Source of the DNA: Roseicyclus persicicus
Lineage (GTDB): Bacteria > Pseudomonadota > Alphaproteobacteria > Rhodobacterales > Rhodobacteraceae
Assembly (NCBI RefSeq): GCF_012395815.1
Contig: NZ_JAAZQQ010000001.1
Location: 62,001 to 126,000, forward strand
Direction of reading: 5' to 3'
DNA length: 64,000 nt
Part shown: positions 1-64,000 of the stretch, one piece after another
Position numbering within the stretch: the first letter of the stretch is position 1
How the letters are laid out: each line of letters starts with the position of its first letter
Translations under genes and position numbers: made by a program
Notes under the pieces: generated by a model
What the model saw: only the letters and a program-made list of their open reading frames with translations
Told to the model about the DNA's origin: nothing
Database searches by the model: none

Positions 1-19
1 TTGCCTTAAGTCTCTGCTG

Positions 20-49
20 GCACTCTGCGGACCCGAAGCCGCGGAGTGC
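20..49 (+). promoter_or_regulatory. Stem-loop abutting the first start codon
   Basis: An 11-bp stem (arms 20-30 and 39-49, with one T:G wobble) and an 8-base loop end directly before ATG 50. The only Shine-Dalgarno-like string, GGAG at 43-46, lies in the right arm, so folding could hide the ribosome site. It may instead be the terminator of a gene upstream of the window. Confidence 0.4.
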
Positions 50-661
50 ATGATGTGGGTCGACCCTGAGCTTGTGCTGGATTTCCTCAGCCCCCTGGCC
101 GTGATCGCGATCCTGGCCTGGGTATACGGGCCGGTGCGGCACCGGCTGGCCGGGGCGGCCGTGGCGCCGATCCTGATGGGCCTTGCCTTCGGCCTCGTGG
201 CGGTCCTGCAGATGCACGCGCCCTACCGGCCCGTGGGCGGTGTGCTGATCGACCTCGGCGCGGTGCCGGTCGCGCTGGCGGGCGCCTTCCTCGGGCGGCG
301 GGGGCTGGCGGCCTGCCTCGCGGTGGCGCTGGCCGCGCGGGTGCCCCTGGGCGGCATCGGGCTGGCCCCGGACCTCGCGGGCCTTGTCTTCGCGGGGCTG
401 GCGGGCTTTGCCTGGGACCGGGCGACCCGGGCGACCGTGCCGCGGGGGACGGGGCACCTGGTGATCCTCGCGCTCGCCATGTCCACCAGCCTGGTGCCCG
501 GCCTGGCGCTGCCGGCGCCGCTGGCGGCCTGGTATCTGACCCACGCCGTGCCGATCCTGTTCCTGTTGCACCTTGTCTGCGTGCCGGCGCTCGCGACCCT
601 GCTGGAACGCGAACGGCACCTGTCGCTTCTGGAGGCGGCGGCGCGCGCGCCGCCGCGCTGA
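50..661 (+). CDS. Orphan 5TM (LytS/YhcK-type) membrane protein
   Basis: This is a 203-residue, very hydrophobic protein with about five or six membrane segments. The central block (YRPVGG, then VDLG-like residues, VALAGAFLGRRG and VPLGGIG) resembles the 5TM receptor module that precedes signalling domains in LytS-type histidine kinases and diguanylate cyclases. No kinase, GGDEF or EAL output domain follows; the protein ends with a short basic tail. Two ATGs stand in tandem at 50 and 53. The second is better spaced from GGAG at 43-46, so the true start may be 53. A sensing role is inferred from the fold only, and a transporter subunit is possible. Confidence 0.6.
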   Translation: MMWVDPELVLDFLSPLAVIAILAWVYGPVRHRLAGAAVAPILMGLAFGLVAVLQMHAPYRPVGGVLIDLGAVPVALAGAFLGRRGLAACLAVALAARVPLGGIGLAPDLAGLVFAGLAGFAWDRATRATVPRGTGHLVILALAMSTSLVPGLALPAPLAAWYLTHAVPILFLLHLVCVPALATLLERERHLSLLEAAARAPPR

Positions 662-681
662 ACACTCGTGGCGAGTTGCAT

Positions 682-719
682 CCGGCGCCCGTCCCGGCCA
701 TATACCGGGCGGGTGCCGG
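682..719. terminator. Strong stem-loop between the 5TM gene and accA
   Basis: Arms 682-697 and 705-719 pair over about 15 bp, with one G:T wobble and one bulged T, around the loop CCATATA. The structure lies 21 bases before the accA ATG. There is no clear U-run, so it is either a terminator of the upstream gene or a folded accA leader. Confidence 0.4.
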
Positions 720-739
720 AGTGACAGGATGCAGGGCCG

Positions 740-1705
740 ATGACGACCACCTATCTCGACTTCGAGAAGCCGCTGGCCGAGATCGAAGGCAAGGCGGAGG
801 AGTTGCGCGCGCTGGCGCGGCGGAACGCCGAGATGGACGTGGAGGCCGAGGCCGCCGCGCTCGACAAGAAGGCCGCGGACATGCTCCGCGACCTCTACAA
901 GACGCTGACGCCCTGGCGCAAATGCCAGGTCGCGCGCCACCCCGACCGGCCGCATTGCCGCGACTACATCCGCGCGCTGTTCACCGACTACACGCCGCTG
1001 GCCGGCGACCGGAACTTCGCCGACGACCACGCGGTGATGGGCGGGCTGGCGCGGTTCGAGGACACGCCGGTCATGGTGATCGGCCACGAGAAGGGCCACG
1101 ACACCCGCACCCGGATCGAGCGCAACTTCGGCATGGCGCGGCCCGAGGGCTACCGCAAGGCGGTGCGCCTGATGGACCTGGCCGACCGCTTCGGGCTGCC
1201 GGTGATCACGCTGGTCGACACGCCCGGCGCCTACCCCGGCAAGGGTGCCGAGGAACGCGGCCAGTCCGAGGCGATCGCGCGCTCGACCGAGAAATGCCTG
1301 CAGATCGGCGTGCCGCTGATCTCGATCATCATCGGCGAGGGCGGCTCGGGCGGGGCCGTGGCCTTCGCCACCGCCGACCGGCTGGCGATGCTGGAGCATT
1401 CGATCTACTCGGTCATCAGCCCCGAGGGCTGCGCCTCGATCCTGTGGAAGGACGCCGAGAAGATGCGCGAGGCCGCCGAGGCGCTGCGCCTGACCGCGCA
1501 GGACCTGCACAAGCTGGGCGTCTGCGACGTGGTGATCCGCGAGCCGCTGGGCGGCGCGCAGCGCGACCGGCAGGCGGCGATCGCCGAGGTGGGCCGGGCG
1601 ATCTCGTCGATGCTGGCGGGGCTGAAGGGCGCGGACCGCAAGGCGCTGATCCGCGGACGCCGGCAGAAGTATCTCGACATGGGCGCCAAGGGGCTGGCCG
1701 CGTGA
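740..1705 (+). CDS. accA: Acetyl-CoA carboxylase carboxyltransferase subunit alpha
   Basis: AccA, with AccD, transfers the carboxyl group from biotinylated AccB to acetyl-CoA to make malonyl-CoA, the committed step of fatty-acid synthesis in the cytosol. The 321-residue length is the usual one. The N-terminus ([14 protein letters not shown]), the central [21 protein letters not shown] block and the [12 protein letters not shown] / [15 protein letters not shown] segments are diagnostic of the crotonase-fold carboxyltransferase. The start is ATG 740, with AGGA-like bases about ten upstream. The stop overlaps the GTG of the next gene (GTGA), implying translational coupling. accD is not in the window. 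Confidence 0.97.
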
Positions 1706-2235
1706 TCACCCGGCGCGGGGTGCTCGTCGCTGCGCTCCTCGCCCCCGTCGCCGCCCGCGCGCAAGGGGCGCTGCCTGCCATGACACCGGCCGCCGATCTG
1801 GAGTGGAGCTACCTCGCCGACACGGTGATGGGCGGCGTTTCGCAAGGGGCGGCCCGGATCGAGGGCGGGGTGCTGCGGCTGACCGGGACGGTGTCGACGG
1901 CGAACCGGGGCGGTTTCATCCAGGCGCGGACGGCGCTGCCGGCCGGGTTGCCGGAGGGGACCACCGCGCTGCGGCTGCGGGTCAGGGGCAATGGCGAGCG
2001 GTATTTCGTGCACCTGCGCACCACGCGGACCCGGCTGCCCTGGCAGTATTACCAGCAGGGGTTTCCGACCGCGGCGGACTGGGCCGAGGTCGACCTGCCG
2101 CTGGCGGGGTTCACCGCCTCGGGGTCCCTGATGGCGGGCGCGATCCGGGCCGAGGAGGTGCGGTCGCTCGGCGTCGTGGCCTATGGGCGCGACCACGAGG
2201 CGGATGTCTCGGTGGCGGCGCTGGGGGCGGTCTGA
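1702..2235 (+). CDS. CIA30-family exported protein
   Basis: This is a 177-residue protein starting at GTG 1702, which overlaps the accA stop. The N-terminus carries an arginine pair and a hydrophobic run ending in ARAQG, a likely signal peptide cleaved near residue 22. The rest ([31 protein letters not shown][10 protein letters not shown]) matches the CIA30 fold, a galactose-binding-like beta sandwich named after a mitochondrial complex I assembly factor. Bacterial members usually have no assigned job. Its link with accA is positional only. Confidence 0.75.
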
Positions 2236-2250
2236 GGGCGGCGAGCCGGT

Positions 2251-2268
2251 GGCGGGCCGAGGCCCGCC
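2251..2268. terminator. GC-rich inverted repeat after the CIA30 gene
   Basis: GGCGGGCC (2251-2258) and GGCCCGCC (2261-2268) are separated by only GA. It lies just past the stop at 2235 in the convergent gap before rlmJ. It resembles common GTAGGGCGGG-type intergenic repeats and could act as a terminator. Confidence 0.45.
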
Positions 2269-2319
2269 CTACGGTGCGTCAGGCGCCGTGGTGCCTTGGG
2301 GTGGCGTTGCTCCCGAAGG

Positions 2320-2339
2320 GCGTATTTGGGGAAAGATGA
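2320..2339 (-). repeat. TCATCTTT…AAATACKC intergenic element, copy 1
   Basis: Read on the minus strand this is TCATCTTTCCCCAAATACGC, starting 7 bases after the rlmJ stop. Two more copies occur at 23444 and 56346. In all three the element points away from the stop codon of the gene it follows. Confidence 0.6.
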
Positions 2340-2345
2340 AGGGGA

Positions 2346-3122
2346 TCAGAGCCTTGCGAAGAGGCGGGTGAGGCGTTGGGCCTCGTCCGACAGGCCGAAG
2401 GGTGGGTTGATCACGAACAGGCCCGAGCCGGTCATGCCATGGCCGGGGCGGGCCGGGGGGAAGCGGACCTCGTGCGAGAGGGCGTCGGGGAAGCTGGCGC
2501 GGAGGCTGCGGGCCATGGCGGCCTGCAGGCCGGTGGCGAGCACCGGGTACCAGAGCATCAGGACGCCGACGTTCCATTTCCGGTGCAGCTTCTGCATCAG
2601 GTCGGGGATCCGGTCGTAGTCGGTCTTCACCTCGTAGCTCGGGTCGATCAGCATCAGCCCCCGGCGCGGCTCGGGCGGGGTGCGGGACAGCGCCATCGCG
2701 AGGCCGTCCTCCTGCACCACCTGCACGTAGCGCTTGGGCAGGGCCTCGCGCAGCGCCGCGACTTCGGCGGGGTGCAGCTCGGCCAGCGTCATCGTGTCGA
2801 AGGGGCGCAGCAGCGCCGCGGCGAGGAGCGGCGAGCCGGGATAGGCGGCGGGCCCGTGGGCGGCGGCGACGGCGGCGCGGGCGCGGCTGTAGGGATGGTC
2901 GGCCGGGAACCAGCCCGCGACGCGGAGGATGCCCTGCGCGGCCTCGCCGGTCTTTGCCGCCTCGGGCCCGTCGAGCCGGTAGAGGCCGCGCCCGGCGTGG
3001 GTCTCGAAGTAGGACAGCGGCTTGTCCTTCCGCGTCATGTGGTCGAGGGCGACCGCCAGGAGCGCGTGCTTGTGCACGTCGGCCAGGTTCCCCGCGTGGT
3101 AGGCGTGCTGGTAGGACAGCAT
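2346..3122 (-). CDS. rlmJ: 23S rRNA (adenine(2030)-N6)-methyltransferase
   Basis: RlmJ (formerly YhiR) methylates A2030 of 23S rRNA using S-adenosylmethionine. This 258-residue protein starts MLSYQHAYHAGNLADVHKHA, the family hallmark. It then has the SAM-binding YFETHAGRGLY block and the catalytic loop IDPSYE, a variant of (D/N)PPY seen in RlmJ. It is slightly shorter than the E. coli enzyme (about 280). It is the last gene of the minus-strand run from ftsE; 4 bases separate it from the PPOX gene. Confidence 0.92.
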   Translation of the reverse strand: MLSYQHAYHAGNLADVHKHALLAVALDHMTRKDKPLSYFETHAGRGLYRLDGPEAAKTGEAAQGILRVAGWFPADHPYSRARAAVAAAHGPAAYPGSPLLAAALLRPFDTMTLAELHPAEVAALREALPKRYVQVVQEDGLAMALSRTPPEPRRGLMLIDPSYEVKTDYDRIPDLMQKLHRKWNVGVLMLWYPVLATGLQAAMARSLRASFPDALSHEVRFPPARPGHGMTGSGLFVINPPFGLSDEAQRLTRLFARL

Positions 3123-3126
3123 CGCG

Positions 3127-3729
3127 CTACCACATCCGCCTGGGCGCTTCGTCGGGGTAGCCGAGGTCGTAGCCCTCGGCGTCGAAGCCCGCGTCGCGTT
3201 CGGCGATGAACTGGCCGGCGGTGGGCAGGCCGCCGCTCTCGTCGCCGCGGGTCCAGAGGCCCGAGCGCATCAGCGCCTTGGCGCACTGGAAATAGGCCTC
3301 GGCCACGGTCACCACCACCACGGTCCGGGGATGCCTGCCGCCTTGCGTGAACTGCCCCGTCACGCCCGGATCGTCGGTCAGCACGGCGCGGCCGTTCACG
3401 CGCACCACGTTCAGCGACCCCGGCACCAGGAACATCAGCGACACGCGCCCGTCACGCACGATGTTGCGCAGGGCATCCAGCCGGTTGTTGCCGCGCCAGT
3501 CGGGCAGCCACAGCGTGGTGTCGTCGACGATGCGCACCACCGGGCCGTCGTCGCCGCGCGGCGTGGCGTCGGTACCCTCGGGGCCGACGCTGGTGAGGAT
3601 GCAGAAGCGCGACGCGCCGATCCAGCGGCGGTAGAGCGGCGTCAGGCGGTCCACGACCTTGGTCAGCGAGGTCGGCACCGGAGCGTCGTAGAGCGCCTCC
3701 AGCGCCGCGATGTCCTCAACGATCCGCAT
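3127..3729 (-). CDS. Pyridoxamine 5'-phosphate oxidase-family flavoprotein
   Basis: This 200-residue protein has the PPOX split-barrel pattern: FCILTSVGPEGTDATPRGD near the N-terminus, LWLPDWRGNNRLDALRNI in the middle and SLMFLVPG…RVNGRAVLTDD after it. The family binds FMN or F420. This subgroup resembles the MSMEG_1061-type FMN proteins of about 200 residues, whose substrates are mostly unknown. Its first 14 bases overlap the end of plsC, so the two are probably translated together. The physiological substrate cannot be read from the sequence. Confidence 0.8.
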   Translation of the reverse strand: MRIVEDIAALEALYDAPVPTSLTKVVDRLTPLYRRWIGASRFCILTSVGPEGTDATPRGDDGPVVRIVDDTTLWLPDWRGNNRLDALRNIVRDGRVSLMFLVPGSLNVVRVNGRAVLTDDPGVTGQFTQGGRHPRTVVVVTVAEAYFQCAKALMRSGLWTRGDESGGLPTAGQFIAERDAGFDAEGYDLGYPDEAPRRMW

Positions 3730-4438
3730 GGAACCCCGCCTCGGCCATCAGCCGGTCGGAGGCGGTTTCCACCTCCGTCTCGAGCCGGGCCATGAAGCTG
3801 TCGCGGTCGAGGCCCGGCGCGATCGGCGGCAGGAACTCGACCACCGCCAGCCCCGGCTTGCGCAGGATGCCGTGGCGCGGCCAGAACACGCCCACGTTGG
3901 TCGCCACCGGCACGCAGGGCTGGCCCAGCTGCTCGTAGAGCGCGGCGGTTCCGACCTTGTAGGGCCGCTGGACGCCGGGCGCGACGCGGGTGCCCTGCGG
4001 GTAGATGATGAGCTGCCCGCCCTCCTGCCGGCCGGCCTTGACGTCGGCCAGCATCCTGGCGATGGCCGCGCCGCGCTTGCCCCGGTTCACCGGCACGCAG
4101 CCGATGCGCAGCGCGTATTGGCCGAGCAGCGGCGCGAACATCAGCTCGCGCTTCATGATGAACTTGCCGCGGGGAATCGCGTTGTAGATCAGCATGATGT
4201 CGAGAAAGCTCTGGTGCTTGGCGGCGATCATCACCTCGTCCGCGGGGGGCGTGCCGCGCACCTCGCAGCGCAGGCCGGTCATCCAGCCGAGCGTCCAGAT
4301 CACCCAGCGGCAATAGGCGTGGCAGGCGGCATGGGCGCCCGCGCGCGACGCCAGCGCCCAGGGGAAATAGGCCACCGCCAGCACCAGCATGGCGACGTAC
4401 ATCTGGCCGATGAAGACGAGCGAGCGGACGTATTGCAT
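3716..4438 (-). CDS. plsC: 1-acyl-sn-glycerol-3-phosphate acyltransferase
   Basis: PlsC acylates lysophosphatidic acid to phosphatidic acid at the inner membrane. This 240-residue protein has an N-terminal membrane segment, the catalytic HQSFLD (HX4D), the substrate motif PVNRGKRGAA and the YPQGTR block of the family. The start is ATG 4438, whose A is also the last base of the ftsX stop. Its place after ftsEX puts a phospholipid enzyme in a cell-division operon, an arrangement I recall from other Rhodobacteraceae. Confidence 0.9.
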   Translation of the reverse strand: MQYVRSLVFIGQMYVAMLVLAVAYFPWALASRAGAHAACHAYCRWVIWTLGWMTGLRCEVRGTPPADEVMIAAKHQSFLDIMLIYNAIPRGKFIMKRELMFAPLLGQYALRIGCVPVNRGKRGAAIARMLADVKAGRQEGGQLIIYPQGTRVAPGVQRPYKVGTAALYEQLGQPCVPVATNVGVFWPRHGILRKPGLAVVEFLPPIAPGLDRDSFMARLETEVETASDRLMAEAGFHADR

Positions 4439-5340
4439 CAGCGGAGCCCCCGAAGCGTGCGGAAGGCCGCGATGCGCGTGGCCCAGAAGGCGGTCACGGC
4501 GGCCAGCGGCGGAATGGCCAGCGGCCAGAGCCAGCCGGCGCCGGCAAAGCCGAGGCCGGTGAGAAAGGCGCCCTCGGCCGCCGCCCGCGGCAGCAGCGCG
4601 ATGGCCAGCGTCCCGAGGCCCGCGCCCACGGCGGCGCCGGTCAGGGCGCGGCGGGTGAAGCGGCGGACGAAGGCCCGCGCGATGTAGGCGTCGCGCGCGC
4701 CGACCAGCCGCAGGACGCGCAGCACCTGCTCGTTCGAGGCGAGCGCGGCCTGCGCGGCAAGCGTGATCATCGCGGCGGTGGACCCGAGGATCAGGGCCAG
4801 CGACAGCCAGCCCAGCAGGCGCAGCCGGTCGGCGGCCTCGACCAGCGGGCGGCGCCAGCGGGTGTGGTCGTCGAGCACCGCGCCGGGCGCCTCGGCGGCC
4901 AGCCGCGCGCGCAGCCCCTCGGCGTCGTAGCCGGCGGGGGTCTCGACGATCTCGATCAGGCGCGGCACCGGCAGGTCGGCCACCGGCAGGTCGGGGCCGA
5001 ACCAGGGCTCCAGCAGCGCGCGCTGCTCGTCGTCGGACAGGGCGCGCGCGCTTTCCACGCCGGGGGTCTGTTCCAGCACGGTCAGCACGGCCCAGGTCTG
5101 CGCCTCCATCTCGGCCTCGGGGGCCGAGAGGCGGATGGTCGAGCTTTGCGCCAACGCGCCCGCCCAGCGGTCGGCAAGCCGTCCGGCGGCCAGCGACAGG
5201 GCCAGCGCGAAGACGGCGAGAAAGGCCATGGCCCCCGACACGGCCAGCGTCAGCCGCGCCGCTTGCCCGCTGCGGGGCACCACGCGGTCGGCCTGCGCCT
5301 CGCCCTTCAGGAGCCCCAGGATGTCGCCCGCGACGCTCAC
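4438..5340 (-). CDS. ftsX: Cell division protein FtsX
   Basis: FtsX is the membrane half of the FtsEX complex, which couples ATP hydrolysis to peptidoglycan hydrolase activation at the septum. This 300-residue protein has one N-terminal membrane segment (about 30-50), a periplasmic domain of about 120 residues, then three C-terminal membrane segments. The QVLRVLRLVGARDAYIARAFVRR stretch (shown here as landmarks LVGARD and IARAF) is typical. The start is GTG 5340, overlapping the ftsE stop by 4 bases. Confidence 0.88.
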   Translation of the reverse strand: MSVAGDILGLLKGEAQADRVVPRSGQAARLTLAVSGAMAFLAVFALALSLAAGRLADRWAGALAQSSTIRLSAPEAEMEAQTWAVLTVLEQTPGVESARALSDDEQRALLEPWFGPDLPVADLPVPRLIEIVETPAGYDAEGLRARLAAEAPGAVLDDHTRWRRPLVEAADRLRLLGWLSLALILGSTAAMITLAAQAALASNEQVLRVLRLVGARDAYIARAFVRRFTRRALTGAAVGAGLGTLAIALLPRAAAEGAFLTGLGFAGAGWLWPLAIPPLAAVTAFWATRIAAFRTLRGLR

Positions 5341-6011
5341 AGGTCGGCCCCCGCGGTGCTGAGGCGGCCACCGGCGATGCGCAGGACGCGGGCCTGCACC
5401 TGCGCCTTGGCGGCGCGGATCAGGGCGAGGTCGTGGGTGGCGATCAGGATGGTCTTGCCCATCTTGTTCAGCTCGCACAGCAGTTGCAGGAGCCTGAGCG
5501 ACATCTCCCAGTCGACGTTGCCGGTGGGCTCGTCGGCGAGGATCAGGTCGGGGTCCATGATGATTGCGCGGGCCAGGGCCGCGCGCTGGCGTTCGCCGCC
5601 CGACAGCTCGGGCGGGCGCGCCCTGGCGCGGGGCGACAGGCCGACCCAGGCGATCAGCTCGTTCAGGTTCGCGTCCTGCCCCGCGTCGCGGCCCGTTACG
5701 GTGAGGGGCAGGGCGATGTTGTCGCGGATCGGCAGGTGGTCGAGGAACTCGCAGTCCTGGTGCACGACGCCGATCCGCTGCCGGGTCAGGGCGATGCGGT
5801 CGCGGTCGAGCGTCGCGGCGTCCTCGCCGAACAGGGTGACGCGGCCGGCGGTGGCCAGCAGTTCGGCGTAGCAGAGCTTGAGGAAGCTGGTCTTGCCCGA
5901 GCCGGACGGGCCGGTGAGGAAATGGAAGGACCCGGGCGCGAGGCGCAGGGTCATGTCCGACAGGATCGGCTCGGCCCCGTATCCAAAGGCGGCGTCCTGC
6001 ATGTCGATCAC
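5337..6011 (-). CDS. ftsE: Cell division ATP-binding protein FtsE
   Basis: This is the ABC ATPase partner of FtsX, 224 residues. Walker A is GPSGSGKT (34-41). The signature LSGGERQR, Walker B LILADEPTGNVD and the switch ATHD follow in order; EPTGNVD is typical of FtsE and LolD-type ATPases. I chose GTG 6011 because AAGGAG stands nine bases upstream and the product then begins VIDMQDAAFGYG. An ATG at 6053 would add 14 unrelated residues. It is the first gene of the minus-strand operon ending with rlmJ. Confidence 0.9.
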   Translation of the reverse strand: MIDMQDAAFGYGAEPILSDMTLRLAPGSFHFLTGPSGSGKTSFLKLCYAELLATAGRVTLFGEDAATLDRDRIALTRQRIGVVHQDCEFLDHLPIRDNIALPLTVTGRDAGQDANLNELIAWVGLSPRARARPPELSGGERQRAALARAIIMDPDLILADEPTGNVDWEMSLRLLQLLCELNKMGKTILIATHDLALIRAAKAQVQARVLRIAGGRLSTAGADL

Positions 6012-6193
6012 GGGGCGGCACTCCTTCGCGCGACGGCCGCCTCCGTCATGCAACGGATGCGCGGCGGTTGCAATCGGTCGGGCGCGAAAGCCTTGGACAG
6101 ACAGGAGGCCCCTGATACAACATGCAGGGAGTGGATGCGGCAGGCCGCCCCGATCTGGGGGGTGCCGACGAAAGGGAACGAGCGGAAGACCGG

Positions 6194-7090
6194 ATGCGGC
6201 TGACCTGCCCGAACTGCAGCGCGCGCTACGAGGTGGCCGACAGCATGATCCCGCCCGAGGGGCGCGACGTGCAGTGCTCGAACTGTTCGACGACCTGGTT
6301 CCAGCCCGGCCGCCGCACCGATCGCGCCCAGCCCGCGGTGACGGTCGACCGGTCCGCCCGCGCGATGGAGCCGCCGCCGCCCCCGCCGGAGCCCGAGGCG
6401 CCCCCCGTGGCGCAGCAGCCCGAGCCCGAGCCCGAGCCGGCCCCCGAGCCTGATCATACGCCCGATCCCGACCCCGAGGCCCGGCCCGATGCCGAGGCCG
6501 CCGAGGCCCCCGCGCCGGTGGCGCCGCGCCGCCGCGAGATCGACCCCGCCGTGCGCGACATCCTGCGCGAGGAGGCCGAGCGCGAGGCGCGCCTGCGCCA
6601 GGCCGAGGCCGAGCCGGTCGAGACCCAGGCCGAGATGCCGCTGGCCGAGGAGCCCGAGGACCGCCACCGCGCCCGCCGCCGGGCCGAGCTGGAGGCCGCC
6701 CGCGATGCCTTCGCCCCCGAGGACCCCGCCGCGTCCGGCGGCGCGCGGCGGGCCACCGCGGGGCCGGCGCGCGACCTGTTCCCGGACATCGACCAGATCA
6801 ACTCCACCCTGCGCGACACCGGCGACCGCACCGGCGCCGAGCCCGACGCCAGCGACATCGACACGCTCGACACCGCGCCCCGGCGCCGGCGCGGCGTGCG
6901 GCTGGGGTTCCTGCTGGCCATCGCGCTCGCGGCCGGCGGCGCGGCGGTCTACGTCAATGCAGGGCGGATCGCGGACCGGGTGCCGGCGCTTGCCCCGGCG
7001 ATGGCGGGCTACACCGGCGCGGTCGATGCGGCGCGCATCTGGCTCGACGACCTGGCCCGCCGCGTCGGCAGCGGCGCCGACGGGGCCTGA
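6194..7090 (+). CDS. MJ0042-type zinc-ribbon membrane protein
   Basis: This is a 298-residue protein. Residues 1-35 form an MJ0042 zinc ribbon with C5-x2-C8 and C28-x2-C31 (TCPNCSARYEV, QCSNCSTTWF). A long acidic Pro/Glu/Ala-rich linker follows, with EPEPEP runs around residues 60-110. One membrane segment (LGFLLAIALAAGGAAVYV) lies near residue 240, then a short tail. Such proteins sit beside ftsE in many alphaproteobacteria, with no settled function. The start at ATG 6194 begins the ribbon exactly. The gene diverges from ftsE across about 180 bases. Confidence 0.8.
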   Translation: MRLTCPNCSARYEVADSMIPPEGRDVQCSNCSTTWFQPGRRTDRAQPAVTVDRSARAMEPPPPPPEPEAPPVAQQPEPEPEPAPEPDHTPDPDPEARPDAEAAEAPAPVAPRRREIDPAVRDILREEAEREARLRQAEAEPVETQAEMPLAEEPEDRHRARRRAELEAARDAFAPEDPAASGGARRATAGPARDLFPDIDQINSTLRDTGDRTGAEPDASDIDTLDTAPRRRRGVRLGFLLAIALAAGGAAVYVNAGRIADRVPALAPAMAGYTGAVDAARIWLDDLARRVGSGADGA

Positions 7091-7108
7091 TCCCCGGCCC
7101 CTGACCCC

Positions 7109-9742
7109 TCAGAACTGATCGAGCAGGCGGCGGAGGTAATCCAGCTCCACCTCGGGGCGCTCCTGTTCGGCCGAGCGGCGGCGCAGCTCCTCCAGCAGCT
7201 CGCGGGACCGGCGGAACGCCTCCTCGCGGTCGGCCATCGCCTCCTCGGAGCCGAAGGAGCCGGAATTGCCCGCCTGCCGCCCCAGCGGGTCCTGCAGCGG
7301 GCGGTCGGGGGCCATGTTGCCCTCGGCCTGGCCCTGGCCGGGCTCCTGGCCCATCTGCTCCTGCGCCAGCGCGCGGCCCAGTTCGGTCATGCCCTCGCGC
7401 AGCGCCTCCAGCGCCTCGGACTGCGCGTCGAGCGCGCCGGCGATGTTGCCCCGCTCCAGCAGCCCCTCGGCCTCCTCCATCGCCCGGCCCGCGCGGTCGA
7501 GCTGGCGCAGCGCCTCGTCGCCCGCCTCGGTGCCGGCGCCGGGCAGGCGGCGCTGCTGTTCCTCCAGCAGGCGGCGCAGCGCCTCCTGCCGTTCGGCCAG
7601 CGTCATGCCCTCGCCGTTCTCGCCGCCCTCGCCTTGGCCCTCGGGCAGCCCCTCGGGGCCGCCGCCGCCGGGGCCGGTCTCGCCCTCGCCCTGCTGCTGG
7701 CCGGGGGGGCCGGGCTGTTGCCCCGGCTGGCCCTGCTGGCCCTGCTGCTGGCCGGGCTGTTGTCCCTGCTGGCCCTGCTGGCCGGGCTGCTGCCCAGACT
7801 GCGGGCGGTTGGGGTTCAGGCGGTCCTGCAGCTCGCGGAAGGCGTCGTCCGACAGCTCCTGCTGGTCGCGCAGCGTGTCCTGCAGCCCCTCCATGGCCTG
7901 CTGGCCGGGGGTCTGCGGCCCGTCGCCGCCTTCGCCGCCCTGCACCATCTCCATGTTTTCCAGCATCTGCTGGAGGGCATCGAGCATCTCCTGCGCCTCG
8001 GCCATGCGGCCCTCGCGCATCAGCTCCTCGATGCGGCGCATCATCTCCTCGAGGTCGTTCATGGACATTTCCATGCGCTCGCCGCCCTGGTCGGGGTTGT
8101 CCTCGCCGGGCCGGGCGTTCTCGGCCAGCTGCTGCATGTAGTCGTCCATCGCCTCGCGCAGCTCCTGCATCAGCTGCGCGATCTCCTCGTCGCTGGCGCC
8201 CTGCTGCATCGCCTCGGACAGGCGCTCCTGCGCCCGGCGCAACCGCTCCAGCGCGTCGTCGAGGTCGCCCACCTCCAGCTCCATCGCCGCGTTCCAAAGG
8301 ATCTCGGCGACCTGGTCGCGGGTCTCGGTCGAGATGCTGCCCACGCCCGACTCGAGTCGCCGGATCGCGGTGCGGATCTGCAGGTAGACGCCCTCGTCGA
8401 GGTCCGGCTCGGGGTTCCAGGTCAGCGCGCGCAGGACCTGCGCGGCACGGGGCGCGTTCTCGCGGTTCCACAGGATGTCGCGGCGCATCTCGATCAGGGC
8501 GTTGGCCAGCGGGTCGAAGAAGCGGCGGCCGGGCAGGCGCGGGATGTCGTAGCTGACGGTGCCGATCTGGCCGGCCTCGTCGGTAACGGTCAGCGTCAGG
8601 CTGACGGGCAGGTTGGCGAAGGGATGCTCGGACAGGTCCTCGAGCAGCACCTCGGTGAATTCGGACCGCGACCCGCGGAACGGCATCGGCAGGTCCAGCA
8701 CCAGCGCCTCGCGCGGCTCGGGCTCCACCGCCAGGCCGTAGCGGCGGTCGGCCGCCTGCGGGTCCAGCCGGATCGTGGCGGTGCCGGAGACCACGCCGTA
8801 ATCGTCGGTCGCGGTGAAGGCGAACTGCATCTGGCCCGGCGGCTCGCCCTCGACCTCGCCGTCCAGCGCCACGGCGGGGGCGGCGTCGGGCGTGACCGAG
8901 ATCTCCCAGCTGCGCCCCATCGGGCCGGTCACGGTGAAGGTGCCCGAGCGTTCCACCGTCACCGACTGGGCATAGGCGTCGGCGGCCTCGGTCGGCATCG
9001 GGCCGACATCGGTGGACAGCGTGATCGCCCCCGGCTCGCCGTAGCTGCGGAAGGTGATGCGCGACCCCTCGGGGGTCTCGAAGGCGTCGGCCAGGATCTC
9101 GTTGAGGTAGAGCGACGGCAGGCCGGTGTAGACCGGCGGCTCCACCCAGCCCTCCCAGCTCGGCCCCGAGGCGACGGCAGGCCCGGCGCCGAGGCTCACG
9201 GCCTCGCCCACCTCGCCGACGCGGCCGATGGTCCCGAACAGGAGCGCCATGGCCAGCGCCGTCGCCGCCACGTAGCGCAGCGCGAAGGGGTCCTGCCGCG
9301 ACAGGCGCAGGTCGGGCGCGGGGGCGCGGGCGGCGCCGGCGCGCAGCTCCATCCGCCGCAGGTGCGCCGCCCAGACCGACTGCGCCGCCGGGTCATCGGC
9401 GCCGATGGCGGGGTGGTCCAGCAGGGCGGAAATGGGACGGCCGGGCAGGGTCCGGTCGAGGCGTTCCAGCGCCTCCTCGCGGCTGGGCAGCCGGAACCGC
9501 ATCACGCCGCGGGCGATGGTGACCGCCAGGAGCACCGCCACCCCCGCCAATCCCGCCCAGAGCGCGGTCGGCGACAGCTGCGCCGAGACGCCGAAGGCAA
9601 AGCCCGCCACGGTCAGGAAAATGATCGTCCAGACCGGCCAGAAGGCGCGCAAGGCGCGTTCGGCCGCCATGCCGGCGCGCGTCAGGCGCAGCGGCCAGAT
9701 CAGGCGCGCCAGCGCCCGCTCGGTGGGGGAGCGATCGGTCAT
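7109..9742 (-). CDS. TIGR02302-family (DUF4175) membrane protein
   Basis: This is a large 877-residue protein of unknown function. Two membrane segments lie near residues 35-75 and another near 155-175. A long Pro/Glu-rich extracytoplasmic region with beta-rich character follows. The C-terminal third is mainly helical, with many Glu/Met/Gln residues and a glutamine-glycine-proline tract around residues 640-690. TIGR02302 proteins are conserved directly after lysA in many alphaproteobacteria, as here. The start codon is 31 bases past the lysA stop. The role is unknown; a cell-envelope function is a guess from topology. Confidence 0.82.
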   Translation of the reverse strand: MTDRSPTERALARLIWPLRLTRAGMAAERALRAFWPVWTIIFLTVAGFAFGVSAQLSPTALWAGLAGVAVLLAVTIARGVMRFRLPSREEALERLDRTLPGRPISALLDHPAIGADDPAAQSVWAAHLRRMELRAGAARAPAPDLRLSRQDPFALRYVAATALAMALLFGTIGRVGEVGEAVSLGAGPAVASGPSWEGWVEPPVYTGLPSLYLNEILADAFETPEGSRITFRSYGEPGAITLSTDVGPMPTEAADAYAQSVTVERSGTFTVTGPMGRSWEISVTPDAAPAVALDGEVEGEPPGQMQFAFTATDDYGVVSGTATIRLDPQAADRRYGLAVEPEPREALVLDLPMPFRGSRSEFTEVLLEDLSEHPFANLPVSLTLTVTDEAGQIGTVSYDIPRLPGRRFFDPLANALIEMRRDILWNRENAPRAAQVLRALTWNPEPDLDEGVYLQIRTAIRRLESGVGSISTETRDQVAEILWNAAMELEVGDLDDALERLRRAQERLSEAMQQGASDEEIAQLMQELREAMDDYMQQLAENARPGEDNPDQGGERMEMSMNDLEEMMRRIEELMREGRMAEAQEMLDALQQMLENMEMVQGGEGGDGPQTPGQQAMEGLQDTLRDQQELSDDAFRELQDRLNPNRPQSGQQPGQQGQQGQQPGQQQGQQGQPGQQPGPPGQQQGEGETGPGGGGPEGLPEGQGEGGENGEGMTLAERQEALRRLLEEQQRRLPGAGTEAGDEALRQLDRAGRAMEEAEGLLERGNIAGALDAQSEALEALREGMTELGRALAQEQMGQEPGQGQAEGNMAPDRPLQDPLGRQAGNSGSFGSEEAMADREEAFRRSRELLEELRRRSAEQERPEVELDYLRRLLDQF

Positions 9743-9773
9743 GGTCCCTTTCGGGGGCGGCGTGCCCCGTGGG

Positions 9774-11039
9774 TTATACCCATTCTGGAACTGTATCGCG
9801 GTTTATGATCTCGTCAAACGACGGCCGCGGGCGGATGACGGCGACGTGATCGTCCTTCACCAGCACCTCGGGGATCAGCGGCCGGGTGTTGTACTCGCTC
9901 GCCATCACCGCGCCGTAGGCCCCGGCGCTGCGGAAGGCCACGAGGTCCCCCGCCGCGACGGGCGGCATCGCGCGCTGCTTGGCGAAGGTGTCGCCGGTCT
10001 CGCAGACCGGGCCGACAATGTCGTAGGGGCGCTGGTCGAGGCCGGGTGCGGGCTCCACCACCGGGATGATGTCGTGCCACGCGCCGTACATGGCGGGCCG
10101 GACAAGGTCGTTCATCGCCGCGTCGAGGATCAGGAAATCGCGCCCCTCGCCTTCCTTGACGTAGATGACCGAGGACACCAGCAGCCCCGCGTTGCCCGAG
10201 ATCAGCCGCCCCGGCTCGATCTCCACCTCCACGCCCAGGTCGCCCAGCACCTCGCGGATAAGCGCACCGTATTCGGTCGGCAGCGGCGGGGCGGTGTTCG
10301 ACCGCTCGTAGGGGATGCCGAGGCCGCCCCCGAGGTCGAGGCGGCGGATGTCATGGCCGTCTTCGCGCAGGCGCAGGGTCAGGTCGCGGACCTTTTCATA
10401 GGCCAGCCGGAACGGCTCCAGCTCGGTCAGCTGGCTGCCGATGTGCACGTCGATGCCCACCACCTCGATCCCGGGCAGGGCGGCCGCCATGGCATAGACC
10501 TGCGGCGCCTTGGCGATGGGGATGCCGAACTTGTTCTCGGACTTGCCGGTGGCGATCTTCTCGTGCGTCCGCGCGTCCACGTCGGGGTTGACCCGCACCG
10601 TGATCGGCGCGGTGACGCCAAGGGTGCTGGCGACCTCGGACAGAGCGACCAGCTCGGGCTCGCTTTCCACGTTGAACTGCCGGATGCCGCCCGTCAGCGC
10701 CATCCGCATCTCGTCCCGCGTCTTGCCGACGCCCGAGAACACGATCCGCTCGCCCGGCACGCCGGCGGCCTTGGCGCGCAGGTATTCGCCGCCCGACACC
10801 ACGTCCATGCCCGCGCCCAGCCGCGCCAGATGCGCGATCACCGCCTGGTTTGAGTTCGACTTCATCGCGAAGCAGACGAGGTGGTCGAGACCGGCCAGCG
10901 CCTCCTCGAACAGGCGGTAGTGCCGGGTCAGCGTGGCGCAGGAATAGACGTAGAAGGGCGTGCCGACCATCGCCGCGATCTGCGGCACGGGCACGTCCTC
11001 GGCGTGGAGGATGCCGTCCTTGTAGAGAAAATGGTCCAT
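9774..11039 (-). CDS. lysA: Diaminopimelate decarboxylase
   Basis: LysA removes CO2 from meso-diaminopimelate to give L-lysine, the last step of lysine synthesis. This is a PLP enzyme with an alanine-racemase-type barrel. At 421 residues it has full length. The PLP lysine is K60 in CFAMKSNSNQAV. The phosphate-binding glycines (LDLGGGLGIPY) and the substrate CETGDTFAKQR segment are present. It is followed by TIGR02302. In other alphaproteobacteria argH and a small lipoprotein usually precede it; here those lie 14 kb away on the other strand. Confidence 0.96.
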   Translation of the reverse strand: MDHFLYKDGILHAEDVPVPQIAAMVGTPFYVYSCATLTRHYRLFEEALAGLDHLVCFAMKSNSNQAVIAHLARLGAGMDVVSGGEYLRAKAAGVPGERIVFSGVGKTRDEMRMALTGGIRQFNVESEPELVALSEVASTLGVTAPITVRVNPDVDARTHEKIATGKSENKFGIPIAKAPQVYAMAAALPGIEVVGIDVHIGSQLTELEPFRLAYEKVRDLTLRLREDGHDIRRLDLGGGLGIPYERSNTAPPLPTEYGALIREVLGDLGVEVEIEPGRLISGNAGLLVSSVIYVKEGEGRDFLILDAAMNDLVRPAMYGAWHDIIPVVEPAPGLDQRPYDIVGPVCETGDTFAKQRAMPPVAAGDLVAFRSAGAYGAVMASEYNTRPLIPEVLVKDDHVAVIRPRPSFDEIINRDTVPEWV

Positions 11040-11162
11040 CGCCGCCGCGCCCCGTCAAGGTTTCCCGCGGGCAGGTAGCACGGGGCGCGCGCCCATCAAA
11101 GGGGGCTGGACGCCGCCCGCCCGCCCGCTACCCTGCCGGGCCGGGACAAGAGGGAGGCCGTC

Positions 11163-12137
11163 ATGGCAAGAACCGCGATCATCGAGGCCCCGGGCGGGCC
11201 GGAGCAGCTCGTCATCGTCGACCGCGAGGTGGGCGAACCCGGGCCGGGGCAGATCCGCATCCGGCACCACGCCTGCGGGCTGAACTTCATCGACGTCTAC
11301 CAGCGCTCGGGTCTCTACCCGCTGCAGATGCCGCTCGCGCTCGGCATGGAGGCCGCGGGCGTGGTCGAGGCGGTGGGCGAGGGCGTGACGCACCTGAAGG
11401 TCGGCGATCGCGCCGCCTATGCCGCAGCACCCCCCGGCGCCTACACCGAGGCCCGCGTGATGAATGCCGCGCAGGTCTGCCCGCTGCCCGACGGCATCTC
11501 CTTCGACGAAGGCGCGGCGATGATGCTCAAGGGCCTGACGGTGCAGTACCTGTTCCGCCGCACGACGCCGATCGCCAAGGGCGACACCGTCCTGTTCCAC
11601 GCGGCCGCCGGCGGCGTGGGCCTGATCGCCTGCCAGTGGGCCAAGTCCGAGGGCATCCGCCTGATCGGCACGGCGGGCACCGACGAGAAATGCGCGCTGG
11701 CGCTGGAGCACGGGGCCGACGCCTGCATCAACTACCGCGGCGGCGACTGGGTGGCGAAGGTCAGGGAGCTGACCGGCGGCCGCGGCGTCGACGTGGTGAT
11801 GGATGCGGTCGGCAAGGACACCTTCGATGGCTCGCTCGATTCGCTCCGGCCGTTGGGGATGATGATCTCCTTCGGCAACGCGTCGGGGCCGGTGCCGCCC
11901 TTCAACCTCGCCACGCTGGGCGCCAAGGGCTCGCTCAAGATCACGCGGCCGACGCTCTTCACCCACATCGCCGACCACGCCACCTGCCAGCAGATGGCGC
12001 GCGAGCTGTTCGACAAGGTGCTGTCGGGCGCGGTGAAGATCCGCATCGACCAGCGTTTCCCGCTCGACCGGGTGGCCGACGCCCACCGCGCGCTCGAGGC
12101 GCGGCAGACGACCGGGCAGACGGTGCTGTTGCCGTGA
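11163..12137 (+). CDS. qor: NADPH:quinone reductase (zinc-independent MDR family)
   Basis: This is a 324-residue medium-chain dehydrogenase/reductase of the quinone-oxidoreductase class. The GroES-like N-terminal domain has ACGLNFIDVYQRSGLYP and LGMEAAGVVEAVGEGV. The Rossmann domain has AAAGGVGLIACQWAKSEG. The zinc-ligand cysteines of alcohol dehydrogenases are absent, which favours Qor. AGAGGGAGG stands five bases before ATG 11163. It diverges from lysA. The physiological quinone or enone substrate is not known. Confidence 0.85.
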   Translation: MARTAIIEAPGGPEQLVIVDREVGEPGPGQIRIRHHACGLNFIDVYQRSGLYPLQMPLALGMEAAGVVEAVGEGVTHLKVGDRAAYAAAPPGAYTEARVMNAAQVCPLPDGISFDEGAAMMLKGLTVQYLFRRTTPIAKGDTVLFHAAAGGVGLIACQWAKSEGIRLIGTAGTDEKCALALEHGADACINYRGGDWVAKVRELTGGRGVDVVMDAVGKDTFDGSLDSLRPLGMMISFGNASGPVPPFNLATLGAKGSLKITRPTLFTHIADHATCQQMARELFDKVLSGAVKIRIDQRFPLDRVADAHRALEARQTTGQTVLLP

Positions 12138-12145
12138 CGTGCGGG

Positions 12146-12166
12146 GGTGCGCCGTCCCGGCGCACC
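12146..12166. terminator. Bidirectional stem-loop between qor and the DUF2834 gene
   Basis: GGTGCGCCG (12146-12154) and CGGCGCACC (12158-12166) pair perfectly around TCC in the 30-base convergent gap. No U-run follows on either strand, so strength is uncertain. Confidence 0.55.
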
Positions 12167-12167
12167 A

Positions 12168-12482
12168 TCACGCCTCGCGTTTCGCCTTGAGGAACAGCGC
12201 CAGCGGCAATCCGCAGCTGACCCCGATCCCGAAGGTCGCGGGGATGACCAGCAGGAACCAGCGGTTCCCCCGCACCGCCTCGACCACCGCCCAGACGGTC
12301 AGGGTGACGGCGGCGATGGTCAGGTCGTAGACCAGCGCGCTGGTCGCGTGGTTCACGTACCAGGCGTCGATCATCGGCCCGAGCGCCCAGCCATGTTCCG
12401 AGAACCAGGCGTAGAAATAGCTCCAGGGCAGGATCGCCCCGACGATGACGAGGGCGAGGTAGACGAGGCGAAGGGGGGTCAT
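12168..12482 (-). CDS. DUF2834-type small membrane protein
   Basis: This 104-residue protein has three or four membrane segments. It begins MTPLRLVYLALVIVGAILPW and has WYVNHATSALVYDLTIAAVT in the middle. It ends PLALFLKAKREA. The pattern matches DUF2834, small integral membrane proteins with no known function. It stands alone: convergent with qor, divergent from the ETF-QO gene. The ATG at 12482 sits right at the first membrane segment. Confidence 0.7.
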   Translation of the reverse strand: MTPLRLVYLALVIVGAILPWSYFYAWFSEHGWALGPMIDAWYVNHATSALVYDLTIAAVTLTVWAVVEAVRGNRWFLLVIPATFGIGVSCGLPLALFLKAKREA

Positions 12483-12550
12483 GGCGGTCTCCGGGACGGC
12501 GGCTTGGGCCAGACCTAGGCCGCATCGGCCCGCGGGGCCACCCACCCGCG

Positions 12551-12593
12551 CCGTCTTCCTGCAGGAAAACGGACGGGAAAACTGCAGTTTTCC
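12551..12593. repeat. Palindrome array E (two units)
   Basis: Unit 1 (12551-12572) is a 22-bp palindrome with one mismatch around CCTGCAGG. Unit 2 (12576-12593) is the perfect 18-mer GGAAAACTGCAGTTTTCC. Centres lie at 12561.5 and 12584.5, 23 bp apart. Unit 2 reappears in the array at 27263, and unit 1 resembles that array's third unit. This is the only array here between divergent genes. Confidence 0.75.
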
Positions 12594-12648
12594 GGTGCCG
12601 CAGGGGGTCTGACGCACCGTCCTGCGACACCGTGATGCCGCGTCACGA

Positions 12649-12677
12649 TTGACCCGCGCGCTACCTTTCCCTACGCA
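12649..12677 (+). promoter_or_regulatory. Predicted sigma-70 promoter for ETF-QO
   Basis: TTGACC (12649-12654) is followed after 17 bases by TACGCA (12672-12677). This would leave a leader of about 60 bases before ATG 12742. The -35 is good and the -10 is moderate. Confidence 0.4.
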
Positions 12678-12741
12678 AACGCGAAACATTGTTGCGCGCG
12701 CCGCCGTCCGGGCGGGCCAGACGAACAGCCGAGGGAACCAG

Positions 12742-14394
12742 ATGTCCGAGATCGAACGCGAGAGCATGGAATACGACGTGGTGATCGTGGGTGCAGGCCC
12801 CGCCGGCCTGTCCGCCGCGATCCGCCTCAAGCAGATCGACCCCGACCTGAACGTCGTCGTGCTGGAAAAGGGCTCCGAGGTCGGCGCGCATATTCTGTCG
12901 GGCGCCGTGCTCGACCCCGTGGGCCTCGACCGCCTGATCCCCGACTGGAAGGCCAAGGGCGCCCCCGTCACCGTTCCCGTCCGCGAGGACCGCTTCTACA
13001 TGCTGGGCGAGGGCGGCGCGGCCCGCATCCCCAACTGGGTGATGCCGGGGCTGATGAACAACCACGGCAACTACATCGTCTCGATGGCCAATGTCTGCCG
13101 CTGGATGGCCGAGCAGGCCGAGGCGCTGGGCGTCGAGATCTTCCCCGGCATGTCCTGCTCCGAGCTGGTCTACGGCGAGGACGGCGCGGTCCGCGGTGTC
13201 GTGGCCGGCGAGTTCGGCAAGAACCCCGACGGCACCCCCGGCGACGCCTACGAGCCCGGGATGGAGCTGCTGGGCAAATATGTCTTCCTGTCCGAGGGCG
13301 TGCGCGGGTCGCTGACCAAGGAGGTGCTTGCGAAATACGACCTCCAGAAAGGCCACTGCCCGCAGAAGTTCGGCCTCGGCATGAAGGAGATCTGGGAGAT
13401 CGACCCCGCCAAGCACCGCGAGGGCTCGGTCACCCACACCATGGGCTGGCCCTTGGGCTCGAACGCCGGCGGCGGGTCGTTCATCTACCACCTCGACAAG
13501 AACCAGGTCTATGTCGGCTTCGTGGTGCACCTGAACTACGCAAACCCCTACCTGTCGCCCTACCAGGAATTCCAGCGCTTCAAGCACCACCCGATGGTGG
13601 CCGAGCTGCTGAAGGGCGGCAAGCGCATCGCCTACGGCGCGCGCGCCATTTCCGAGGGCGGCTGGCAGTCGATGCCCAAGGCCGTCGCGCCGGGCGTCGC
13701 GATCCTGGGCTGCGGCGTGGGGCTCGTGAACGTGCCGCGCATCAAGGGCAACCACAACGCGATGCTGTCGGGCATCGAGGCCGCCGAGGCCGCCGCCGCC
13801 GCCATCGCCGCGGGCCGGCAGGGCGATGAGCTGGCCGACTACGACGCGATGCTGCGCGACGGGCCGATCGCCAAGGACCTCAAGCCCGTGCGCAACGTCA
13901 AGCCGCTCTGGTCGAAATACGGCCTCCTGGGCGGTCTTGCGCTGGGCGGGTTCGACATGTGGACCAACAGCCTCGTCGGCGCCTCGGTCTTCGGCACGCT
14001 GCGGCACGGCAAGTCCGACGCGCAGGCGACCGGCAAGGCCAAGGATCACAAGCCCATCGACTACCCCAAGCCCGATGGTGTGCTCAGCTTCGACCGGCTG
14101 ACCAACGTGTCCTTCTCGATGACCAACCACGAGGAAAGCCAGCCCGCGCACCTGACGCTCAAGGACGCCTCGGTGCCGATCCGGGTCAACCTGCCGGAAT
14201 ACGCCGAACCCGCGCAGCGCTACTGCCCGGCCGGCGTCTACGAGGTGGTCGAGGAGGCCGGCAAGGATCCCCGCTTCGTGATCAACTTCCAGAACTGCGT
14301 CCACTGCAAGACCTGCGACATCAAGGATCCGTCGCAGAACATCCACTGGACGGTTCCGCAGGGCGGCGACGGGCCGAACTACCCGAACATGTGA
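12742..14394 (+). CDS. Electron-transfer flavoprotein:ubiquinone oxidoreductase
   Basis: ETF-QO passes electrons from reduced ETF (fatty-acid and amino-acid oxidation) to ubiquinone at the membrane. The 550 residues match the family. The N-terminal FAD motif is VVIVGAGPAGLSAAIRL, followed by VVVLEKGSEVGAHILSGAVLDP. The C-terminal [4Fe-4S] module has YCPAG, then NCVHCKTCDIKDPSQNI, giving four cysteines. The start is ATG 12742 with GAGGGAA upstream. The downstream TPR and ispE genes are conserved neighbours in related genomes. The etfAB genes are not in this window. Confidence 0.96.
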   Translation: MSEIERESMEYDVVIVGAGPAGLSAAIRLKQIDPDLNVVVLEKGSEVGAHILSGAVLDPVGLDRLIPDWKAKGAPVTVPVREDRFYMLGEGGAARIPNWVMPGLMNNHGNYIVSMANVCRWMAEQAEALGVEIFPGMSCSELVYGEDGAVRGVVAGEFGKNPDGTPGDAYEPGMELLGKYVFLSEGVRGSLTKEVLAKYDLQKGHCPQKFGLGMKEIWEIDPAKHREGSVTHTMGWPLGSNAGGGSFIYHLDKNQVYVGFVVHLNYANPYLSPYQEFQRFKHHPMVAELLKGGKRIAYGARAISEGGWQSMPKAVAPGVAILGCGVGLVNVPRIKGNHNAMLSGIEAAEAAAAAIAAGRQGDELADYDAMLRDGPIAKDLKPVRNVKPLWSKYGLLGGLALGGFDMWTNSLVGASVFGTLRHGKSDAQATGKAKDHKPIDYPKPDGVLSFDRLTNVSFSMTNHEESQPAHLTLKDASVPIRVNLPEYAEPAQRYCPAGVYEVVEEAGKDPRFVINFQNCVHCKTCDIKDPSQNIHWTVPQGGDGPNYPNM

Positions 14395-14492
14395 TCGGAT
14401 TTCGCCGGTCACGGCCCGGCGGGGCGCGGGCGTCCATTGCCTCACCCCGCCCCGGGCCCTACTGTTCCCCCGAACACCGGGAGACACCGCCC

Positions 14493-16190
14493 ATGCGCCG
14501 CCGCATCCTGCCCGTCCTGCCCCTTGCGCTCGGCCTCGCGCTGGCCCAGCCCGTGGGGGCGCAGGTCGAGGGGCCGGGCCTTGCCGGCGCCTATCTCGCC
14601 GCCCGCACCGCGGTGATCGAGGGCAACCACCGCGCCGCCGCGATCTACTTCGAGAACGCGCTCGCCGCCGACCCCGGCAACCCGATGCTGATCGGCAACG
14701 CGATCTTCGCCAATGCCGCGCTGGGCCAGTGGGGCCGCGCCTCCACCATCGCCGAGATGCTGCCCGAGGGCGGCGACGGGCAGGACCTGGTGAACCTCGT
14801 CCGCATGGTGCAGGGGCTGGCGGCCGGTGATCTGGTCGGCGCCCGGGCCGCGATCGAGGCCGGGCAGGGGGCCGGGCAGCTGATCGACGAGCTGGCGATG
14901 GGCTGGATCCACCTCGGCGAGGGCGACATGCGCCGCGCGACCGAGACCTTCGAGGCCGCCGCGCAGGGCCCGCTGGCCGACATCGCCTATACGCACCTGG
15001 CGCTCGCGCGCGCCGCGGTGGGCGATTTCGAGGGCGCCGACGCGATCTTCTCCGGCGCCGAGGTCGGGCCGCTGCCCGGCAGCGAGCGCTCGGTCCGGGC
15101 CCGCGCCGAGGTGCTGGTGCAGCTCGACCGTCGCGACGCGGCGCTGGAACTGCTCGACCTCTACACCGCCTCGGTCCCCGACCCCGCGCTGCTGGCGCTC
15201 CGGGCCGACATCGCCACCCGCGACGGGACGCCGGCCTACGACTTCATCACCACGCCCACCGAGGGGCTGGCCGAGGTCTTCTACATGATCGCCCGCGGCC
15301 TCGGCGGCGAGGGCGGCTCGACCACCCTGCCGCTGCTCTACACCCGCGCCGCCCACGGCATCGACCCCGGCCACAGCGAGGCGCTGCTCTACGCCGGGCA
15401 GCTCCTGATGGACGCCGACCAGTACAGCCTTGCCGCCGACGCCTTTTCCGAGGTGCCGCCGGGCGACGCGCAATACGTCGAGGCCCAGCTCGGCCGCGCC
15501 GACGCCTATTTCGAGGATGGCCGCGAGGAGGCCGCCGTCACTGTGCTGCGGTCGCTGGCCGAGGCGCACCCGGACCTCGCCACCGTGCAGGCCGCGTTCG
15601 GCGACGCGCTGCGCCGGACCGAGCAGTGCACCGACGCGGTCGCCGCCTACACCGCCGCGCTCGACCTCGTCGACATCACCCAGCAGCGCTACTGGTTTCT
15701 CTACTACACCCGCGGCATCTGCCACGAGGTGCTGCAGGATTTCGCCGCCTCCGAAGCGGATTTCCGGCAGGCGCTGGTGCTGAACCCCGAACAGCCGCAG
15801 GTGCTGAACAACCTCGGCTACTCGCTGGTGGAACAGCGCCGCAACCTCGACGAGGCGCTCGGCATGATCGAGCGCGCGGTCGAGGCGCGGCCCGACTCGG
15901 GCTACATCGTCGACAGCCTCGGCTGGGTGCTCTACCGGCTCGGCCGCTTCGACGAGGCGGTGGAACCGATGGAGCGCGCCGTGGCGCTGCTGCCCAACGA
16001 CCCGATCATCAACGACCACCTTGGCGACGTCTACTGGATGGTCGGCCGCCACCGCGAGGCGCGGTTCCAGTGGGAGCGCGCGCTCAGCTTCGAGCCCGAG
16101 GAGGCCGATGCCGCCCGCATCCGCCGCAAGCTCGAGATCGGGCTCGACCGGGTGCTCGAGGAAGAGGGCGGGGTGGGCGAAACCCAGTGA
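14493..16190 (+). CDS. Exported tetratricopeptide-repeat protein
   Basis: This 565-residue protein has a signal peptide ([23 protein letters not shown], cleavage after about residue 23). The rest is mostly helical repeats. Clear TPR units appear at the end: [22 protein letters not shown], then [22 protein letters not shown], then [22 protein letters not shown] (each quoted only as its characteristic line). It probably acts as a periplasmic scaffold. Its stop overlaps the ispE GTG (GTGA). The partner proteins cannot be inferred. Confidence 0.85.
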
Positions 16191-17029
16191 GGTTCTTCGC
16201 CCCCGCCAAGGTCAACCTCGCGCTGCACGTCACCGGGCGCCGCGCCGACGGCTACCACCTGCTCGACTCCCTCGTCGTCTTCGCCGGGGCCGGCGACTGG
16301 ATCGACCTGCACCCCTCCGACGCCCTGTCGCTGACCGTGACCGGCCCGCGCGCCGCCGGCGTGCCGGTCGACCGGCGCAACCTGATCTGGCGCGCGGCCG
16401 AGCTGTTCCCGGCCGGGCAGGGGGCGGCGATCACGCTGGACAAGCACCTGCCCGCCGCGGGCGGCATCGGCGGCGGCTCGGCCGACGCGGCGGCCGCGCT
16501 GCGGGGGCTGGCCGCGCTCTGGGGCAGGCCGCTGCCGGGGCCCGACGCGGTGCTGTCGCTCGGGGCGGACGTGCCGGTCTGCCTGTTCGGCCGCCCCGCG
16601 CGCATGTCGGGCATCGGCGAGATGCTGGCCCCCCTGCCGCCCCTGCCGCCCGCCTGGCTGGTGCTGGTCAACCCGGGCGTCGAGGTGCCGACGGGCCCGG
16701 TGTTCAAGGCACTGGCCACGCCGGACAACCCACCGCTTCCCGACCTGCCCGCCGCGGGCTGGCCCGACGTGGCGGCGCTGGCCGGCTGGCTCGCTGCCGC
16801 GCGGAACGACCTCGAGGCGCCGGCGCGGGGGCTGGTGCCCGTGATCGGCACGCTGATCGACGCGCTGGCGGGGCAGCCGGGCTGCCGGCTGGCCCGGATG
16901 TCGGGGTCGGGGGGCACCTGTTTCGGGCTGTTCGCAGACGCCGCATCCGCCCGCGCCGCCGCCGCGCAGCTTGCCGCGGCCGAGCCCGGCTGGTGGGTCC
17001 ACGCCGCCGAAATTCTGCAACCGGACTGA
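16187..17029 (+). CDS. ispE: 4-diphosphocytidyl-2-C-methyl-D-erythritol kinase
   Basis: IspE phosphorylates CDP-methylerythritol in the MEP route to isoprenoid precursors. The 280-residue GHMP kinase has the N-terminal [21 protein letters not shown], the ATP loop [12 protein letters not shown] (89-100) and the C-terminal [12 protein letters not shown] motif. The start is GTG 16187, overlapping the TPR gene's stop by 4 bases. A polyprenyl diphosphate synthase, which uses the pathway's products, lies directly downstream on the other strand. The stop codon is inside the first palindrome of array A. Confidence 0.95.
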
Positions 17030-17077
17030 AATTCTTCTAGAAGAATTTCAGCTTCCAAAATCTTCTAGAAGATTTTG
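17026..17077. repeat. Palindrome array A (two units)
   Basis: Two perfect palindromes fill the convergent gap between ispE and the polyprenyl synthase gene. Unit 1 (17026-17051) is 26 bp and contains the ispE stop codon. Unit 2 (17056-17077) is 22 bp. Both share the core TCTTCTAGAAGA but have different outer arms. Centres are 28 bp apart. As RNA each would be a long A/U-rich hairpin, and unit 2 ends in UUUU, so bidirectional termination is plausible. Confidence 0.8.
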
Positions 17078-17089
17078 CCCCGCGGCGCG

Positions 17090-18091
17090 TCAGTTCAGCC
17101 GCGCGACCACGTAATCGGCCAGGTCGTGCATCATGTCGCGCAGCAGGTGCGCCGGCACCTGCGCCAGCGCGCCCTGCGCCCGCGCCGACCAGGCCAGCGC
17201 CTCGGCCCGCGTCTCCTCCAGCGTGCCATGCGCCCTCAGCAGCGCCATCGCCTCCTGCAGATCGCCATCGCGCTGGTCGCCCTTCTCGATCGTCCTGACC
17301 CAGAAGGCGCGCTCCGCCGCATCGGCCCGCGCCACGGCGCGGATCACCGGCAGCGTCAGCTTGCGCTCGCGGAAATCGTCGCCGGTGTTCTTGCCGATCA
17401 CCCCGTCGCTGCCGCCCCAGTCCAGCAGGTCGTCGGCCATCTGGAACGCGATCCCCAGCCCGTCGCCATAGGTCGCCAGCGCCCGCACCACGGGCTCCGG
17501 CTGGCCCGCGATCACGCCGCCGACCTCGCAGGCCGCCTCGAACAGCGCCGCGGTCTTGCCGCGGATCACCTGCAGGTAGATGTCCTCGGTCGTCGCCAGG
17601 TTCGTCGCCGCGGTCAGCTGCAGCACCTCGCCCTCGGCGATCACGGCGGCCGCGTTCGACAGGATGTTCAGCACCCGCAGGTTCCCGGTCTCGACCATCA
17701 GCTGGAAGGACCGCGCGAACAGGTAGTCGCCCACCAGAACGCTCGACTTGTTGTCCCACAACAGGTTCGCCGTGGGCCGCCCGCGCCGCTTCTGGCTCTC
17801 GTCGACCACGTCGTCGTGCAGGAGTGTCGCGGTGTGGATGAACTCGACCGTCGCGGCCAGCATCCGGTGCGCCTCGCCCTCGTAGCCGCAGAGCCGGGCC
17901 GCGGCCAGCGTCAGCATCGGGCGCACCCGCTTGCCGCCGGCCTCGACCAGGTGCGCCGTCACCTCGGGGATGCGGGGGGCGTGGCGCGACGCCATCCGGT
18001 CGCGGATCAGGGCGTTCACGGCCTGCAGGTCGTCGGCCAGTGCGGCCTGCATCCTCTCATGCGGCTTGCTGGCTGCATCGTCGAGGCTCAT
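17090..18091 (-). CDS. Polyprenyl diphosphate synthase
   Basis: This is a 333-residue trans-prenyltransferase. It adds isopentenyl diphosphate units to an allylic primer to make the long chain used for the ubiquinone tail. The first aspartate motif is LLHDDVVDESQKRRG, the second MADDLLDWGG; GGKRVRPML precedes the first. The length and the presence of only small changes before the first motif suit octa- or decaprenyl synthases (IspB/DdsA class). Chain length cannot be settled by eye. It faces ispE across array A. Confidence 0.92.
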   Translation of the reverse strand: MSLDDAASKPHERMQAALADDLQAVNALIRDRMASRHAPRIPEVTAHLVEAGGKRVRPMLTLAAARLCGYEGEAHRMLAATVEFIHTATLLHDDVVDESQKRRGRPTANLLWDNKSSVLVGDYLFARSFQLMVETGNLRVLNILSNAAAVIAEGEVLQLTAATNLATTEDIYLQVIRGKTAALFEAACEVGGVIAGQPEPVVRALATYGDGLGIAFQMADDLLDWGGSDGVIGKNTGDDFRERKLTLPVIRAVARADAAERAFWVRTIEKGDQRDGDLQEAMALLRAHGTLEETRAEALAWSARAQGALAQVPAHLLRDMMHDLADYVVARLN

Positions 18092-18153
18092 GCGCCCGTC
18101 CTTCCCCAGATCCCTGTCTCGACAAGCGCCCGGCGGCTGCCTACATCCGTCCC

Positions 18154-18369
18154 ATGCTGGAAATCATGCGCAGCACCGACCCGACCGAGATTGCCTTTGC
18201 CTCGGCGCTTTTGTCCGGCGAGGGTATAGAGGTGTTCGAGATGGACGTCCACATGAGCGTGCTGGAGGGGTCGATCGGCATTTTGCCGCGCCGCCTGCTG
18301 GTCCGCCGCGACGACGCCGACGAGGCCCGCACCGTCCTGCGCGACAACGACCTGCCGGTCAGCGAGTGA
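18154..18369 (+). CDS. DUF2007-type signal-transducing-like small protein
   Basis: This 71-residue protein begins MLEIMRSTDPTEIAFASALLSGEGIEVFEMD and ends with LLVRRDDADEARTVL. This beta-alpha-beta-beta pattern matches DUF2007, which resembles a small regulatory or signal-transducer fold. No catalytic residues are evident. Its stop overlaps the GTG of the methyltransferase gene (GTGA), an arrangement I recall from other Rhodobacteraceae. It diverges from the polyprenyl synthase gene. Confidence 0.75.
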   Translation: MLEIMRSTDPTEIAFASALLSGEGIEVFEMDVHMSVLEGSIGILPRRLLVRRDDADEARTVLRDNDLPVSE

Positions 18370-19121
18370 CCGGGCCGGCCACGACCCGCGACGCCTTTCT
18401 CGGCGGCCGGCTGACCCTGCAGCAACCCGCCACCGGCTACCGCGCCGCGACCGACCCGGTGTTCCTCGCCGCCGCCTGCCCGGCCCGCCCCGGCGACACG
18501 GTGCTGGAGCTCGGCTGCGGCGTCGGGGCGGCCGCGCTTTGCCTTCATGCGCGCGTGCCCGGCCTGCGCCTGACCGGGGTGGAACGCCAGCCGGCCTATG
18601 CCGCGCTGGCCCGCGCCAATGCCCGCGACGCCGGCGCCGACCTGACCGTGGTCGAGGCCGATCTTGCCGACCTGCCCGCCGACCTCCGGCAGCACAGCTT
18701 CGACCATGTCCTTGCGAACCCGCCCTATTTCGCGGCGGGCGACGGCACCGCCGCCGCCGACCCGGGCCGCGAGGCCGCCAACCGCGAGGACACGCCGCTC
18801 GCCCTCTGGATCGCCACCGCCCGGGCGCGCCTGAAGCCGCAGGGCTGGCTGACCCTGGTCCACGGGGCCGACCGACTGCCCGACTGCCTGGCCGGGCTGC
18901 GCGCGGGCTGGGGCGCCGTCACCGTCCTGCCGCTGCAGCCCCGCCCCGGCCGCCCCGCAAGCCGCGTCCTGATCCGGGCGCGCAAGGGGGCGCGCGCGCC
19001 CTTCCGCCTGCTCGCCCCCTTTCTTGTACATGAATTCCCGGCCCATCCCGGTGACCGGCCCGACTACACCGCCGCGGCAGACGCCGTGCTGCGACAGGCC
19101 GCGGCCCTCGCCTTCGACTGA
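18366..19121 (+). CDS. TrmN6-like tRNA1(Val) adenine-N6 methyltransferase
   Basis: This is a 251-residue SAM-dependent methyltransferase of the YfiC/TrmN6 class. It starts with TRDAFLGGRLTLQQPATGYRAATD, typical of this group. The SAM loop is VLELGCGVGAAAL and the catalytic loop NPPYF marks N6-adenine methylation. In E. coli the enzyme modifies A37 of tRNA1(Val). The start is GTG 18366 within the overlap with the DUF2007 stop. Substrate assignment is by family. Confidence 0.85.
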   Translation: MTGPATTRDAFLGGRLTLQQPATGYRAATDPVFLAAACPARPGDTVLELGCGVGAAALCLHARVPGLRLTGVERQPAYAALARANARDAGADLTVVEADLADLPADLRQHSFDHVLANPPYFAAGDGTAAADPGREAANREDTPLALWIATARARLKPQGWLTLVHGADRLPDCLAGLRAGWGAVTVLPLQPRPGRPASRVLIRARKGARAPFRLLAPFLVHEFPAHPGDRPDYTAAADAVLRQAAALAFD

Positions 19122-19226
19122 GCGCCGCCCCGCTTTCGAACAATCCTATCGGTTGTTTTGCGTGACACGACTCGGGTTCCGTGGTGCACTTGTGGCACGA
19201 CAGTCATCAACGTGAGGAGGATGCCC

Positions 19227-19391
19227 ATGTCGCTTGGCGCTCATCTGCAGGAACTGAAGAAGAAACACGCCAGCCTTTCGGCGAAAGTGGAAGAAGCGCA
19301 GCGCAGCCCGGGGATCGACGACCTCAAGATCCGGGAACTCAAGAAGGAAAAACTCCGCCTCAAGGAGGAGATTTCGCGGCTCGACAGCTGA
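19227..19391 (+). CDS. YdcH-like (DUF465) small coiled-coil protein
   Basis: This 54-residue, highly charged helical protein reads MSLGAHLQELKKKHASLSAK and continues with DDLKIRELKKEKLRLKEEI. This is the DUF465/YdcH pattern, whose function is unknown. Two in-frame ATGs stand at 19221 and 19227. GAGGAGG at 19214-19220 is six bases from the second and abuts the first, so 19227 is the start. Confidence 0.85.
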   Translation: MSLGAHLQELKKKHASLSAKVEEAQRSPGIDDLKIRELKKEKLRLKEEISRLDS

Positions 19392-19458
19392 GCCCGGCCC
19401 GGTCGCGGTCCGTTTGGGGCGCGGTTTCGGCACAGGTCCATGACGGCCAGCCTTGCAT

Positions 19459-19472
19459 CCGGTGAAGACCGG
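19459..19472 (+). promoter_or_regulatory. Small stem-loop in the leader of the 37-residue ORF
   Basis: CCGGT (19459-19463), GAAG loop, ACCGG (19468-19472). With the larger stem-loop at 19517 it makes the 165-base gap before the small ORF noticeably structured. Confidence 0.35.
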
Positions 19473-19516
19473 CCTTGCGCGATTGCGGTCTGCTCGGGTC
19501 ACAAGCACTGACCTAT

Positions 19517-19546
19517 CTCTGCGGTCAAGGGAGACTGACCGCAGAG
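19517..19546 (+). promoter_or_regulatory. Stem-loop covering the ribosome site of the 37-residue ORF
   Basis: CTCTGCGGTCA (19517-19527) pairs perfectly with TGACCGCAGAG (19536-19546) around an 8-base loop. The likely Shine-Dalgarno GAGGA (19544-19548) begins inside the right arm, eight bases before ATG 19557. Translation could therefore depend on opening this stem. Type (thermometer, sRNA target or protein site) is unknown. Confidence 0.5.
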
Positions 19547-19556
19547 GATGAGACCG

Positions 19557-19670
19557 ATGGAAAGCTTTGCCCACACCCCCGCGCTGCGCGCCCAGATCGC
19601 CGCGGCCCGCATCGAATGTGCCACCTATTTCTGGCGCGGGATCGGCGCCCTGTTCGGCCGCCGCGCCTGA
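19557..19670 (+). CDS. Small ORF, 37 residues, unknown function
   Basis: The product begins MESFAHTPALRAQIAAARIE and continues CATYFWRGIGALFGRRA. It has an amphipathic helix, then an aromatic/glycine stretch and a basic end. I do not recognise a named family. Support comes from GAGGA eight bases upstream, a stem-loop at that site and a rho-independent terminator 27 bases after the stop. An in-frame ATG at 19548 would add three residues but sits on the Shine-Dalgarno. Confidence 0.6.
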   Translation: MESFAHTPALRAQIAAARIECATYFWRGIGALFGRRA

Positions 19671-19696
19671 TCCGGGCCTGACCGGCACCAACGCAA

Positions 19697-19723
19697 AAAG
19701 GCCGGGGCACTGCCCCGGCCTTT
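19697..19723. terminator. Bidirectional rho-independent terminator
   Basis: AAAGGCCGGGGCA (19697-19709) pairs with TGCCCCGGCCTTT (19711-19723). A-runs on the left and T-runs on the right serve both the small ORF (plus) and phbB (minus). Confidence 0.85.
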
Positions 19724-19745
19724 CGCATTCCACGGCCCGGCGGCG

Positions 19746-20468
19746 TCAGACGAAGAACTGCGCCCCGTTGGCCGAGATGGTCGAGCCGTTGATGAAGCCC
19801 GAGTCCTCGGAGGCCAGGAAGGCCACGCAGCGCGCGATTTCCTCGGGCGTGCCGAGGCGGCCGGCCGGGATGCCCGCGATGATCTTGTCGCGCACGGCCT
19901 CGTCGATCGCCATCACCATCTCGGTCGCGATGTAGCCGGGGCAGATCGCGTTGGCGGTGATCCCGAAGCGCGCGCCTTCCTGCGCGAGGCTCTTCACGAT
20001 GCCCAGGTCGCCCGCCTTGGTCGCGGCGTAGTTGACCTGGCCCGCCTGCCCCTTCTGCCCGTTGATCGACGAGATCACGATCACGCGCCCGAACTTGCGG
20101 TCGCGCATCCCCGGCCAGACCGGGTGCACGGTGTTGAAGACGCCGGTCAGGTTGGTGTCGATGACCTCCTTCCACTGGGCGGGGGTCATGCGGTGGAACA
20201 TGGCGTCGCGGGTGATGCCGGCGTTCGCCACCACGGTGTCGATCGGCCCGAGATCAGCCTCGATCTGCGCGATGCCCGCGGCCGAGGCGTCGTAGTCGGC
20301 CACGTTCCACTTGTAGGTCTTGATCCCGGTTTCGGCGGTGAAGGCGGCGGCCTTCTCGTCATTCCCGGCATAGGTGGCGGCGACCTCGTAGCCCTCCGCC
20401 TTGAGGGCCTTGGAAATGGCCTCCCCGATGCCGCGGCTGCCGCCGGTGACGAGCGCTACTCTTGCCAT
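19746..20468 (-). CDS. phbB: Acetoacetyl-CoA reductase
   Basis: PhbB reduces acetoacetyl-CoA to (R)-3-hydroxybutyryl-CoA with NADPH, the second step to polyhydroxybutyrate. The 240-residue short-chain dehydrogenase has the cofactor loop TGGSRGIGEA (8-17), NNAG-like VVANAGITRD, and the triad S134, Y147, K151 (ISSINGQKG, NYAATK). GGAGGAAACC precedes the ATG. It follows phbA on the same strand, with a stem-loop between them, so it may also have its own promoter. The polymerase gene is not in the window. Confidence 0.96.
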   Translation of the reverse strand: MARVALVTGGSRGIGEAISKALKAEGYEVAATYAGNDEKAAAFTAETGIKTYKWNVADYDASAAGIAQIEADLGPIDTVVANAGITRDAMFHRMTPAQWKEVIDTNLTGVFNTVHPVWPGMRDRKFGRVIVISSINGQKGQAGQVNYAATKAGDLGIVKSLAQEGARFGITANAICPGYIATEMVMAIDEAVRDKIIAGIPAGRLGTPEEIARCVAFLASEDSGFINGSTISANGAQFFV

Positions 20469-20570
20469 GGTTTCCTCCAGTCTGGCGTCTCTCTTCGGAA
20501 ATTGTGTTACGCGGACGGGTCCACGGTCGCAACAATATTGCGCCGGTCATCTTGCCGCGCCCGATGTGGA

Positions 20571-20592
20571 AAGGGCGCCCGAAGGCGCCCTT
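20571..20592 (-). terminator. UUCG-loop terminator after phbA
   Basis: On the minus strand AAGGGCGCC, TTCG, GGCGCCCTT form a nine-bp stem closed by a very stable C(UUCG)G loop, just past the phbA stop at 20602. It would reduce read-through into phbB. Confidence 0.75.
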
Positions 20593-20601
20593 GTCACCGG
20601 C

Positions 20602-21777
20602 TCAGGGGCGCTCGACGCAGAGCGCGACGCCCATGCCGCCGCCGATGCACAGCGTGGCGAGGCCCCGCTTGGCGTCGCGGCGCTTCATCTCGAACAGCAG
20701 CGTGTTCAGCACGCGGCAGCCCGAGGCGCCGATCGGGTGGCCGATGGCGATGGCGCCGCCGTTCACGTTCACGATCGCCGGGTCCCAGCCCATGTCCTTG
20801 TTGACCGCGCAGGCCTGCGCCGCGAAGGCCTCGTTCGCCTCCACGAGGTCGAGGTCGCCGACCGACCAGCCCGCCTTTTCCAGCGCCTTGCGCGACGCGT
20901 AGATCGGGCCGACGCCCATGATCGACGGGTCGAGGCCCGCGGTCGCGTAGGACGCGATCCGCGCCAGCGGCTCGATCCCGCGCCGCTCGGCCTCGGCCGC
21001 CGACATCAGCAGCGTCGCCGCCGCGCCGTCGTTCAGGCCCGAGGCGTTGCCCGCCGTGACGCTGCCGTCCTTGGCGAAGGCCGGCCGCAGCTTGGCCATC
21101 GCGTCCATCGTCGCGCCGTGGCGGATGTATTCGTCGCTGTCCACCACCACGTCGCCCTTGCGCGACTTGACGGTCACGCCGACGATCTCGTCCGCGAACT
21201 TGCCGGCCTTCTGCGCGGCCTCGGCCTTGTTCTGGCTCGCCACCGCGAACTCGTCCTGCATCTCGCGGCTGATCTGCCACTGCTGCGCGACGTTCTCGGC
21301 GGTCTGGCCCATGTGGTAGCCGTTGAAGGCGTCCCACAGGCCGTCGCGGATCATCGTGTCGATGTAGGACATGTCGCCCATCTTCTGGCCCTGCCGCAGG
21401 CTCGCGGCATGGGGGCTCATCGACATGTTCTCCTGCCCGCCGGCCACCACGATGGACGCGTCGCCCAGCATGATGTGCTGCGCGCCCAGCGCCACGGCCC
21501 GCAGCCCCGAGCCGCAGACCTGGTTGATGCCCCATGCCGCCGCCTCCTTGGGGAGGCCGGCGTTGATATGCGCCTGCCGCGCCGGGTTCTGGCCCTGCGC
21601 CGCGGTCAGCACCTGGCCGAGGATGGTCTCCGACACCTCCGCCTTGTCGATCCCGGCGCGCTCGACCACGGCCTCGATCACGGCGCGGCCCAGCTCGTGG
21701 GCGGGCGTGTTGGCGAAGGAGCCGAGGAAGCTGCCCACCGGCGTGCGCGCGGCCGAGGCGATGACGACATTGGTCAT
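20602..21777 (-). CDS. phbA: Acetyl-CoA acetyltransferase (beta-ketothiolase)
   Basis: PhbA condenses two acetyl-CoA to acetoacetyl-CoA, the first step of polyhydroxybutyrate synthesis. The 391 residues are typical. The acyl cysteine is C88 (NQVCGSGLR); H347 (GHPIGASG) and C377 (CIGGGMG) complete the active site. The start ATG 21777 ([15 protein letters not shown]) has GGGAAAGGGA upstream. The neighbouring phbB uses its product. Confidence 0.96.
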
Positions 21778-21893
21778 GGAAGTCCCTTTCCCTGATTGCA
21801 CCGCACCCCCGGTTGCGGGGGCAAGGCGGAGTCAACTCTCGGGGCCCCTGTTATCGTCCGCAACCGCCGGCGCACAACGGACACGGTGTCTCA

Positions 21894-21911
21894 GCCGCCG
21901 CATCGGCGGGC
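21894..21911 (-). terminator. Stem-loop after the EAL gene
   Basis: CCGCCG (21895-21900), CAT, CGGCGG (21904-21909) lies about 13 bases beyond the EAL gene's stop at 21922 on the minus strand. No U-run follows. Confidence 0.4.
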
Positions 21912-21921
21912 GCCCGCGGGG

Positions 21922-22743
21922 TCAGGGAGGACGCCCGCGCGCGGCCCAGGGCGGGGTCATCGTCGGCGCGCCGAAATGGTAGCCCTGCAGGCAATCCACC
22001 CCCGCCGCCGCCAGCCAGCGCGCCTCGCCCTCGGTCTCCACCGCCTCGGCCACGACGACCATCCCGAAATGCCGCCCCAGCGCGATCAGCGCCTCGCACA
22101 GCACCTGGTTGTCGGCATCGGTGTCGACGCCGCGGGCGAACTGGCCGTCGATCTTCAGGATGTCGAAGCAGAAGTGGCGCAAATGCCGGAACGCCGTGTA
22201 GCCCGCCCCGAAATCGTCCAGCGCGAAGGTGATGCCCTTGTCCTGCAACTCCTCCATGAAGACCTGCACGATCTCGGGCATCAGCATCGCGCTGGTCTCG
22301 GTGATCTCCAGGATCAGCCGGCGCAGCAGGTCCGGGCGCTGCCGGATCGTGCGGCGCAGGATCTGCATCCAGCCCGGGTAGCCCACCGACCGCGCCGACA
22401 TGTTGATCGCCAGCCGCAGCGACGGCTGCGCCTTGAGCACCGCCAGCCCCAGCCGCAGCGCGGCGCAGTCGATCTGGCGGCCGAGGTCCTGCTCCTCCAC
22501 CACGGTGATGAAATCGCGCGCGGGGATCACCCGGCCGGTCTCGTCCATCAGCCGGATCAGACCCTCGAAAAAGGCCACGCCGGCCCCGTCCGCGCGCATC
22601 ACCGGCTGGTAGGCCAGCACCACGTCGCCGCGCTCCAGCGCCTGCCGCACCATCGCCAACGTGCCGCGGTCGCGCTGGCTGATCGCGGCGTCGAGCGGGC
22701 TGCCCAGGCCCGCCTCCACCAGCTTGCCGCGCATATGGCCCAT
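21922..22743 (-). CDS. EAL-only cyclic-di-GMP phosphodiesterase
   Basis: This 273-residue protein is an EAL domain with a short N-terminal extension of about 35 residues and no GGDEF, PAS or membrane segment. Key positions look intact: EGL in FFEGLIRL, NMSARS, LEITET, LDDFGAGYTAF, DILKIDGQF, AEAVETEGE and the final QGYHFG. It should hydrolyse c-di-GMP to pGpG in the cytosol. The canonical TGYS after DDFG is AGYT here, so activity may be altered. GGAGGG seven bases upstream supports ATG 22743. Confidence 0.88.
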   Translation of the reverse strand: MGHMRGKLVEAGLGSPLDAAISQRDRGTLAMVRQALERGDVVLAYQPVMRADGAGVAFFEGLIRLMDETGRVIPARDFITVVEEQDLGRQIDCAALRLGLAVLKAQPSLRLAINMSARSVGYPGWMQILRRTIRQRPDLLRRLILEITETSAMLMPEIVQVFMEELQDKGITFALDDFGAGYTAFRHLRHFCFDILKIDGQFARGVDTDADNQVLCEALIALGRHFGMVVVAEAVETEGEARWLAAAGVDCLQGYHFGAPTMTPPWAARGRPP

Positions 22744-22843
22744 GCCCGATCCCTCCGCCTGCAAATCCCTTGCCCTGATGCCATCCCGGCCCTTAAGGAA
22801 GGGTGAAGGTTTCCATTTTGTTCCAATTGTCCGGAGTTTCCCG

Positions 22844-23410
22844 ATGCAAGACCCCGGCCGCTGCCCCTGGTGCGGCACCGACCCGCTCTACGTCGCCTAC
22901 CACGACACCGAATGGGGCGTGCCCGAACGCGACGGCCGGGCGCTGTGGGAAAAACTGGTGCTCGACGGCTTCCAGGCCGGGCTCGCCTGGATCACGATCC
23001 TCAGGAAACGCGACGCCTTCCGCGCGGCCTTCCAGGGCTTCCACCCCGAGACCATCGCGTCCTGGGGCGAGGCCGAAATCACCCACCTTCTCGCCGACCC
23101 CGGCATCGTCCGCCACCGCGGCAAGATCGAGGCCACCATCGGCAACGCGCGGGCCTACCTGAAGATCTCCGACACCACGGATTTCGCCGAGTTCGTCTGG
23201 CGCTACGTCGACGGCCAGCCGCTCCAGACCGACCGCGCGACCATGGCCGAGGTTCCCGCCGCCACGCCCCTCAGCACCCGCCTGTCCAAGGACCTGCAAA
23301 AGGCCGGCTTCCGCTTCTGCGGCCCCACCATCACCTATGCCTGGATGCAGGCGACGGGCGTCGTGAACGACCACCTCGTGACCTGCCCCCGCCACGCCGA
23401 GCTCCGTTAA
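22844..23410 (+). CDS. tag: DNA-3-methyladenine glycosylase I
   Basis: Tag excises 3-methyladenine from alkylated DNA. The 188-residue protein has the zinc-snap residues C7, H20, H177 and C181 (RCPWCG, YHDTEWG, NDHLVTCPRH), aligned with the E. coli set. The DGFQAGLAWITILRKRDAF segment is the family's helical core. GGAG stands seven bases before ATG 22844. It is a single-gene unit, divergent from the EAL gene and convergent with the thioredoxin gene. Confidence 0.95.
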   Translation: MQDPGRCPWCGTDPLYVAYHDTEWGVPERDGRALWEKLVLDGFQAGLAWITILRKRDAFRAAFQGFHPETIASWGEAEITHLLADPGIVRHRGKIEATIGNARAYLKISDTTDFAEFVWRYVDGQPLQTDRATMAEVPAATPLSTRLSKDLQKAGFRFCGPTITYAWMQATGVVNDHLVTCPRHAELR

Positions 23411-23443
23411 TCCGTCATCAAGGTTAACGCGCCGCCGCCCCCC

Positions 23444-23467
23444 TCATCTTTGCTTCGAAAATACTCC
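23444..23467 (+). repeat. TCATCTTT…AAATACTCC intergenic element, copy 2
   Basis: The element lies 34 bases after the tag stop, in the same orientation relative to its gene as the other two copies. It runs into a short hairpin, ACTCC-GGG-GGAGT (23463-23475). Confidence 0.6.
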
Positions 23468-23473
23468 GGGGGA

Positions 23474-23507
23474 GTCGCCCGGAACGGGCGACGGGGGCAG
23501 CGCCCCC
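23474..23507. terminator. Two stem-loops between tag and the thioredoxin gene
   Basis: GTCGCCC/GGGCGAC (23474-23492) is followed at once by GGGGGC-AGC-GCCCCC (23493-23507). They occupy the convergent gap. Confidence 0.55.
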
Positions 23508-23511
23508 AAAT

Positions 23512-24072
23512 TCACCCCTCGCCACCCGCCAGCAACGCCTCGATCAGCGCGATCGCCTCGGGGCTGTCCCAATGCGCATCGCCCCGCAGGCGCGCGATCT
23601 CCCGCCCCTCGGGATCCAGGATCACCGTGATCGGCAGCCCGAACACCCCCATCTCGCGGGCGATCTGCTGGTTGATGTCGCGGTGCTCGGGCAGATCGGT
23701 GACGCCGGTTTCCTCGAAGAAGCGCCGGATCGCCTGCGGTGGGTTCCGCCCGGTCGCCAGGGTCACCACCGCGAAATCCTCGCCGCCAAGCCGGGTCTGC
23801 AGGGCCTGCAGCGACGGCATCTCCTCCCGGCAGGGCGCGCACCAGGTCGCCCAGAAATTCAGGACGACGTACCGCCCGGCGTAATCGGCCAGGCTCCCCT
23901 CGGTCTCGTCGGCGCGCAAAAACGGCAGGGCCGAGGCCGCCACCGGCTCCTCATGCACCACCAGCCCCCGCATCTCCCCGATCAGCAACGCCGACAGGTC
24001 CTGCGCCGGGGCGGCGTTTGCCATCACCCCCGCGGCGATGTAGAGCACGGCGAGACGCAGCTTGCGGATCAT
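23512..24072 (-). CDS. TlpA-like periplasmic thioredoxin
   Basis: This is a 186-residue exported thioredoxin-fold protein. Residues 1-23 form a signal peptide or anchor. The redox motif is [15 protein letters not shown] with C78 and C81, and the cis-proline is in [10 protein letters not shown]. TlpA-type reductases supply electrons for cytochrome c haem attachment or for copper insertion into oxidases. It diverges from argH with 27 bases between start codons, a pairing I recall from alphaproteobacterial genomes. Confidence 0.88.
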
Positions 24073-24099
24073 CGAATTCCCTCCGAAGGGCCAGCAGAC

Positions 24100-25491
24100 A
24101 TGACCGAGACCACCGCCAATGCCATGTGGGGCGGGCGCTTCGCCGCCGGACCCGATGCCATCATGGAGGCGATCAACGCCTCCATCGGCTTCGACAAGCG
24201 GCTGGCGAAACAGGACATCGAGGGGTCCCGCGCCCACGCGGCGATGCTGGCGGCCACGGGTATCCTGAGTGATAGCGACGTCGCCGCCATCCGGGAAGGT
24301 CTGCTCACGGTCTTGTCAGAGATCGAGGGCGGCGGCTTCCAGTTCTCCACCGCGCTGGAAGACATCCACATGAACGTCGAGGCGCGGCTGAAACAGGTCA
24401 TCGGCGAACCCGCCGGCCGGCTGCACACCGCACGCTCGCGCAACGACCAGGTGGCGACCGATTTCCGCCTCTGGGTCCGCGACCAGGCAGACGCCGCGAT
24501 CCAGGGGCTCGAGGCGCTGATGCGCGCCCTTCTCCGGCAGGCCGAGCAGGGCGCCGACTGGGTCATGCCCGGCTTCACCCATCTCCAGACCGCCCAGCCC
24601 GTCACTTGGGGCCACCACATGATGGCCTATGTGGAAATGCTGGCCCGCGACCGCTCCCGCTTCGCCGACGCCCGCGCGCGGATGAACGAAAGCCCGCTGG
24701 GCGCCGCGGCGCTGGCCGGCACCTCCTTCCCGATCGACCGGCACATGACGGCGGCCGCCCTCGGCTTCGACCGCCCGATGGCGAACTCGCTCGATGCCGT
24801 CTCCGACCGCGACTTCGCGCTCGAATTCCTCGCCGCCGCCTCGATCTGCGCGATGCACCTGTCGCGCTTCGCCGAGGAGCTGGTGATCTGGTCCTCGGCC
24901 CAGTTCCGCTTCGTGCGCCTGTCCGACCGCTTCTCGACCGGCTCGTCCATCATGCCGCAGAAGAAGAACCCCGACGCGGCGGAACTCATCCGCGCCAAGA
25001 TCGGCCGCATCCTCGGGGCGAACGTCGCGCTCCTGACGGTGATGAAGGGCCTGCCGCTGACCTATTCCAAGGACATGCAGGAGGACAAGGAACAGGTCTT
25101 CGACGCCGCCGACACGCTGATGCTGGCGCTCGCCGCGATGGAGGGCATGGTCCGCGACATGACCGCCAACCGCGAGGCGCTGGAACAGGCGGCGGGCTCG
25201 GGCTTCTCCACCGCCACCGACCTCGCCGACTGGCTGGTGCGCGTCCTCGGCCTGCCCTTCCGCGAGGCGCACCACGTCACCGGCACGCTGGTGGCGATGG
25301 CCGAGCAGGCCGGCGTCGATCTGCCGGAGCTCAGCCTCGCGCAGATGCAGTCTGTCCATCCCGGCATCACGCAGGATATCTTCGCGGTGCTGGGCGTGCA
25401 CAATTCCGTCGCCTCGCGCACCTCCTACGGCGGCACCGCGCCGGCGCAGGTGCGTGCCCAGATCGCCCGTTGGAAGGAGATGTTGCCTTGA
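24100..25491 (+). CDS. argH: Argininosuccinate lyase
   Basis: ArgH splits argininosuccinate into arginine and fumarate, the last step of arginine synthesis. The 463 residues match the family. The signature [12 protein letters not shown] lies at 281-292; the catalytic histidine is H161 (FTHLQTAQP), and [13 protein letters not shown] (109-121) binds substrate. Start ATG 24100 gives [14 protein letters not shown]. The stop overlaps the TTG of the small lipoprotein gene (TTGA). Confidence 0.97.
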
Positions 25492-25637
25492 CCCGCCCCT
25501 GCCGCCCCCTCGCCGCGCTCCTGGCGCTTGCGATCCTTGCCGCCTGCGGCGCCGACGGCGCGCCCGAGCGCCCCGAGCCGCGCCCCGGTGTCACCCTGAC
25601 CGGGACCGTCGAGGTCGGCGTCTCCAGCCGCCCCTGA
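25488..25637 (+). CDS. Small lipoprotein (LptM-like position)
   Basis: This is a 49-residue product starting at TTG 25488, overlapping the argH stop by four bases. It has a short basic start (TRPCRP), a hydrophobic run and the lipobox LAAC near residue 20, then a Pro-rich tail. In other alphaproteobacteria a similar tiny lipoprotein sits between argH and lysA; enterobacterial LptM (YifL) also lies next to lysA genes. The start codon is inferred; the lipobox is the strongest evidence. Confidence 0.65.
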
Positions 25638-25730
25638 CACGGCCAGGACCCCGTTGAACCCCCGCCCGAACGGCCCTAACCTCGGCCGCTCGATGTCACC
25701 ATTTTCCCATGCAGTCCAAGGCCCAAGTTG

Positions 25731-26198
25731 ATGGAAAAGATCCCGATGACCCCCGCGGGCTACCAGGCCCTGAACGACGAGCTGAAGCAGCTGAAAAGCG
25801 TCGAGCGCCCGGCCATCATCCAGGCCATCGCCGAGGCGCGCGAGCACGGCGACCTGTCCGAGAACGCGGAATACCACTCGGCCAAGGAAAAGCAGTCCTT
25901 CATCGAGGGCCGCATCAAGGAGCTCGAGGGCATCATCAGCCGCGCCAACGTGATCGACCCGAAAACGCTGTCGGGCCCGGTCAAGTTCGGCGCCACCGTG
26001 GTTCTGGTCGACGAGGACGACGTGGAAAAGACCTTCCAGATCGTCGGCGAGGCCGAGGCCAACATCGAGAAGGGCCTGCTCAACATCAACTCGCCGCTCG
26101 CCCGCGCCTTGATCGGCAAGGAAGAGGGCGATAGCGTCGAGGTCAAGACGCCCGGCGGCGACAAGGATTACGAGATCGTCTCGGTAGCCTACGTCTGA
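25731..26198 (+). CDS. greA: Transcription elongation factor GreA
   Basis: GreA rescues backtracked RNA polymerase by stimulating transcript cleavage. The 155-residue protein has the N-terminal coiled coil with its acidic tip ([18 protein letters not shown], which contains the DLSENAEY hallmark) and a C-terminal FKBP-like domain ending YEIVSVAYV. The ATG at 25731 is preceded by an in-frame TTG at 25728; [11 protein letters not shown] is the usual beginning. It stands after the argH unit but with a 93-base gap. Confidence 0.96.
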
Positions 26199-26233
26199 GC
26201 GCCGCCGACCCCCCGCGGAGTGCGATCGCCCTG

Positions 26234-27235
26234 ATGCGCGACGACCAGAAGCCCTCGACCCTCGAGCTGGGCCTCTACGCCCGGGAGGAGCCGGCGCGCC
26301 GCATCACGGTCATCGAGATCGCCGCGCTGATCCTGACCCTGATCTGGATCGTCGCCGTCATCCTGTTCGGCGGCGGCGACGGCGAGGGCGGCGACGGCTT
26401 CGCCGACGGCGTCCTGACCGTGCTCGCCATCGTCATGCCGATCGCCCTGATCTGGGTCGCGGCCAGCGCCGCCCGCACCGCCCGCGGCCTGCGCGAGGAG
26501 GCCGCGCGCCTGCAGGCCTCCATCGACGCCATGCGCGCGGCCTATGTCGACCAGCAGCAGCGCGCCGCCCTCGACCTCAAGCCCGCCGTTGTCGCCAAGC
26601 TGGAGGAGCTGGTGGAAACCCAGCGCAGCGCGGGGCAGGGCACCCCTGCCGTGTTCTCGTCCCTCCGCGCGCTCCCCCCCGCCGAGGAGCGCGCCGCCGT
26701 GCCGCCCCCCGCGCCCGAGCTGCCCCAGCCGGGCCTCGCGCTGGCCACGCCCGCGGAAAAGGACCCGATCTCGGTCGCCGATTTCATCAAGGCCCTGAAT
26801 TTCCCGGAAAACGAGCACGACAAGGAGGGGTTCCGCACGCTGCGCCGCGCGCTCGAGGACCGGGCGACCGAACGCCTGATCCGCGCCAGCCAGGACGTGC
26901 TGACGCTGCTCAGCCAGGACGGCATCTACATGGACGACCTGCGCCCCGACCGCGCCCGCCCCGAGGTCTGGCGCCGCTTCGCCGCGGGCGACCGGGGCCG
27001 CGCCATCGCAGCGCTGGGGGGCATCCACGACCGGTCCTCGCTGGTCCTGACGGCGGGCCGGATGAAGAAGGACCCGGTGTTCCGCGACGCGGCGCACCAT
27101 TTCCTGCGCCACTTCGACCGGACCTTCATGGAGTTCGAGAAGAACGCCTCGGACGCCGAGATCGTGGCGCTGGCCAACACCCGAACCGCGCGGGCCTTCA
27201 TGCTGCTGGGCCGCGTCGCCGGCACCTTCGACTAG
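26234..27235 (+). CDS. Conserved two-helix membrane protein, unknown function
   Basis: This 333-residue protein has two membrane segments near residues 27-45 and 58-78, then a coiled-coil-like helix (about 80-130) and a Pro/Ala linker. The C-terminal half is alpha-helical and probably cytosolic (FIKALNFPENEHDKEGF, MKKDPVFRDAAHHFLRHFDRTF). I do not recognise a named family; similar proteins are, to my memory, frequent in Rhodobacteraceae. It lies 35 bases after greA and could be co-transcribed. It is followed by array B. Confidence 0.65.
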   Translation: MRDDQKPSTLELGLYAREEPARRITVIEIAALILTLIWIVAVILFGGGDGEGGDGFADGVLTVLAIVMPIALIWVAASAARTARGLREEAARLQASIDAMRAAYVDQQQRAALDLKPAVVAKLEELVETQRSAGQGTPAVFSSLRALPPAEERAAVPPPAPELPQPGLALATPAEKDPISVADFIKALNFPENEHDKEGFRTLRRALEDRATERLIRASQDVLTLLSQDGIYMDDLRPDRARPEVWRRFAAGDRGRAIAALGGIHDRSSLVLTAGRMKKDPVFRDAAHHFLRHFDRTFMEFEKNASDAEIVALANTRTARAFMLLGRVAGTFD

Positions 27236-27262
27236 AGCAGCGGCTTTCCGCACCGGAGACCC

Positions 27263-27351
27263 GGGAAAACTGCAGTTTTCCCACCCGCGAAGCTGCAGCT
27301 TCGCGCCCGTTTTCCTCGAGGAAAACGCCGCGGAAAACGCGCGTTTTCCGC
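27263..27351. repeat. Palindrome array B (four units)
   Basis: Four perfect palindromes fill the convergent gap: GGGAAAACTGCAGTTTTCCC (27263-27282), CGCGAAGCTGCAGCTTCGCG (27286-27305), CGTTTTCCTCGAGGAAAACG (27308-27327) and a 22-mer centred on CGCGCG (27330-27351). Centres are 23, 22 and 23 bp apart. Two units share CTGCAG; the other cores differ, yet length and spacing are kept. The first unit contains the 18-mer found at 12576. Confidence 0.85.
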
Positions 27352-27356
27352 CCCCG

Positions 27357-28211
27357 TCACCGCAACGCCGCGACCAGCTCCGCCTCGTGCCCCAGCCCCG
27401 CGATCCAGCCCTCCACCGGGTCGCCCTCCCGCAGCATCGCGTCGAGCCGCCCCGGCGCCAGCCCCGCGAAGGCCTCGGCCAGCACCCGCACCTGCGCCGC
27501 GTCGAGAATTTCCCCCGGCCCCTGCCGCCGCCGCACCTCGGCGTCCAGCATCGACGGATACACCTCCGCCAGCAGGATCGGCGCCTCCCGCCCCTCGAAG
27601 GGCCGCACCGCGAGGTCCGCCCCGTAGCGCCGCCGCAACCCCTCCAGCCGCGGCAGGCCCAGCAGCGCCTGGCTTCCCACCGACCCCGTGGTGAACAGCT
27701 TCCACACCGGCTGCGCCCGCCTCAGCCGCTCCTCCACCGCGCGCCGCTCCGCCATCCCGTGCCCGTGCCGCGCCGTGCCCCGCATCGGCAACAGGCCAGA
27801 TGCCCGCCCCGCCGGGCAGCCCCAGAATGGCCCCACGCCGGGGAACATCCCGTTCAGCCGTTCCGCTACCTCCCAGCGGCTGTTGCCGTTCCGGTCGTCG
27901 TCCGCGACCGCCTCCGCCAGCCAGCCCCACAGCGCCAGCGGATCGTCCCGCCCCGTCACCGCCCGCGCAAAGCCCCGCGGGTAGCCGAAGGGAAAGTCGA
28001 ACCCCGCCAGCACGCGGCGCCCCTCGGCCAGCGCCGCGTCGAAGGCGGCCTCCAGCGCCGCCACCGCCGCCGCCCGCGTCCGGTGGTAGGTCACGCGCGT
28101 CTCGCCCGCCGTCCGCTCCGCGACGAAGATCGCGTCCTTCACCGGCCGCGCCGGCGACGGTGCCGACCGCGCCGACCAGTCGACCATGATGACGGTCTCC
28201 ACCCCGCTCAT
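27357..28211 (-). CDS. DUF429-like protein
   Basis: This 284-residue protein starts MSGVETVIMVDWSARSAPSP. It contains VDWSA, LAGFDFPFGYPRGFA and AEVYPSM, the acidic and aromatic pattern of the DUF429 family, which resembles RNase H-like nucleases or kinases. Biochemical function is unknown. Its ATG overlaps by four bases the stop of a short reading frame that looks like the end of MobA; in related genomes I recall DUF429 genes paired with mobA. It ends against array B. Confidence 0.7.
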   Translation of the reverse strand: MSGVETVIMVDWSARSAPSPARPVKDAIFVAERTAGETRVTYHRTRAAAVAALEAAFDAALAEGRRVLAGFDFPFGYPRGFARAVTGRDDPLALWGWLAEAVADDDRNGNSRWEVAERLNGMFPGVGPFWGCPAGRASGLLPMRGTARHGHGMAERRAVEERLRRAQPVWKLFTTGSVGSQALLGLPRLEGLRRRYGADLAVRPFEGREAPILLAEVYPSMLDAEVRRRQGPGEILDAAQVRVLAEAFAGLAPGRLDAMLREGDPVEGWIAGLGHEAELVAALR

Positions 28212-28297
28212 CCCCGCGCCGCCCACGCCTCCGCAACCTCCAGATCCGCCCGGCCGTTCACGTTGAAGAACGCCGGCGGCCTGTCCAGATCCGTCAT
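28208..28297 (-). pseudogene. Apparent C-terminal remnant of mobA
   Basis: A 29-codon frame ends PPAFFNVNGRADLEVAEAWA and then three residues. FFNVN followed by a D-L segment is how molybdenum cofactor guanylyltransferase (MobA) proteins end (FxNVNTPEDL). No MobA sequence precedes it: upstream the frame turns into unrelated residues, and azlC begins 85 bases away on the other strand. The stop overlaps the ATG of the DUF429 gene, as expected of an old operon junction. It could be a chance match. Confidence 0.45.
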
Positions 28298-28381
28298 GCC
28301 GCCCCTCACAAAGCCTGAATTGCATCCCCCCGGCGGCTGGCCTATGCCCCCGCTGTCACAGCCAAAGGCTAGCCCGCCCCC

Positions 28382-29089
28382 ATGCCCGCATCCAGCCCCC
28401 GAACCGCCTACTGGCGCGGCGTCCGCACCGCGCTGCCCTTCGTGATCGTGGTCGGGCCCTTCGGTCTCCTGTTCGGCGTGGTCGGCACCGAGGCGGGGCT
28501 GTCCATCGCGCAGGTCATGGGCTTCACCGTGCTGGTCATCGCCGGCGCCTCGCAGTTCACCGCGCTGCAGCTGATGCAGGACAACGCGCCCACGCTGATC
28601 GTGGTCGCCTCGGCGCTGGCGGTGAACCTGCGCATGGCGATGTATTCCGCCTCGCTCGCCCCGCATCTCGGCCCCGCGCCCCTTTGGCAGCGGGCGCTGA
28701 TCGCCTACATGAATGTCGACCAGACCTACGCGCTCGGCCATGCCGACTACGAGGCGAACCCGCGCCAGTCGGTCGCCGAAAAGGTCGCCTTCTTCTTCGG
28801 CACCTCGACCCCCGTGATCCCGGTCTGGGTCGGCGCCACCGCGCTCGGCATCGTGGTGGGCGAGGCGATCCCCCCCGCGCTGGGCCTCGACTTCGCGGTG
28901 CCGATCACCTTCCTCGCCCTCATCGCCCCCGCGCTGCGCACGCTCGCCCATGTCGCCGCCGCCGTCACCTCGGTGGTCATGGCCATCCTGCTCGCCTTCC
29001 TGCCGTGGAACCTGTGGCTGCTGGCCGCGGGCCTTGCCGCCATGATCGTCGGCGCCGAGGTCGAGCGCCGGATGGAGGCGCGGCGATGA
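28382..29089 (+). CDS. azlC: AzlC-family branched-chain amino acid exporter subunit
   Basis: This is the large subunit of an AzlCD-type exporter, 235 residues with about six membrane segments. Typical features are YWRGVRTALPFVIVVGPFGLLFG, the GASQFTALQLM block and VNLRMAMYSASLAPHL. The family exports branched-chain amino acids or their analogues; substrate here is unknown. The stop overlaps the azlD ATG. The gene starts only 85 bases from the mobA-like remnant, so a rearrangement may have brought it here. Confidence 0.88.
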   Translation: MPASSPRTAYWRGVRTALPFVIVVGPFGLLFGVVGTEAGLSIAQVMGFTVLVIAGASQFTALQLMQDNAPTLIVVASALAVNLRMAMYSASLAPHLGPAPLWQRALIAYMNVDQTYALGHADYEANPRQSVAEKVAFFFGTSTPVIPVWVGATALGIVVGEAIPPALGLDFAVPITFLALIAPALRTLAHVAAAVTSVVMAILLAFLPWNLWLLAAGLAAMIVGAEVERRMEARR

Positions 29090-29415
29090 ACTACACCCAT
29101 ACGGAGCTTTGGCTCATCATCCTCGCCCTCGGCGTCGGAACCTTCGTGATCCGCTTCTCCTTCCTCGGCATCCTCGGCGACCGGCAGCTGCCGCCCTGGC
29201 TGTTGCGCCACCTGCGCTACACCGCGGTCGCCATCCTGCCCGCCATGGTGACGCCCCTGATCCTCTGGCCGCAGGCGACGGGCGGGCAGATGGACCCGGT
29301 CCGCATCGCCGCGGCGGCGGCGGCGCTCGGGGTCGGGCTTTGGACGAAGAACGCGATCTGGGCGATCGTGGCGGGGATGGGCAGCCTCTGGGGGCTTGGC
29401 TGGCTGCTGGGCTGA
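29086..29415 (+). CDS. azlD: AzlD-family exporter small subunit
   Basis: This 109-residue protein has three or four membrane segments. It begins MNYTHTELWLIILALGVGTF and has RFSFLGILGDRQLPPWLLRHLRY-type residues, characteristic of AzlD. It works with AzlC in the inner membrane. The ATG overlaps the azlC stop (ATGA). Confidence 0.87.
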   Translation: MNYTHTELWLIILALGVGTFVIRFSFLGILGDRQLPPWLLRHLRYTAVAILPAMVTPLILWPQATGGQMDPVRIAAAAAALGVGLWTKNAIWAIVAGMGSLWGLGWLLG

Positions 29416-29417
29416 TC

Positions 29418-29434
29418 GTTCCATAAATCGGAAC
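29418..29434. promoter_or_regulatory. Putative LysR-type operator upstream of sbtA
   Basis: GTTCC-ATAAATC-GGAAC contains the T-N11-A pattern of LysR-type boxes. It lies 87 bases before the sbtA ATG and the LysR gene follows sbtA. The A/T-rich stretch next to it (29448-29463) may hold the promoter. Confidence 0.45.
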
Positions 29435-29521
29435 GGAAATGCCAGAACATGTATTTTTCTTTCTGACTGCCCCCGCGCATATCCCCGCCAACAGGCAACG
29501 CCCAAGCGGGGGACACGCGAC

Positions 29522-30568
29522 ATGGACATGATCTTCGGCAGCGCCGCGACGATCGTCGAGCAACTGCAGAAACCGACGCTCGCCTTCCTGATCGGCGGCA
29601 TGGTGCTGGCCGCGATGGGCAGCAGGCTGACGGTGCCCGAGCCGGTCTACAAGTTCCTGGTCCTCGTCCTTCTGCTCAAGGTCGGCCTCGGCGCCGGCAT
29701 CTCGGTGCGCGAGGCGGATGTCGTGGCGCTGGCCGTGCCGGCGCTGGCGGCGGCGGGGCTTGGCATCGCCATCGTGCTGTTGTGCAGCCGGACGCTGGCG
29801 CGCTGGCCCGGCGTGAACCGGATGGACGGGATGGCGACGGCGGGCCTGTTCGGCGCGGTCTCGGCCTCGACGCTGGCCGCGGGCATGGTGATGCTGGACG
29901 CCGAGGGCATCGCCTACGAGGGCTTCATCGGCGCGCTTTACCCGTTCATGGACATCGCGGCGCTGGTGACCGCGATCCTCATGGCCAAGATGAGCGCCGC
30001 CCGCGCCGTGGCCGCGCATTCGGTGGGCGGGGGCACGGCGACCGTCGCCATGGGTGGCGGCGCGGGTGACGGGATCGTCCGGGAAATCCTGGCCGACACG
30101 CTGAAAAGCCCCGCGATTTCCGCGTTGCTGCTGGGCCTCGGCATCGGCCTGCTGGGCCGGCCCGAGCAGGTCTACGAGGGCTTCTACGAGCCGCTGTTTC
30201 GGGGGTTCCTGTCGATCCTCATGCTGATCATGGGCATGGAGGCCTGGGCGCGGCTGGGCGAGATGCGGAAGGTCGCGCACGCCTATGTCCTCTACGGCAT
30301 CGCCGCGCCCTTCCTGCACGGGCTGATGGGTTTCGGCGCGGGGCTGGTCGCGCATCACCTGACGGGCTTTTCCGCGGGCGGCGTCGTGCTGCTGGCCGTG
30401 ATGGCGGCCTCCAGCTCGGACATCTCGGGCCCTCCGACGCTGCGGGGCGCGCTGCCCGAGGCGAACCCGAGCGCCTATGTCGGCACCTCGACCGGCATCG
30501 GCACGCCCGTCGCGATCCTGTCGATCCCGGTCTGGATCGCGCTGGCGGGGGCGGTCATCGGCTTCTAG
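29522..30568 (+). CDS. sbtA: SbtA-like sodium-dependent bicarbonate transporter
   Basis: This 348-residue membrane protein has about ten membrane segments. It carries the SbtA landmarks: LLLKVGLGAGISVREADV, GLFGAVSASTLAAGMVMLD, the GGGTATVAMGGG-type linker and SSSDISGPPTLRGALPEANPSAYVGTSTGIGTPVAI-type C-terminal sequence (landmarks only). SbtA imports bicarbonate with sodium in cyanobacteria and many proteobacteria. No SbtB regulator gene is adjacent; a LysR gene follows instead. The start is ATG 29522. Confidence 0.9.
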   Translation: MDMIFGSAATIVEQLQKPTLAFLIGGMVLAAMGSRLTVPEPVYKFLVLVLLLKVGLGAGISVREADVVALAVPALAAAGLGIAIVLLCSRTLARWPGVNRMDGMATAGLFGAVSASTLAAGMVMLDAEGIAYEGFIGALYPFMDIAALVTAILMAKMSAARAVAAHSVGGGTATVAMGGGAGDGIVREILADTLKSPAISALLLGLGIGLLGRPEQVYEGFYEPLFRGFLSILMLIMGMEAWARLGEMRKVAHAYVLYGIAAPFLHGLMGFGAGLVAHHLTGFSAGGVVLLAVMAASSSDISGPPTLRGALPEANPSAYVGTSTGIGTPVAILSIPVWIALAGAVIGF

Positions 30569-30597
30569 AAACTGCTGCGCAGCCGGCCCGTCCGTTC

Positions 30598-30603
30598 TAT
30601 AAT
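30598..30603 (+). promoter_or_regulatory. Consensus -10 box just before the lysR ATG
   Basis: TATAAT ends seven bases before ATG 30611. A transcript from it would start at or next to the A of the ATG. No Shine-Dalgarno is seen, and the -35 region is poor. Confidence 0.45.
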
Positions 30604-30610
30604 CCCGAAG

Positions 30611-31483
30611 ATGGACCGGCTGAACTACCACCACCTGCGCTATTTCCGCGAGGTCGCCCGCGAGGGGCACCTGACCCGCGCGGCGGAAAAGCTGAACCTG
30701 TCGCAGTCGGCGCTGTCGACGCAGATCCGGCAGCTGGAGGAGCGGCTCGGCCACGCGCTGTTCGAGCGCAAGGGGCGGCAGCTGATCCTGACGGAAGCCG
30801 GGCGGATCGCGCTGGATCACGCCGAGCGCATCTTCGGCACCGGCGAGGAGCTGCTGGCGGCGCTGGGCGACGGCGCGGGCGCGGCGCGGCCGCTGCGGGT
30901 GGGCGCGCTGTCGACGCTGTCGCGCAACTTCCAGATGCGGTTCCTGCAGCCGGTGCTGGGCGAGGTGCCGCTGGCGCTGGTGTCAGGGTCGGGGCCGACG
31001 CTGCTGCCGCGGCTGGCGGGGCTGGCGCTGGACGTGGTGCTGTCGACCGAACCTCATGACGCGGCGGCCTTTCCCGACCTGACCGCCCACCGCATCGCGG
31101 CGCAGCCGGTCGCGCTGGTGGGGACGTGGGACAGGATGAAAGGGCGCGACGCGGGGTGGCTGCTGGAGACGCAGCCGCTGATCCTGCCGACGGAAAGCTC
31201 GATCCGCACGGGGTTCGACGCGCTGTGCGCCCGGCGCGGCATCGCCCCCCGGATCGCCGCCGAGGTGGACGACATGGCCATGGTCCGCCTGCTGACGCGG
31301 GCCGACGTGGGCGTGGCGCTGGCGCCGCTGGTCGTGGTGCAGGACGAGATCGCGGCGGGCACGCTGGTGGCCGCGCCGGGCGACCTGGGCATCGTCGAGA
31401 CCTTTTACGCCATCACCGCCGAGCGGAATTTCCCGCATCCGGCGCTGAAGCGCCTGCCGCCCGAGACGCGTTTCACCCCCTGA
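30611..31483 (+). CDS. LysR-family transcriptional regulator (NhaR-like)
   Basis: This 290-residue protein has the LysR winged helix at residues 1-60 (MDRLNYHHLRYFREVAREG, LTRAAEKLNLSQSALSTQI, LEERLGHALFERKGR). The LNYHHLRYF start is typical of the NhaR subgroup. The periplasmic-binding-like effector domain follows. By position it probably controls sbtA, 42 bases upstream on the same strand, perhaps through the box at 29418. Effector unknown. Confidence 0.88.
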   Translation: MDRLNYHHLRYFREVAREGHLTRAAEKLNLSQSALSTQIRQLEERLGHALFERKGRQLILTEAGRIALDHAERIFGTGEELLAALGDGAGAARPLRVGALSTLSRNFQMRFLQPVLGEVPLALVSGSGPTLLPRLAGLALDVVLSTEPHDAAAFPDLTAHRIAAQPVALVGTWDRMKGRDAGWLLETQPLILPTESSIRTGFDALCARRGIAPRIAAEVDDMAMVRLLTRADVGVALAPLVVVQDEIAAGTLVAAPGDLGIVETFYAITAERNFPHPALKRLPPETRFTP

Positions 31484-31708
31484 CGACGGCCCGTTGGAGC
31501 GCCCGCCGCGAAGCGCAAGGGGGGCACCCGGTGCGCCGATAAACAGCTATGTGCATCAGCGCACGTTCATCACGGAAACGTCCAAGGTATGTGATTTGAA
31601 ATGCAGCTCGGGAGATCCGATCTCGGGATCATCGACGGCACGACGCCGACACGAACCGCCGACCGGCAGGACCGCCGGGACCGGCACCAACCCGAAAGGA
31701 TTTGCTTT

Positions 31709-32197
31709 ATGAAACCGCTCTTTCTTGCAACCGCCGCCGCCCTCGCCCTTGCCGCTCCGGTGGCCGCGCAGACCCAGCTGGAAACCACGCTGGGCGTCAC
31801 CCCCGGCACCTTCACCGCGGCCGAGCTGGCGGACCTGAACCGCGCTTATGAGGAGAACGACCAGACCCGGATCGACTTCATCCTGTCCGGCGGGTCGAAC
31901 CTCGATGCCGCGACGATCGAGCGCCTTGGCGTGCAGCAGGCGATCGCCCGCGCCGTCGAGGAGGGGGACTACGCCCAGGCCCGCAACCTGCAGGCGGCCC
32001 GCGGCGTCTCGTCGGATACGTCGGTGGCGTCCTCGCGCGGCGAGACGGTGGCGACCGGCTGGCTTCAGTCGGTGGCCGATGACCTCGGGGTCGATGCCCG
32101 CGACTTCAGCCGCGGCGACCTGCTCGCCCTGGCGCGGTCGGTGGAGGAAGGTGACCGCGTGGCGGTGACCGGCATCCTCAGCCGCGTGCAGAACTGA
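31709..32197 (+). CDS. Secreted hypothetical protein
   Basis: This 162-residue protein has a clear signal peptide (MKPLFLATAAALALAAPVAA, cleavage before QTQ). The mature part has two similar helical halves around VEEGDYAQARNL and VEEGDRVAVTGI, acidic and without cysteines. I know no function. AAAGGA lies eight bases before ATG 31709, and a strong terminator follows. The 225-base gap upstream holds an inverted repeat GAGATC-C-GATCTC (31612-31624) but no convincing promoter. Confidence 0.7.
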   Translation: MKPLFLATAAALALAAPVAAQTQLETTLGVTPGTFTAAELADLNRAYEENDQTRIDFILSGGSNLDAATIERLGVQQAIARAVEEGDYAQARNLQAARGVSSDTSVASSRGETVATGWLQSVADDLGVDARDFSRGDLLALARSVEEGDRVAVTGILSRVQN

Positions 32198-32240
32198 TCG
32201 CAGGGGCGGGACACGTCCCGCACCCCACGCGCAATACGCA

Positions 32241-32281
32241 GAGCCCCGAGGCCGCTCAGGCCCCGGGGCTCCCCTTTTTTT
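32241..32281 (+). terminator. Rho-independent terminator after the secreted protein gene
   Basis: GAGCCCCG (32241-32248) pairs with CGGGGCTC (32264-32271), with an inner GGCC/GGCC stem, then CCC and seven T residues. Confidence 0.88.
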
Positions 32282-32290
32282 CGGGTCGGC

Positions 32291-33121
32291 TCAGTCCCGC
32301 ACCGAGGCGGCGGGGTAGGTGCCGAGGATCTTGAGGAAGCTGGTGAAGTAGTCGAGTTCCTCAAGCGCCAGCTTCACGTTGGCGTCGTCGGGGTGGCCTT
32401 CGATGTCGGCGTAGAACTGCGTCGCGGTGAAGGAGCCGTCGACCATGTAGCTTTCCAGCTTGGTCATGTTCACGCCGTTGGTGGCAAAGCCGCCCATCGC
32501 CTTGTAGAGCGCGGCGGGGATGTTGCGGACGCGGAACACGAAGGTCGTCATCATGTGGGACGCGCGGCGCGCCATCTCGGGCTCGCGCGCCATGATGAGA
32601 AAGCGGGTGGTGTTGGTGTCGTGGTCCTCGATGTGGCGGGCCAGCACGTTCAGACCGTAGATCTCGGCGGCAAGCTCGGAGGCGAGCGCCGCCCTGGACC
32701 GGTCGCCCCAGGCCGCCACGTCGCGGGCGGCCCGCGCGTTGTCCGGGCTGACCTGGCCCTTGATGCCGTTCTCGCGCAGGAAGCGCGCGCATTGCGGCAA
32801 CAGGACCAGGTGGCTGTGCGCCTCGCGGATGTCGGACAGCTGCGCGCCCGGCACGGCGAGCAGGTTGATGTGCACCCGGACGAACACCTCGTCGACGATG
32901 TGCAGGCCGGATTCCGGCAAAAGGCGGTGGATGTCGGCCACCCGGCCATAGGTCGTGTTCTCGACCGGCAGCATCGCCTGGGTGGCGCGGCCGGACTGCA
33001 CGGCCTCGATCGCGTCCTCGAAGGTGGCGCAGGGCAGGGCCTCCATGCCGGGGCGGGCGTCGTGGATGGCCTGGTGCGAATAGGCACCCGGCTCCCCCTG
33101 GAAGGCGATGCGTGCGGTCAT
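32291..33121 (-). CDS. pheA: Prephenate dehydratase
   Basis: PheA turns prephenate into phenylpyruvate in phenylalanine synthesis. The 276-residue protein has no chorismate mutase domain. The catalytic module begins IAFQGEPGAYSHQAI and holds the TRF motif in TNTTRFLIM. The C-terminal ACT domain keeps the LES of the feedback motif ESRP but reads LESYMVDGSF, a variant I associate with alphaproteobacteria. Feedback inhibition by phenylalanine is therefore likely but not certain. Confidence 0.94.
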   Translation of the reverse strand: MTARIAFQGEPGAYSHQAIHDARPGMEALPCATFEDAIEAVQSGRATQAMLPVENTTYGRVADIHRLLPESGLHIVDEVFVRVHINLLAVPGAQLSDIREAHSHLVLLPQCARFLRENGIKGQVSPDNARAARDVAAWGDRSRAALASELAAEIYGLNVLARHIEDHDTNTTRFLIMAREPEMARRASHMMTTFVFRVRNIPAALYKAMGGFATNGVNMTKLESYMVDGSFTATQFYADIEGHPDDANVKLALEELDYFTSFLKILGTYPAASVRD

Positions 33122-33226
33122 GTCTCCACCTTGGGATGTGGGCGTTTCGTCGCGCTCCCTACACCTTGCCTTGGGTTGGCGAAACCCCATACATAGCCCC
33201 GAAACCGCGAGACGAATGGGAAGACC

Positions 33227-33745
33227 ATGTTCGACACCATGACCATCACCAAGGCCTTCGCCTCCGTGTGCGGCGCCATGCTGGTGCTGCTGCTGGGCGG
33301 CTGGGCCGCCGACGGGCTCTACAACATCGAGAACCACGGCGAGGATCACGTGCCGGGCTACGCCATCCTGGTCCATGAGGGCGACGACGCGGCCGAGCCG
33401 GAAGAGGTGGTCGAGGTGGCCTTTGCGGATGTCTATGCCGCCGCCGACGCGGGCGCGGGCGAACGGCTGTGGCGCCAGTGCTCGGCCTGCCACGCGCTCG
33501 ACGGGCGCGACGGCGTCGGCCCGCACCTGAACGGCGTGGTCGGCCGCGCCAAGCACTCGGTGGCCGGCTTCAACTACTCCGACGCGCTGCGCGGCCTCGA
33601 GGGCGACTGGACCCCCGAGAACCTGGCCGAGTTCCTGCTCAGCCCCCGCAGCTACGCGCCGGGCACCGCGATGGCCTACAACGGCATGAGCGATGTCGAG
33701 GACCGGGCGAACCTGATCGCCTACCTCGCCACCACCACCGAGTGA
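33227..33745 (+). CDS. Membrane-anchored cytochrome c (CycM/c552-like)
   Basis: This 172-residue protein has an uncleaved N-terminal membrane segment (about 11-30), an acidic linker and a class I cytochrome c domain. Haem binds at C85-S-A-C88-H89 (RQCSACHALDG); the methionine ligand is probably in PGTAMAYNGM. Such proteins carry electrons from the bc1 complex to cytochrome oxidases in Rhodobacteraceae and Paracoccus. It diverges from pheA and ends at a terminator. Confidence 0.9.
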   Translation: MFDTMTITKAFASVCGAMLVLLLGGWAADGLYNIENHGEDHVPGYAILVHEGDDAAEPEEVVEVAFADVYAAADAGAGERLWRQCSACHALDGRDGVGPHLNGVVGRAKHSVAGFNYSDALRGLEGDWTPENLAEFLLSPRSYAPGTAMAYNGMSDVEDRANLIAYLATTTE

Positions 33746-33767
33746 TCCGCGCCCCCGCGCGATGACA

Positions 33768-33793
33768 GGGCCGCCCCCCGTGGGCGGCCTTTC
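33768..33793 (+). terminator. Rho-independent terminator after cytochrome c
   Basis: GGCCGCCC (33769-33776), five-base loop, GGGCGGCC (33782-33789), then TTT. Confidence 0.8.
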
Positions 33794-33916
33794 TGCATGG
33801 ACCGGAGGGGCCGTTCACGCAATCTCGTCTTGAACCCGGGCCGGGCTGGTCTCTAACGTGGTGCGACACAGATAAAGGGGGACGCACCCCCGTTGTGGAC
33901 GAGCACGGAGACCCGC

Positions 33917-35833
33917 ATGACCGACCGCCCTGCCGCCGCCGTCGCGGTCCCCCGGACCGCCCCCTTCGCCCGCATGGCCCTGCCGCTGGCCGGCGCGCTG
34001 ATGCTGGCGCTTGCCGCGCTGCCCGCCCGGGCCCAGGATGACGCCCTGATCGTGACCCACGGCGTGTCGACCTTCGGGGTCGACGACCTGACCTACCCGG
34101 CGGATTTCCCGCATTTTTCCTACGTCAATCCCGACGCGCCCCGCGGCGGCGAGATGTCGTTCTCGTGGTCGAGCAACGGCGGCACCTTCGACTCGATGCA
34201 CCCCTACACCAACCAGGGCACGCCCGCGGTGCTGGCCAGCATCTTCTTCGAGTCCATGCTCGAGGGCCCGCTCGACAGCATCGGCGAAAGCTACTGCCTG
34301 CTGTGCGAGACCATGGCCTTCCCCGAGGACCGGTCCTACGTGATCTTCACCCTCCGCGAGGGCGCCCGGTTCTCGGACGGCACGCCGGTCACGGCCCGCG
34401 ACGTGCAGTTTTCCTACGAGATCCTGCGCGACGAGGGGCTGCCGTCGTTCCGCGCAAACATCCCGCTGACCATCGCGGGGGCCGAGGTGCTGGACGAGCG
34501 GCGCATCCGTTTCGACTTCAACCCCGACAGCCAGATCCGCGGCCGGATCGAGGCCGCCGGCGGGCTGCCGGTGTTCAGCGAGGCGAGCCACATCGCCAGC
34601 GGCCTGCCCTTTGCCGACAGCCGCCTGACGCCGCTGATCGGGTCCGGCCCCTACGTGCTGCGCGAGGTCGATCCGGGCCGGTCCACCGTGTTCCTGCGCG
34701 ACGCCGACTACTGGGGCTGGGACCTGCCGATGAACCAGGGGCGCTACAACTTCGACCGCATCCGGGTCGAGTACTACGCCGACGCGATCGCCGCCTTTGA
34801 AGGCTTCACCGCCGGCAACTACCTGTTCCGGCAGGAAAACTCGTCGCAGAACTGGGCCAACAGCTACACCTTCCCGCGGCTGACCGACGGCATCGTGATC
34901 CGCGAGGAGATCCCGCAGGGCCTGCTGGCGCCCGGGCAGAGCTTTGTCTTCAACCTGCGCCGCGAGAAGTTCCAGGACCCCCGCGTCCGCGAGGCCATCG
35001 CGCTGATGTTCAATTTCGAGTGGACCAACCAGACGCTGTTCTACGGGCTCTACAGCCCGATCGACAGCTTCTGGGAGAACACCGACCTCGAGGCGACGGG
35101 CATCCTGTCGGGCCCTGAACTCGCGGTGCTGGAGCCGTTCCGCGACCGGCTGCCCGAGGAGGTGTTCACCGAGGAGCCCTTTGCCACGCCGGCGTCGGAC
35201 CCCGAGCGCAACTTCGACCGCCGGCAGGCCCGGCGCGCCACCGCGCTGCTGGAGGAGGCCGGCTGGACCCCGGGCAGCGACGGCCTGCTGCGCAACGCCG
35301 CCGGCCAGACGCTGTCGGTGGAGTTCCTGAACGCCGGGGCGCTGTTCGACCGGATCATCAACCCCTACGTCGAGAACCTGCGCGCCATCGGCATCGACGC
35401 GCGGCTGACGCGGGTCGACGGGGCGCAGATCGAGCAGCGCCAGCGCAGCGCCGATTTCGACATCCTGACCGACTTCTTCCAGACCGGCTACGAGCCCGGC
35501 ACCTCGCTGCGGCAGCTGTTCGGGTCGATCGGGGCGGACGAGAGCCTGTTCAACGTGGCGGGCCTTGCCGACCCGGTGATCGACGAGCTGCTGGAGGTGG
35601 TGATCCGCGCCGAGACCCGCGAGGAGATGGAGATCGCCACCCGGGCGCTCGACCGCGTGCTGCGCAGCTACCGGCTCCGGGTGCCGCAGTGGTTCAACCA
35701 GAACGCCTGGGTCGCCTATTACAACCACTACCGCTACCCCGAGCCGCTGCCGCCCTACGGGATCGGCTTCCTCGACTTCTGGTGGGTGGACCCCGCGGCG
35801 GAACAGGCCCTGCGCGACCAGGGCGTGCTGTAA
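33917..35833 (+). CDS. yejA: Peptide ABC transporter substrate-binding protein
   Basis: This 638-residue periplasmic protein is the receptor of the Yej oligopeptide importer, the system that takes up microcin C in enterobacteria. A signal peptide spans about residues 1-43 and ends PARAQD. The mature protein starts with ALIVTHGVSTFG and has HFSYVNPDAPRGGEMSF, typical of YejA rather than OppA. Family 5 solute-binding features follow. It heads the four-gene operon yejABEF; 6 bases separate it from yejB. Confidence 0.92.
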   Translation: MTDRPAAAVAVPRTAPFARMALPLAGALMLALAALPARAQDDALIVTHGVSTFGVDDLTYPADFPHFSYVNPDAPRGGEMSFSWSSNGGTFDSMHPYTNQGTPAVLASIFFESMLEGPLDSIGESYCLLCETMAFPEDRSYVIFTLREGARFSDGTPVTARDVQFSYEILRDEGLPSFRANIPLTIAGAEVLDERRIRFDFNPDSQIRGRIEAAGGLPVFSEASHIASGLPFADSRLTPLIGSGPYVLREVDPGRSTVFLRDADYWGWDLPMNQGRYNFDRIRVEYYADAIAAFEGFTAGNYLFRQENSSQNWANSYTFPRLTDGIVIREEIPQGLLAPGQSFVFNLRREKFQDPRVREAIALMFNFEWTNQTLFYGLYSPIDSFWENTDLEATGILSGPELAVLEPFRDRLPEEVFTEEPFATPASDPERNFDRRQARRATALLEEAGWTPGSDGLLRNAAGQTLSVEFLNAGALFDRIINPYVENLRAIGIDARLTRVDGAQIEQRQRSADFDILTDFFQTGYEPGTSLRQLFGSIGADESLFNVAGLADPVIDELLEVVIRAETREEMEIATRALDRVLRSYRLRVPQWFNQNAWVAYYNHYRYPEPLPPYGIGFLDFWWVDPAAEQALRDQGVL

Positions 35834-35839
35834 CCCGGG

Positions 35840-36994
35840 ATGGGCGCCTATATCCTCAGACGCCTGCTGCTCATGATCCCGACGCTGTTCGGGATCATGG
35901 TGATCAACTTCGGCCTGACCCAGTTCGTGCCGGGTGGCCCGATCGAGCAGGTCATCGCGCAGCTGGAGGGCGAGGGCGACGTCTTTGCCGGCATCTCGGG
36001 CGGCGGCAGCGAGACGATGGGCGCGCAGGACATCGAGGGCAGCGGCTACGAGGGGGCGCGGGGCCTGCCGCCGCAGTTCCTGGACGAGCTGAAGATCCAG
36101 TTCAACTTCGCCCGCATCGTCTGCGAGGACGGCTTTGCCGGCACCCCCGACCTGCGCGCCGAGGAATGCGTGGCCGAGGACATCCCCTGGCTGGAACGCT
36201 TCGGCCTGATGATGTGGGATTACATGCGCTTCGACTTCGGGGAGAGCTATTTCCGGTCGATCTCGGTGGTGGACCTGGTGATCGAGAAGATGCCGGTGTC
36301 GATCTCGCTGGGCCTGTGGTCGACGGTGATCGCCTACCTCGTGTCGATCCCGCTGGGCATCGCCAAGGCGACGCGGGACGGATCTAAGTTCGACACCTGG
36401 ACCTCGGGCGTCATCATCGTGGCCTACGCGATCCCGGGGTTCCTGTTCGCCATCCTGCTGCTGGTGGTGTTCGCGGGCGGGCGCTATTTCCAGATCTTTC
36501 CGCTGCGCGGCCTGACCTCGGACGGCTGGGAGGACATGACGCTGATCCAGCAGATCGGCGACTATTTCTGGCACATCACCCTGCCGGTGCTGGCCTCGAC
36601 CATCTCGGCCTTCGCCACGCTGACGCTTTTGACCAAGAACAGCTTTCTGGAAGAGATCAAGAAGCAGTACGTGATGACGGCCCGCGCCAAGGGGCTGGCG
36701 GAGCGGCGGGTGCTCTACGGCCACGTGTTCCGCAACGCGATGCTGATCGTGATCGCGGGGTTCCCGGCGGTGTTCGTGGGCGTGTTCTTCGGCGGGTCGC
36801 TGATCATCGAGACGATCTTTTCGCTGGACGGGCTGGGGCGGCTCGCCTTCGAGGCCGCGGTCAGCCGGGACTACCCGGTGATCTTCGGCACGCTCTTCGT
36901 GTTCGGCCTGATCGGCCTCGTCGTGAACATCCTGTCGGACCTGATGTATGTCTGGATCGATCCGAGGATCGACTTCGACACGCGGGAGACCTGA
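35840..36994 (+). CDS. yejB: Peptide ABC transporter permease
   Basis: This is a 384-residue inner-membrane permease of the DppB/OppB class. It begins [20 protein letters not shown] and has a long periplasmic loop (about 45-140) typical of YejB. The permease core ends with the EAA-type loop [33 protein letters not shown]-like sequence (landmarks TARAKGL and HVFRNA). It pairs with YejE. Confidence 0.94.
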
Positions 36995-36995
36995 G

Positions 36996-38216
36996 ATGGC
37001 GATGCCCGACGATCGCCCCCGCGGCCCCGACCCCGCGCGCCCGCGCATCGACCCCGAGCCGATGCTGCGCCCCACCCCGCCCCTGACGGTGCCGCCGTCG
37101 CGGCGCGGCTGGCTGTCGCCGCTGAACAAGCGGCGCTGGCAGAACTTCAAGGCCAACCGCCGCGCCTACTGGTCGCTGTGGATCTTCGCGGTGCTGTATG
37201 GCCTGAGCCTCTGCGCCGAGTTCATCGCCAACGACCGGCCGATCCTGGTGCAGTACCGCGGCGCCTACTACACGCCGATCTTCGCCTTCTACCCCGAGAC
37301 CGAGTTCGGCGGCGATTTCCGCACCGAGGCGGTCTACCGCGACATCGAGGTGCAGTGCCTGATCGTGTCGGGCGGGCTGGAGGACTGCTGGGACGACCCC
37401 GCCGAGGTGATCGCCCAGGTGCGGGACACCGGCAGCTTCGACGGGGTCGAGGTGGAGCAGGGCTGGATCCTCTGGCCGCTCATTCCCTACAGCTACAACA
37501 CCGTCAACGACATCGGCCGCGCCGCGCCGTCGCCGCCGGACGCGAACCACTGGCTCGGCACCGACGACACCGCCCGCGACGTGCTGGCCCGCGTGATCTA
37601 CGGTTTCCGCCTGTCGGTCAGCTTCGCGCTGGTGGTGACGGTCCTGACCTCGGTCATCGGCATCGCGGCGGGGGCGGCGCAGGGCTACTACGGCGGCTGG
37701 CTCGACCTGATCTTCCAGCGGGTGATCGAGATCTGGAACTCGACCCCCAGCCTCTACATCATCATCATCATCTCGGCGATCTTCGTGATGAACTTCTGGC
37801 TGCTGGTGTTCCTGATGGTGCTGTTCGGGTGGACCGGGCTGGTGGGGGTGGTGCGGGCCGAATTCCTGCGCGCGCGCAATTTCGAATACGTCCGCGCGGC
37901 CCGGGCGCTGGGCGTGGCGGACGGCAAGATCATGTTCCGCCACGTGCTGCCGAACGCCATGGTGGCGACGCTGACCTTCCTGCCCTTCATCGTGACGGGG
38001 ACGATCGGGGGGCTGGCGAGCCTCGACTTTCTCGGCTTCGGCCTGCCGTCCTCGGCGCCGTCGCTGGGGGAGATGACGCTGCAGGCCAAGAACAACCTGC
38101 AGGCGCCGTGGCTGGGCTTCACCGCCTTCTTCACCTTCGCGATCATGCTGTCGCTCTTGGTGTTCATCTTCGAGGGCATCCGCGACGCCTTCGACCCGCG
38201 AAAGACGTTCAGATGA
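36996..38216 (+). CDS. yejE: Peptide ABC transporter permease
   Basis: This is a 406-residue permease of the DppC/OppC class. The N-terminal 40 residues are Pro/Arg-rich and cytosolic, then SPLNKRRWQNFKANRRAYWS begins the YejE pattern. A large periplasmic insert follows, then WLGTDDTARDVLARVIYGFR and the EAA loop with RAARALGVADGKIMFRHVLPN-like sequence. It starts one base after the yejB stop and forms the channel with YejB. Confidence 0.94.
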   Translation: MAMPDDRPRGPDPARPRIDPEPMLRPTPPLTVPPSRRGWLSPLNKRRWQNFKANRRAYWSLWIFAVLYGLSLCAEFIANDRPILVQYRGAYYTPIFAFYPETEFGGDFRTEAVYRDIEVQCLIVSGGLEDCWDDPAEVIAQVRDTGSFDGVEVEQGWILWPLIPYSYNTVNDIGRAAPSPPDANHWLGTDDTARDVLARVIYGFRLSVSFALVVTVLTSVIGIAAGAAQGYYGGWLDLIFQRVIEIWNSTPSLYIIIIISAIFVMNFWLLVFLMVLFGWTGLVGVVRAEFLRARNFEYVRAARALGVADGKIMFRHVLPNAMVATLTFLPFIVTGTIGGLASLDFLGFGLPSSAPSLGEMTLQAKNNLQAPWLGFTAFFTFAIMLSLLVFIFEGIRDAFDPRKTFR

Positions 38217-38238
38217 TGCAATCCTCCGGTTTGACCAG

Positions 38239-39819
38239 ATGAGAGTTCTCGACGTCCGCAACCTCTCCGTCAGCTTCGGCGCCGTGCGCGCGGTGCGGGG
38301 CGTGTCGTTCCATGTCGACAAGGGCGAGACCGTCGCGCTGGTGGGGGAAAGCGGCTCGGGCAAGTCGGTGACGGCGCTCAGCACCGTCGCGCTGGTGCCG
38401 GGCGCGACCGAGATCACCGGGTCGGTGAAATACGGCGGGCAGGAAATGGTGGGCGCGGCCGAGGGGTTGTTGCGGCAGATCCGGGGCAACGACATCAGCT
38501 TCATCTTCCAGGAGCCGATGACGTCGCTGAACCCGCTGCACACGCTGGAAAAGCAGATCACCGAAAGCCTTGCGCTGCACCAGGGCCTGCGCGGCGAGGC
38601 GGCGCGGGCGCGGGTGATCGAGCTGCTCACCCGCGTCGGCATCCGCGACCCGGAAACGCGGCTGGGGGCCTATCCGCACCAGCTGTCGGGCGGGCAGCGC
38701 CAGCGCGTGATGATCGCCATGGCGCTGGCGAACGGCCCGCAGCTGCTGGTCGCGGACGAGCCGACGACGGCGCTGGACGTGACGATCCAGGCGCAGATCC
38801 TCGAGCTCCTGGCCGAGCTCAAGCGCGACATGGGGATGAGCCTTCTGTTCATCACCCACGACCTCGGCATCGTCCGCCGCATCGCGGACCGGGTCTGCGT
38901 GATGCAGAACGGCGAGATCGTGGAGCAGGGGCGCACGGCCGAGATCTTTGCCAACCCGCGCCACCCCTACACGCAGAAGCTGCTGGCCGCCGAGCCCAAG
39001 GGCGCGCCCGAGCCGGTGCCGGCCGACGCGCCCGAGATCGTGTCGACGCGCGACCTCAAGGTCTGGTTCCCGATCCAGCGCGGGCTGATGCGCCGCACGG
39101 TCGGCCACGTGAAGGCGGTGAACGCCGCAACGCTGAGCGTGCGGGCGGGCGAGACCGTGGGGATCGTGGGCGAAAGCGGGTCGGGCAAGACGACGCTGGC
39201 GCTGGCGATCATGCGGCTGATCGGGTCGGAGGGGCCGGTGATCTTCATGGGGCGCGACGTGCAGGGGCTGCGGTCGGCGCAGCTCAGGCCGCTCAGGCGC
39301 GAGATGCAGATCGTGTTCCAGGACCCCTACGGCAGCCTGAGCCCCCGGATGACGGTGGAGCAGATCGTCGGCGAGGGGCTGGAGGTGCAGGGCTTCGAGC
39401 GCGAGGTCCGCCGCGCGCGCGCGGCCGAGATCCTGGCCGAAGTGGGCCTCGACCCGGCGATGATGGACCGCTACCCGCACGAATTCTCGGGCGGGCAGCG
39501 CCAGCGCATCGCCATCGCCCGCGCCATGATCCTGCGGCCCAAGCTGGTGGTGCTGGACGAGCCGACCAGCGCGCTCGACATGACGGTGCAGGTGCAGATC
39601 GTGGAGCTGCTGCGCGGGCTGCAGCGGCGCAACGGCATCGCCTACCTGTTCATCAGCCACGACCTGAAGGTGGTGCGCGCGCTGAGCCACAAGGTGATCG
39701 TCATGCGCAACGGCGACGTGGTGGAGGCGGGCGAGACCGCGGCGCTGTTCGCCAGCCCGCGGTCGGACTACACCCGCGACCTGATGCGCGCGGCCTTCGG
39801 CGAGATCGGCGCCGCCTGA
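38239..39819 (+). CDS. yejF: Peptide ABC transporter, dual ATPase
   Basis: This 526-residue protein fuses two ABC ATPase domains. The first has GESGSGKS (about 38-45), [15 protein letters not shown] and [11 protein letters not shown]; the second [24 protein letters not shown] and [10 protein letters not shown]. Each ends with a short oligopeptide-transporter C-terminal segment ([18 protein letters not shown]). It powers YejBE uptake. It starts 22 bases after yejE. Confidence 0.95.
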
Positions 39820-39860
39820 AAATATTTCCATTCGCGTTAGTTGTCTGATGGTGCATTTCG

Positions 39861-39877
39861 TGCAACCCTCGGTTGCA
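39861..39877 (+). terminator. Stem-loop after yejF
   Basis: TGCAACC (39861-39867), CTC, GGTTGCA (39871-39877) lies 42 bases past the yejF stop. The convergent gap up to hemN also holds the GC-rich repeats GCCCCC/GGGGGC and GGCGCC-G-GGCGCC nearer hemN. Confidence 0.5.
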
Positions 39878-39993
39878 TGATGCGCGACCACCCGATCCCC
39901 GGCCGGGCGCAGCGGGCCCCCGGCCCCGCCCGGCACGACAAGACATCAGGCCCGCCCCCCGCGGGGGCAGGCTGCGGGCGCCGGGCGCCTGTC

Positions 39994-41349
39994 TCAGATC
40001 GCCGAGGAATGCCCCTCGGCGCGCATCTCGTACTCGTCGAAGGCGCGCGCGATCATGCGCGCCAGCGGCCGGCCCTCGGGCCGGATCTCGAATCCCTCGG
40101 GCGTGACCCGGACCATGCCGGGGAACTGGTCGGCCGCGCGGGAATACAGCTCGGTCAGCCGCCGCGGCGGGACGCCGTGGTCGCGGGCGATCTCGGCGCT
40201 GTCGATGCGGAACTCGCACATCAGCATCTCGATCATCCGCGCGCGCAGCCGGTCCTCGCCCTTGAAGGCGTGGCCGCGCCCGGTGGCCAGCTCGCCGGCG
40301 CGCACCGCCTTCTGGTAGGCGGCGGTGGAGCTGGCGTTCTGCGCGTAGCCCTGCGGAAAGCGCGAGATCGCCGAGGCGCCCATGCCGATCAGCACCTCGC
40401 AGGTGTCGTCGGTGTAGCCCTGGAAATTGCGCCGCAGGTGCCCGGTGCGGGCGGCGACGGCCATGCTGTCCTCGGGCTTGGCGAAATGGTCGATGCCGAT
40501 TTCGTCGTAGCCGTCCCAGATGAACAGGCGGCGGGCGGTCTCGAACAGCGCCAGCCGTTCCTCGGGCGAGGGCAGGGCCTCGGTCGGGATCATCGACTGC
40601 CGCTTGGCCATCCACGGCACATGCGCGTAGCCGTAGAGCGCCACCCGGTCGGGCGACAGCGACAGCAGCATCTGCACGGAATCGGAGATGCGCGCCTGGT
40701 TCTGGTGCGGCAGGCCAAAGAGGATGTCGGCGTTCAGCGAATGGATGCCGGCGGCGCGCAGCGCCTCGACGGCGGCGCGGGTGACCTCGTAGCCCTGCAC
40801 CCGGCCGATGATCTGCTGGATGTCGGGGTCGAAATCCTGCACCCCGATCGAGGCGCGGTTCATGCCGGCGTCGGCCAGCGCGGCGATGCGGGCGGCGTCG
40901 ATCTCGTTGGGGTCGATCTCGACCGAGAACTCGGCGTCGTCGGTGAAGGTGAAGGCCCCGTGCAGCGCCCCTGCCAGCGCGGTCATCAGGCCGGGCGCCA
41001 GCAGCGTCGGCGTGCCGCCGCCCCAGTGCAGCCGCGCCACCTGCACGCCCCGCGGCAGGAGCCGGCCGAGCGTGGCGATCTCCTGCTTGAGCGACTCGAC
41101 ATAGGCGACGACGGGCTCGTCCGTCCGCACGCCCTGGGTGCGGCAGGCGCAGAACCAGCACAACCTGCGGCAGAACGGCACATGCATGTAGAGCGAGATC
41201 CGGGCGCCGGCGGGAATTGCCTGCACCCAGTCTTGGAAAACCGGGCCGGTCACGTCGTTCGAGAACTTCGTGGCCGGGGGGTAGCTGGTGTAGCGCGGGA
41301 CTTTTGCGTCGAAGAGCCCCAGGCGGCGAAGTTGATTGACGTTTTCCAT
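39994..41349 (-). CDS. hemN: Oxygen-independent coproporphyrinogen III oxidase
   Basis: HemN decarboxylates coproporphyrinogen III to protoporphyrinogen IX without oxygen, using radical SAM chemistry. The 451-residue protein has YTSYPPATKF (20-29), the cluster motif C60-x3-C64-x2-C67 (HVPFCRRLCWFCAC) and HWGGGTPTLL. The start at ATG 41349 has no Shine-Dalgarno. An FNR box sits 44 bases upstream, so oxygen control through FnrL is very likely. It diverges from fnrL. Confidence 0.96.
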   Translation of the reverse strand: MENVNQLRRLGLFDAKVPRYTSYPPATKFSNDVTGPVFQDWVQAIPAGARISLYMHVPFCRRLCWFCACRTQGVRTDEPVVAYVESLKQEIATLGRLLPRGVQVARLHWGGGTPTLLAPGLMTALAGALHGAFTFTDDAEFSVEIDPNEIDAARIAALADAGMNRASIGVQDFDPDIQQIIGRVQGYEVTRAAVEALRAAGIHSLNADILFGLPHQNQARISDSVQMLLSLSPDRVALYGYAHVPWMAKRQSMIPTEALPSPEERLALFETARRLFIWDGYDEIGIDHFAKPEDSMAVAARTGHLRRNFQGYTDDTCEVLIGMGASAISRFPQGYAQNASSTAAYQKAVRAGELATGRGHAFKGEDRLRARMIEMLMCEFRIDSAEIARDHGVPPRRLTELYSRAADQFPGMVRVTPEGFEIRPEGRPLARMIARAFDEYEMRAEGHSSAI

Positions 41350-41385
41350 TGTAATACCACTAGAAATGAAACGCGCCGTTTGACC

Positions 41386-41399
41386 TTGATCCAGATCAA
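41386..41399. promoter_or_regulatory. FNR box between hemN and fnrL
   Basis: TTGATCCAGATCAA is a near-perfect FNR site. Its centre (41392.5) is about 44 bases from both start codons. Class II activation (-41.5) on the minus strand would start hemN mRNA at 41351, two bases before its ATG, with TAGTGG as -10. On the plus side the same geometry would cut off the fnrL Shine-Dalgarno, so fnrL is more likely repressed or driven independently. Confidence 0.85.
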
Positions 41400-41436
41400 G
41401 CGCGCCCCGATGGCCGCAAGGCGGAAGGGATAGACC

Positions 41437-42183
41437 ATGGCCCAGAGACAGCTCGCCTTTCCCCAGGTGGAATGCGCCGATTGCCCGATCCGGCATCGCG
41501 CGGTCTGTGCCCGCTGCGAGACCGACGAGCTCGAGCAGCTGGAGGCCATCAAGTACTACCGCAACTACGAGGCCGGGCAGACCATCGTCTGGGCCGGCGA
41601 CAAGATGGATTTCGTCGCCTCGGTGGTGCACGGGGTCGCCGCGCTGACGCAGACCATGGAGGACGGGCGCCGGCAGATGGTGGGCCTCCTGCTGCCGTCC
41701 GACTTCCTCGGGCGCCCGAATCGCGACCGCGCGGCCTACGACGTGACCGCGACCACGGACCTCCAGCTGTGCTGCTTCCGCCGGACGCCGTTCCAGGACC
41801 TGCTGGCCAACACGCCCCATGTCAGCCAGCGCCTGCTGGAGATGACGCTGGATGAACTGGACGCCGCGCGGGAATGGATGCTGCTGCTGGGCCGCAAGAC
41901 CGCGCGCGAGAAGATCGCCAGCTTCCTGTCGATCATCGCCCGCCGCGACGCCACGCTGCAGCAGCGCCCGACCGCGGGCGAGGTCGCCTTCGACCTGCCG
42001 CTCACCCGCGAGGCGATGGCCGACTACCTCGGCCTGACGCTGGAGACGGTCAGCCGGCAGATGTCGAGCCTCAAAAAGGACGGCGTGATCCGGCTGGAGG
42101 GCAAGCGGCACATCGTGATCCCCGATTTCGACCTGCTGATGGACGAGACCGGCGACGACGCCGACGGCGGCGTGCTGGCCTGA
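41437..42183 (+). CDS. fnrL: Oxygen-responsive regulator FnrL
   Basis: FnrL is the Crp/Fnr-family regulator that senses oxygen with a [4Fe-4S] cluster and turns on microaerobic genes. The 248-residue protein has the cysteine cluster C13-x2-C16-x7-C24-x2-C27 and a cysteine pair at 112-113. The helix-turn-helix is LTREAMADYLGLTLETVSRQ, with the E-TVSR residues that read TTGA. GGAAGGGA precedes ATG 41437. Four FNR boxes in this window are its likely targets: hemN/fnrL, uspA, ccoN and ccoG. Confidence 0.96.
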   Translation: MAQRQLAFPQVECADCPIRHRAVCARCETDELEQLEAIKYYRNYEAGQTIVWAGDKMDFVASVVHGVAALTQTMEDGRRQMVGLLLPSDFLGRPNRDRAAYDVTATTDLQLCCFRRTPFQDLLANTPHVSQRLLEMTLDELDAAREWMLLLGRKTAREKIASFLSIIARRDATLQQRPTAGEVAFDLPLTREAMADYLGLTLETVSRQMSSLKKDGVIRLEGKRHIVIPDFDLLMDETGDDADGGVLA

Positions 42184-42184
42184 A

Positions 42185-42279
42185 CCCCGCTCCCGCGCGG
42201 GGCGGGCCGGATCCCGACACCGGGTGAGGGGGGCTTCGCGCCCCCGCAAGGGCCGGGTGCCCCGCGCGGGGACACCCGG
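42185..42279. terminator. Cluster of GC-rich stem-loops between fnrL and uspA
   Basis: The convergent gap holds several hairpins, among them GGGGGC/GCCCCC near 42230-42245 and a long one around CCCCGCGCGGGG (about 42260-42271) with CGGGTG/CACCCG outer arms. Unlike the palindrome arrays these have unequal spacing. Confidence 0.45.
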
Positions 42280-42292
42280 GTCGCTGCGGCGC

Positions 42293-43132
42293 TCAGTGCG
42301 CCATGAACACCGGCACCTGGGCGTGTTCCAGCATGTTCCGCGTCGCGCCGCCGAGGATCGCCTCGCGGAACCGGGAATGGCCGTAGGCGCCCATCACCAG
42401 CAGGTCGGCATCGGTGTCGGCGACGTGGCGGGCGATCACCTCGGACACGCGCGGCAGGGTCTGGGCGAGGATCGTGACCTCGACCTTCACGCCGTGGCGG
42501 CTGAGCATCCGGCTCAGCTCGGCACCCGGGTCGGCGGCGTCCGAGCCGTGCCGCTCGGGGGCGACGATGCAGACGGTCACCGCGTCGGCCGACTGCAGCA
42601 TCGGCAGGGCGCGGCGGATCGACGCCATCGCCTCGTTCGACTCGTTCCACGCCACCACGATCTTTTTCGGCGCGGGGTCGAGCCGCTTGCCCTCGGCCAG
42701 CACGACGACCGGGGCGTGGCCCTGGAACATCGCCGCCTCGACCACCACGGGGGCGTCGGCATACTGCCCCTCGCCGTAGGGCTTGGGCAGGATCACGAGG
42801 TCGGCAAAGCGCGCGCGCCGCGCCACCAGGCCCGCCACCGAGGCCGACTGCGCCACCAGCGCGTCGATCCCCCAGGAGATGTCGCTGCGCCCCAGCGCGT
42901 CCCGCGCCGCGGCCTCGACCTCGGTCGCCTCGGCCTGGGCCTGGGCGATGGTTTCCTCGTGCATCAGCGCGGTCGCGCCGGCGAAGTAGTAGCCGGTCTG
43001 GGTGCGGTCGATCCCGAGGCAGAGCACGTCGAGATGCGCGCCGCAGCCGGCCGCGAAGGGCACCGCCGCGCCAAGCACGCCGGCCACCTCCTTGGGGTCG
43101 GTCAGGATCGTCAGGATCGTTTTGTAGGCCAT
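42293..43132 (-). CDS. uspA: Tandem universal stress protein
   Basis: This 279-residue protein has two Usp domains. The second keeps an ATP-binding loop, GAYGHSRFREAILGGATRNML-like (G-x2-G-x9-G-[S/T] pattern), near the C-terminus; the first is less well conserved. Between fnrL and ccoN a Usp gene is usual in Rhodobacter-type genomes. GAGGGAGG precedes the ATG. A FNR box centred at 43195.5 with TAGACC at the -10 position (43161-43166) predicts FnrL activation with a 22-base leader. Confidence 0.9.
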   Translation of the reverse strand: MAYKTILTILTDPKEVAGVLGAAVPFAAGCGAHLDVLCLGIDRTQTGYYFAGATALMHEETIAQAQAEATEVEAAARDALGRSDISWGIDALVAQSASVAGLVARRARFADLVILPKPYGEGQYADAPVVVEAAMFQGHAPVVVLAEGKRLDPAPKKIVVAWNESNEAMASIRRALPMLQSADAVTVCIVAPERHGSDAADPGAELSRMLSRHGVKVEVTILAQTLPRVSEVIARHVADTDADLLVMGAYGHSRFREAILGGATRNMLEHAQVPVFMAH

Positions 43133-43158
43133 CTGCGCCTCCCTCAGTCTGTTCGCGT

Positions 43159-43172
43159 CCGGTCTAGACCGG
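43159..43172. promoter_or_regulatory. 14-bp palindrome covering the uspA -10 region
   Basis: CCGGTCTAGACCGG overlaps the predicted uspA -10 (TAGACC on the minus strand). It could be a repressor site, or chance within a GC-rich promoter. Confidence 0.3.
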
Positions 43173-43188
43173 GGCAGGACGCCGCACC

Positions 43189-43202
43189 TTGACCTGCGTC
43201 AA
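43189..43202 (-). promoter_or_regulatory. FNR box for uspA
   Basis: TTGACCTGCGTCAA, centred 41.5 bases from a predicted start at 43154, with TAGACC in the -10 position. Confidence 0.8.
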
Positions 43203-43220
43203 CAGCCCCGCGGGGAGGGT

Positions 43221-43234
43221 TTGACATGGATCAA
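43221..43234 (+). promoter_or_regulatory. FNR box for ccoNOQP
   Basis: TTGACATGGATCAA, centre 43227.5. A class II start at about 43269 would give a 61-base leader to the ccoN ATG. The -10 (GATGTG) is weak. Confidence 0.82.
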
Positions 43235-43329
43235 GGCTCTTTTCCGGCCCTTCCGCGATGTGGAGTGCAGATGGAACAGCTCCGGACGGCTGTGCGAGTC
43301 GGAACCGGGGCATGACGAAGGGACGATCA

Positions 43330-44931
43330 ATGCTTGATTATGTGAAGCTACTGATCCTTGGCCTGGTCGCGGTCTGTGCCGCGATCGCGGCCAACTACGC
43401 ACGGGACGCGGCCTACCTGGTCCATGCCCTGCTGATCATGGGCGCCGCGGCCATCACGTTCGTGGTTGTGCTGCGCCGCACCGGCGAGGCCAGGGTGCCC
43501 GCCCCGGCCAACGAATACATGGACGGGCCCGTCAAGGCCGCGGCGATCGCCACGGCCTTCTGGGGCGTCGTGGGCTTCCTTGCGGGCGTGTTCATCGCCT
43601 TCCAGCTGGCCTTCCCGGTGCTGAACTTCCACTGGGCCGAGGGCTACCTCAACTTCGGGCGGCTGCGGCCGCTGCACACCTCGGCGGTGATTTTCGCCTT
43701 CGGGGGCAACGCGCTGCTGGCGGCGTCGTTCTACATCGTGCAGCGCACCTCGGCCGCGCGGCTGTGGGGCGGCAACCTCGCGTGGTTCGTGTTCTGGGGC
43801 TACCAGCTGTTCATCGCCATGGCGGCGACGGGCTACCTGCTGGGCTCGACCCAGGGCCAGGAATACGCGGAACCCGAGTGGCTGACCGACCTGTGGCTGA
43901 CCATCGTCTGGGTCGCCTTCCTGCTGCTCTACCTCGGCACGCTGATGAAGCGGAAGGAGCCCCACATCTACGTGGCGAACTGGTTCCTGCTGTCCTTCAT
44001 CGTCACCGTCGCCATGCTCCACGTGGTCAACAACCTGCAGATCCCGGTCTCGCTGTTCGGCTCGGCCTCGGTCACCCTGTTCTCGGGCGTGCAGAACGCC
44101 ATGACGCAGTGGTGGTACGGCCACAATGCCGTGGGCTTCTTCCTGACCGCCGGCTTCCTGGGAATGATGTACTACTTCATCCCCAAGCAGGCCGAACGCC
44201 CGGTCTACAGCTACAAGCTGTCGATCATCCACTTCTGGGCGCTGATCTTCCTCTACATCTGGGCCGGTCCGCACCACCTGCACTACACCGCGCTGCCCGA
44301 CTGGGCGTCGACGCTGGGCATGGTGTTCTCGGTCGTGCTGTGGATGCCCAGCTGGGGCGGCATGATCAACGGCCTGATGACGCTGTCGGGGGCGTGGGAC
44401 AAGCTCCGCACCGACCCGATCCTGCGGATGATGGTCACCTCGGTCGCCTTCTACGGCATGTCGACCTTCGAAGGCCCGATGATGTCGATCCGCGCGGTCA
44501 ACAGCCTGTCGCACTACACCGACTGGACCATCGGCCACGTCCACTCCGGCGCGCTGGGCTGGAACGGGATGATCACCTTCGGGATGCTCTACTACCTGTT
44601 CCCGAAGCTGTGGAACCGGCAGTCGCTCTACAGCCTCAAGGCCGTCTCGTGGCACTACTGGCTCGCGACCATCGGCATCGTGCTCTACGCCGCCTCGATG
44701 TGGGTGACGGGGATCATGGAAGGCCTGATGTGGCGTGAGGTCGATGCGCAGGGCTTCCTCGTGAACTCCTTCGCCGACACCGTGGCCGCGAAATTCCCGA
44801 TGTACGTGGTGCGGGGTCTGGGCGGGGTCATGTTCCTCACCGGTGCGCTGATCATGTGCTGGAACCTCTGGATGACCGTGAAGGTGGGCCAGGTCCGCAA
44901 GGACGCCCCCGTCGCGGCGCCGGCAGAATAA
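43330..44931 (+). CDS. ccoN: cbb3 cytochrome oxidase subunit I
   Basis: CcoN is the catalytic subunit of the high-affinity cbb3 oxidase, holding haem b and the b3-CuB site. The 533 residues have twelve membrane segments. Ligand histidines lie in [29 protein letters not shown] and [13 protein letters not shown]; the Tyr-His cross-link region ([12 protein letters not shown]) is present. The start is ATG 43330 after AAGGGACG; an in-frame ATG at 43312 would add six residues and is less well spaced. First gene of the FNR-driven ccoNOQP operon. Confidence 0.97.
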
Positions 44932-44945
44932 GGAGGGCCTGACAG

Positions 44946-45674
44946 ATGGCACTTGAAGGTCACAAGAAGATCGAAACCAACGCGACCCTCCTGCTGACGC
45001 TCAGCTTCCTGGTCGTCACCATCGGGGGCATCGTGGAGATCGCGCCGCTCTTCTACCTCGAGAACACGATCGAGGACGTGGACGGGATGCGGCCCTACTC
45101 GCCGCTGGAGCTGGCCGGCCGGGAAATTTACATCCGCGAGGGCTGCTATGTCTGCCACTCGCAGATGATCCGGCCAATGCGCGACGAGGTGGAACGCTAC
45201 GGGCACTACAGCCTCGCGGCCGAGAGCCAGTACGACCACCCGTTCCAGTGGGGCTCCAAGCGGACGGGGCCCGACCTCGCCCGCGTCGGCGGCCGCTACT
45301 CGGACGAGTGGCACGTCGACCACCTGATGAACCCGCAGTCGGTGGTGCCGGAATCGGTGATGCCGTCCTACGCGTTCCTCGCCGACAACGTGCTCCGGCC
45401 GACCTACATCGCCGACCTGATGTCGACGCACCGGCTGGTGGGCGTGCCCTACACCGACGAGATGATCGCCGAGGCGCAGGTCGACTTCATCCAGCAGGCG
45501 ACCGATTTCGGCGACCCCGGCGTGGTCGAGCGCTATCCCGGTGCCCAGCAGCGGGATTTCGACGGCAACCCCGAGGTGACCGAGATGGATGCGCTCATCG
45601 CCTACATGCAGATGCTCGGAACGCTGGTCGATTTCTCGACCTTCTCCGAGGGCGAAGCCGTGGCGAGCCGGTAA
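44946..45674 (+). CDS. ccoO: cbb3 oxidase monohaem cytochrome c subunit
   Basis: This 242-residue protein has one N-terminal membrane anchor (about 12-35) and a cytochrome c domain with C67-YV-C70-H71 ([13 protein letters not shown]). CcoO passes electrons from CcoP to CcoN on the periplasmic side. AGGAGG lies just before ATG 44946; 14 bases separate it from ccoN. Confidence 0.97.
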
Positions 45675-45689
45675 GGGAGGGCCCGACGG

Positions 45690-45908
45690 ATGGAAGACAC
45701 CTACACCATCATGCGGGTCTTCGCGGGCAGCTGGGGGATGATGTTCATGCTCCTCAGCTTCCTCGGGGTGATCCTGTTCACGCTGCGACCCGGCAGCCGG
45801 CAGGTTCACCGCGACACCGCGAACATCCCGTTCCGTTACGATGACCGGCCGATGAGCGACGACAGCGCGCCGGCCCGGACCCGCCAGACCAAGGAGGCGC
45901 GGCAATGA
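45690..45908 (+). CDS. ccoQ: cbb3 oxidase small subunit CcoQ
   Basis: This 72-residue protein has one membrane helix (SWGMMFMLLSFLGVILFTL region) and a charged tail. CcoQ stabilises the complex and protects it from oxygen in Rhodobacter. The FRPGSR-like motif after the helix (TLRPGSRQVH) is typical. Its stop overlaps the ccoP ATG (ATGA). Confidence 0.93.
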   Translation: MEDTYTIMRVFAGSWGMMFMLLSFLGVILFTLRPGSRQVHRDTANIPFRYDDRPMSDDSAPARTRQTKEARQ

Positions 45909-46819
45909 TCGAAGACCACAAGAAGCACCCCGAGGAGCAGAAGCTCATGGCGGGCGACCCGGACACCACGGGCCATTCCTGGGACGGCATCAAGGAGTTC
46001 AACAACCCCCTGCCGCGCTGGTGGCTGTGGACCTTCTACGCCACCATCGCCTGGGCCGTGGTCTACACGGTGCTCTACCCCGCCTGGCCGCTGGTCAACG
46101 GGGCGACGCCGGGGATCCTGGGCTTCTCGACCCGGGCCAACGTGGCCGAGGACATCCAGCGCTTCGACGACATGAACGCCGACATCCGCACCCGGATCAC
46201 CGAGGTCGAGCTGGCGGCGATCAACCCCGAGGCCAACCCGGATCTCTACAACTACGCGATCCAGGGCGGGGCCGCGACCTTCGCCACGTGGTGCTCGCAG
46301 TGCCACGGTTCGGGCGCGGCCGGGGTGCAGGCGTCGGGCTATCCGAACCTGCTGGACGACGACTGGCTCTGGGGCGGCACGATCGACGACATCCACGCGA
46401 CGATCAGCCACGGCATCCGCAACGAGGATGACCCGATGGCCCGCTACTCGCAGATGACCGCCTTCGAGGGGCTGCTGTCGGACGAGGAGATCGCCTCGGT
46501 CGTGCAGTATGTCCGCAACATCTCGGGGCAGGAGGCCGACGCCGCGCTGGTCGAGGCCGGGGCCACCGTCTACGCCGACAACTGCGCCGCCTGCCACCTG
46601 GATGACGGCACCGGCGACCGTTACCTCGGCGCGCCGAACCTGACCGACGCCATCTGGCTCTATGGCGGCTCGGAGGAGGCGATCGAGTACACGGTGCGCA
46701 ACGCCCGCTTCGGCGTCATGCCGCCCTGGTCGGCCGAGGCGTCCGCCGCCGGCCGGCTGTCCGAGGCCGAGGTCCGTTCGGTCGCGGTCTACGTCCATTC
46801 CCTCGGCGGCGGCGAGTAA
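45905..46819 (+). CDS. ccoP: cbb3 oxidase dihaem cytochrome c subunit
   Basis: This 304-residue protein has one membrane anchor (about 38-60) after the HSWDGIKEFNNPLPRWW signature. Two haem sites follow: C130-SQ-C133-H134 and C227-AA-C230-H231. CcoP accepts electrons from bc1-derived cytochromes and feeds CcoO. It is last in ccoNOQP; a stem-loop region follows. Confidence 0.97.
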   Translation: MIEDHKKHPEEQKLMAGDPDTTGHSWDGIKEFNNPLPRWWLWTFYATIAWAVVYTVLYPAWPLVNGATPGILGFSTRANVAEDIQRFDDMNADIRTRITEVELAAINPEANPDLYNYAIQGGAATFATWCSQCHGSGAAGVQASGYPNLLDDDWLWGGTIDDIHATISHGIRNEDDPMARYSQMTAFEGLLSDEEIASVVQYVRNISGQEADAALVEAGATVYADNCAACHLDDGTGDRYLGAPNLTDAIWLYGGSEEAIEYTVRNARFGVMPPWSAEASAAGRLSEAEVRSVAVYVHSLGGGE

Positions 46820-46864
46820 GCCGCCGGGGTCTCGGTTCCGTCGGCCCCTCCCGGTCGGCGGATC

Positions 46865-46911
46865 GGCACCGGTCCCGGTCCTGTTCGCGCGTTTCCTACG
46901 GGACCGGTGCC
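46865..46911. repeat. 13-bp perfect inverted repeat between ccoP and ccoG
   Basis: GGCACCGGTCCCG (46865-46877) is repeated inverted at 46899-46911 around a 21-base spacer. It may terminate ccoNOQP, or bind a protein before the ccoG promoter. Confidence 0.6.
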
Positions 46912-46929
46912 ACACCATAGCCCGCCCCG

Positions 46930-46959
46930 CCGCCCCGGAAAGGGCGCGCGGGGCGGTTT
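46930..46959 (+). terminator. Stem-loop with T-run after ccoP
   Basis: CCGCCCC (46930-46936) pairs with GGGGCGG (46950-46956), followed by TTT. It probably ends ccoNOQP transcripts. The 297-base gap from ccoP to ccoG holds this, the inverted repeat and the FNR box. Confidence 0.55.
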
Positions 46960-47029
46960 GCCGTCCGGGCCCCCGCCGCCCGGCCTGCGACAACCTGTGA
47001 CAGGGTCAATTTCCTTGCCGTGCCGGGGT

Positions 47030-47043
47030 TTGATCCACGTCAA
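47030..47043 (+). promoter_or_regulatory. FNR box for ccoGHIS
   Basis: TTGATCCACGTCAA, centre 47036.5. TACAAG (47066-47071) fits a -10 for a class II start at about 47078, leaving a 39-base leader. It is the best-formed FNR promoter in the window. Confidence 0.85.
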
Positions 47044-47116
47044 GGAGGCGACGCGCCCCCCTTCCTACAAGGAACCTGCGCAGGACCATTATTCAGATTC
47101 CGGGAGTCTCACCGTC

Positions 47117-48538
47117 ATGAGTGCCACCGAAGAGCCGCAGAAGCTCTATGCTGCGCGCGAACCCGTCTTTCCCAAGCGCGTGAAGGGCCGGTTTCGCAAC
47201 CTGAAATGGGTCATCATGATCGTGACCCTGGGCATCTACTACGTGACGCCCTGGATCCGCTGGGACCGCGGCCCGGACCTGCCGAACCAAGCGGTCCTGC
47301 TGGACCTCGCCAACCGGCGCTTCTTCTTCTTCTGGATCGAGATCTGGCCGCACGAGTTCTATTTCGTCGCGGGCCTCCTGATCATGGCGGGCCTGGGGCT
47401 GTTCCTGTTCACCTCGGCGCTGGGGCGGGTCTGGTGCGGCTATTCCTGCCCGCAGACGGTGTGGACCGACCTGTTCTTCACCGTCGAACGCTGGATCGAG
47501 GGCGACCGCAACGCGCGGCTCAGGCTGTGGAACGCCAAGTGGGATTTCACCAAGTGGCGGCTGCGGCTGACGAAATGGGTGGTGTGGCTCCTGATCGCGG
47601 TGGCCACCGGCGGGGCCTGGGTGTTCTACTTCGCCGACGCGCCGACGCTGCTGGTGCAGCTCGTCACCGGGCAGGCGGCCTTCGTCGCCTACACGACCAT
47701 CGGCATCCTGACCGCGACGACCTTCGTCTTCGGCGGCTTCATGCGCGAGCAGGTCTGCATCTACATGTGCCCCTGGCCGCGGATCCAGGCCGCGATGATG
47801 GACGAGGACACCATCACGGTGGCCTACCGCGACTGGCGCGGCGAGCCCCGCGGCAAGGGCAAGGACCGCGAGAACCTGGGTGACTGCATCGACTGCAACG
47901 CCTGCGTCAACGTCTGCCCGGTGGGCATCGACATCCGCGACGGCCAGCAGCTGGAGTGCATCACCTGCGCGCTGTGCATCGACGCCTGCGACGACATCAT
48001 GGCCAAGATCGGCAAGCCGCGCGGCCTGATCGACTACATGGCCCTGACCGACGAGGCCAACGAACGCGCCGGCAACCCCAAGAAGAACGTGTGGAAGCAC
48101 ATCTTCCGCCTGCGCACGATCATCTACACCGTGCTGTGGTCGTCGATCGGCATCGGGCTGACGGTGCTGCTGTTCATCCGCTCCGACATCGACGTGACCG
48201 TCGCCCCGGTGCGCAACCCGCAGTTCGTGACCCTGTCGGACGGGTCGATCCGCAACACCTATGACGTGCGGATCCGCAACATGACCAACCAGGAAACCGA
48301 CTTCCGCGTCACCGTCACGGCGGACGCCGCCTTTGCGGTGGAGCTGGAGGGGGTGCCGGGCGACACCGTCACGGTGGCGGTGGACAGCACCCAGCTGCAG
48401 CGTGTCTACGTGATCGCGCCGCCGGGCAGCGCGGCGGCCGACGGCAACCTGACCGACATCCGCCTGTGGGTCGAGGACCTGAGCACCACCACGCGCACGT
48501 ACGAGGATACCACGTTCTTCGGGAGGGACATCGAATGA
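47117..48538 (+). CDS. ccoG: cbb3 oxidase accessory protein CcoG
   Basis: CcoG (RdxA/FixG-like) is a membrane ferredoxin that reduces copper for delivery to the oxidase. The 473-residue protein has about five membrane segments. The periplasm-facing CGYSCPQTVWTDLFF motif and CIYMCPWPR follow, then two [4Fe-4S] motifs, CIDCNACVNVCPVGIDI and CITCALCIDACDDIM. The C-terminal Ig-like domain starts near residue 370. Start ATG 47117 has GGGAG ten bases upstream. The stop overlaps the ccoH ATG. Confidence 0.96.
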   Translation: MSATEEPQKLYAAREPVFPKRVKGRFRNLKWVIMIVTLGIYYVTPWIRWDRGPDLPNQAVLLDLANRRFFFFWIEIWPHEFYFVAGLLIMAGLGLFLFTSALGRVWCGYSCPQTVWTDLFFTVERWIEGDRNARLRLWNAKWDFTKWRLRLTKWVVWLLIAVATGGAWVFYFADAPTLLVQLVTGQAAFVAYTTIGILTATTFVFGGFMREQVCIYMCPWPRIQAAMMDEDTITVAYRDWRGEPRGKGKDRENLGDCIDCNACVNVCPVGIDIRDGQQLECITCALCIDACDDIMAKIGKPRGLIDYMALTDEANERAGNPKKNVWKHIFRLRTIIYTVLWSSIGIGLTVLLFIRSDIDVTVAPVRNPQFVTLSDGSIRNTYDVRIRNMTNQETDFRVTVTADAAFAVELEGVPGDTVTVAVDSTQLQRVYVIAPPGSAAADGNLTDIRLWVEDLSTTTRTYEDTTFFGRDIE

Positions 48539-49020
48539 GCATCGACGCAGGGGCCCCCGACACGGGGCGCAAGCTGACCGGCTGGCACGTGCTGGCGATC
48601 TTCGTGGGCGGCTTCGGCATCATCATCGGCGTGAACGTGTTCATGGCGGTGCAGGCGGTCTCGACCTTCCCCGGCATGGAGGTGTCGTCCAGCTACGCCG
48701 ACAGCCAGACCTTCGACGACCGCCGCTTTGCCCAGCAGGCGCTGGGCTGGACGGCCAGCGTCGAGATCCCGGGCGACGGCACGCTGGTGCTGCACCTGGT
48801 CGATGCCAGCGGCGCGCCGGTCAACCCGGCCGAGCTGCATGCGCTGCTGACCCGGCCCACCAGCCAGGCCGAGGACCAGGAGCTGGTGCTGACCCGCGTC
48901 AACGGCGCCTTCGTCGCGCCGGTGGAGCTGGGCGACGGGCAGTGGCGCCTGCGCCTGACCGGCACCGCGCGCGACGGCACCGACTACCGCCACAACATCA
49001 CCTTCCGCCATTTCCAGTGA
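48535..49020 (+). CDS. ccoH: cbb3 oxidase assembly protein CcoH
   Basis: This 161-residue protein has one N-terminal membrane segment (GWHVLAIFVGGFGIIIGVNV region) and a periplasmic FixH domain (YADSQTFDD, LRLTGTARDGTDY). CcoH binds CcoN during cbb3 assembly. Its ATG overlaps the ccoG stop and ccoI starts seven bases downstream. Confidence 0.93.
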   Translation: MSIDAGAPDTGRKLTGWHVLAIFVGGFGIIIGVNVFMAVQAVSTFPGMEVSSSYADSQTFDDRRFAQQALGWTASVEIPGDGTLVLHLVDASGAPVNPAELHALLTRPTSQAEDQELVLTRVNGAFVAPVELGDGQWRLRLTGTARDGTDYRHNITFRHFQ

Positions 49021-49027
49021 GGCCGCG

Positions 49028-51211
49028 GTGACCGCCACCTTCGAGCATGTCCGCCCCTCGGCCTGCCCGGCCTGCAACGCCGCCCCCGCGGCCGAGCACC
49101 TGGCCGAGCTGCCCCGGGACGCGACGCTGATGCTGTCCTTGCCGGGCATCCACTGCGCGGGCTGCATCTCGGGGGTGGAAAAGGCGCTGGCGGCGGTGCC
49201 GGGGGTGCGCGAGGCGCGGGTGAACCTGACGCTGCGCCGCGCCGCGGTGCAGGCCGGGCCCGAGGTGACCGCCGAGGCGCTGGCCGAGGTGCTGGAGCGC
49301 GCGGGCTACGAGGCGCACGAGCTCGACCCCGGCGTGCTGGCCACCACCGAGGCCGACCGGCAGGGCCGCGACCTGCTGATGCGGCTGGCCGTGGCCTTCT
49401 TCGCGATGATGAACGTCATGCTCCTGTCGGTGGCGGTCTGGTCCGGCGCCGAGGGCGTGACGCGCGACATGATGCACTGGATCAGCGCGGCCATCGCGAT
49501 CCCGGCGGTGATCTTCGCCGCGCGGCCCTTCTACGTCTCGGCCTGGGGCGCGCTCCGGGCCTGGCGGATCAACATGGACGTGCCGATCACCACGGCGATG
49601 CTGCTGGCGCTCGGCACCTCGCTCTACGAGACCGCGCTGTCGGGGCACCATGCCTATTTCGACGCGGCGGTGATGCTGTGCTTCTTCCTGCTCGGCGGGC
49701 GCTACCTCGACCACCGCACCCGCAGTGCGGCGCGGTCGGCGGCGCGGGAACTGGCCGCGCTGGAAGTGCCGCGCGCGACGCTCCTGACCGAGGCGGGCGA
49801 GCGCGTCGTCGTGGCCGCCGAACTGGCGCCCGGCGACGTGGTGATGGTGCGGCCCGGCGGGCGCATCCCGGTCGACGGGGTGGTCCGCGGCGGCCAGTCC
49901 GAGCTCGACCGCTCGCTGATGACCGGCGAGAGCCTGCCGGCCTTTGCCGGGCCGGGCACCGAGGTCAGCGCGGGCGAGGTCAACCTGACCGGCCCCCTGA
50001 CCGTCGAGGTGCGCGCCGCGGGCCGCGACACCGCCCTGCACCGGATCGCCGACCTCGTCGCCGTCGCCGAGGCGGGGCGCGCGAACTACAGCGTCCGGGC
50101 CGACACCGCGGCGAAGATGTACGGGCCCGGCATCCACGTGCTGGCCGCGGCGGCCGCCGTCGGCTGGTGGATGCACACGCAGGACATGCGGCTGGCCTTC
50201 AACATCGCGGCGGCGGTCCTGATCATCACCTGCCCCTGCGCCCTGGCGCTGGCTGTGCCCGCCGTGACCACCGCCGCCTCCGGGCGGCTGTTCCGCCGCG
50301 GGCTCCTGATCAAGAACGGCACCGCGCTGGAGCGGCTGGCCGAGGTCGACACCGTGGTGTTCGACAAGACCGGCACGCTGACCACCGGCACGCCCGAACC
50401 CGTGGCGCTGGAGGCCCAGCCCGAGGCCGAGATGCGGGTGGCGCTGGCGCTGGCCGAGGCGTCCTCGCACCCGCTGGCCGTCGCGCTGGCCCGCGGGCTG
50501 CGGGCGCGCGGGCTTCGGCCGGCGCGGGTGGAGGAGATCGCCGAGGTGCCGGGCTTCGGCATCGAGGGGCGCTGGCGCGACCAGCCGGTGCGGCTGGGCC
50601 GCGCGGCCTGGGTCGGGGCCGAGGCGCCGGACGTGACCGCCACCTTCCTGCGCATCGGGACGGGCGCGCCGCGCGCGCTGACCTTCACCGACACGCTGCG
50701 CGAGGGCGCGGCCGAGACGGTGGCGGCGCTGGTCGCGGCGGGCAAGCGGGTGATCCTGATCTCGGGCGACTCGCAAGGCGCGGTCGACCGCTTCGCCGCC
50801 CGCATCGGCATCGCCGAGGTGGTGGCCGAGGCGCTGCCCGAGGACAAGGTTGCGCGCGTGGCCGCGCTGGCCGCCGACGGCGCCAAGGTGCTCATGGTGG
50901 GCGACGGGCTGAACGACACCGCGGCGCTGGCGGCGGCGCATGTGTCGATCTCGCCGGCCTCGGCGCTGGACGCCGCGCGGACGGCGTCCGATATGGTCCT
51001 GATGGGCCGGTCGCTGGCGCCGATTTCGGAGGCCTGCGTGACCGCGACGGTGGCGGCCAAGCGCATCCGCGAGAATTTCGGCATCGCGGCGGCCTACAAC
51101 ATCCTGGCCGTGCCGCTGGCGGTGGCGGGCCTGTGCTCGCCGCTGATCGCGGCGCTGGCGATGTCGACCTCGTCGATCACCGTGTCCCTCAACGCCCTGA
51201 GACTGAAGTGA
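49028..51211 (+). CDS. ccoI: Copper-exporting P-type ATPase CcoI
   Basis: CcoI (FixI) is the P1B-type ATPase that delivers copper to the cbb3 oxidase. The 727-residue protein starts at GTG 49028. It has an N-terminal Cys pair (ACPACNAA), one heavy-metal-associated domain (GIHCAGCISG), eight membrane segments with TCPCALALAVPA in the sixth, then DKTGTLTTGT, and GDGLNDTAAL. The extra N-terminal cysteines are typical of FixI. Third gene of ccoGHIS. Confidence 0.96.
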   Translation: MTATFEHVRPSACPACNAAPAAEHLAELPRDATLMLSLPGIHCAGCISGVEKALAAVPGVREARVNLTLRRAAVQAGPEVTAEALAEVLERAGYEAHELDPGVLATTEADRQGRDLLMRLAVAFFAMMNVMLLSVAVWSGAEGVTRDMMHWISAAIAIPAVIFAARPFYVSAWGALRAWRINMDVPITTAMLLALGTSLYETALSGHHAYFDAAVMLCFFLLGGRYLDHRTRSAARSAARELAALEVPRATLLTEAGERVVVAAELAPGDVVMVRPGGRIPVDGVVRGGQSELDRSLMTGESLPAFAGPGTEVSAGEVNLTGPLTVEVRAAGRDTALHRIADLVAVAEAGRANYSVRADTAAKMYGPGIHVLAAAAAVGWWMHTQDMRLAFNIAAAVLIITCPCALALAVPAVTTAASGRLFRRGLLIKNGTALERLAEVDTVVFDKTGTLTTGTPEPVALEAQPEAEMRVALALAEASSHPLAVALARGLRARGLRPARVEEIAEVPGFGIEGRWRDQPVRLGRAAWVGAEAPDVTATFLRIGTGAPRALTFTDTLREGAAETVAALVAAGKRVILISGDSQGAVDRFAARIGIAEVVAEALPEDKVARVAALAADGAKVLMVGDGLNDTAALAAAHVSISPASALDAARTASDMVLMGRSLAPISEACVTATVAAKRIRENFGIAAAYNILAVPLAVAGLCSPLIAALAMSTSSITVSLNALRLK

Positions 51212-51218
51212 GACCGCG

Positions 51219-51377
51219 ATGGACATTCTCGGCCTGCTGATCCCGGTCAGCCTCGGCATGGGCCTCGCGGGGCTCGTGGCCTTCTGGTGGATGCTGCGCA
51301 AGGGGCAGTTCGACGACCCCGACGGCGACGCCCACCGCATCCTGCGCGACGATTACGACGACAAGCCCAAGGAGTGA
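51219..51377 (+). CDS. ccoS: cbb3 oxidase maturation protein CcoS
   Basis: This 52-residue protein begins MDILGLLIPVSLGMGLAGLV, one membrane helix, then the FWWMLRKGQFDDPDGDAHR signature of CcoS/FixS. It is needed for cofactor insertion into the oxidase. Seven bases separate it from ccoI, and array C starts seven bases after its stop. Confidence 0.94.
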   Translation: MDILGLLIPVSLGMGLAGLVAFWWMLRKGQFDDPDGDAHRILRDDYDDKPKE

Positions 51378-51383
51378 GGGCGC

Positions 51384-51471
51384 CAGCGCCTTGCAAGGCG
51401 CTGCGCCAGAGCCTTGCAAGGCTCTGGCCGCCTCTTGCAAGAGGCGGGCAAGGGTCTTGCAAGACCCTTGC
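51384..51471. repeat. Palindrome array C (four units)
   Basis: Four perfect palindromes fill the convergent gap between ccoS and the EamA gene: 51384-51403 (20 bp), 51405-51428 (24), 51428-51447 (20) and 51448-51471 (24). All share CTTGCAAG but arms differ (GGCGC, GGCTC, AGGCG, ACCCT). Centres are 23, 21 and 22 bp apart. The last contains AAGGGTCTTGCAAGACCCTT, also the core of the last unit of array D. Confidence 0.88.
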
Positions 51472-51482
51472 GCCGCGGCCCG

Positions 51483-52361
51483 TCAGGCGCGCCCCTTTTC
51501 CTTGGCGCGGGCGCGCAGGAGCGTGAACACGCCGGCCGCCACCACCAGCGCCGCGCCGAGCGCCACGTTCCATTCCAGCCGCTCGCCGAACACCGTGATC
51601 CCCAGCGTCGCGGCGAAGACCAGCTGCAGGTAGGCGAAGGGCTGCACCGCGCTGGCCTCGGCCACGTCGTAGGTCTTGATCAGGAGCCAGTGCCCCAGCG
51701 CCCCGGTCACGCACAGGAGCGCCATCCACCCCCAGTCCGGGCCGGTCATCGGTTCCCAGAACCAGACGCCGACGGCCGTCATCACCACGCAGCCCACGGT
51801 GCCGGTGTAGAAGAAGCTGACCGTCGTGGTATCCTTGCGCGCCGCGTAGCGGGTCAGGAGCCCGTAGAGCGCGAACATGAAGGCCGCCGCCAGCGGCACC
51901 AGCGCCTCGGGCTGGAACACCCGCACCCCCGGCTGCAGGATGATGAGCACCCCCACGAAGCCGATCCCGATTGCCGTCCAGCGCCGCCAGCCGACCTTTT
52001 CGCCCAGGATCGGGCCCGAGAGCGCCGCCACCAGCAGCGGGTAGGAGGTGAAGACCGCGTGGCTTTCGACGAGGCCCAGCAGCACGAAGGCCAGCACCAT
52101 CACGCAGATCTCGGTCGCCAGCAGCACGCCGCGCGTCACCTGCACCCAGGGCTGCGAGGTGGCCGCCGCGGCGCGCAGACCGCCCGCGCTGCGCGCGGCC
52201 ATCGCGATGACGAAGGCAGCGAAGAACCAGTAGCGGATCATCACCACCATCAGCACGTTGTATTCGCCCGCCAGGTGCCGGCTGATCCCGTCCTGCATGG
52301 CGAAGACGAAGGTGGTGGCGACCATCAGCCAGATGCCGAGCCGCGTGTTCTGCGCGCTCAT
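51483..52361 (-). CDS. EamA/DMT-family transporter
   Basis: This 292-residue protein has ten membrane segments in two EamA repeats. It starts MSAQNTRLGIWLMVATTFVFAMQDGISRHL, with GEKVGWRRWTAIGIGFVGVLIILQPG-like sequence in the middle and FGERLEWNVALGAALVVAAGV near the end (landmarks only). Members export metabolites or amino acids; substrate is unknown. Its ATG overlaps the mnmD stop by four bases, so the two are transcribed together, a pairing without obvious functional link. Confidence 0.85.
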   Translation of the reverse strand: MSAQNTRLGIWLMVATTFVFAMQDGISRHLAGEYNVLMVVMIRYWFFAAFVIAMAARSAGGLRAAAATSQPWVQVTRGVLLATEICVMVLAFVLLGLVESHAVFTSYPLLVAALSGPILGEKVGWRRWTAIGIGFVGVLIILQPGVRVFQPEALVPLAAAFMFALYGLLTRYAARKDTTTVSFFYTGTVGCVVMTAVGVWFWEPMTGPDWGWMALLCVTGALGHWLLIKTYDVAEASAVQPFAYLQLVFAATLGITVFGERLEWNVALGAALVVAAGVFTLLRARAKEKGRA

Positions 52362-53026
52362 GGGCGGCGGCCCTTCGTCATGTGCCGCTTGCGCCCGTAG
52401 CCGGGGATGCGGTCCACCGTGAAACCCGCCGCGGCCAGCGCCGCGCGCACATGGCCCGCCGCCGAATAGGTCGCGCAGGTGCCGCCGGGGGCCGTGTGCG
52501 CGGCCACGGCGCGCAGCAGCGCGGGCTCCCACAGCTCGGGGTTGCGGGCGGGGGCGAAGCCGTCGAGGAACCACGCGTCGGCCTGGTCGTCCCAGGCCGG
52601 CACCGTGGCGCGCGCGTCGCCGAACACGATGCGGGCCGAGAGGGTGGGGGTCTCGATCCGCCCGTCCCCGTCCAGCGCCGCGGCGATGGCGTCGGCATAG
52701 GGCGCGGCCTCGGGGAAGGCCGCAAGCGCGGCGCGGGCCTCGGCGCCGGCCAGCGGGAAGGCCTCGAAGCTGGTGAAGCGGAGGGGGCCGTTGGTCCCGC
52801 TCGCGTCCCATGCCAACGCCGCGGCGACGAGGTTCAGGCCGGTGCCGAAGCCGAGCTCGGCGATGTGGAAGCCGGGCCGGAAGCGGTCGGGAAGGCCGTT
52901 GCCGGTCAGGAAGACGTGGCGCGTCTCGGCCAGCCCGTCCTCGAGCGAATAGAACGGATCGTCAAAGAGTTGCGAGACCGGCACGCCGCCCTCGCGCCAC
53001 GCGATCTGATGTCTCGGCTGGTCCAT
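52358..53026 (-). CDS. mnmD: tRNA mnm5s2U methyltransferase MnmD
   Basis: MnmD adds the last methyl group to make 5-methylaminomethyl-2-thiouridine at the wobble base. The 222-residue protein has the early FDDPFYSLEDGLAETRHVFL signature, the SAM motif IAELGFGTGLNL and DAWFLDGFAPARNPELW. In E. coli it is the N-terminal half of bifunctional MnmC; here it is a separate gene, divergent from an FAD oxidoreductase similar to the other half. Start at ATG 53026. Confidence 0.9.
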   Translation of the reverse strand: MDQPRHQIAWREGGVPVSQLFDDPFYSLEDGLAETRHVFLTGNGLPDRFRPGFHIAELGFGTGLNLVAAALAWDASGTNGPLRFTSFEAFPLAGAEARAALAAFPEAAPYADAIAAALDGDGRIETPTLSARIVFGDARATVPAWDDQADAWFLDGFAPARNPELWEPALLRAVAAHTAPGGTCATYSAAGHVRAALAAAGFTVDRIPGYGRKRHMTKGRRP

Positions 53027-53094
53027 GCCGCGCTGCTCGTCTAATCCTGCCCGGGATACGGCCGCGACACTGCGGCAAGCATGCGGGATTGGCA

Positions 53095-54129
53095 ATGGCG
53101 GACGTGACGGTCCACGGGGCGGGGATCTTCGGCCTCTCGATCGGCTGGGAATGCGCCCGCCGCGGGGCAAAGGTGCAGGTGGTCGACCCTTTCGGGGTCG
53201 GTGCCGGGTCGTCGGGCGGGCTGGTCGGCGCGCTGGCGCCGCATGTGCCGGAAAACTGGAACGCCAAGAAGCAGGTCCAGTTCGAGAGCCTGGAGATGGC
53301 CGAGGGGTTCTGGGCCGGGGTGGCCGAGGCCGGGGGCACCGATCCGGGCTATGCGCGGACGGGCCGGCTGCAGCCGGTGGCGGACGAGGCCGCGCTGGCG
53401 CTGGCCCGGCAGCGGGCCGGGGGCGCGCGCGACCTCTGGCAGGGGCGCTACCTGTGGCAGGTGGTGCCCGCCGCCGACCACCCGGGCCTGCTCGACAGCC
53501 CCACGGGCTGGCTGATCCACGACACGCTGTCGGCCCGCCTCCACCCCCGCCGCGCCTGCGCCGCGCTGGCCGCCGCGATCGGGGCCACGGGCGGGCGCAT
53601 CGGCGCCGAGGCGGAGGGGCCGGCCGGCGTGGAGGTCTGGGCCACCGGCGCCGCGGGGCTGCAGGAGCTGTCGCAGGCGCTGGGCAAGCCCGTCGGCACC
53701 GGGGTGAAGGGGCAGGCGGCGCTGTTCGCCGCCGACCTGCGCCATGCCCCGCAACTGTTCGCCGAGGCGCTGCACATCGTGCCCCATGCCGACGGGACCA
53801 CCGCCATCGGCTCCACCTCGGAACGCGACTACGCCGACGCGACCGGCACCGACGCCCAGCTAGACGCGCTGATCGACACCGCCCGCCGGCTCTGCCCCGC
53901 GCTGCGCGACGCGCCCGTCATCGACCGCTGGGCCGGCGTGCGCCCCCGGGCCCGGTCGCGCGCGCCGATGCTGGGCGCGCACCCGGCGCGGCCGGGCGCC
54001 CATGTCGCCAATGGCGGCTTCAAGATCGGCTTCGGCATGGCGCCGATGGTGGCGCGGCTGATGGCCGACCTGATCCTCGACGGCCGCGACGCGATCCCCG
54101 ACGCCTTCCGCCCGGAGGCGAGCCTCTAG
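53095..54129 (+). CDS. FAD-dependent oxidoreductase (MnmC C-terminal type)
   Basis: This is a 344-residue DAO-fold flavoprotein. It begins ADVTVHGAGIFGLSIGWECA, an FAD Rossmann motif, and ends with GGFKIGFGMAPMVARLMAD. MnmC's oxidoreductase half converts cmnm5 to nm5 uridine in tRNA, and this gene's position, 68 bases head-to-head with mnmD, suggests the same job. A different amine oxidase role (e.g. D-amino acids) is possible. Its last four bases overlap the 3' end of the convergent FMN reductase gene. Confidence 0.75.
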   Translation: MADVTVHGAGIFGLSIGWECARRGAKVQVVDPFGVGAGSSGGLVGALAPHVPENWNAKKQVQFESLEMAEGFWAGVAEAGGTDPGYARTGRLQPVADEAALALARQRAGGARDLWQGRYLWQVVPAADHPGLLDSPTGWLIHDTLSARLHPRRACAALAAAIGATGGRIGAEAEGPAGVEVWATGAAGLQELSQALGKPVGTGVKGQAALFAADLRHAPQLFAEALHIVPHADGTTAIGSTSERDYADATGTDAQLDALIDTARRLCPALRDAPVIDRWAGVRPRARSRAPMLGAHPARPGAHVANGGFKIGFGMAPMVARLMADLILDGRDAIPDAFRPEASL

Positions 54130-54665
54130 GCGGCCGCCCGACGCAGATCGGCCATCAGCTCGGTCAGGAGCTTGACCGGCATCTCGTTCACCAGCCGCCC
54201 CTCGGCGTCGAATTCCCGGTCGGGCGCCGCGATCATCACTTCGGGGCCGGGCAGCACGCGGGCGCGGAACGGGGTCAGTGCGTGGCGGAGCGTCATCTGC
54301 GTCCGCTCGCCCCCCGCTCGCCCCGCCGCCGCCGACAGGATCGCCACGGGCTTGTCCCGCCACGGGCCGCCCTTGGTCCGGCTGACCCAGTCGAGCGCGT
54401 TCTTCAGCACGCCCGACATCGCCTTGTTGTACTCCGGCCCCGCGATCACGATGGCATCGGCGGCCTTGATCTGGTCGGCCAGCAGCTGGACCTCGGGCGG
54501 GATGCCGTGGGCGGTCTCGAGATCGCCGTCGTAGAGCGGCAGGCGCAGGTTCGCGTCGACGAATTCCGCCGGGTCGAAGATCCGCGCGGCCTCGAGCATC
54601 AGCTTGCGGTTCCACGACCCCGCCCGCAGCGATCCACAGATCCCAAGAAGCCTCAAGCTGGACAT
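54126..54665 (-). CDS. NADPH-dependent FMN reductase-like protein
   Basis: This 179-residue flavodoxin-like protein starts with LGICGSLRAGSWNRKLM (phosphate loop G-S-x-R-x-x-S) and carries GPEYNKAMSGVLKNALDW, the hallmark of NADPH-dependent FMN reductases, including chromate and quinone reductases. It acts in the cytosol on FMN or quinones. Start at ATG 54665. It diverges from the ThDP enzyme with 55 bases between start codons. Confidence 0.87.
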   Translation of the reverse strand: MSSLRLLGICGSLRAGSWNRKLMLEAARIFDPAEFVDANLRLPLYDGDLETAHGIPPEVQLLADQIKAADAIVIAGPEYNKAMSGVLKNALDWVSRTKGGPWRDKPVAILSAAAGRAGGERTQMTLRHALTPFRARVLPGPEVMIAAPDREFDAEGRLVNEMPVKLLTELMADLRRAAA

Positions 54666-54720
54666 TCCCCGCGCCCTCCGTTCAAAACCATGTCCGCGGC
54701 AGATAAACCGGGAGGTCGCC

Positions 54721-56343
54721 ATGTCCAAACGCCACGGGGGAAAAATCCTCGCCGACCAGCTGGCGATCAACGGGGTCAGGCGCGTGTTCTCGGTGCCGGG
54801 CGAAAGCTTTCTCGCCGCGCTCGACGGGCTTTACGATCACGCCATCCAGAATGTCGTCTGCCGGCAGGAGGGGGGCGCGGCGATGATGGCCGAGGCCCAC
54901 GCCAAGCTGACGGGCGAGCCCGGGGTGCTGTTCGTCACGCGGGGGCCCGGCGCGACCAACGCGTCCTCGGGCCTGCACGTCGCGATGCAGGACCAGACGC
55001 CGATGGTGGTGTTCGTGGGCCAGATCGCCCTGACCGACCGCGACCGCGGCGCGTTCCAGGAGGTGGATTACCGGCGCTTCTTCAGCCCGCTGGTGAAGTG
55101 GGCCGCCGAGGTCGAGACCACCGCGCGGCTGCCCGAATACATCGCCCGCGCCTTCCATGTCGCCCGGTCGGGCCGCCCCGGCCCGGTGGTGCTGGCGCTG
55201 CCCGAGGACGTGCTGTCGGCCGAGGCCGATGTGCCCGACCTCGGCCCCGCGCAGGTGCCGCAGCAGCCGGTGGATGCGGGCGCGGCCCATGCGCTGCTCG
55301 ACCGGCTCCTGTCGCATGACCGCCCGCTGGTCGTGGCCGGTGGCCCGGGCTGGAGCGCCGAGGCGCAGGCCGATCTGCAGGCGCTGGCCGAGGCGACGGG
55401 CCTGCCCGTGGCCGTCACCTTCCGCCGGCAGGACTACATGGACAACGGGCATCCGAACTACATCGGCGACCTCGGCGTGGGCATGAACCCGCGGCTCGGC
55501 GCGCGGCTGCGGGCGGCCGACGCCCTCCTGATCCTCGGCGCCCGGCTGGGCGAGACGGCGACCAACGGCTACACGCTGGTGGACCCGGCCGCGCCCGGCA
55601 AGACCATCCTCCACGTCCACCCCGACCCCGACGAGATCGGCGCGGTCTACCAGCCGACGGCGAGCCTCGCCGCGCCCGCCCCCGCCGTTCTGGCGGCGCT
55701 GCGCGGTGCGAACGGGCGCATCCGGGATGCTGCGTGGACGCAGGCCGCCCGTGCCGACTACGAGGCCTGGCAGGTGCCGCAGGAGACCCCCGGCGACGTC
55801 AAGATGGAACAGGTCGTGCGCCTGATCTCCGACCGCTACGCCGGCCGCGCGATCTACACCAACGGGGCTGGCAACTACGCCGCCTTCCTGCATCGCTACG
55901 GGCGCTACCACGGCTACCGGACGCAGCTCGCGCCGACATCCGGCTCGATGGGCTACGGGTTGCCCGCCGCGGTGGCGGCGAAACTGGAACACCCCGACCG
56001 CCCGGTGATCTGCTTCGCCGGCGACGGCTGCCTGCAGATGACGATCCAGGAGCTGTCGACCGCCCGCCAGCACGGCGCCGACATCACCGTCATCATCGCC
56101 AACAACGGCCGCTACGGCACGATCCGGATGCACCAGGAAAACCACTACCCCGGCCGCGTCTCGGGCACCGAGCTGTTCAACCCCGACTACGTGCAGCTGG
56201 CCGCCGCCTATGGCGGGACCGGGCACCTGGTGACGGGGATGGACCAGCTGGCGCCCGCGCTGGACGCCGCCGACCGGGGCGGGCTGCACCTGATCGAGTT
56301 GCGCCTCGACGCGCGGATGCTGAGCACGACGAAGTCCCTCTGA
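54721..56343 (+). CDS. Thiamine diphosphate-dependent enzyme (acetolactate synthase-like)
   Basis: This 540-residue protein has the acetohydroxyacid synthase large-subunit plan: an N-terminal pyrimidine-binding domain with the catalytic glutamate in VVCRQEGGAAMMAEA, a central domain, and a C-terminal diphosphate domain with GDGCLQMTIQELSTA and NNGRYG. It lacks an ilvN-like neighbour, so another benzoylformate-decarboxylase or catabolic role is possible. GGGAGG precedes ATG 54721. Confidence 0.82.
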   Translation: MSKRHGGKILADQLAINGVRRVFSVPGESFLAALDGLYDHAIQNVVCRQEGGAAMMAEAHAKLTGEPGVLFVTRGPGATNASSGLHVAMQDQTPMVVFVGQIALTDRDRGAFQEVDYRRFFSPLVKWAAEVETTARLPEYIARAFHVARSGRPGPVVLALPEDVLSAEADVPDLGPAQVPQQPVDAGAAHALLDRLLSHDRPLVVAGGPGWSAEAQADLQALAEATGLPVAVTFRRQDYMDNGHPNYIGDLGVGMNPRLGARLRAADALLILGARLGETATNGYTLVDPAAPGKTILHVHPDPDEIGAVYQPTASLAAPAPAVLAALRGANGRIRDAAWTQAARADYEAWQVPQETPGDVKMEQVVRLISDRYAGRAIYTNGAGNYAAFLHRYGRYHGYRTQLAPTSGSMGYGLPAAVAAKLEHPDRPVICFAGDGCLQMTIQELSTARQHGADITVIIANNGRYGTIRMHQENHYPGRVSGTELFNPDYVQLAAAYGGTGHLVTGMDQLAPALDAADRGGLHLIELRLDARMLSTTKSL

Positions 56344-56345
56344 CC

Positions 56346-56368
56346 TCATCTTTGCTTTCCAAATACTC
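56346..56368 (+). repeat. TCATCTTT…AAATACTC intergenic element, copy 3
   Basis: The element begins three bases after the ThDP enzyme's stop, in the same orientation relative to its gene as the other copies. Its left part, TCATCTTTGCTT, is identical to copy 2. Confidence 0.62.
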
Positions 56369-56412
56369 AAGCGACGCCGGCCGCCGGGCGCGCCGCTGCG
56401 GGATGGGGCGCC

Positions 56413-57777
56413 TCAGTCCGCCACGGCGGCCCGCGCGGCGCTGTCCAGCACCGTCACCTCGCGCTGGGGGAAGGGGATGGTGATGCCGTTCGCCTTGAAG
56501 GCGTCCCACAGCGCCAGGTAGACGTTGCCGCGGATGTTGGTCAGCCCCTCGGTCGGGTCGCGGATCCAGAACCGCAGGATGTAGTCGACGCTGGAGTCGC
56601 CGAAGCCCACGATGTGGCAGACCGGCGGCTTGTCGTGCAGCACGCGGCGCACGCCCTTGGCGGCCTCGACGGCGATCCGGCGCACCTCGTGCGGGTCGTT
56701 GGCGTAGGCGGTGCCGAAGAACAGGTCGAGGCGCACGAACTCGTTGGAATGGGACCAGTTCACCACCTGCCCGGTGATCAGGTCCTCGTTCGGGATCAGG
56801 TATTCCTTGCCGTCCCGCGTCACCACGCTGGCGTAGCGGGCGCCCAGCGTCTCGATCCAGCCGAAGGTGTCGCCGAGGCTGATGACGTCGCCGGGCTTGA
56901 TCGACTTGTCGAGCAGGATGATGACCCCCGACACCAGGTTCGACACCACCTTCTGCAGGCCGAAGCCGAGGCCCACGCCGATCGCGCCCGACAGCACGGC
57001 AAGGCCCGTCAGGTCGATGCCCGTGGCCCGGAGCCCCACGAAGATGGCCAGCCCGTAGAGGCCCAGCTGCGTCAGCTTGACGATCAGCACCTGCATCGAG
57101 GGGGAGATGTCGGCGTTGCTCTGGATCCGCGCGGCCGTCGCACGCGACAGGAGCCGCGCCCCGATCACCAGCGCCGCGACCACCACCGCCGCCTGCACCA
57201 CCAGCAGGAGCGACAGCCGCATCCCGCCGAACGACACCCCGATCCCGTCGAGCAGCCGGGCGGCCTCGTCGCGGATGTTCAGGATCGCCAGCGTGACGTA
57301 GATCCAGGCACCGTAGCGCACCACCATGCGCAGGATCGCGGAGCGGATCAGCCGGGTCGTCAGCGCCACGAAGAGCCAGGCGGTGGCCAGCTCGGCCACC
57401 ACGGTCAGAAGGTAGGACCGCGACGGCCAGGTGACCTCGCGCATGATCCAGACCGTGGTCCAGACCAGCGCCACGAAGAAGATGCCCATCAGCCGGCGGT
57501 GCACCACCACGAGGACGCGCATCCGCCAGGTCGGCCAGCCCTCGCGCGTGCCCATCCAGGCGCGGATGCGGTCGCCGAAGACCTGCCGCAGGATCCAGGC
57601 CGCCAGCAGCAGCGCCAGCGCGATCCCCAGCTGGTAGGCGTTCCACGGGCGCAGCAGCGTTTCAAGGAAGGTGGCGGCCTGCCCAAGGAGGTCGCGGCCG
57701 AGCGCGGCCAGCTCCTCGGGGCCGGGCATCTGCCCCGCTGCGGCGTCGGTCCCCGGTGTCGGGGTCTCTGGCTCCAT
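56413..57777 (-). CDS. MscS-family mechanosensitive channel
   Basis: This 454-residue membrane protein has about five or six membrane segments. The pore helix and beta domain are recognisable: LSGAIGVGLGFGLQKVVSNLVSG-like sequence, then LLDKSIKPGDVISLGDTFGWIE and YLIPNEDLITGQVVNWS (landmarks). It releases solutes on osmotic downshock, or acts in a specialised way as larger MscS homologues do. It is convergent with the ThDP gene. Confidence 0.92.
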   Translation of the reverse strand: MEPETPTPGTDAAAGQMPGPEELAALGRDLLGQAATFLETLLRPWNAYQLGIALALLLAAWILRQVFGDRIRAWMGTREGWPTWRMRVLVVVHRRLMGIFFVALVWTTVWIMREVTWPSRSYLLTVVAELATAWLFVALTTRLIRSAILRMVVRYGAWIYVTLAILNIRDEAARLLDGIGVSFGGMRLSLLLVVQAAVVVAALVIGARLLSRATAARIQSNADISPSMQVLIVKLTQLGLYGLAIFVGLRATGIDLTGLAVLSGAIGVGLGFGLQKVVSNLVSGVIILLDKSIKPGDVISLGDTFGWIETLGARYASVVTRDGKEYLIPNEDLITGQVVNWSHSNEFVRLDLFFGTAYANDPHEVRRIAVEAAKGVRRVLHDKPPVCHIVGFGDSSVDYILRFWIRDPTEGLTNIRGNVYLALWDAFKANGITIPFPQREVTVLDSAARAAVAD

Positions 57778-58024
57778 GCCGGCCTTTCCCGTTGCGTACC
57801 CGAATCCTATCCCATCCCGCCCCCGCCGCAAGCGGAACACTTGGATTCGCCCGCGCGGCGATGTATCCGCGTCGCTGACATGACCGGGCTTTTCGACATC
57901 GGGGATCGGGCGCGCCTGCCCTGGCGCTTTCACGGCGCGCGCCGGTCGCGGCTGGGCGGTCTCTGACCGCGCCCGCCGCCTGCCTGACCCCCGAGACGCC
58001 CGCCCCCCGAAGGACACAGACCCG

Positions 58025-59428
58025 ATGACCGGCAAGACGCTCTACGACAAGATCTGGGACGCCCACCTCGTGCACGAGGCCGAGGATGGCACCAGCCTGC
58101 TCTACATCGACCGCCACCTCGTGCACGAGGTGACCAGCCCGCAGGCCTTCGAGGGGCTGCGGATGACCGGCCGCAGCGTGCGCGCACCCGACAAGACCAT
58201 CGCGGTGCCCGACCACAACGTGCCGACCACGGCGGGCCGCGAGAACCCCGCCGAGATGCCCGAGGAAAGCCGCATCCAGGTGGCCGCGCTCGACAAGAAC
58301 GCGCGCGACTTCGGCATCCACTACTATCCCGTGACCGACATCCGGCAGGGCATCGTGCACATCGTCGGCCCCGAGCAGGGCTGGACCCTGCCGGGCATGA
58401 CGGTGGTCTGCGGCGACAGCCACACCGCGACCCACGGCGCCTTTGGCGCGCTGGCGCACGGGATCGGCACGTCGGAGGTGGAGCACGTGCTGGCCACCCA
58501 GACGCTGATCCAGAAGAAGTCGAAGAACATGAAGGTGGAGATCACCGGCCGGCTCGCGCCGGGCGTCACCGCCAAGGACATCACCCTGTCCGTCATCGGC
58601 CACACCGGCACCGCCGGCGGCACCGGCTACGTGATCGAGTATTGCGGCGAGGCGATCCGGTCGCTGTCGATGGAAGGCCGGATGACCGTCTGCAACATGG
58701 CGATCGAGGGCGGCGCGCGCGCGGGCCTGATCGCGCCGGACGAAAAGACCTTTGCCTATGTCATGGGCCGGCCCCATGCGCCCAAGGGCGCGCAGTGGGA
58801 GGCGGCGCTCGCGTGGTGGAAGACGCTCTATTCCGACGATGACGCGCACTGGGACAAGGTCGTCACGATCCGCGGTGAGGACATCGCGCCGGTCGTGACC
58901 TGGGGCACCAGCCCCGAGGACGTGCTGCCGATCACCGGCGCGGTGCCGGCGCCCGAGGACTTCAAGGGCGGCAAGGTCGACGCGGCGAAGCGGTCGCTCG
59001 ACTACATGGGCCTCAAGCCCGGCACGCCGCTCAGGGACATCGAGATCGACACGGTGTTCATCGGGTCCTGCACCAACGGCCGGATCGAGGACCTGCGCGC
59101 CGCGGCCGCGATCCTGAAGGGCAAGAAGATCAAGGTGAAGCGCGCCATGGTCGTGCCGGGCTCGGGCCTCGTGCGCGCCCAGGCCGAGGAGGAGGGGCTG
59201 GCCGAGATCTTCCGCGAGGCGGGCTTCGAGTGGCGGCTGGCCGGCTGCTCCATGTGCCTGGCGATGAACCCCGACCAGCTCCAGCCGGGCGAGCGCTGCG
59301 CGGCGACCTCGAACCGCAACTTCGAGGGGCGGCAGGGGCGCGGCGGGCGCACCCACCTGATGAGCCCCGCGATGGCGGCGGCGGCGGCTGTGACCGGCCG
59401 CCTGACGGATGTGCGCGAGCTGATGTGA
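58025..59428 (+). CDS. leuC: 3-isopropylmalate dehydratase large subunit
   Basis: LeuC with LeuD isomerises 2-isopropylmalate to 3-isopropylmalate in leucine synthesis. The 467-residue protein starts [16 protein letters not shown] and holds the [4Fe-4S] cysteines in [13 protein letters not shown] and [20 protein letters not shown] precedes ATG 58025. The 247-base gap upstream holds a 28-codon frame (57880-57966) without a leucine run, so attenuation is not evident. leuD lies 4 kb downstream. Confidence 0.97.
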
Positions 59429-59435
59429 CGGCCGC

Positions 59436-59505
59436 GGGCAAGCGTCTTGCAAGACGCTTGCCCCGATCTTGCAAGATCGGCGGAAGGGTCTTGCAAGACC
59501 CTTCC
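59436..59505. repeat. Palindrome array D (three units)
   Basis: Three perfect palindromes lie between the leuC and MFS stops: 59436-59463 (28 bp), 59463-59480 (18, CCGATCTTGCAAGATCGG) and 59482-59505 (24). All share TCTTGCAAGA. Centres (59449.5, 59471.5, 59493.5) are exactly 22 bp apart. The third contains the same 20-mer as the last unit of array C. Confidence 0.88.
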
Positions 59506-59507
59506 CC

Positions 59508-60719
59508 TCACCCCGCCCGGGACAACGCCCGGGTCACCCAGACCATCGCCACCGACAGCCCGAGGCACCACACCGCCATCACGCCCGCCTGCTGCGGCAC
59601 CGGGATGCCGGCGTCGATGATGACGCCCCCGACGCCCGGCCCCAGCGCGGTCGAGACGACCAGCACGGCGCTGGCGACCGCGCGGACCGATCCGATGTGG
59701 TTGGTGCCGTAGGTCGCGGGCAGGAGCGTGCCCCAGACCGTGTTGGCGATGCCCTGCGTCACCCCGATCAGCCCGATGGCGACGATCCAGGCCAGGGGGG
59801 TGTCCGCCAGGCCGATCATCGCGATGCCGACCCCCATCGGAACGGCCGCCAGCGGCAGGAGCCGGGCCGGCCCGAAGCGGTCTGCGAACCAGCCCGCGGC
59901 GAAGGCGGCTGCGACCTCGGACAGCGCCCAGGCGGGATAGGCGGGCGCCATGGCGACCAGCGACCAGCCCTTGATCTCGGCGATGTGGACCTGGTGGAAG
60001 AACACGACCGTTCCGACGTAGCCCGGCGTCAGCATCAGCGGCACCAGCGCCCAGAACAGCCAGTGGCGCAGCGCCTCGCGCCGCCGCCAGTGCCGCCCGC
60101 CGAGGCCCGGCGCGCCCGCGACGCCGCCGATGCTGCCCTGCGGGGACCGGTCTTGGGCAAGGAGCCAGAGGAGAAGCGGCAGGATCACCACCAGGAGGAT
60201 CGCCGCCACCACCAGCCAACTCGCGCGCCAGCCGATCCAGCCCATCAGGAGCACGGCGGGCAGCGGCAGGAGGATCTGGCCCGTGGTGTAGCCGAGATTG
60301 GCGATGGCCATGGCGCGGCCGCGGGTGGCGACGAACCAGCGCGCCATCGCGGTCTGCTGGATGTGGCTGAACATGCCCTGCCCGCAGAAGCGCAGCAGGA
60401 ACACGGCGATGCCCAGCATCCAGACGGCCTGACCGACCGCCATCAGCACCGCCGCCCCGGCAAAGACCACCGCCACCATCGGCGCGAGCCGCGACAGGGG
60501 CACCGTGTCGGCCCAGGATCCGCGCCCGAACAGGAGCGCGGCCGAGGCCAGCGTCGCGGCGGTGTAGATCAGGCCCCACTGCCCGTCGGTCAGGCCGTAT
60601 TCGGCCCGGATCTCGCCCGCGAAGAGCGCGATGAACCAAGTGTGCCCGAGGCAGGCCCCGAGCGCCAGCAGGAGGCCGGTGGAGAGCCAGCGCCGGTTCT
60701 CGGCCAGGAAGCTCAGCAT
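59508..60719 (-). CDS. Major facilitator superfamily transporter
   Basis: This 403-residue protein has twelve membrane segments and an MFS loop (FAGWFADRFGPARLLPL). It begins MLSFLAENRRWLSTGLLLALGACLGHTWF, with GLTDGQWGLIYTAATLAS in the first half. The substrate is unknown. It starts 13 bases after the HupE gene on the same strand, so the two are probably one operon. Its stop faces array D. Confidence 0.85.
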   Translation of the reverse strand: MLSFLAENRRWLSTGLLLALGACLGHTWFIALFAGEIRAEYGLTDGQWGLIYTAATLASAALLFGRGSWADTVPLSRLAPMVAVVFAGAAVLMAVGQAVWMLGIAVFLLRFCGQGMFSHIQQTAMARWFVATRGRAMAIANLGYTTGQILLPLPAVLLMGWIGWRASWLVVAAILLVVILPLLLWLLAQDRSPQGSIGGVAGAPGLGGRHWRRREALRHWLFWALVPLMLTPGYVGTVVFFHQVHIAEIKGWSLVAMAPAYPAWALSEVAAAFAAGWFADRFGPARLLPLAAVPMGVGIAMIGLADTPLAWIVAIGLIGVTQGIANTVWGTLLPATYGTNHIGSVRAVASAVLVVSTALGPGVGGVIIDAGIPVPQQAGVMAVWCLGLSVAMVWVTRALSRAG

Positions 60720-60732
60720 GTCGTGGGGGCCG

Positions 60733-61863
60733 TCAGAGGAGCGTGCGTTCCACCACCCAATACGCCCCCACCGCGGCGATGGAAAGCGAGGCCGGAATGG
60801 CGATGGCGCGCCGGTACCAGGGCCGCGCGATGAACCAGCCGGTCAGCGCGAAGGCCCCCGCGATCACGGCGAGCTGGCCGAACTCCACCCCGATGTTGAA
60901 GCCCACCAGCGCCTGCACGAAGCGCCCCGAGGCGATGCCGTAATCGCCCAGCACGCTGGCGAAGCCGAGGCCGTGCAGCAGCCCGAAGCCAAAGACCAGC
61001 GCCGTGCGCCCGCGGACATTGCCCCATCCCAGCGTGTTCTCGACCCCGACGTAGACGATGGTCGCCGCGATCAGCGGTTCCACCACGCTGGCCGGCACCG
61101 TCACCGTGCCGGTCGCCGCCAGCGCCAGCGTGATCGTGTGCGCCAGCGTGAAGGCCGAGACCTGCCACAGCAGCGGCCCCACCTGCGTGGCGAAGAAGTA
61201 GAGGCCGAGCACGAACAGGATGTGGTCGAGGCCCAGCGGCACGATGTGTTCGAACCCCGCCCCGATGTAGCGCAGGAACACCGCGCCGGCGCCCTCGGTC
61301 AGCACCTCGGCGCGGGGCAGTTCGGGCGTCATCTCGCCGCCGGCGAGAAAGCCCTCGTAGGCGTCGTCGCCGCCGCCCACCTGCCGCGGCACGAAGGTGC
61401 CGTAGCCCGGCGCGAGGCCCAGCCGCACGCCGGCCCCGCCGGGCGGCAGGTCCGCGGTGACGGTCAGGATGCTGTCGCGGGCCAGTTCCAGGTCGCCCGC
61501 GGCGGGGATGTCGACGGCGGCGATGACGGGCGTCAGGCGCTGGCCCTCGACCTCGATCAGGAAGCCGCGGCCGATGCGCGCCCAGTCGGCCCGGAGCGCC
61601 GCCTCCAGCCGCTCGGGCGCCATCGCGCGGAACATGTCGTAGAGCGCCGCCTCGGGCGCGTCGTTGGTGTTCTGCACGCTGTCGAGGTCGATGCCGGCCA
61701 GCAGCGTCTCCAGCGTGATCCGCAGGGTCAGGGTGACCTGCTCGGCGCCGACCTCGACGTCGGCGATGGTCGGCCGGATCTCGTGCGCGCGGGCGGCTCC
61801 TGCAATCGTGAGCAGGAGCGCCATTGACAGGCCGAGCAGCCGGGACAGGATCGGGCGGGACAT
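60733..61863 (-). CDS. HupE/UreJ-family membrane protein
   Basis: This 376-residue protein has a signal peptide (about 1-26, ARAHEIRPT), a periplasmic domain, then six or seven membrane segments with GLDHILFVLGLYFFA and HTITLALAA, the HupE/UreJ metal-ligand histidines. HupE proteins import nickel or cobalt; this long form with an N-terminal beta domain is of unknown metal. It diverges from the DUF4198 gene with 18 bases between ATGs. No Shine-Dalgarno is seen upstream. Confidence 0.8.
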   Translation of the reverse strand: MSRPILSRLLGLSMALLLTIAGAARAHEIRPTIADVEVGAEQVTLTLRITLETLLAGIDLDSVQNTNDAPEAALYDMFRAMAPERLEAALRADWARIGRGFLIEVEGQRLTPVIAAVDIPAAGDLELARDSILTVTADLPPGGAGVRLGLAPGYGTFVPRQVGGGDDAYEGFLAGGEMTPELPRAEVLTEGAGAVFLRYIGAGFEHIVPLGLDHILFVLGLYFFATQVGPLLWQVSAFTLAHTITLALAATGTVTVPASVVEPLIAATIVYVGVENTLGWGNVRGRTALVFGFGLLHGLGFASVLGDYGIASGRFVQALVGFNIGVEFGQLAVIAGAFALTGWFIARPWYRRAIAIPASLSIAAVGAYWVVERTLL

Positions 61864-61881
61864 CAGGGAAGGGACCGGGCG

Positions 61882-62691
61882 ATGAGGATCTTGAGACTGG
61901 CCGTGACAGTTGCGGCGATTGCCCTCGGTGGCAAGGGGGCGCTGGCTCACGAATTCTGGATCGACCCCGACGCCTTCGTGGTCGCGCCGGGCGCGGTGGT
62001 CGCGGCCGACCTGCGCGTCGGGGAGGAATTCCGCGGCAATGCGCAGGCCTACCTGACGCGGAATTTCGACCGCTTCGAGATCCGGACCGGCGGAGAGGTG
62101 CGGCCGGTCGAGGGGCGGCTGGGCGACATCCCCGCGCTGTCGGTGGCGGGGCTGCCCGAGGGGCTGGCTGTCGTGGTGCACCAGACCCGCGCGCTGCCCC
62201 TGACCTGGTCGGAGTGGGAGCGTTTCCTCTCCTTCGCCGAGCACAAGGACCTGGGCGACGTCACCGCGATGCAGGCGGCGCGCGGGCTCGACCAGGTCGA
62301 CGTGCGCGAGACCTACATCCGCTACGCCAAGTCGCTGGTCGCGGTGGGCGAGGGGGCCGGGCAGGACGCCCGCGTCGGTCTCCGGACCGAGCTGGTGGCA
62401 CTGACGAACCCCTACACCGACGACCTGTCGGGGGGCATGGCGGTGCAGCTCTGGCTCGACGACGCGGTGCGGGCCGACGCGCAGGTGGAGCTGTTCGACG
62501 AGGCGCCCGACGGCAGCGTGACGATCACGCTGCACCGCACCGACGCAGACGGCATCGCGCGCCTGCCGGTGACGCCCGGCCACCGCTACATGGTCGACGC
62601 CGTGGCGCTGGAGCCGGTGGAGCCCGCGGCCGCGACCGACCCGGAGTGGCGCACGCTCTGGGCCAACCTGACCTTTGCCGTGCCGGGGTAG
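61882..62691 (+). CDS. DUF4198-family periplasmic protein
   Basis: This 269-residue protein has a signal peptide (about 1-22) and a mature N-terminus HEFWIDPDAFVVAPG, typical of DUF4198 proteins, which resemble periplasmic nickel/cobalt-binding proteins (NikK-like). The first mature histidine is a likely metal ligand. The C-terminal half is an Ig-like beta domain (VTPGHRYMVDAVAL). With HupE next door it is probably part of a metal-uptake pair. Confidence 0.82.
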   Translation: MRILRLAVTVAAIALGGKGALAHEFWIDPDAFVVAPGAVVAADLRVGEEFRGNAQAYLTRNFDRFEIRTGGEVRPVEGRLGDIPALSVAGLPEGLAVVVHQTRALPLTWSEWERFLSFAEHKDLGDVTAMQAARGLDQVDVRETYIRYAKSLVAVGEGAGQDARVGLRTELVALTNPYTDDLSGGMAVQLWLDDAVRADAQVELFDEAPDGSVTITLHRTDADGIARLPVTPGHRYMVDAVALEPVEPAAATDPEWRTLWANLTFAVPG

Positions 62692-62718
62692 GCGGGATTG
62701 AGCGGCATGTCGTGATAT

Positions 62719-62728
62719 TGTATATACA
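62719..62728. promoter_or_regulatory. Putative operator of the toxin-antitoxin pair
   Basis: TGTATATACA is a perfect palindrome in the only strongly A/T-rich stretch nearby, ten bases before the toxin start. Type II pairs with ribbon-helix-helix antitoxins commonly repress themselves through such sites over the promoter. Confidence 0.55.
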
Positions 62729-62737
62729 GAGTATGTT

Positions 62738-63013
62738 GTGGTTGCGTATCGGTGGAGTGCAGAGAAGGAGGCGGCGCTGCGGGCCGATCGGGGGCTGGAG
62801 TTCGACGCCCTCGTCCTCGCGATCGAGACGGGCGGCCTGCTCGATGATATCGAGAACCCCAGCCGCAACTTTCCGCACCAGCGGGCCTACGTGGTCGCCT
62901 GGGACGGGTACGCGGTCATCGTGCCCTATGTGAGGGACGGTGACACGGTGTTCCTGAAGACCGCCTATCGCAACCGGAAGGCGACGCGCCGCTATATCGG
63001 AGACCAGTCATGA
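62738..63013 (+). CDS. BrnT-like toxin
   Basis: This 91-residue protein starts at GTG 62738 with VVAYRWSAEKEAALRADRGL. The central YAVIVPYVRDGDTVFLKTAY and final RKATRRYIG fit the BrnT/RelE-like fold, in which a basic C-terminus cleaves RNA. The following gene, overlapping by four bases (ATGA), encodes a ribbon-helix-helix protein, as in brnTA. The match is by pattern only; a DUF4258-type toxin is equally possible. No SD is obvious. Confidence 0.6.
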   Translation: MVAYRWSAEKEAALRADRGLEFDALVLAIETGGLLDDIENPSRNFPHQRAYVVAWDGYAVIVPYVRDGDTVFLKTAYRNRKATRRYIGDQS

Positions 63014-63324
63014 AACGCCCGGGCCAGATGAAATTCGACGAAACCCCGCTCGACGACGAGGAGCGCGAGATCATGGAGGCCTTCGACAAGGCCTTCGACG
63101 AGGGCACGCTGGTGTCCCACCTGACCCCCGAACGGAAGGCCGAACTGGAGGAGATCGCGCGCACGACGCTGGCGGCCCGGCGCAAGCCGATCTCGCTGCG
63201 GTTGCCGGTCGAGGATCTGGAGCGGCTCAAGGCCCGCGCCGCCGAGCTGGGGATGCCCTACCAGACGCTGCTCGCCTCCATCGTGCACCAGTATGTCGAG
63301 GGCCGGCTGGTCGAGCGGCGCTGA
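63010..63324 (+). CDS. Ribbon-helix-helix (CopG/BrnA-like) antitoxin
   Basis: This 104-residue protein has an acidic N-terminal half (toxin-binding, DETPLDDEEREIMEAFDKAF-like) and a C-terminal ribbon-helix-helix: ISLRLPVEDLERLKARAAE, then GMPYQTLLASIVHQYV. The order toxin first, antitoxin second and the ATGA overlap match brnTA-type pairs. It should neutralise the toxin and repress the operon at 62719-62728. Confidence 0.68.
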   Translation: MKRPGQMKFDETPLDDEEREIMEAFDKAFDEGTLVSHLTPERKAELEEIARTTLAARRKPISLRLPVEDLERLKARAAELGMPYQTLLASIVHQYVEGRLVERR

Positions 63325-63394
63325 GCCCCATCGCCGCCTTGCCCGCCCGGCCCCGAGCGGCTAAAGCGGGCGCGTCCGACCGAGGAGACGCCCC

Positions 63395-64000
63395 ATGGAG
63401 AAGTTCACCACCCTGACCGGTATCGCCGCGCCGCTGCCGCTGATCAACGTCGACACCGACATGATCATCCCCAAGCAGTTCCTGAAGACGATCCAGCGCT
63501 CGGGGCTTGGCAAGAACCTCTTCGACGAGATGCGCTACGACACGGACGGCAACGAGATCCCCGATTTCGTGCTCAACCGGCCCGCCTACCGCAACGCGCA
63601 GATCCTGGTCGCCGGCGACAACTTCGGCTGCGGCTCCTCGCGCGAACATGCGCCCTGGGCGCTGCTCGATTTCGGCATCCGCTGCGTGATCGCGCCGGGC
63701 TTTGCCGACATCTTCTTCAACAACTGCTTCAAGAACGGCATCCTGCCGATCGTCCTGCCGCAGGAGGACGTCGACAAGCTGATGGACGACGCCGAGCGCG
63801 GCGCCAACGCCATCCTGACCGTCGACCTGGAAAACCAGACGATCACCGGCCCGGACGGCGGCTCGATCTCCTTCGAGGTCGACGCCTTCCGCAAGCATTG
63901 CCTGCTGAACGGGCTGGACGACATCGGCCTGACGCTGGAGAAGGCCGCGGCCATCGAGGCCTTCGAAACGCAGGCCGGACAGGCGCGCCCCTGGGTCTGA
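63395..64000 (+). CDS. leuD: 3-isopropylmalate dehydratase small subunit
   Basis: LeuD is the swivel subunit that completes LeuC's active site. The 201-residue protein has [19 protein letters not shown]-like start landmarks, [19 protein letters not shown] and [12 protein letters not shown]. The stop is the last codon of the window (63998-64000). GAGGAGA stands shortly before ATG 63395. In related genomes it usually lies close to leuC; here 4 kb of unrelated genes separate them. Confidence 0.96.

Follow-up and report, generated by a model that had tools for sequence, protein, structure and literature searches.

What kind of element is a string of four tandem palindromes that fills the gap between two convergent genes? 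In Roseicyclus persicicus (genome G000, 3.71 Mb), such a string lies at positions 51384-51471 of the window, by which we mean the whole stretch of 64,000 nucleotides analysed here, between ccoS and an EamA-family transporter gene (Table 1). Its four perfect palindromes (20, 24, 20 and 24 bp) have the core CTTGCAAG in common, their arms are all unlike but self-complementary, their centres are 23, 21 and 22 bp apart, and base 51428 belongs to both units 2 and 3. In unit lengths, core, arms and spacing, the array is as described in the original prediction, which was made from the letters and put forward three candidates: a multi-hairpin terminator for convergent genes, a cruciform, and a phased platform for a nucleoid protein. 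As RNA, the array has a minimum-energy fold of -76.3 kcal/mol (z -6.1), in which units 1 and 2 pair together and four separate hairpins are not kept. None of 17 Rfam matches at 51000-51800 (E up to 5) reaches the gathering score, and no intrinsic terminator is predicted over 51200-51700.

Table 1. Palindrome units of the array, flanking genes and a second array, in window coordinates.
Feature	Position	Strand	Remarks
Hairpin unit 1, CAGCGC-CTTGCAAG-GCGCTG	51384..51403		Perfect palindrome, 20 bp
Hairpin unit 2, GCCAGAGC-CTTGCAAG-GCTCTGGC	51405..51428		Palindrome, 24 bp; arm type commonest in the family
Hairpin unit 3, CCGCCT-CTTGCAAG-AGGCGG	51428..51447		Perfect palindrome, 20 bp
Hairpin unit 4, GCAAGGGT-CTTGCAAG-ACCCTTGC	51448..51471		Palindrome, 24 bp
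ccoI-type cation P-type ATPase	49028..51211	+	Pfam E1-E2_ATPase and HMA; anchor for locating the orthologous junction
ccoS/fixS gene	51219..51377	+	Pfam FixS, 3.3e-22; self-trained gene caller; stop codon 6 bp ahead of the array
EamA-family transporter gene, convergent	51483..52361	-	Pfam EamA, 4.3e-21; stop codon 11 bp past the array
Second family I array (palindromes of 28, 18 and 24 bp)	59436..59505		Occupies the 79-bp gap between convergent genes, aconitase-family (+) and MFS (-)

The array is one of many. The pattern CTTGCAAG-N8..22-CTTGCAAG has 70 matches in the 3.71 Mb of G000, while the reversed control pattern has none, and among the matches listed all CTTGCAAG pairs have a pitch of 20-23, though 16-30 was permitted. 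A scan that ignores the core, in which an array is defined as at least two perfect palindromes of at least 16 bp each with centres no more than 40 bp apart, finds 13 arrays in 400 kb of contig C1, whereas five simulations with a first-order Markov model give 0, 0, 0, 0 and 1. The idea that such arrays exceed what random sequence would produce, raised with the original prediction, thus withstands the comparison. In the same 400 kb, a loop-tolerant hairpin scan recovers 10 chains of at least three hairpins, with none in one second-order Markov control.

Two families can be distinguished in the 400 kb of G000: family I has the CTTGCAAG core and a pitch of mostly 22, and family II is GGAAAACTGCAGTTTTCC-like with a pitch of mostly 23. 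Palindrome pairs centred on TCTAGA or CGTACG are also present in this genome, at pitches of 28 and 29 bp. Within the window, positions 27263-27351 hold four family II palindromes between convergent genes (centres CTGCAG, CTGCAG, CTCGAG and CGCGCG; pitch 22-23), where arms are swapped between some neighbours (GGAAAAC / GTTTTCC), an arrangement that would permit pairing between units. Two TTCTAGAA palindromes (26 and 22 bp) with a 28-bp pitch are found at 17026-17077, at a gene end between convergent genes. Outside the window, we observe a second type of double hairpin near gene ends (L024:2580-2625, L034:16917-16964 and L036:9187-9237), in which a TCGCC..GGCGA-type hairpin adjoins a GCGAGGGG..CCCCTCGC-type hairpin and one side has a conserved neighbour close to CCGGAGTATTTGGAAAGCAAAGAT.

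For family I, we collected 56 arrays: 22 from G000, 33 from records of five named relatives and a single one from G004, an organism that may duplicate one of the five. From identical array positions and sequence, G011 is labelled Amp-Y-6 and G003 is labelled HKCCSP123. As called, 36/56 arrays had four units; when seven weak, core-less outer units added by automatic extension are dropped, four units are found in 42 arrays, three in 11, five in 2 and two in 1. The pitch across the 56 arrays is 22 (100 cases), 23 (48), 21 (7), 20 (1) or 24 (1), and the consensus of the half unit is mostly CAAG-R-N-N-C-T-K-S. Pairs at arm positions 5-9 of the 211 TGCA-centred units are Watson-Crick in 1049/1055 cases, a percentage that is biased upward: the seed for a unit was TTGCAA with 8/9 pairs or more, and both core and pairing are thus partly a choice of data. 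A check free of this near-palindrome seeding comes from the TTGCAA hexamers in the 400 kb (n=27): the 19 that lie within 26 bp of another are all paired at 6/6 flanking positions (19/19), whereas the 8 that stand alone pair at just 0-2 of 6. An origin as uptake sequences was rejected, with just these 8/27 lying outside clusters. Adjacent units are separated by 0-9 nt in 155/155 cases and, because only 0-2 unpaired bases intervene in 133/155, the pitch is the unit length. The original reading of the pitch as two DNA turns, with all units on the same face of the helix, has the spacing figures right; the rest of it is arithmetic only, with pitch equal to unit length and pitches elsewhere of 28 and 29 bp (other G000 arrays) and of 21.5, 24 and 25 bp (G017, another genus).

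The differing arms raise the question of what is being preserved. We aligned the arrays that have four TGCA cores and pitches of 22-23 (33 of the 56, with 32 distinct), a set that the window's own array with its pitch of 23-21-22 falls outside. Here, 96.7% of 1088 cells are paired, compared to 68.3% in shuffles and at most 52% in slid structures. Altered on both sides are 310 cells, in contrast to 8 altered on one side, and 36 cells are unpaired; shuffles yield a mean of 87 both-side changes and slid structures at most 67. At the window's own locus, unit 1 differs from the orthologous unit of G003, G004 and G011 by one compensated pair change, and unit 3 differs from its congeners by two. Thirteen groups of arrays have homologous flanking genes, and 22 array comparisons at such shared-flank sites give 732 unchanged pair positions, 44 double changes with pairing kept and 7 one-sided changes. 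The 310 both-side against 8 one-side changes support the view that selection acts on pairing and not on one fixed sequence, as was originally suggested.

The kinds of change can also be compared to those in terminators. Distinct unit comparisons in which something changed number 18 and contain 28 double changes: 19 are AU<->GC, 5 are AU<->CG and 4 are flips, with some perhaps being one event counted twice; AU<->GC makes up 14/18 once two units with five changes each are removed. In the available excerpt of PMC5381666, the AU<->GC share in Bacillus cereus intrinsic terminators is 79%, and the double-change spectrum of the arrays is terminator-like. One-sided changes at orthologous units (five rows, four distinct changes) are all of the G-U/A-C type. 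Both of those behind minus-strand genes (L151 and L160, the latter with an uncalled left neighbour) are G-U on the message strand, with n=2. Template switching, as described in the excerpt of PMC8794818, is not needed as an explanation, because every one-sided change is of the G-U/A-C type and ordinary terminators have a similar change spectrum. Two further ideas were set aside. One is that arrays actively avoid carrying the same arm twice, which would fit the single duplicate seen in G000 versus 5.5 expected (P 0.016), but this low count is confounded because arrays share their unit order by descent. An outer stem closing the array finds no backing in the flank-flank duplex energy, which is no better than that of permuted flanks (z +1.45 in the 56 arrays and z -0.19 in 12 pairs from other genera).

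With respect to genes, the arrays have a marked preference for gene ends. In 800 kb of G000, 32 arrays (families I and II and the two other types pooled, with genes from a self-trained caller and not from a published annotation) comprise 17 in convergent, 15 in codirectional and none in divergent gaps, against a baseline of 59 convergent and 114 divergent among 416 gaps of at least 60 bp in the same sequence. The chance of zero divergent arrays is 3.5e-5 and that of so many convergent ones 2.5e-7; for the 14 arrays of the content-unselected subset (8 convergent, 6 codirectional, 0 divergent), the corresponding values are 0.011 and 2.2e-4. The median distance in G000 is 6 bp to a stop codon (n=49, -5 to 165) and 51 bp to a start codon (n=15, 10 to 111). 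The 56 collected family I arrays include 27 convergent, 19 codirectional and 2 divergent cases and 8 with an uncalled neighbour, where the gene context from the caller is unreliable for three UBA8790 arrays. The two divergent cases (L121 and L127) represent one orthologous site, at which a coding-like ORF missed by the gene caller ends 6-7 bp from the array; we reject the divergent scoring but leave both in the tally. A U-tract (5 T in 8 nt) is found at just 1/80 array ends, and the arrays are therefore not classical intrinsic terminators. The multi-hairpin terminator for convergent genes is the best of the three candidates first proposed, given gene-end sites that are most often convergent.

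We therefore favour, with a probability of roughly 0.58, a reading in which the array is a REP-like element, a dispersed string of some four hairpins, that serves as a putative bidirectional 3'-end cluster, in termination and/or as a nuclease barrier, without a U-tract. The element typically consists of four head-to-tail hairpins of ~22 nt each, with a stem of ~9 bp and almost no spacer, in which the CTTGCAAG core would give a UGCA loop and the mid-arms vary but stay complementary. Retained directly after stop codons, it would be transcribed, and RNA from either strand would fold into a stable hairpin cluster at the 3' end of the message. Such a cluster could stop or pause RNA polymerase, block 3'-to-5' exonucleases, or both, and because the element is palindromic, it could serve both members of a convergent gene pair. 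Transcription of the element and its action on polymerase or nucleases are inferred. The features common across families, species and loops are the ~9 bp stem, the tandem layout and the site right after stops, with which a role at RNA 3' ends fits, for both strands in the case of convergent genes. Against the 3'-end reading stands the fact that 70 CTTGCAAG pairs cover just a small fraction of the 3' ends in a 3.7-Mb genome. The near absence of U-tracts (1/80 ends), together with a lowest-energy fold that merges units 1 and 2, also argues against a simple terminator.

The CTTGCAAG pair pattern has a patchy distribution, being present in 5/13 genomes of the genus: 70 pairs in G000, 37 each in G003, G004 and G011, 2 in G001 and 0 in the other eight. 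In a CcoI tree of 12 genomes without a fixed root, G001 and G000 are sisters, and G003, G004 and G011 form a separate clade. Because arms are common to orthologous junctions, loss of arrays in some lineages is likely. In relatives, an orthologous junction either retains the array with compensated changes, has one hairpin of unrelated sequence, or lacks both. At the ccoS junction, which we examined in 12/13 genomes, 4 have an array, 4 a single unrelated hairpin (by eye), 1 a 16-bp tandem repeat and 3 near-abutting stops. The tandem repeat, GGGGCCCAAGTCCTGA in G005 (L066), duplicates the gene end including the stop codon. At the aconitase/MFS junction, the neighbour is kept in 10/13 genomes, as judged from the conserved end of the next gene. 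Here, G000 has its array, while 6 of the 9 other genomes have one hairpin (fold z -1.5 to -6.0), which is perfect in G001, G007 and G010 and imperfect, read by eye, in G002, G008 and G009. The function at array junctions is dispensable, because no hairpin is found in 3/10 genomes at the aconitase/MFS junction, which have a 13-22-bp gap and include G003 (with arrays elsewhere), and in 4/12 at the ccoS junction.

G001, for which two of three loci were read, has one array with CTTGCAAG-like units throughout and another, with a pitch of 21-22, that mixes CTTGCAAG with the centres GCAA, TTTCGAAA and TTCAAA. It also has two family II chains bearing non-palindromic loops. The presence of non-palindromic centres beside CTTGCAAG in one array indicates that the common factor is stem pairing and not the palindromic core.

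How the arrays came to be scattered through the genome is a separate matter. The most similar arrays in G000 (92-97%) have flanks with just 20-47% identity and occur in both orientations, and the arm types GGCG and GCTY are adjacent in 18/18 arrays that hold both. Because near-identical copies have unlike flanks, either orientation and a recurring arm order, the array is, as judged by comparing its copies, a discrete dispersed repeat element. This qualifies the earlier claim that every pair of arms differs: the arms do differ within an array, yet not arbitrarily, as they recur in a common order in dispersed copies. High similarity between copies in unlike flanks and both orientations, together with the recurring unit order, is also what would be left by a selfish REP- or MITE-like element with no host function, spread by a mobiliser and surviving where its insertion is harmless, just after stop codons. 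The patchy distribution in the genus is consistent with such an element, as are the array-less junctions of 6-22 bp in relatives, which could have accepted an insertion of 70-88 bp. We nevertheless consider purely selfish spread doubtful. A PF01797 profile search finds a Y1 (RAYT-type) transposase in 0/13 genus genomes (the control is positive in 5/14 known genomes), and mobilisation by a RAYT is thus rejected. Moreover, arms stay complementary at orthologous sites between species with CcoI ~80% identical, which is unexpected for a decaying selfish copy, and the distance to the stop codon is tight.

Beyond the genus, family I pairs are found in 18/392 genomes, with 59 pairs in G364, 6 in G222, 4 in G098, 3 in G252 and 2 each in four more; the other ten have one match, and the reversed control gives one match in 20 genomes. 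We followed seven of the eight outside genomes with at least two matches (G134 was left out). Of 20 loci from these seven, 18 have two tandem CTTGCAAG palindromes with differing arms, while in the other 2, both from G098, the two CTTGCAAG are the arms of one larger palindrome. In G364, which belongs to another genus, the two hairpins at several of six loci (L285-L290) seem to belong to a larger dispersed repeat that has the flank gcaacctctt.ccgg in common. In G222 (L291-L295), hairpin pairs have a left flank rich in G and a right flank rich in C, e.g. GGGCGGGG / CCCGCCC, and 4/5 loci are behind a stop codon according to our own gene caller. The family II unit pattern occurs in 3/295 genomes of the family (30 in G000 and 4 in each of two more). 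Among stretches from 16 other genera (720 kb; 15 unselected, with G023 picked for its family II match), 4 have tandem hairpin pairs, a count without a simulated control; on checking, the pairs of G017 and G023 proved to lie at gene ends. In a contig-collection scan, among the 80 stretches listed of at least 101, those with arrays have Roseicyclus, Roseibacterium, Rhodobacterales and Rhodobacteraceae bacterium in their record titles.

More distant matches are of another sort. Many contigs of the Bacteroidaceae MAG Horse_feces99 (L112, L114, L118 and L123) have CTTGCAAG at a 22-bp pitch with arms that are partly palindromic (GGAGTT/AACTCC), and CTTGCAAGTT...GCGCAAAAC recurs with much the same pitch in some records from Prevotella. 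All this may be an unrelated periodic repeat. We excluded Bacteroidaceae and other distant matches from all counts, as the 19 inspected have arms that are just partly palindromic or are plain tandem repeats.

The recurrence of the CTTGCAAG core, in other genera too, suggests selection beyond pairing. A speculative extension of the 3'-end reading, to which we give little weight, is that the arrays belong to a Rhodobacteraceae-wide class of U-tract-free, strand-symmetric 3'-end elements, in which the CTTNNAAG head is conserved, the arms are free and a dedicated RNA- or DNA-binding trans-factor does the reading. If true, this would explain both the cross-genus core and why entire lineages, G001 and the eight congeners lacking the CTTGCAAG pair pattern among them, are nearly or fully without it.

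A palindromic core that recurs across genera and a pitch of 22-23 bp in most arrays would also suit a platform on double-stranded DNA, on which a dimeric protein occupies palindromes at a spacing of two turns, compacting or insulating the DNA. The phased platform of the original prediction is not supported, and we regard it as improbable. Arm positions 5-8 vary yet remain complementary, a feature not required of a dimer site; the pitch differs between families, being 28-29 bp in other G000 arrays and 21.5-25 in G017; the loops of sister arrays are not always palindromic; and 0/32 arrays lie in divergent gaps, with most adjoining stop codons. Coupled arms, junction hairpins in relatives and non-palindromic loops thus favour hairpins over a phased protein platform. 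Least probable is a cruciform or other supercoil-absorbing DNA structure between convergent genes, which would profit from perfect inverted repeats, strand-symmetric pairing and 17/32 convergent arrays, but faces 15/32 arrays between codirectional genes, arms of just ~9-14 bp, two one-sided changes in codirectional arrays that are G-U on the message strand (a very small sample), and the positive supercoiling between converging polymerases, which disfavours cruciform extrusion.

If the arrays are 3'-end clusters, they bear on a matter that, to our knowledge, is not settled: how transcripts end without U-tracts in GC-rich alphaproteobacteria, especially between tightly packed convergent genes. 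One genome offers dozens of natural replicates, and orthologous sites have an array, a single hairpin or nothing, so that it is directly testable how much the number and the sequence of hairpins matter for 3'-end formation. The arrays are also a repeat family with turnover of sequence but kept base pairing, in genomes that yielded no REP-type transposase.

The arrays are a new form of an already known kind, that of REP-like or hairpin-cluster 3' elements. V- and X-shaped terminators comprise hairpins in tandem or a hairpin common to two convergent genes; unlike these geometric classes, the arrays form a repeat family. No named element of such a kind was found among the papers listed in literature searches, as judged from titles and abstract openings, and the excerpted text of PMC2267715 has no mention of Rhodobacter.

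Closest in position are the clusters of hairpins near stop codons, lacking a U-tract, that were proposed as terminators by Gupta and Pal (2021, PMC8355165, in excerpt). Like these, the arrays have at least two adjacent hairpins soon after the stop codon and do not need a U-tract; adjacent hairpins in the clusters are <15 nt apart, and in the arrays the spacers are 0-9 nt in 155/155 cases with the stop at a median of 6 bp. In the clusters, according to the same excerpt, two hairpins are the most frequent number, clusters become exponentially rarer as the hairpin count rises, and there is no sequence conservation near the stop codon, whereas the arrays are regular, with about four units of fixed length, a shared core, dispersed copies and near-perfect Watson-Crick pairing.

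REP/BIME elements of the GTAG and CGTC super-families are, in the available parts of PMC3733652 and PMC2817692, extragenic palindromes of 20-40 bp downstream of convergent or codirectional genes, often clustered and bearing GTAG or CGTC tags; CGTC-type REPs have 8-9-bp stems and 4-5-nt loops, and GTAG-type REPs accompany RAYTs. The arrays are similar in size and in their extragenic downstream position, which is convergent or codirectional in 32/32 G000 arrays. They differ from REPs as so described in having no CGTC foot tag, few GTAG and no RAYT, and in being perfect palindromes, about four different ones of which follow each other head to tail. Over the 8 nt that adjoin the terminal hairpin on its outer side at 112 array ends, CGTC occurs 0, GTAG 4, GACG 6 and CTAC 0 times, and GTAG or CTAC lies near the foot of just 4/211 units.

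Finally, the arrays resemble the compensatory intrinsic terminators of PMC5381666, as far as its excerpt describes them, in that changes in the stem are compensated and mostly AU<->GC. Unlike those terminators, the arrays are a dispersed repeat family of hairpin strings.
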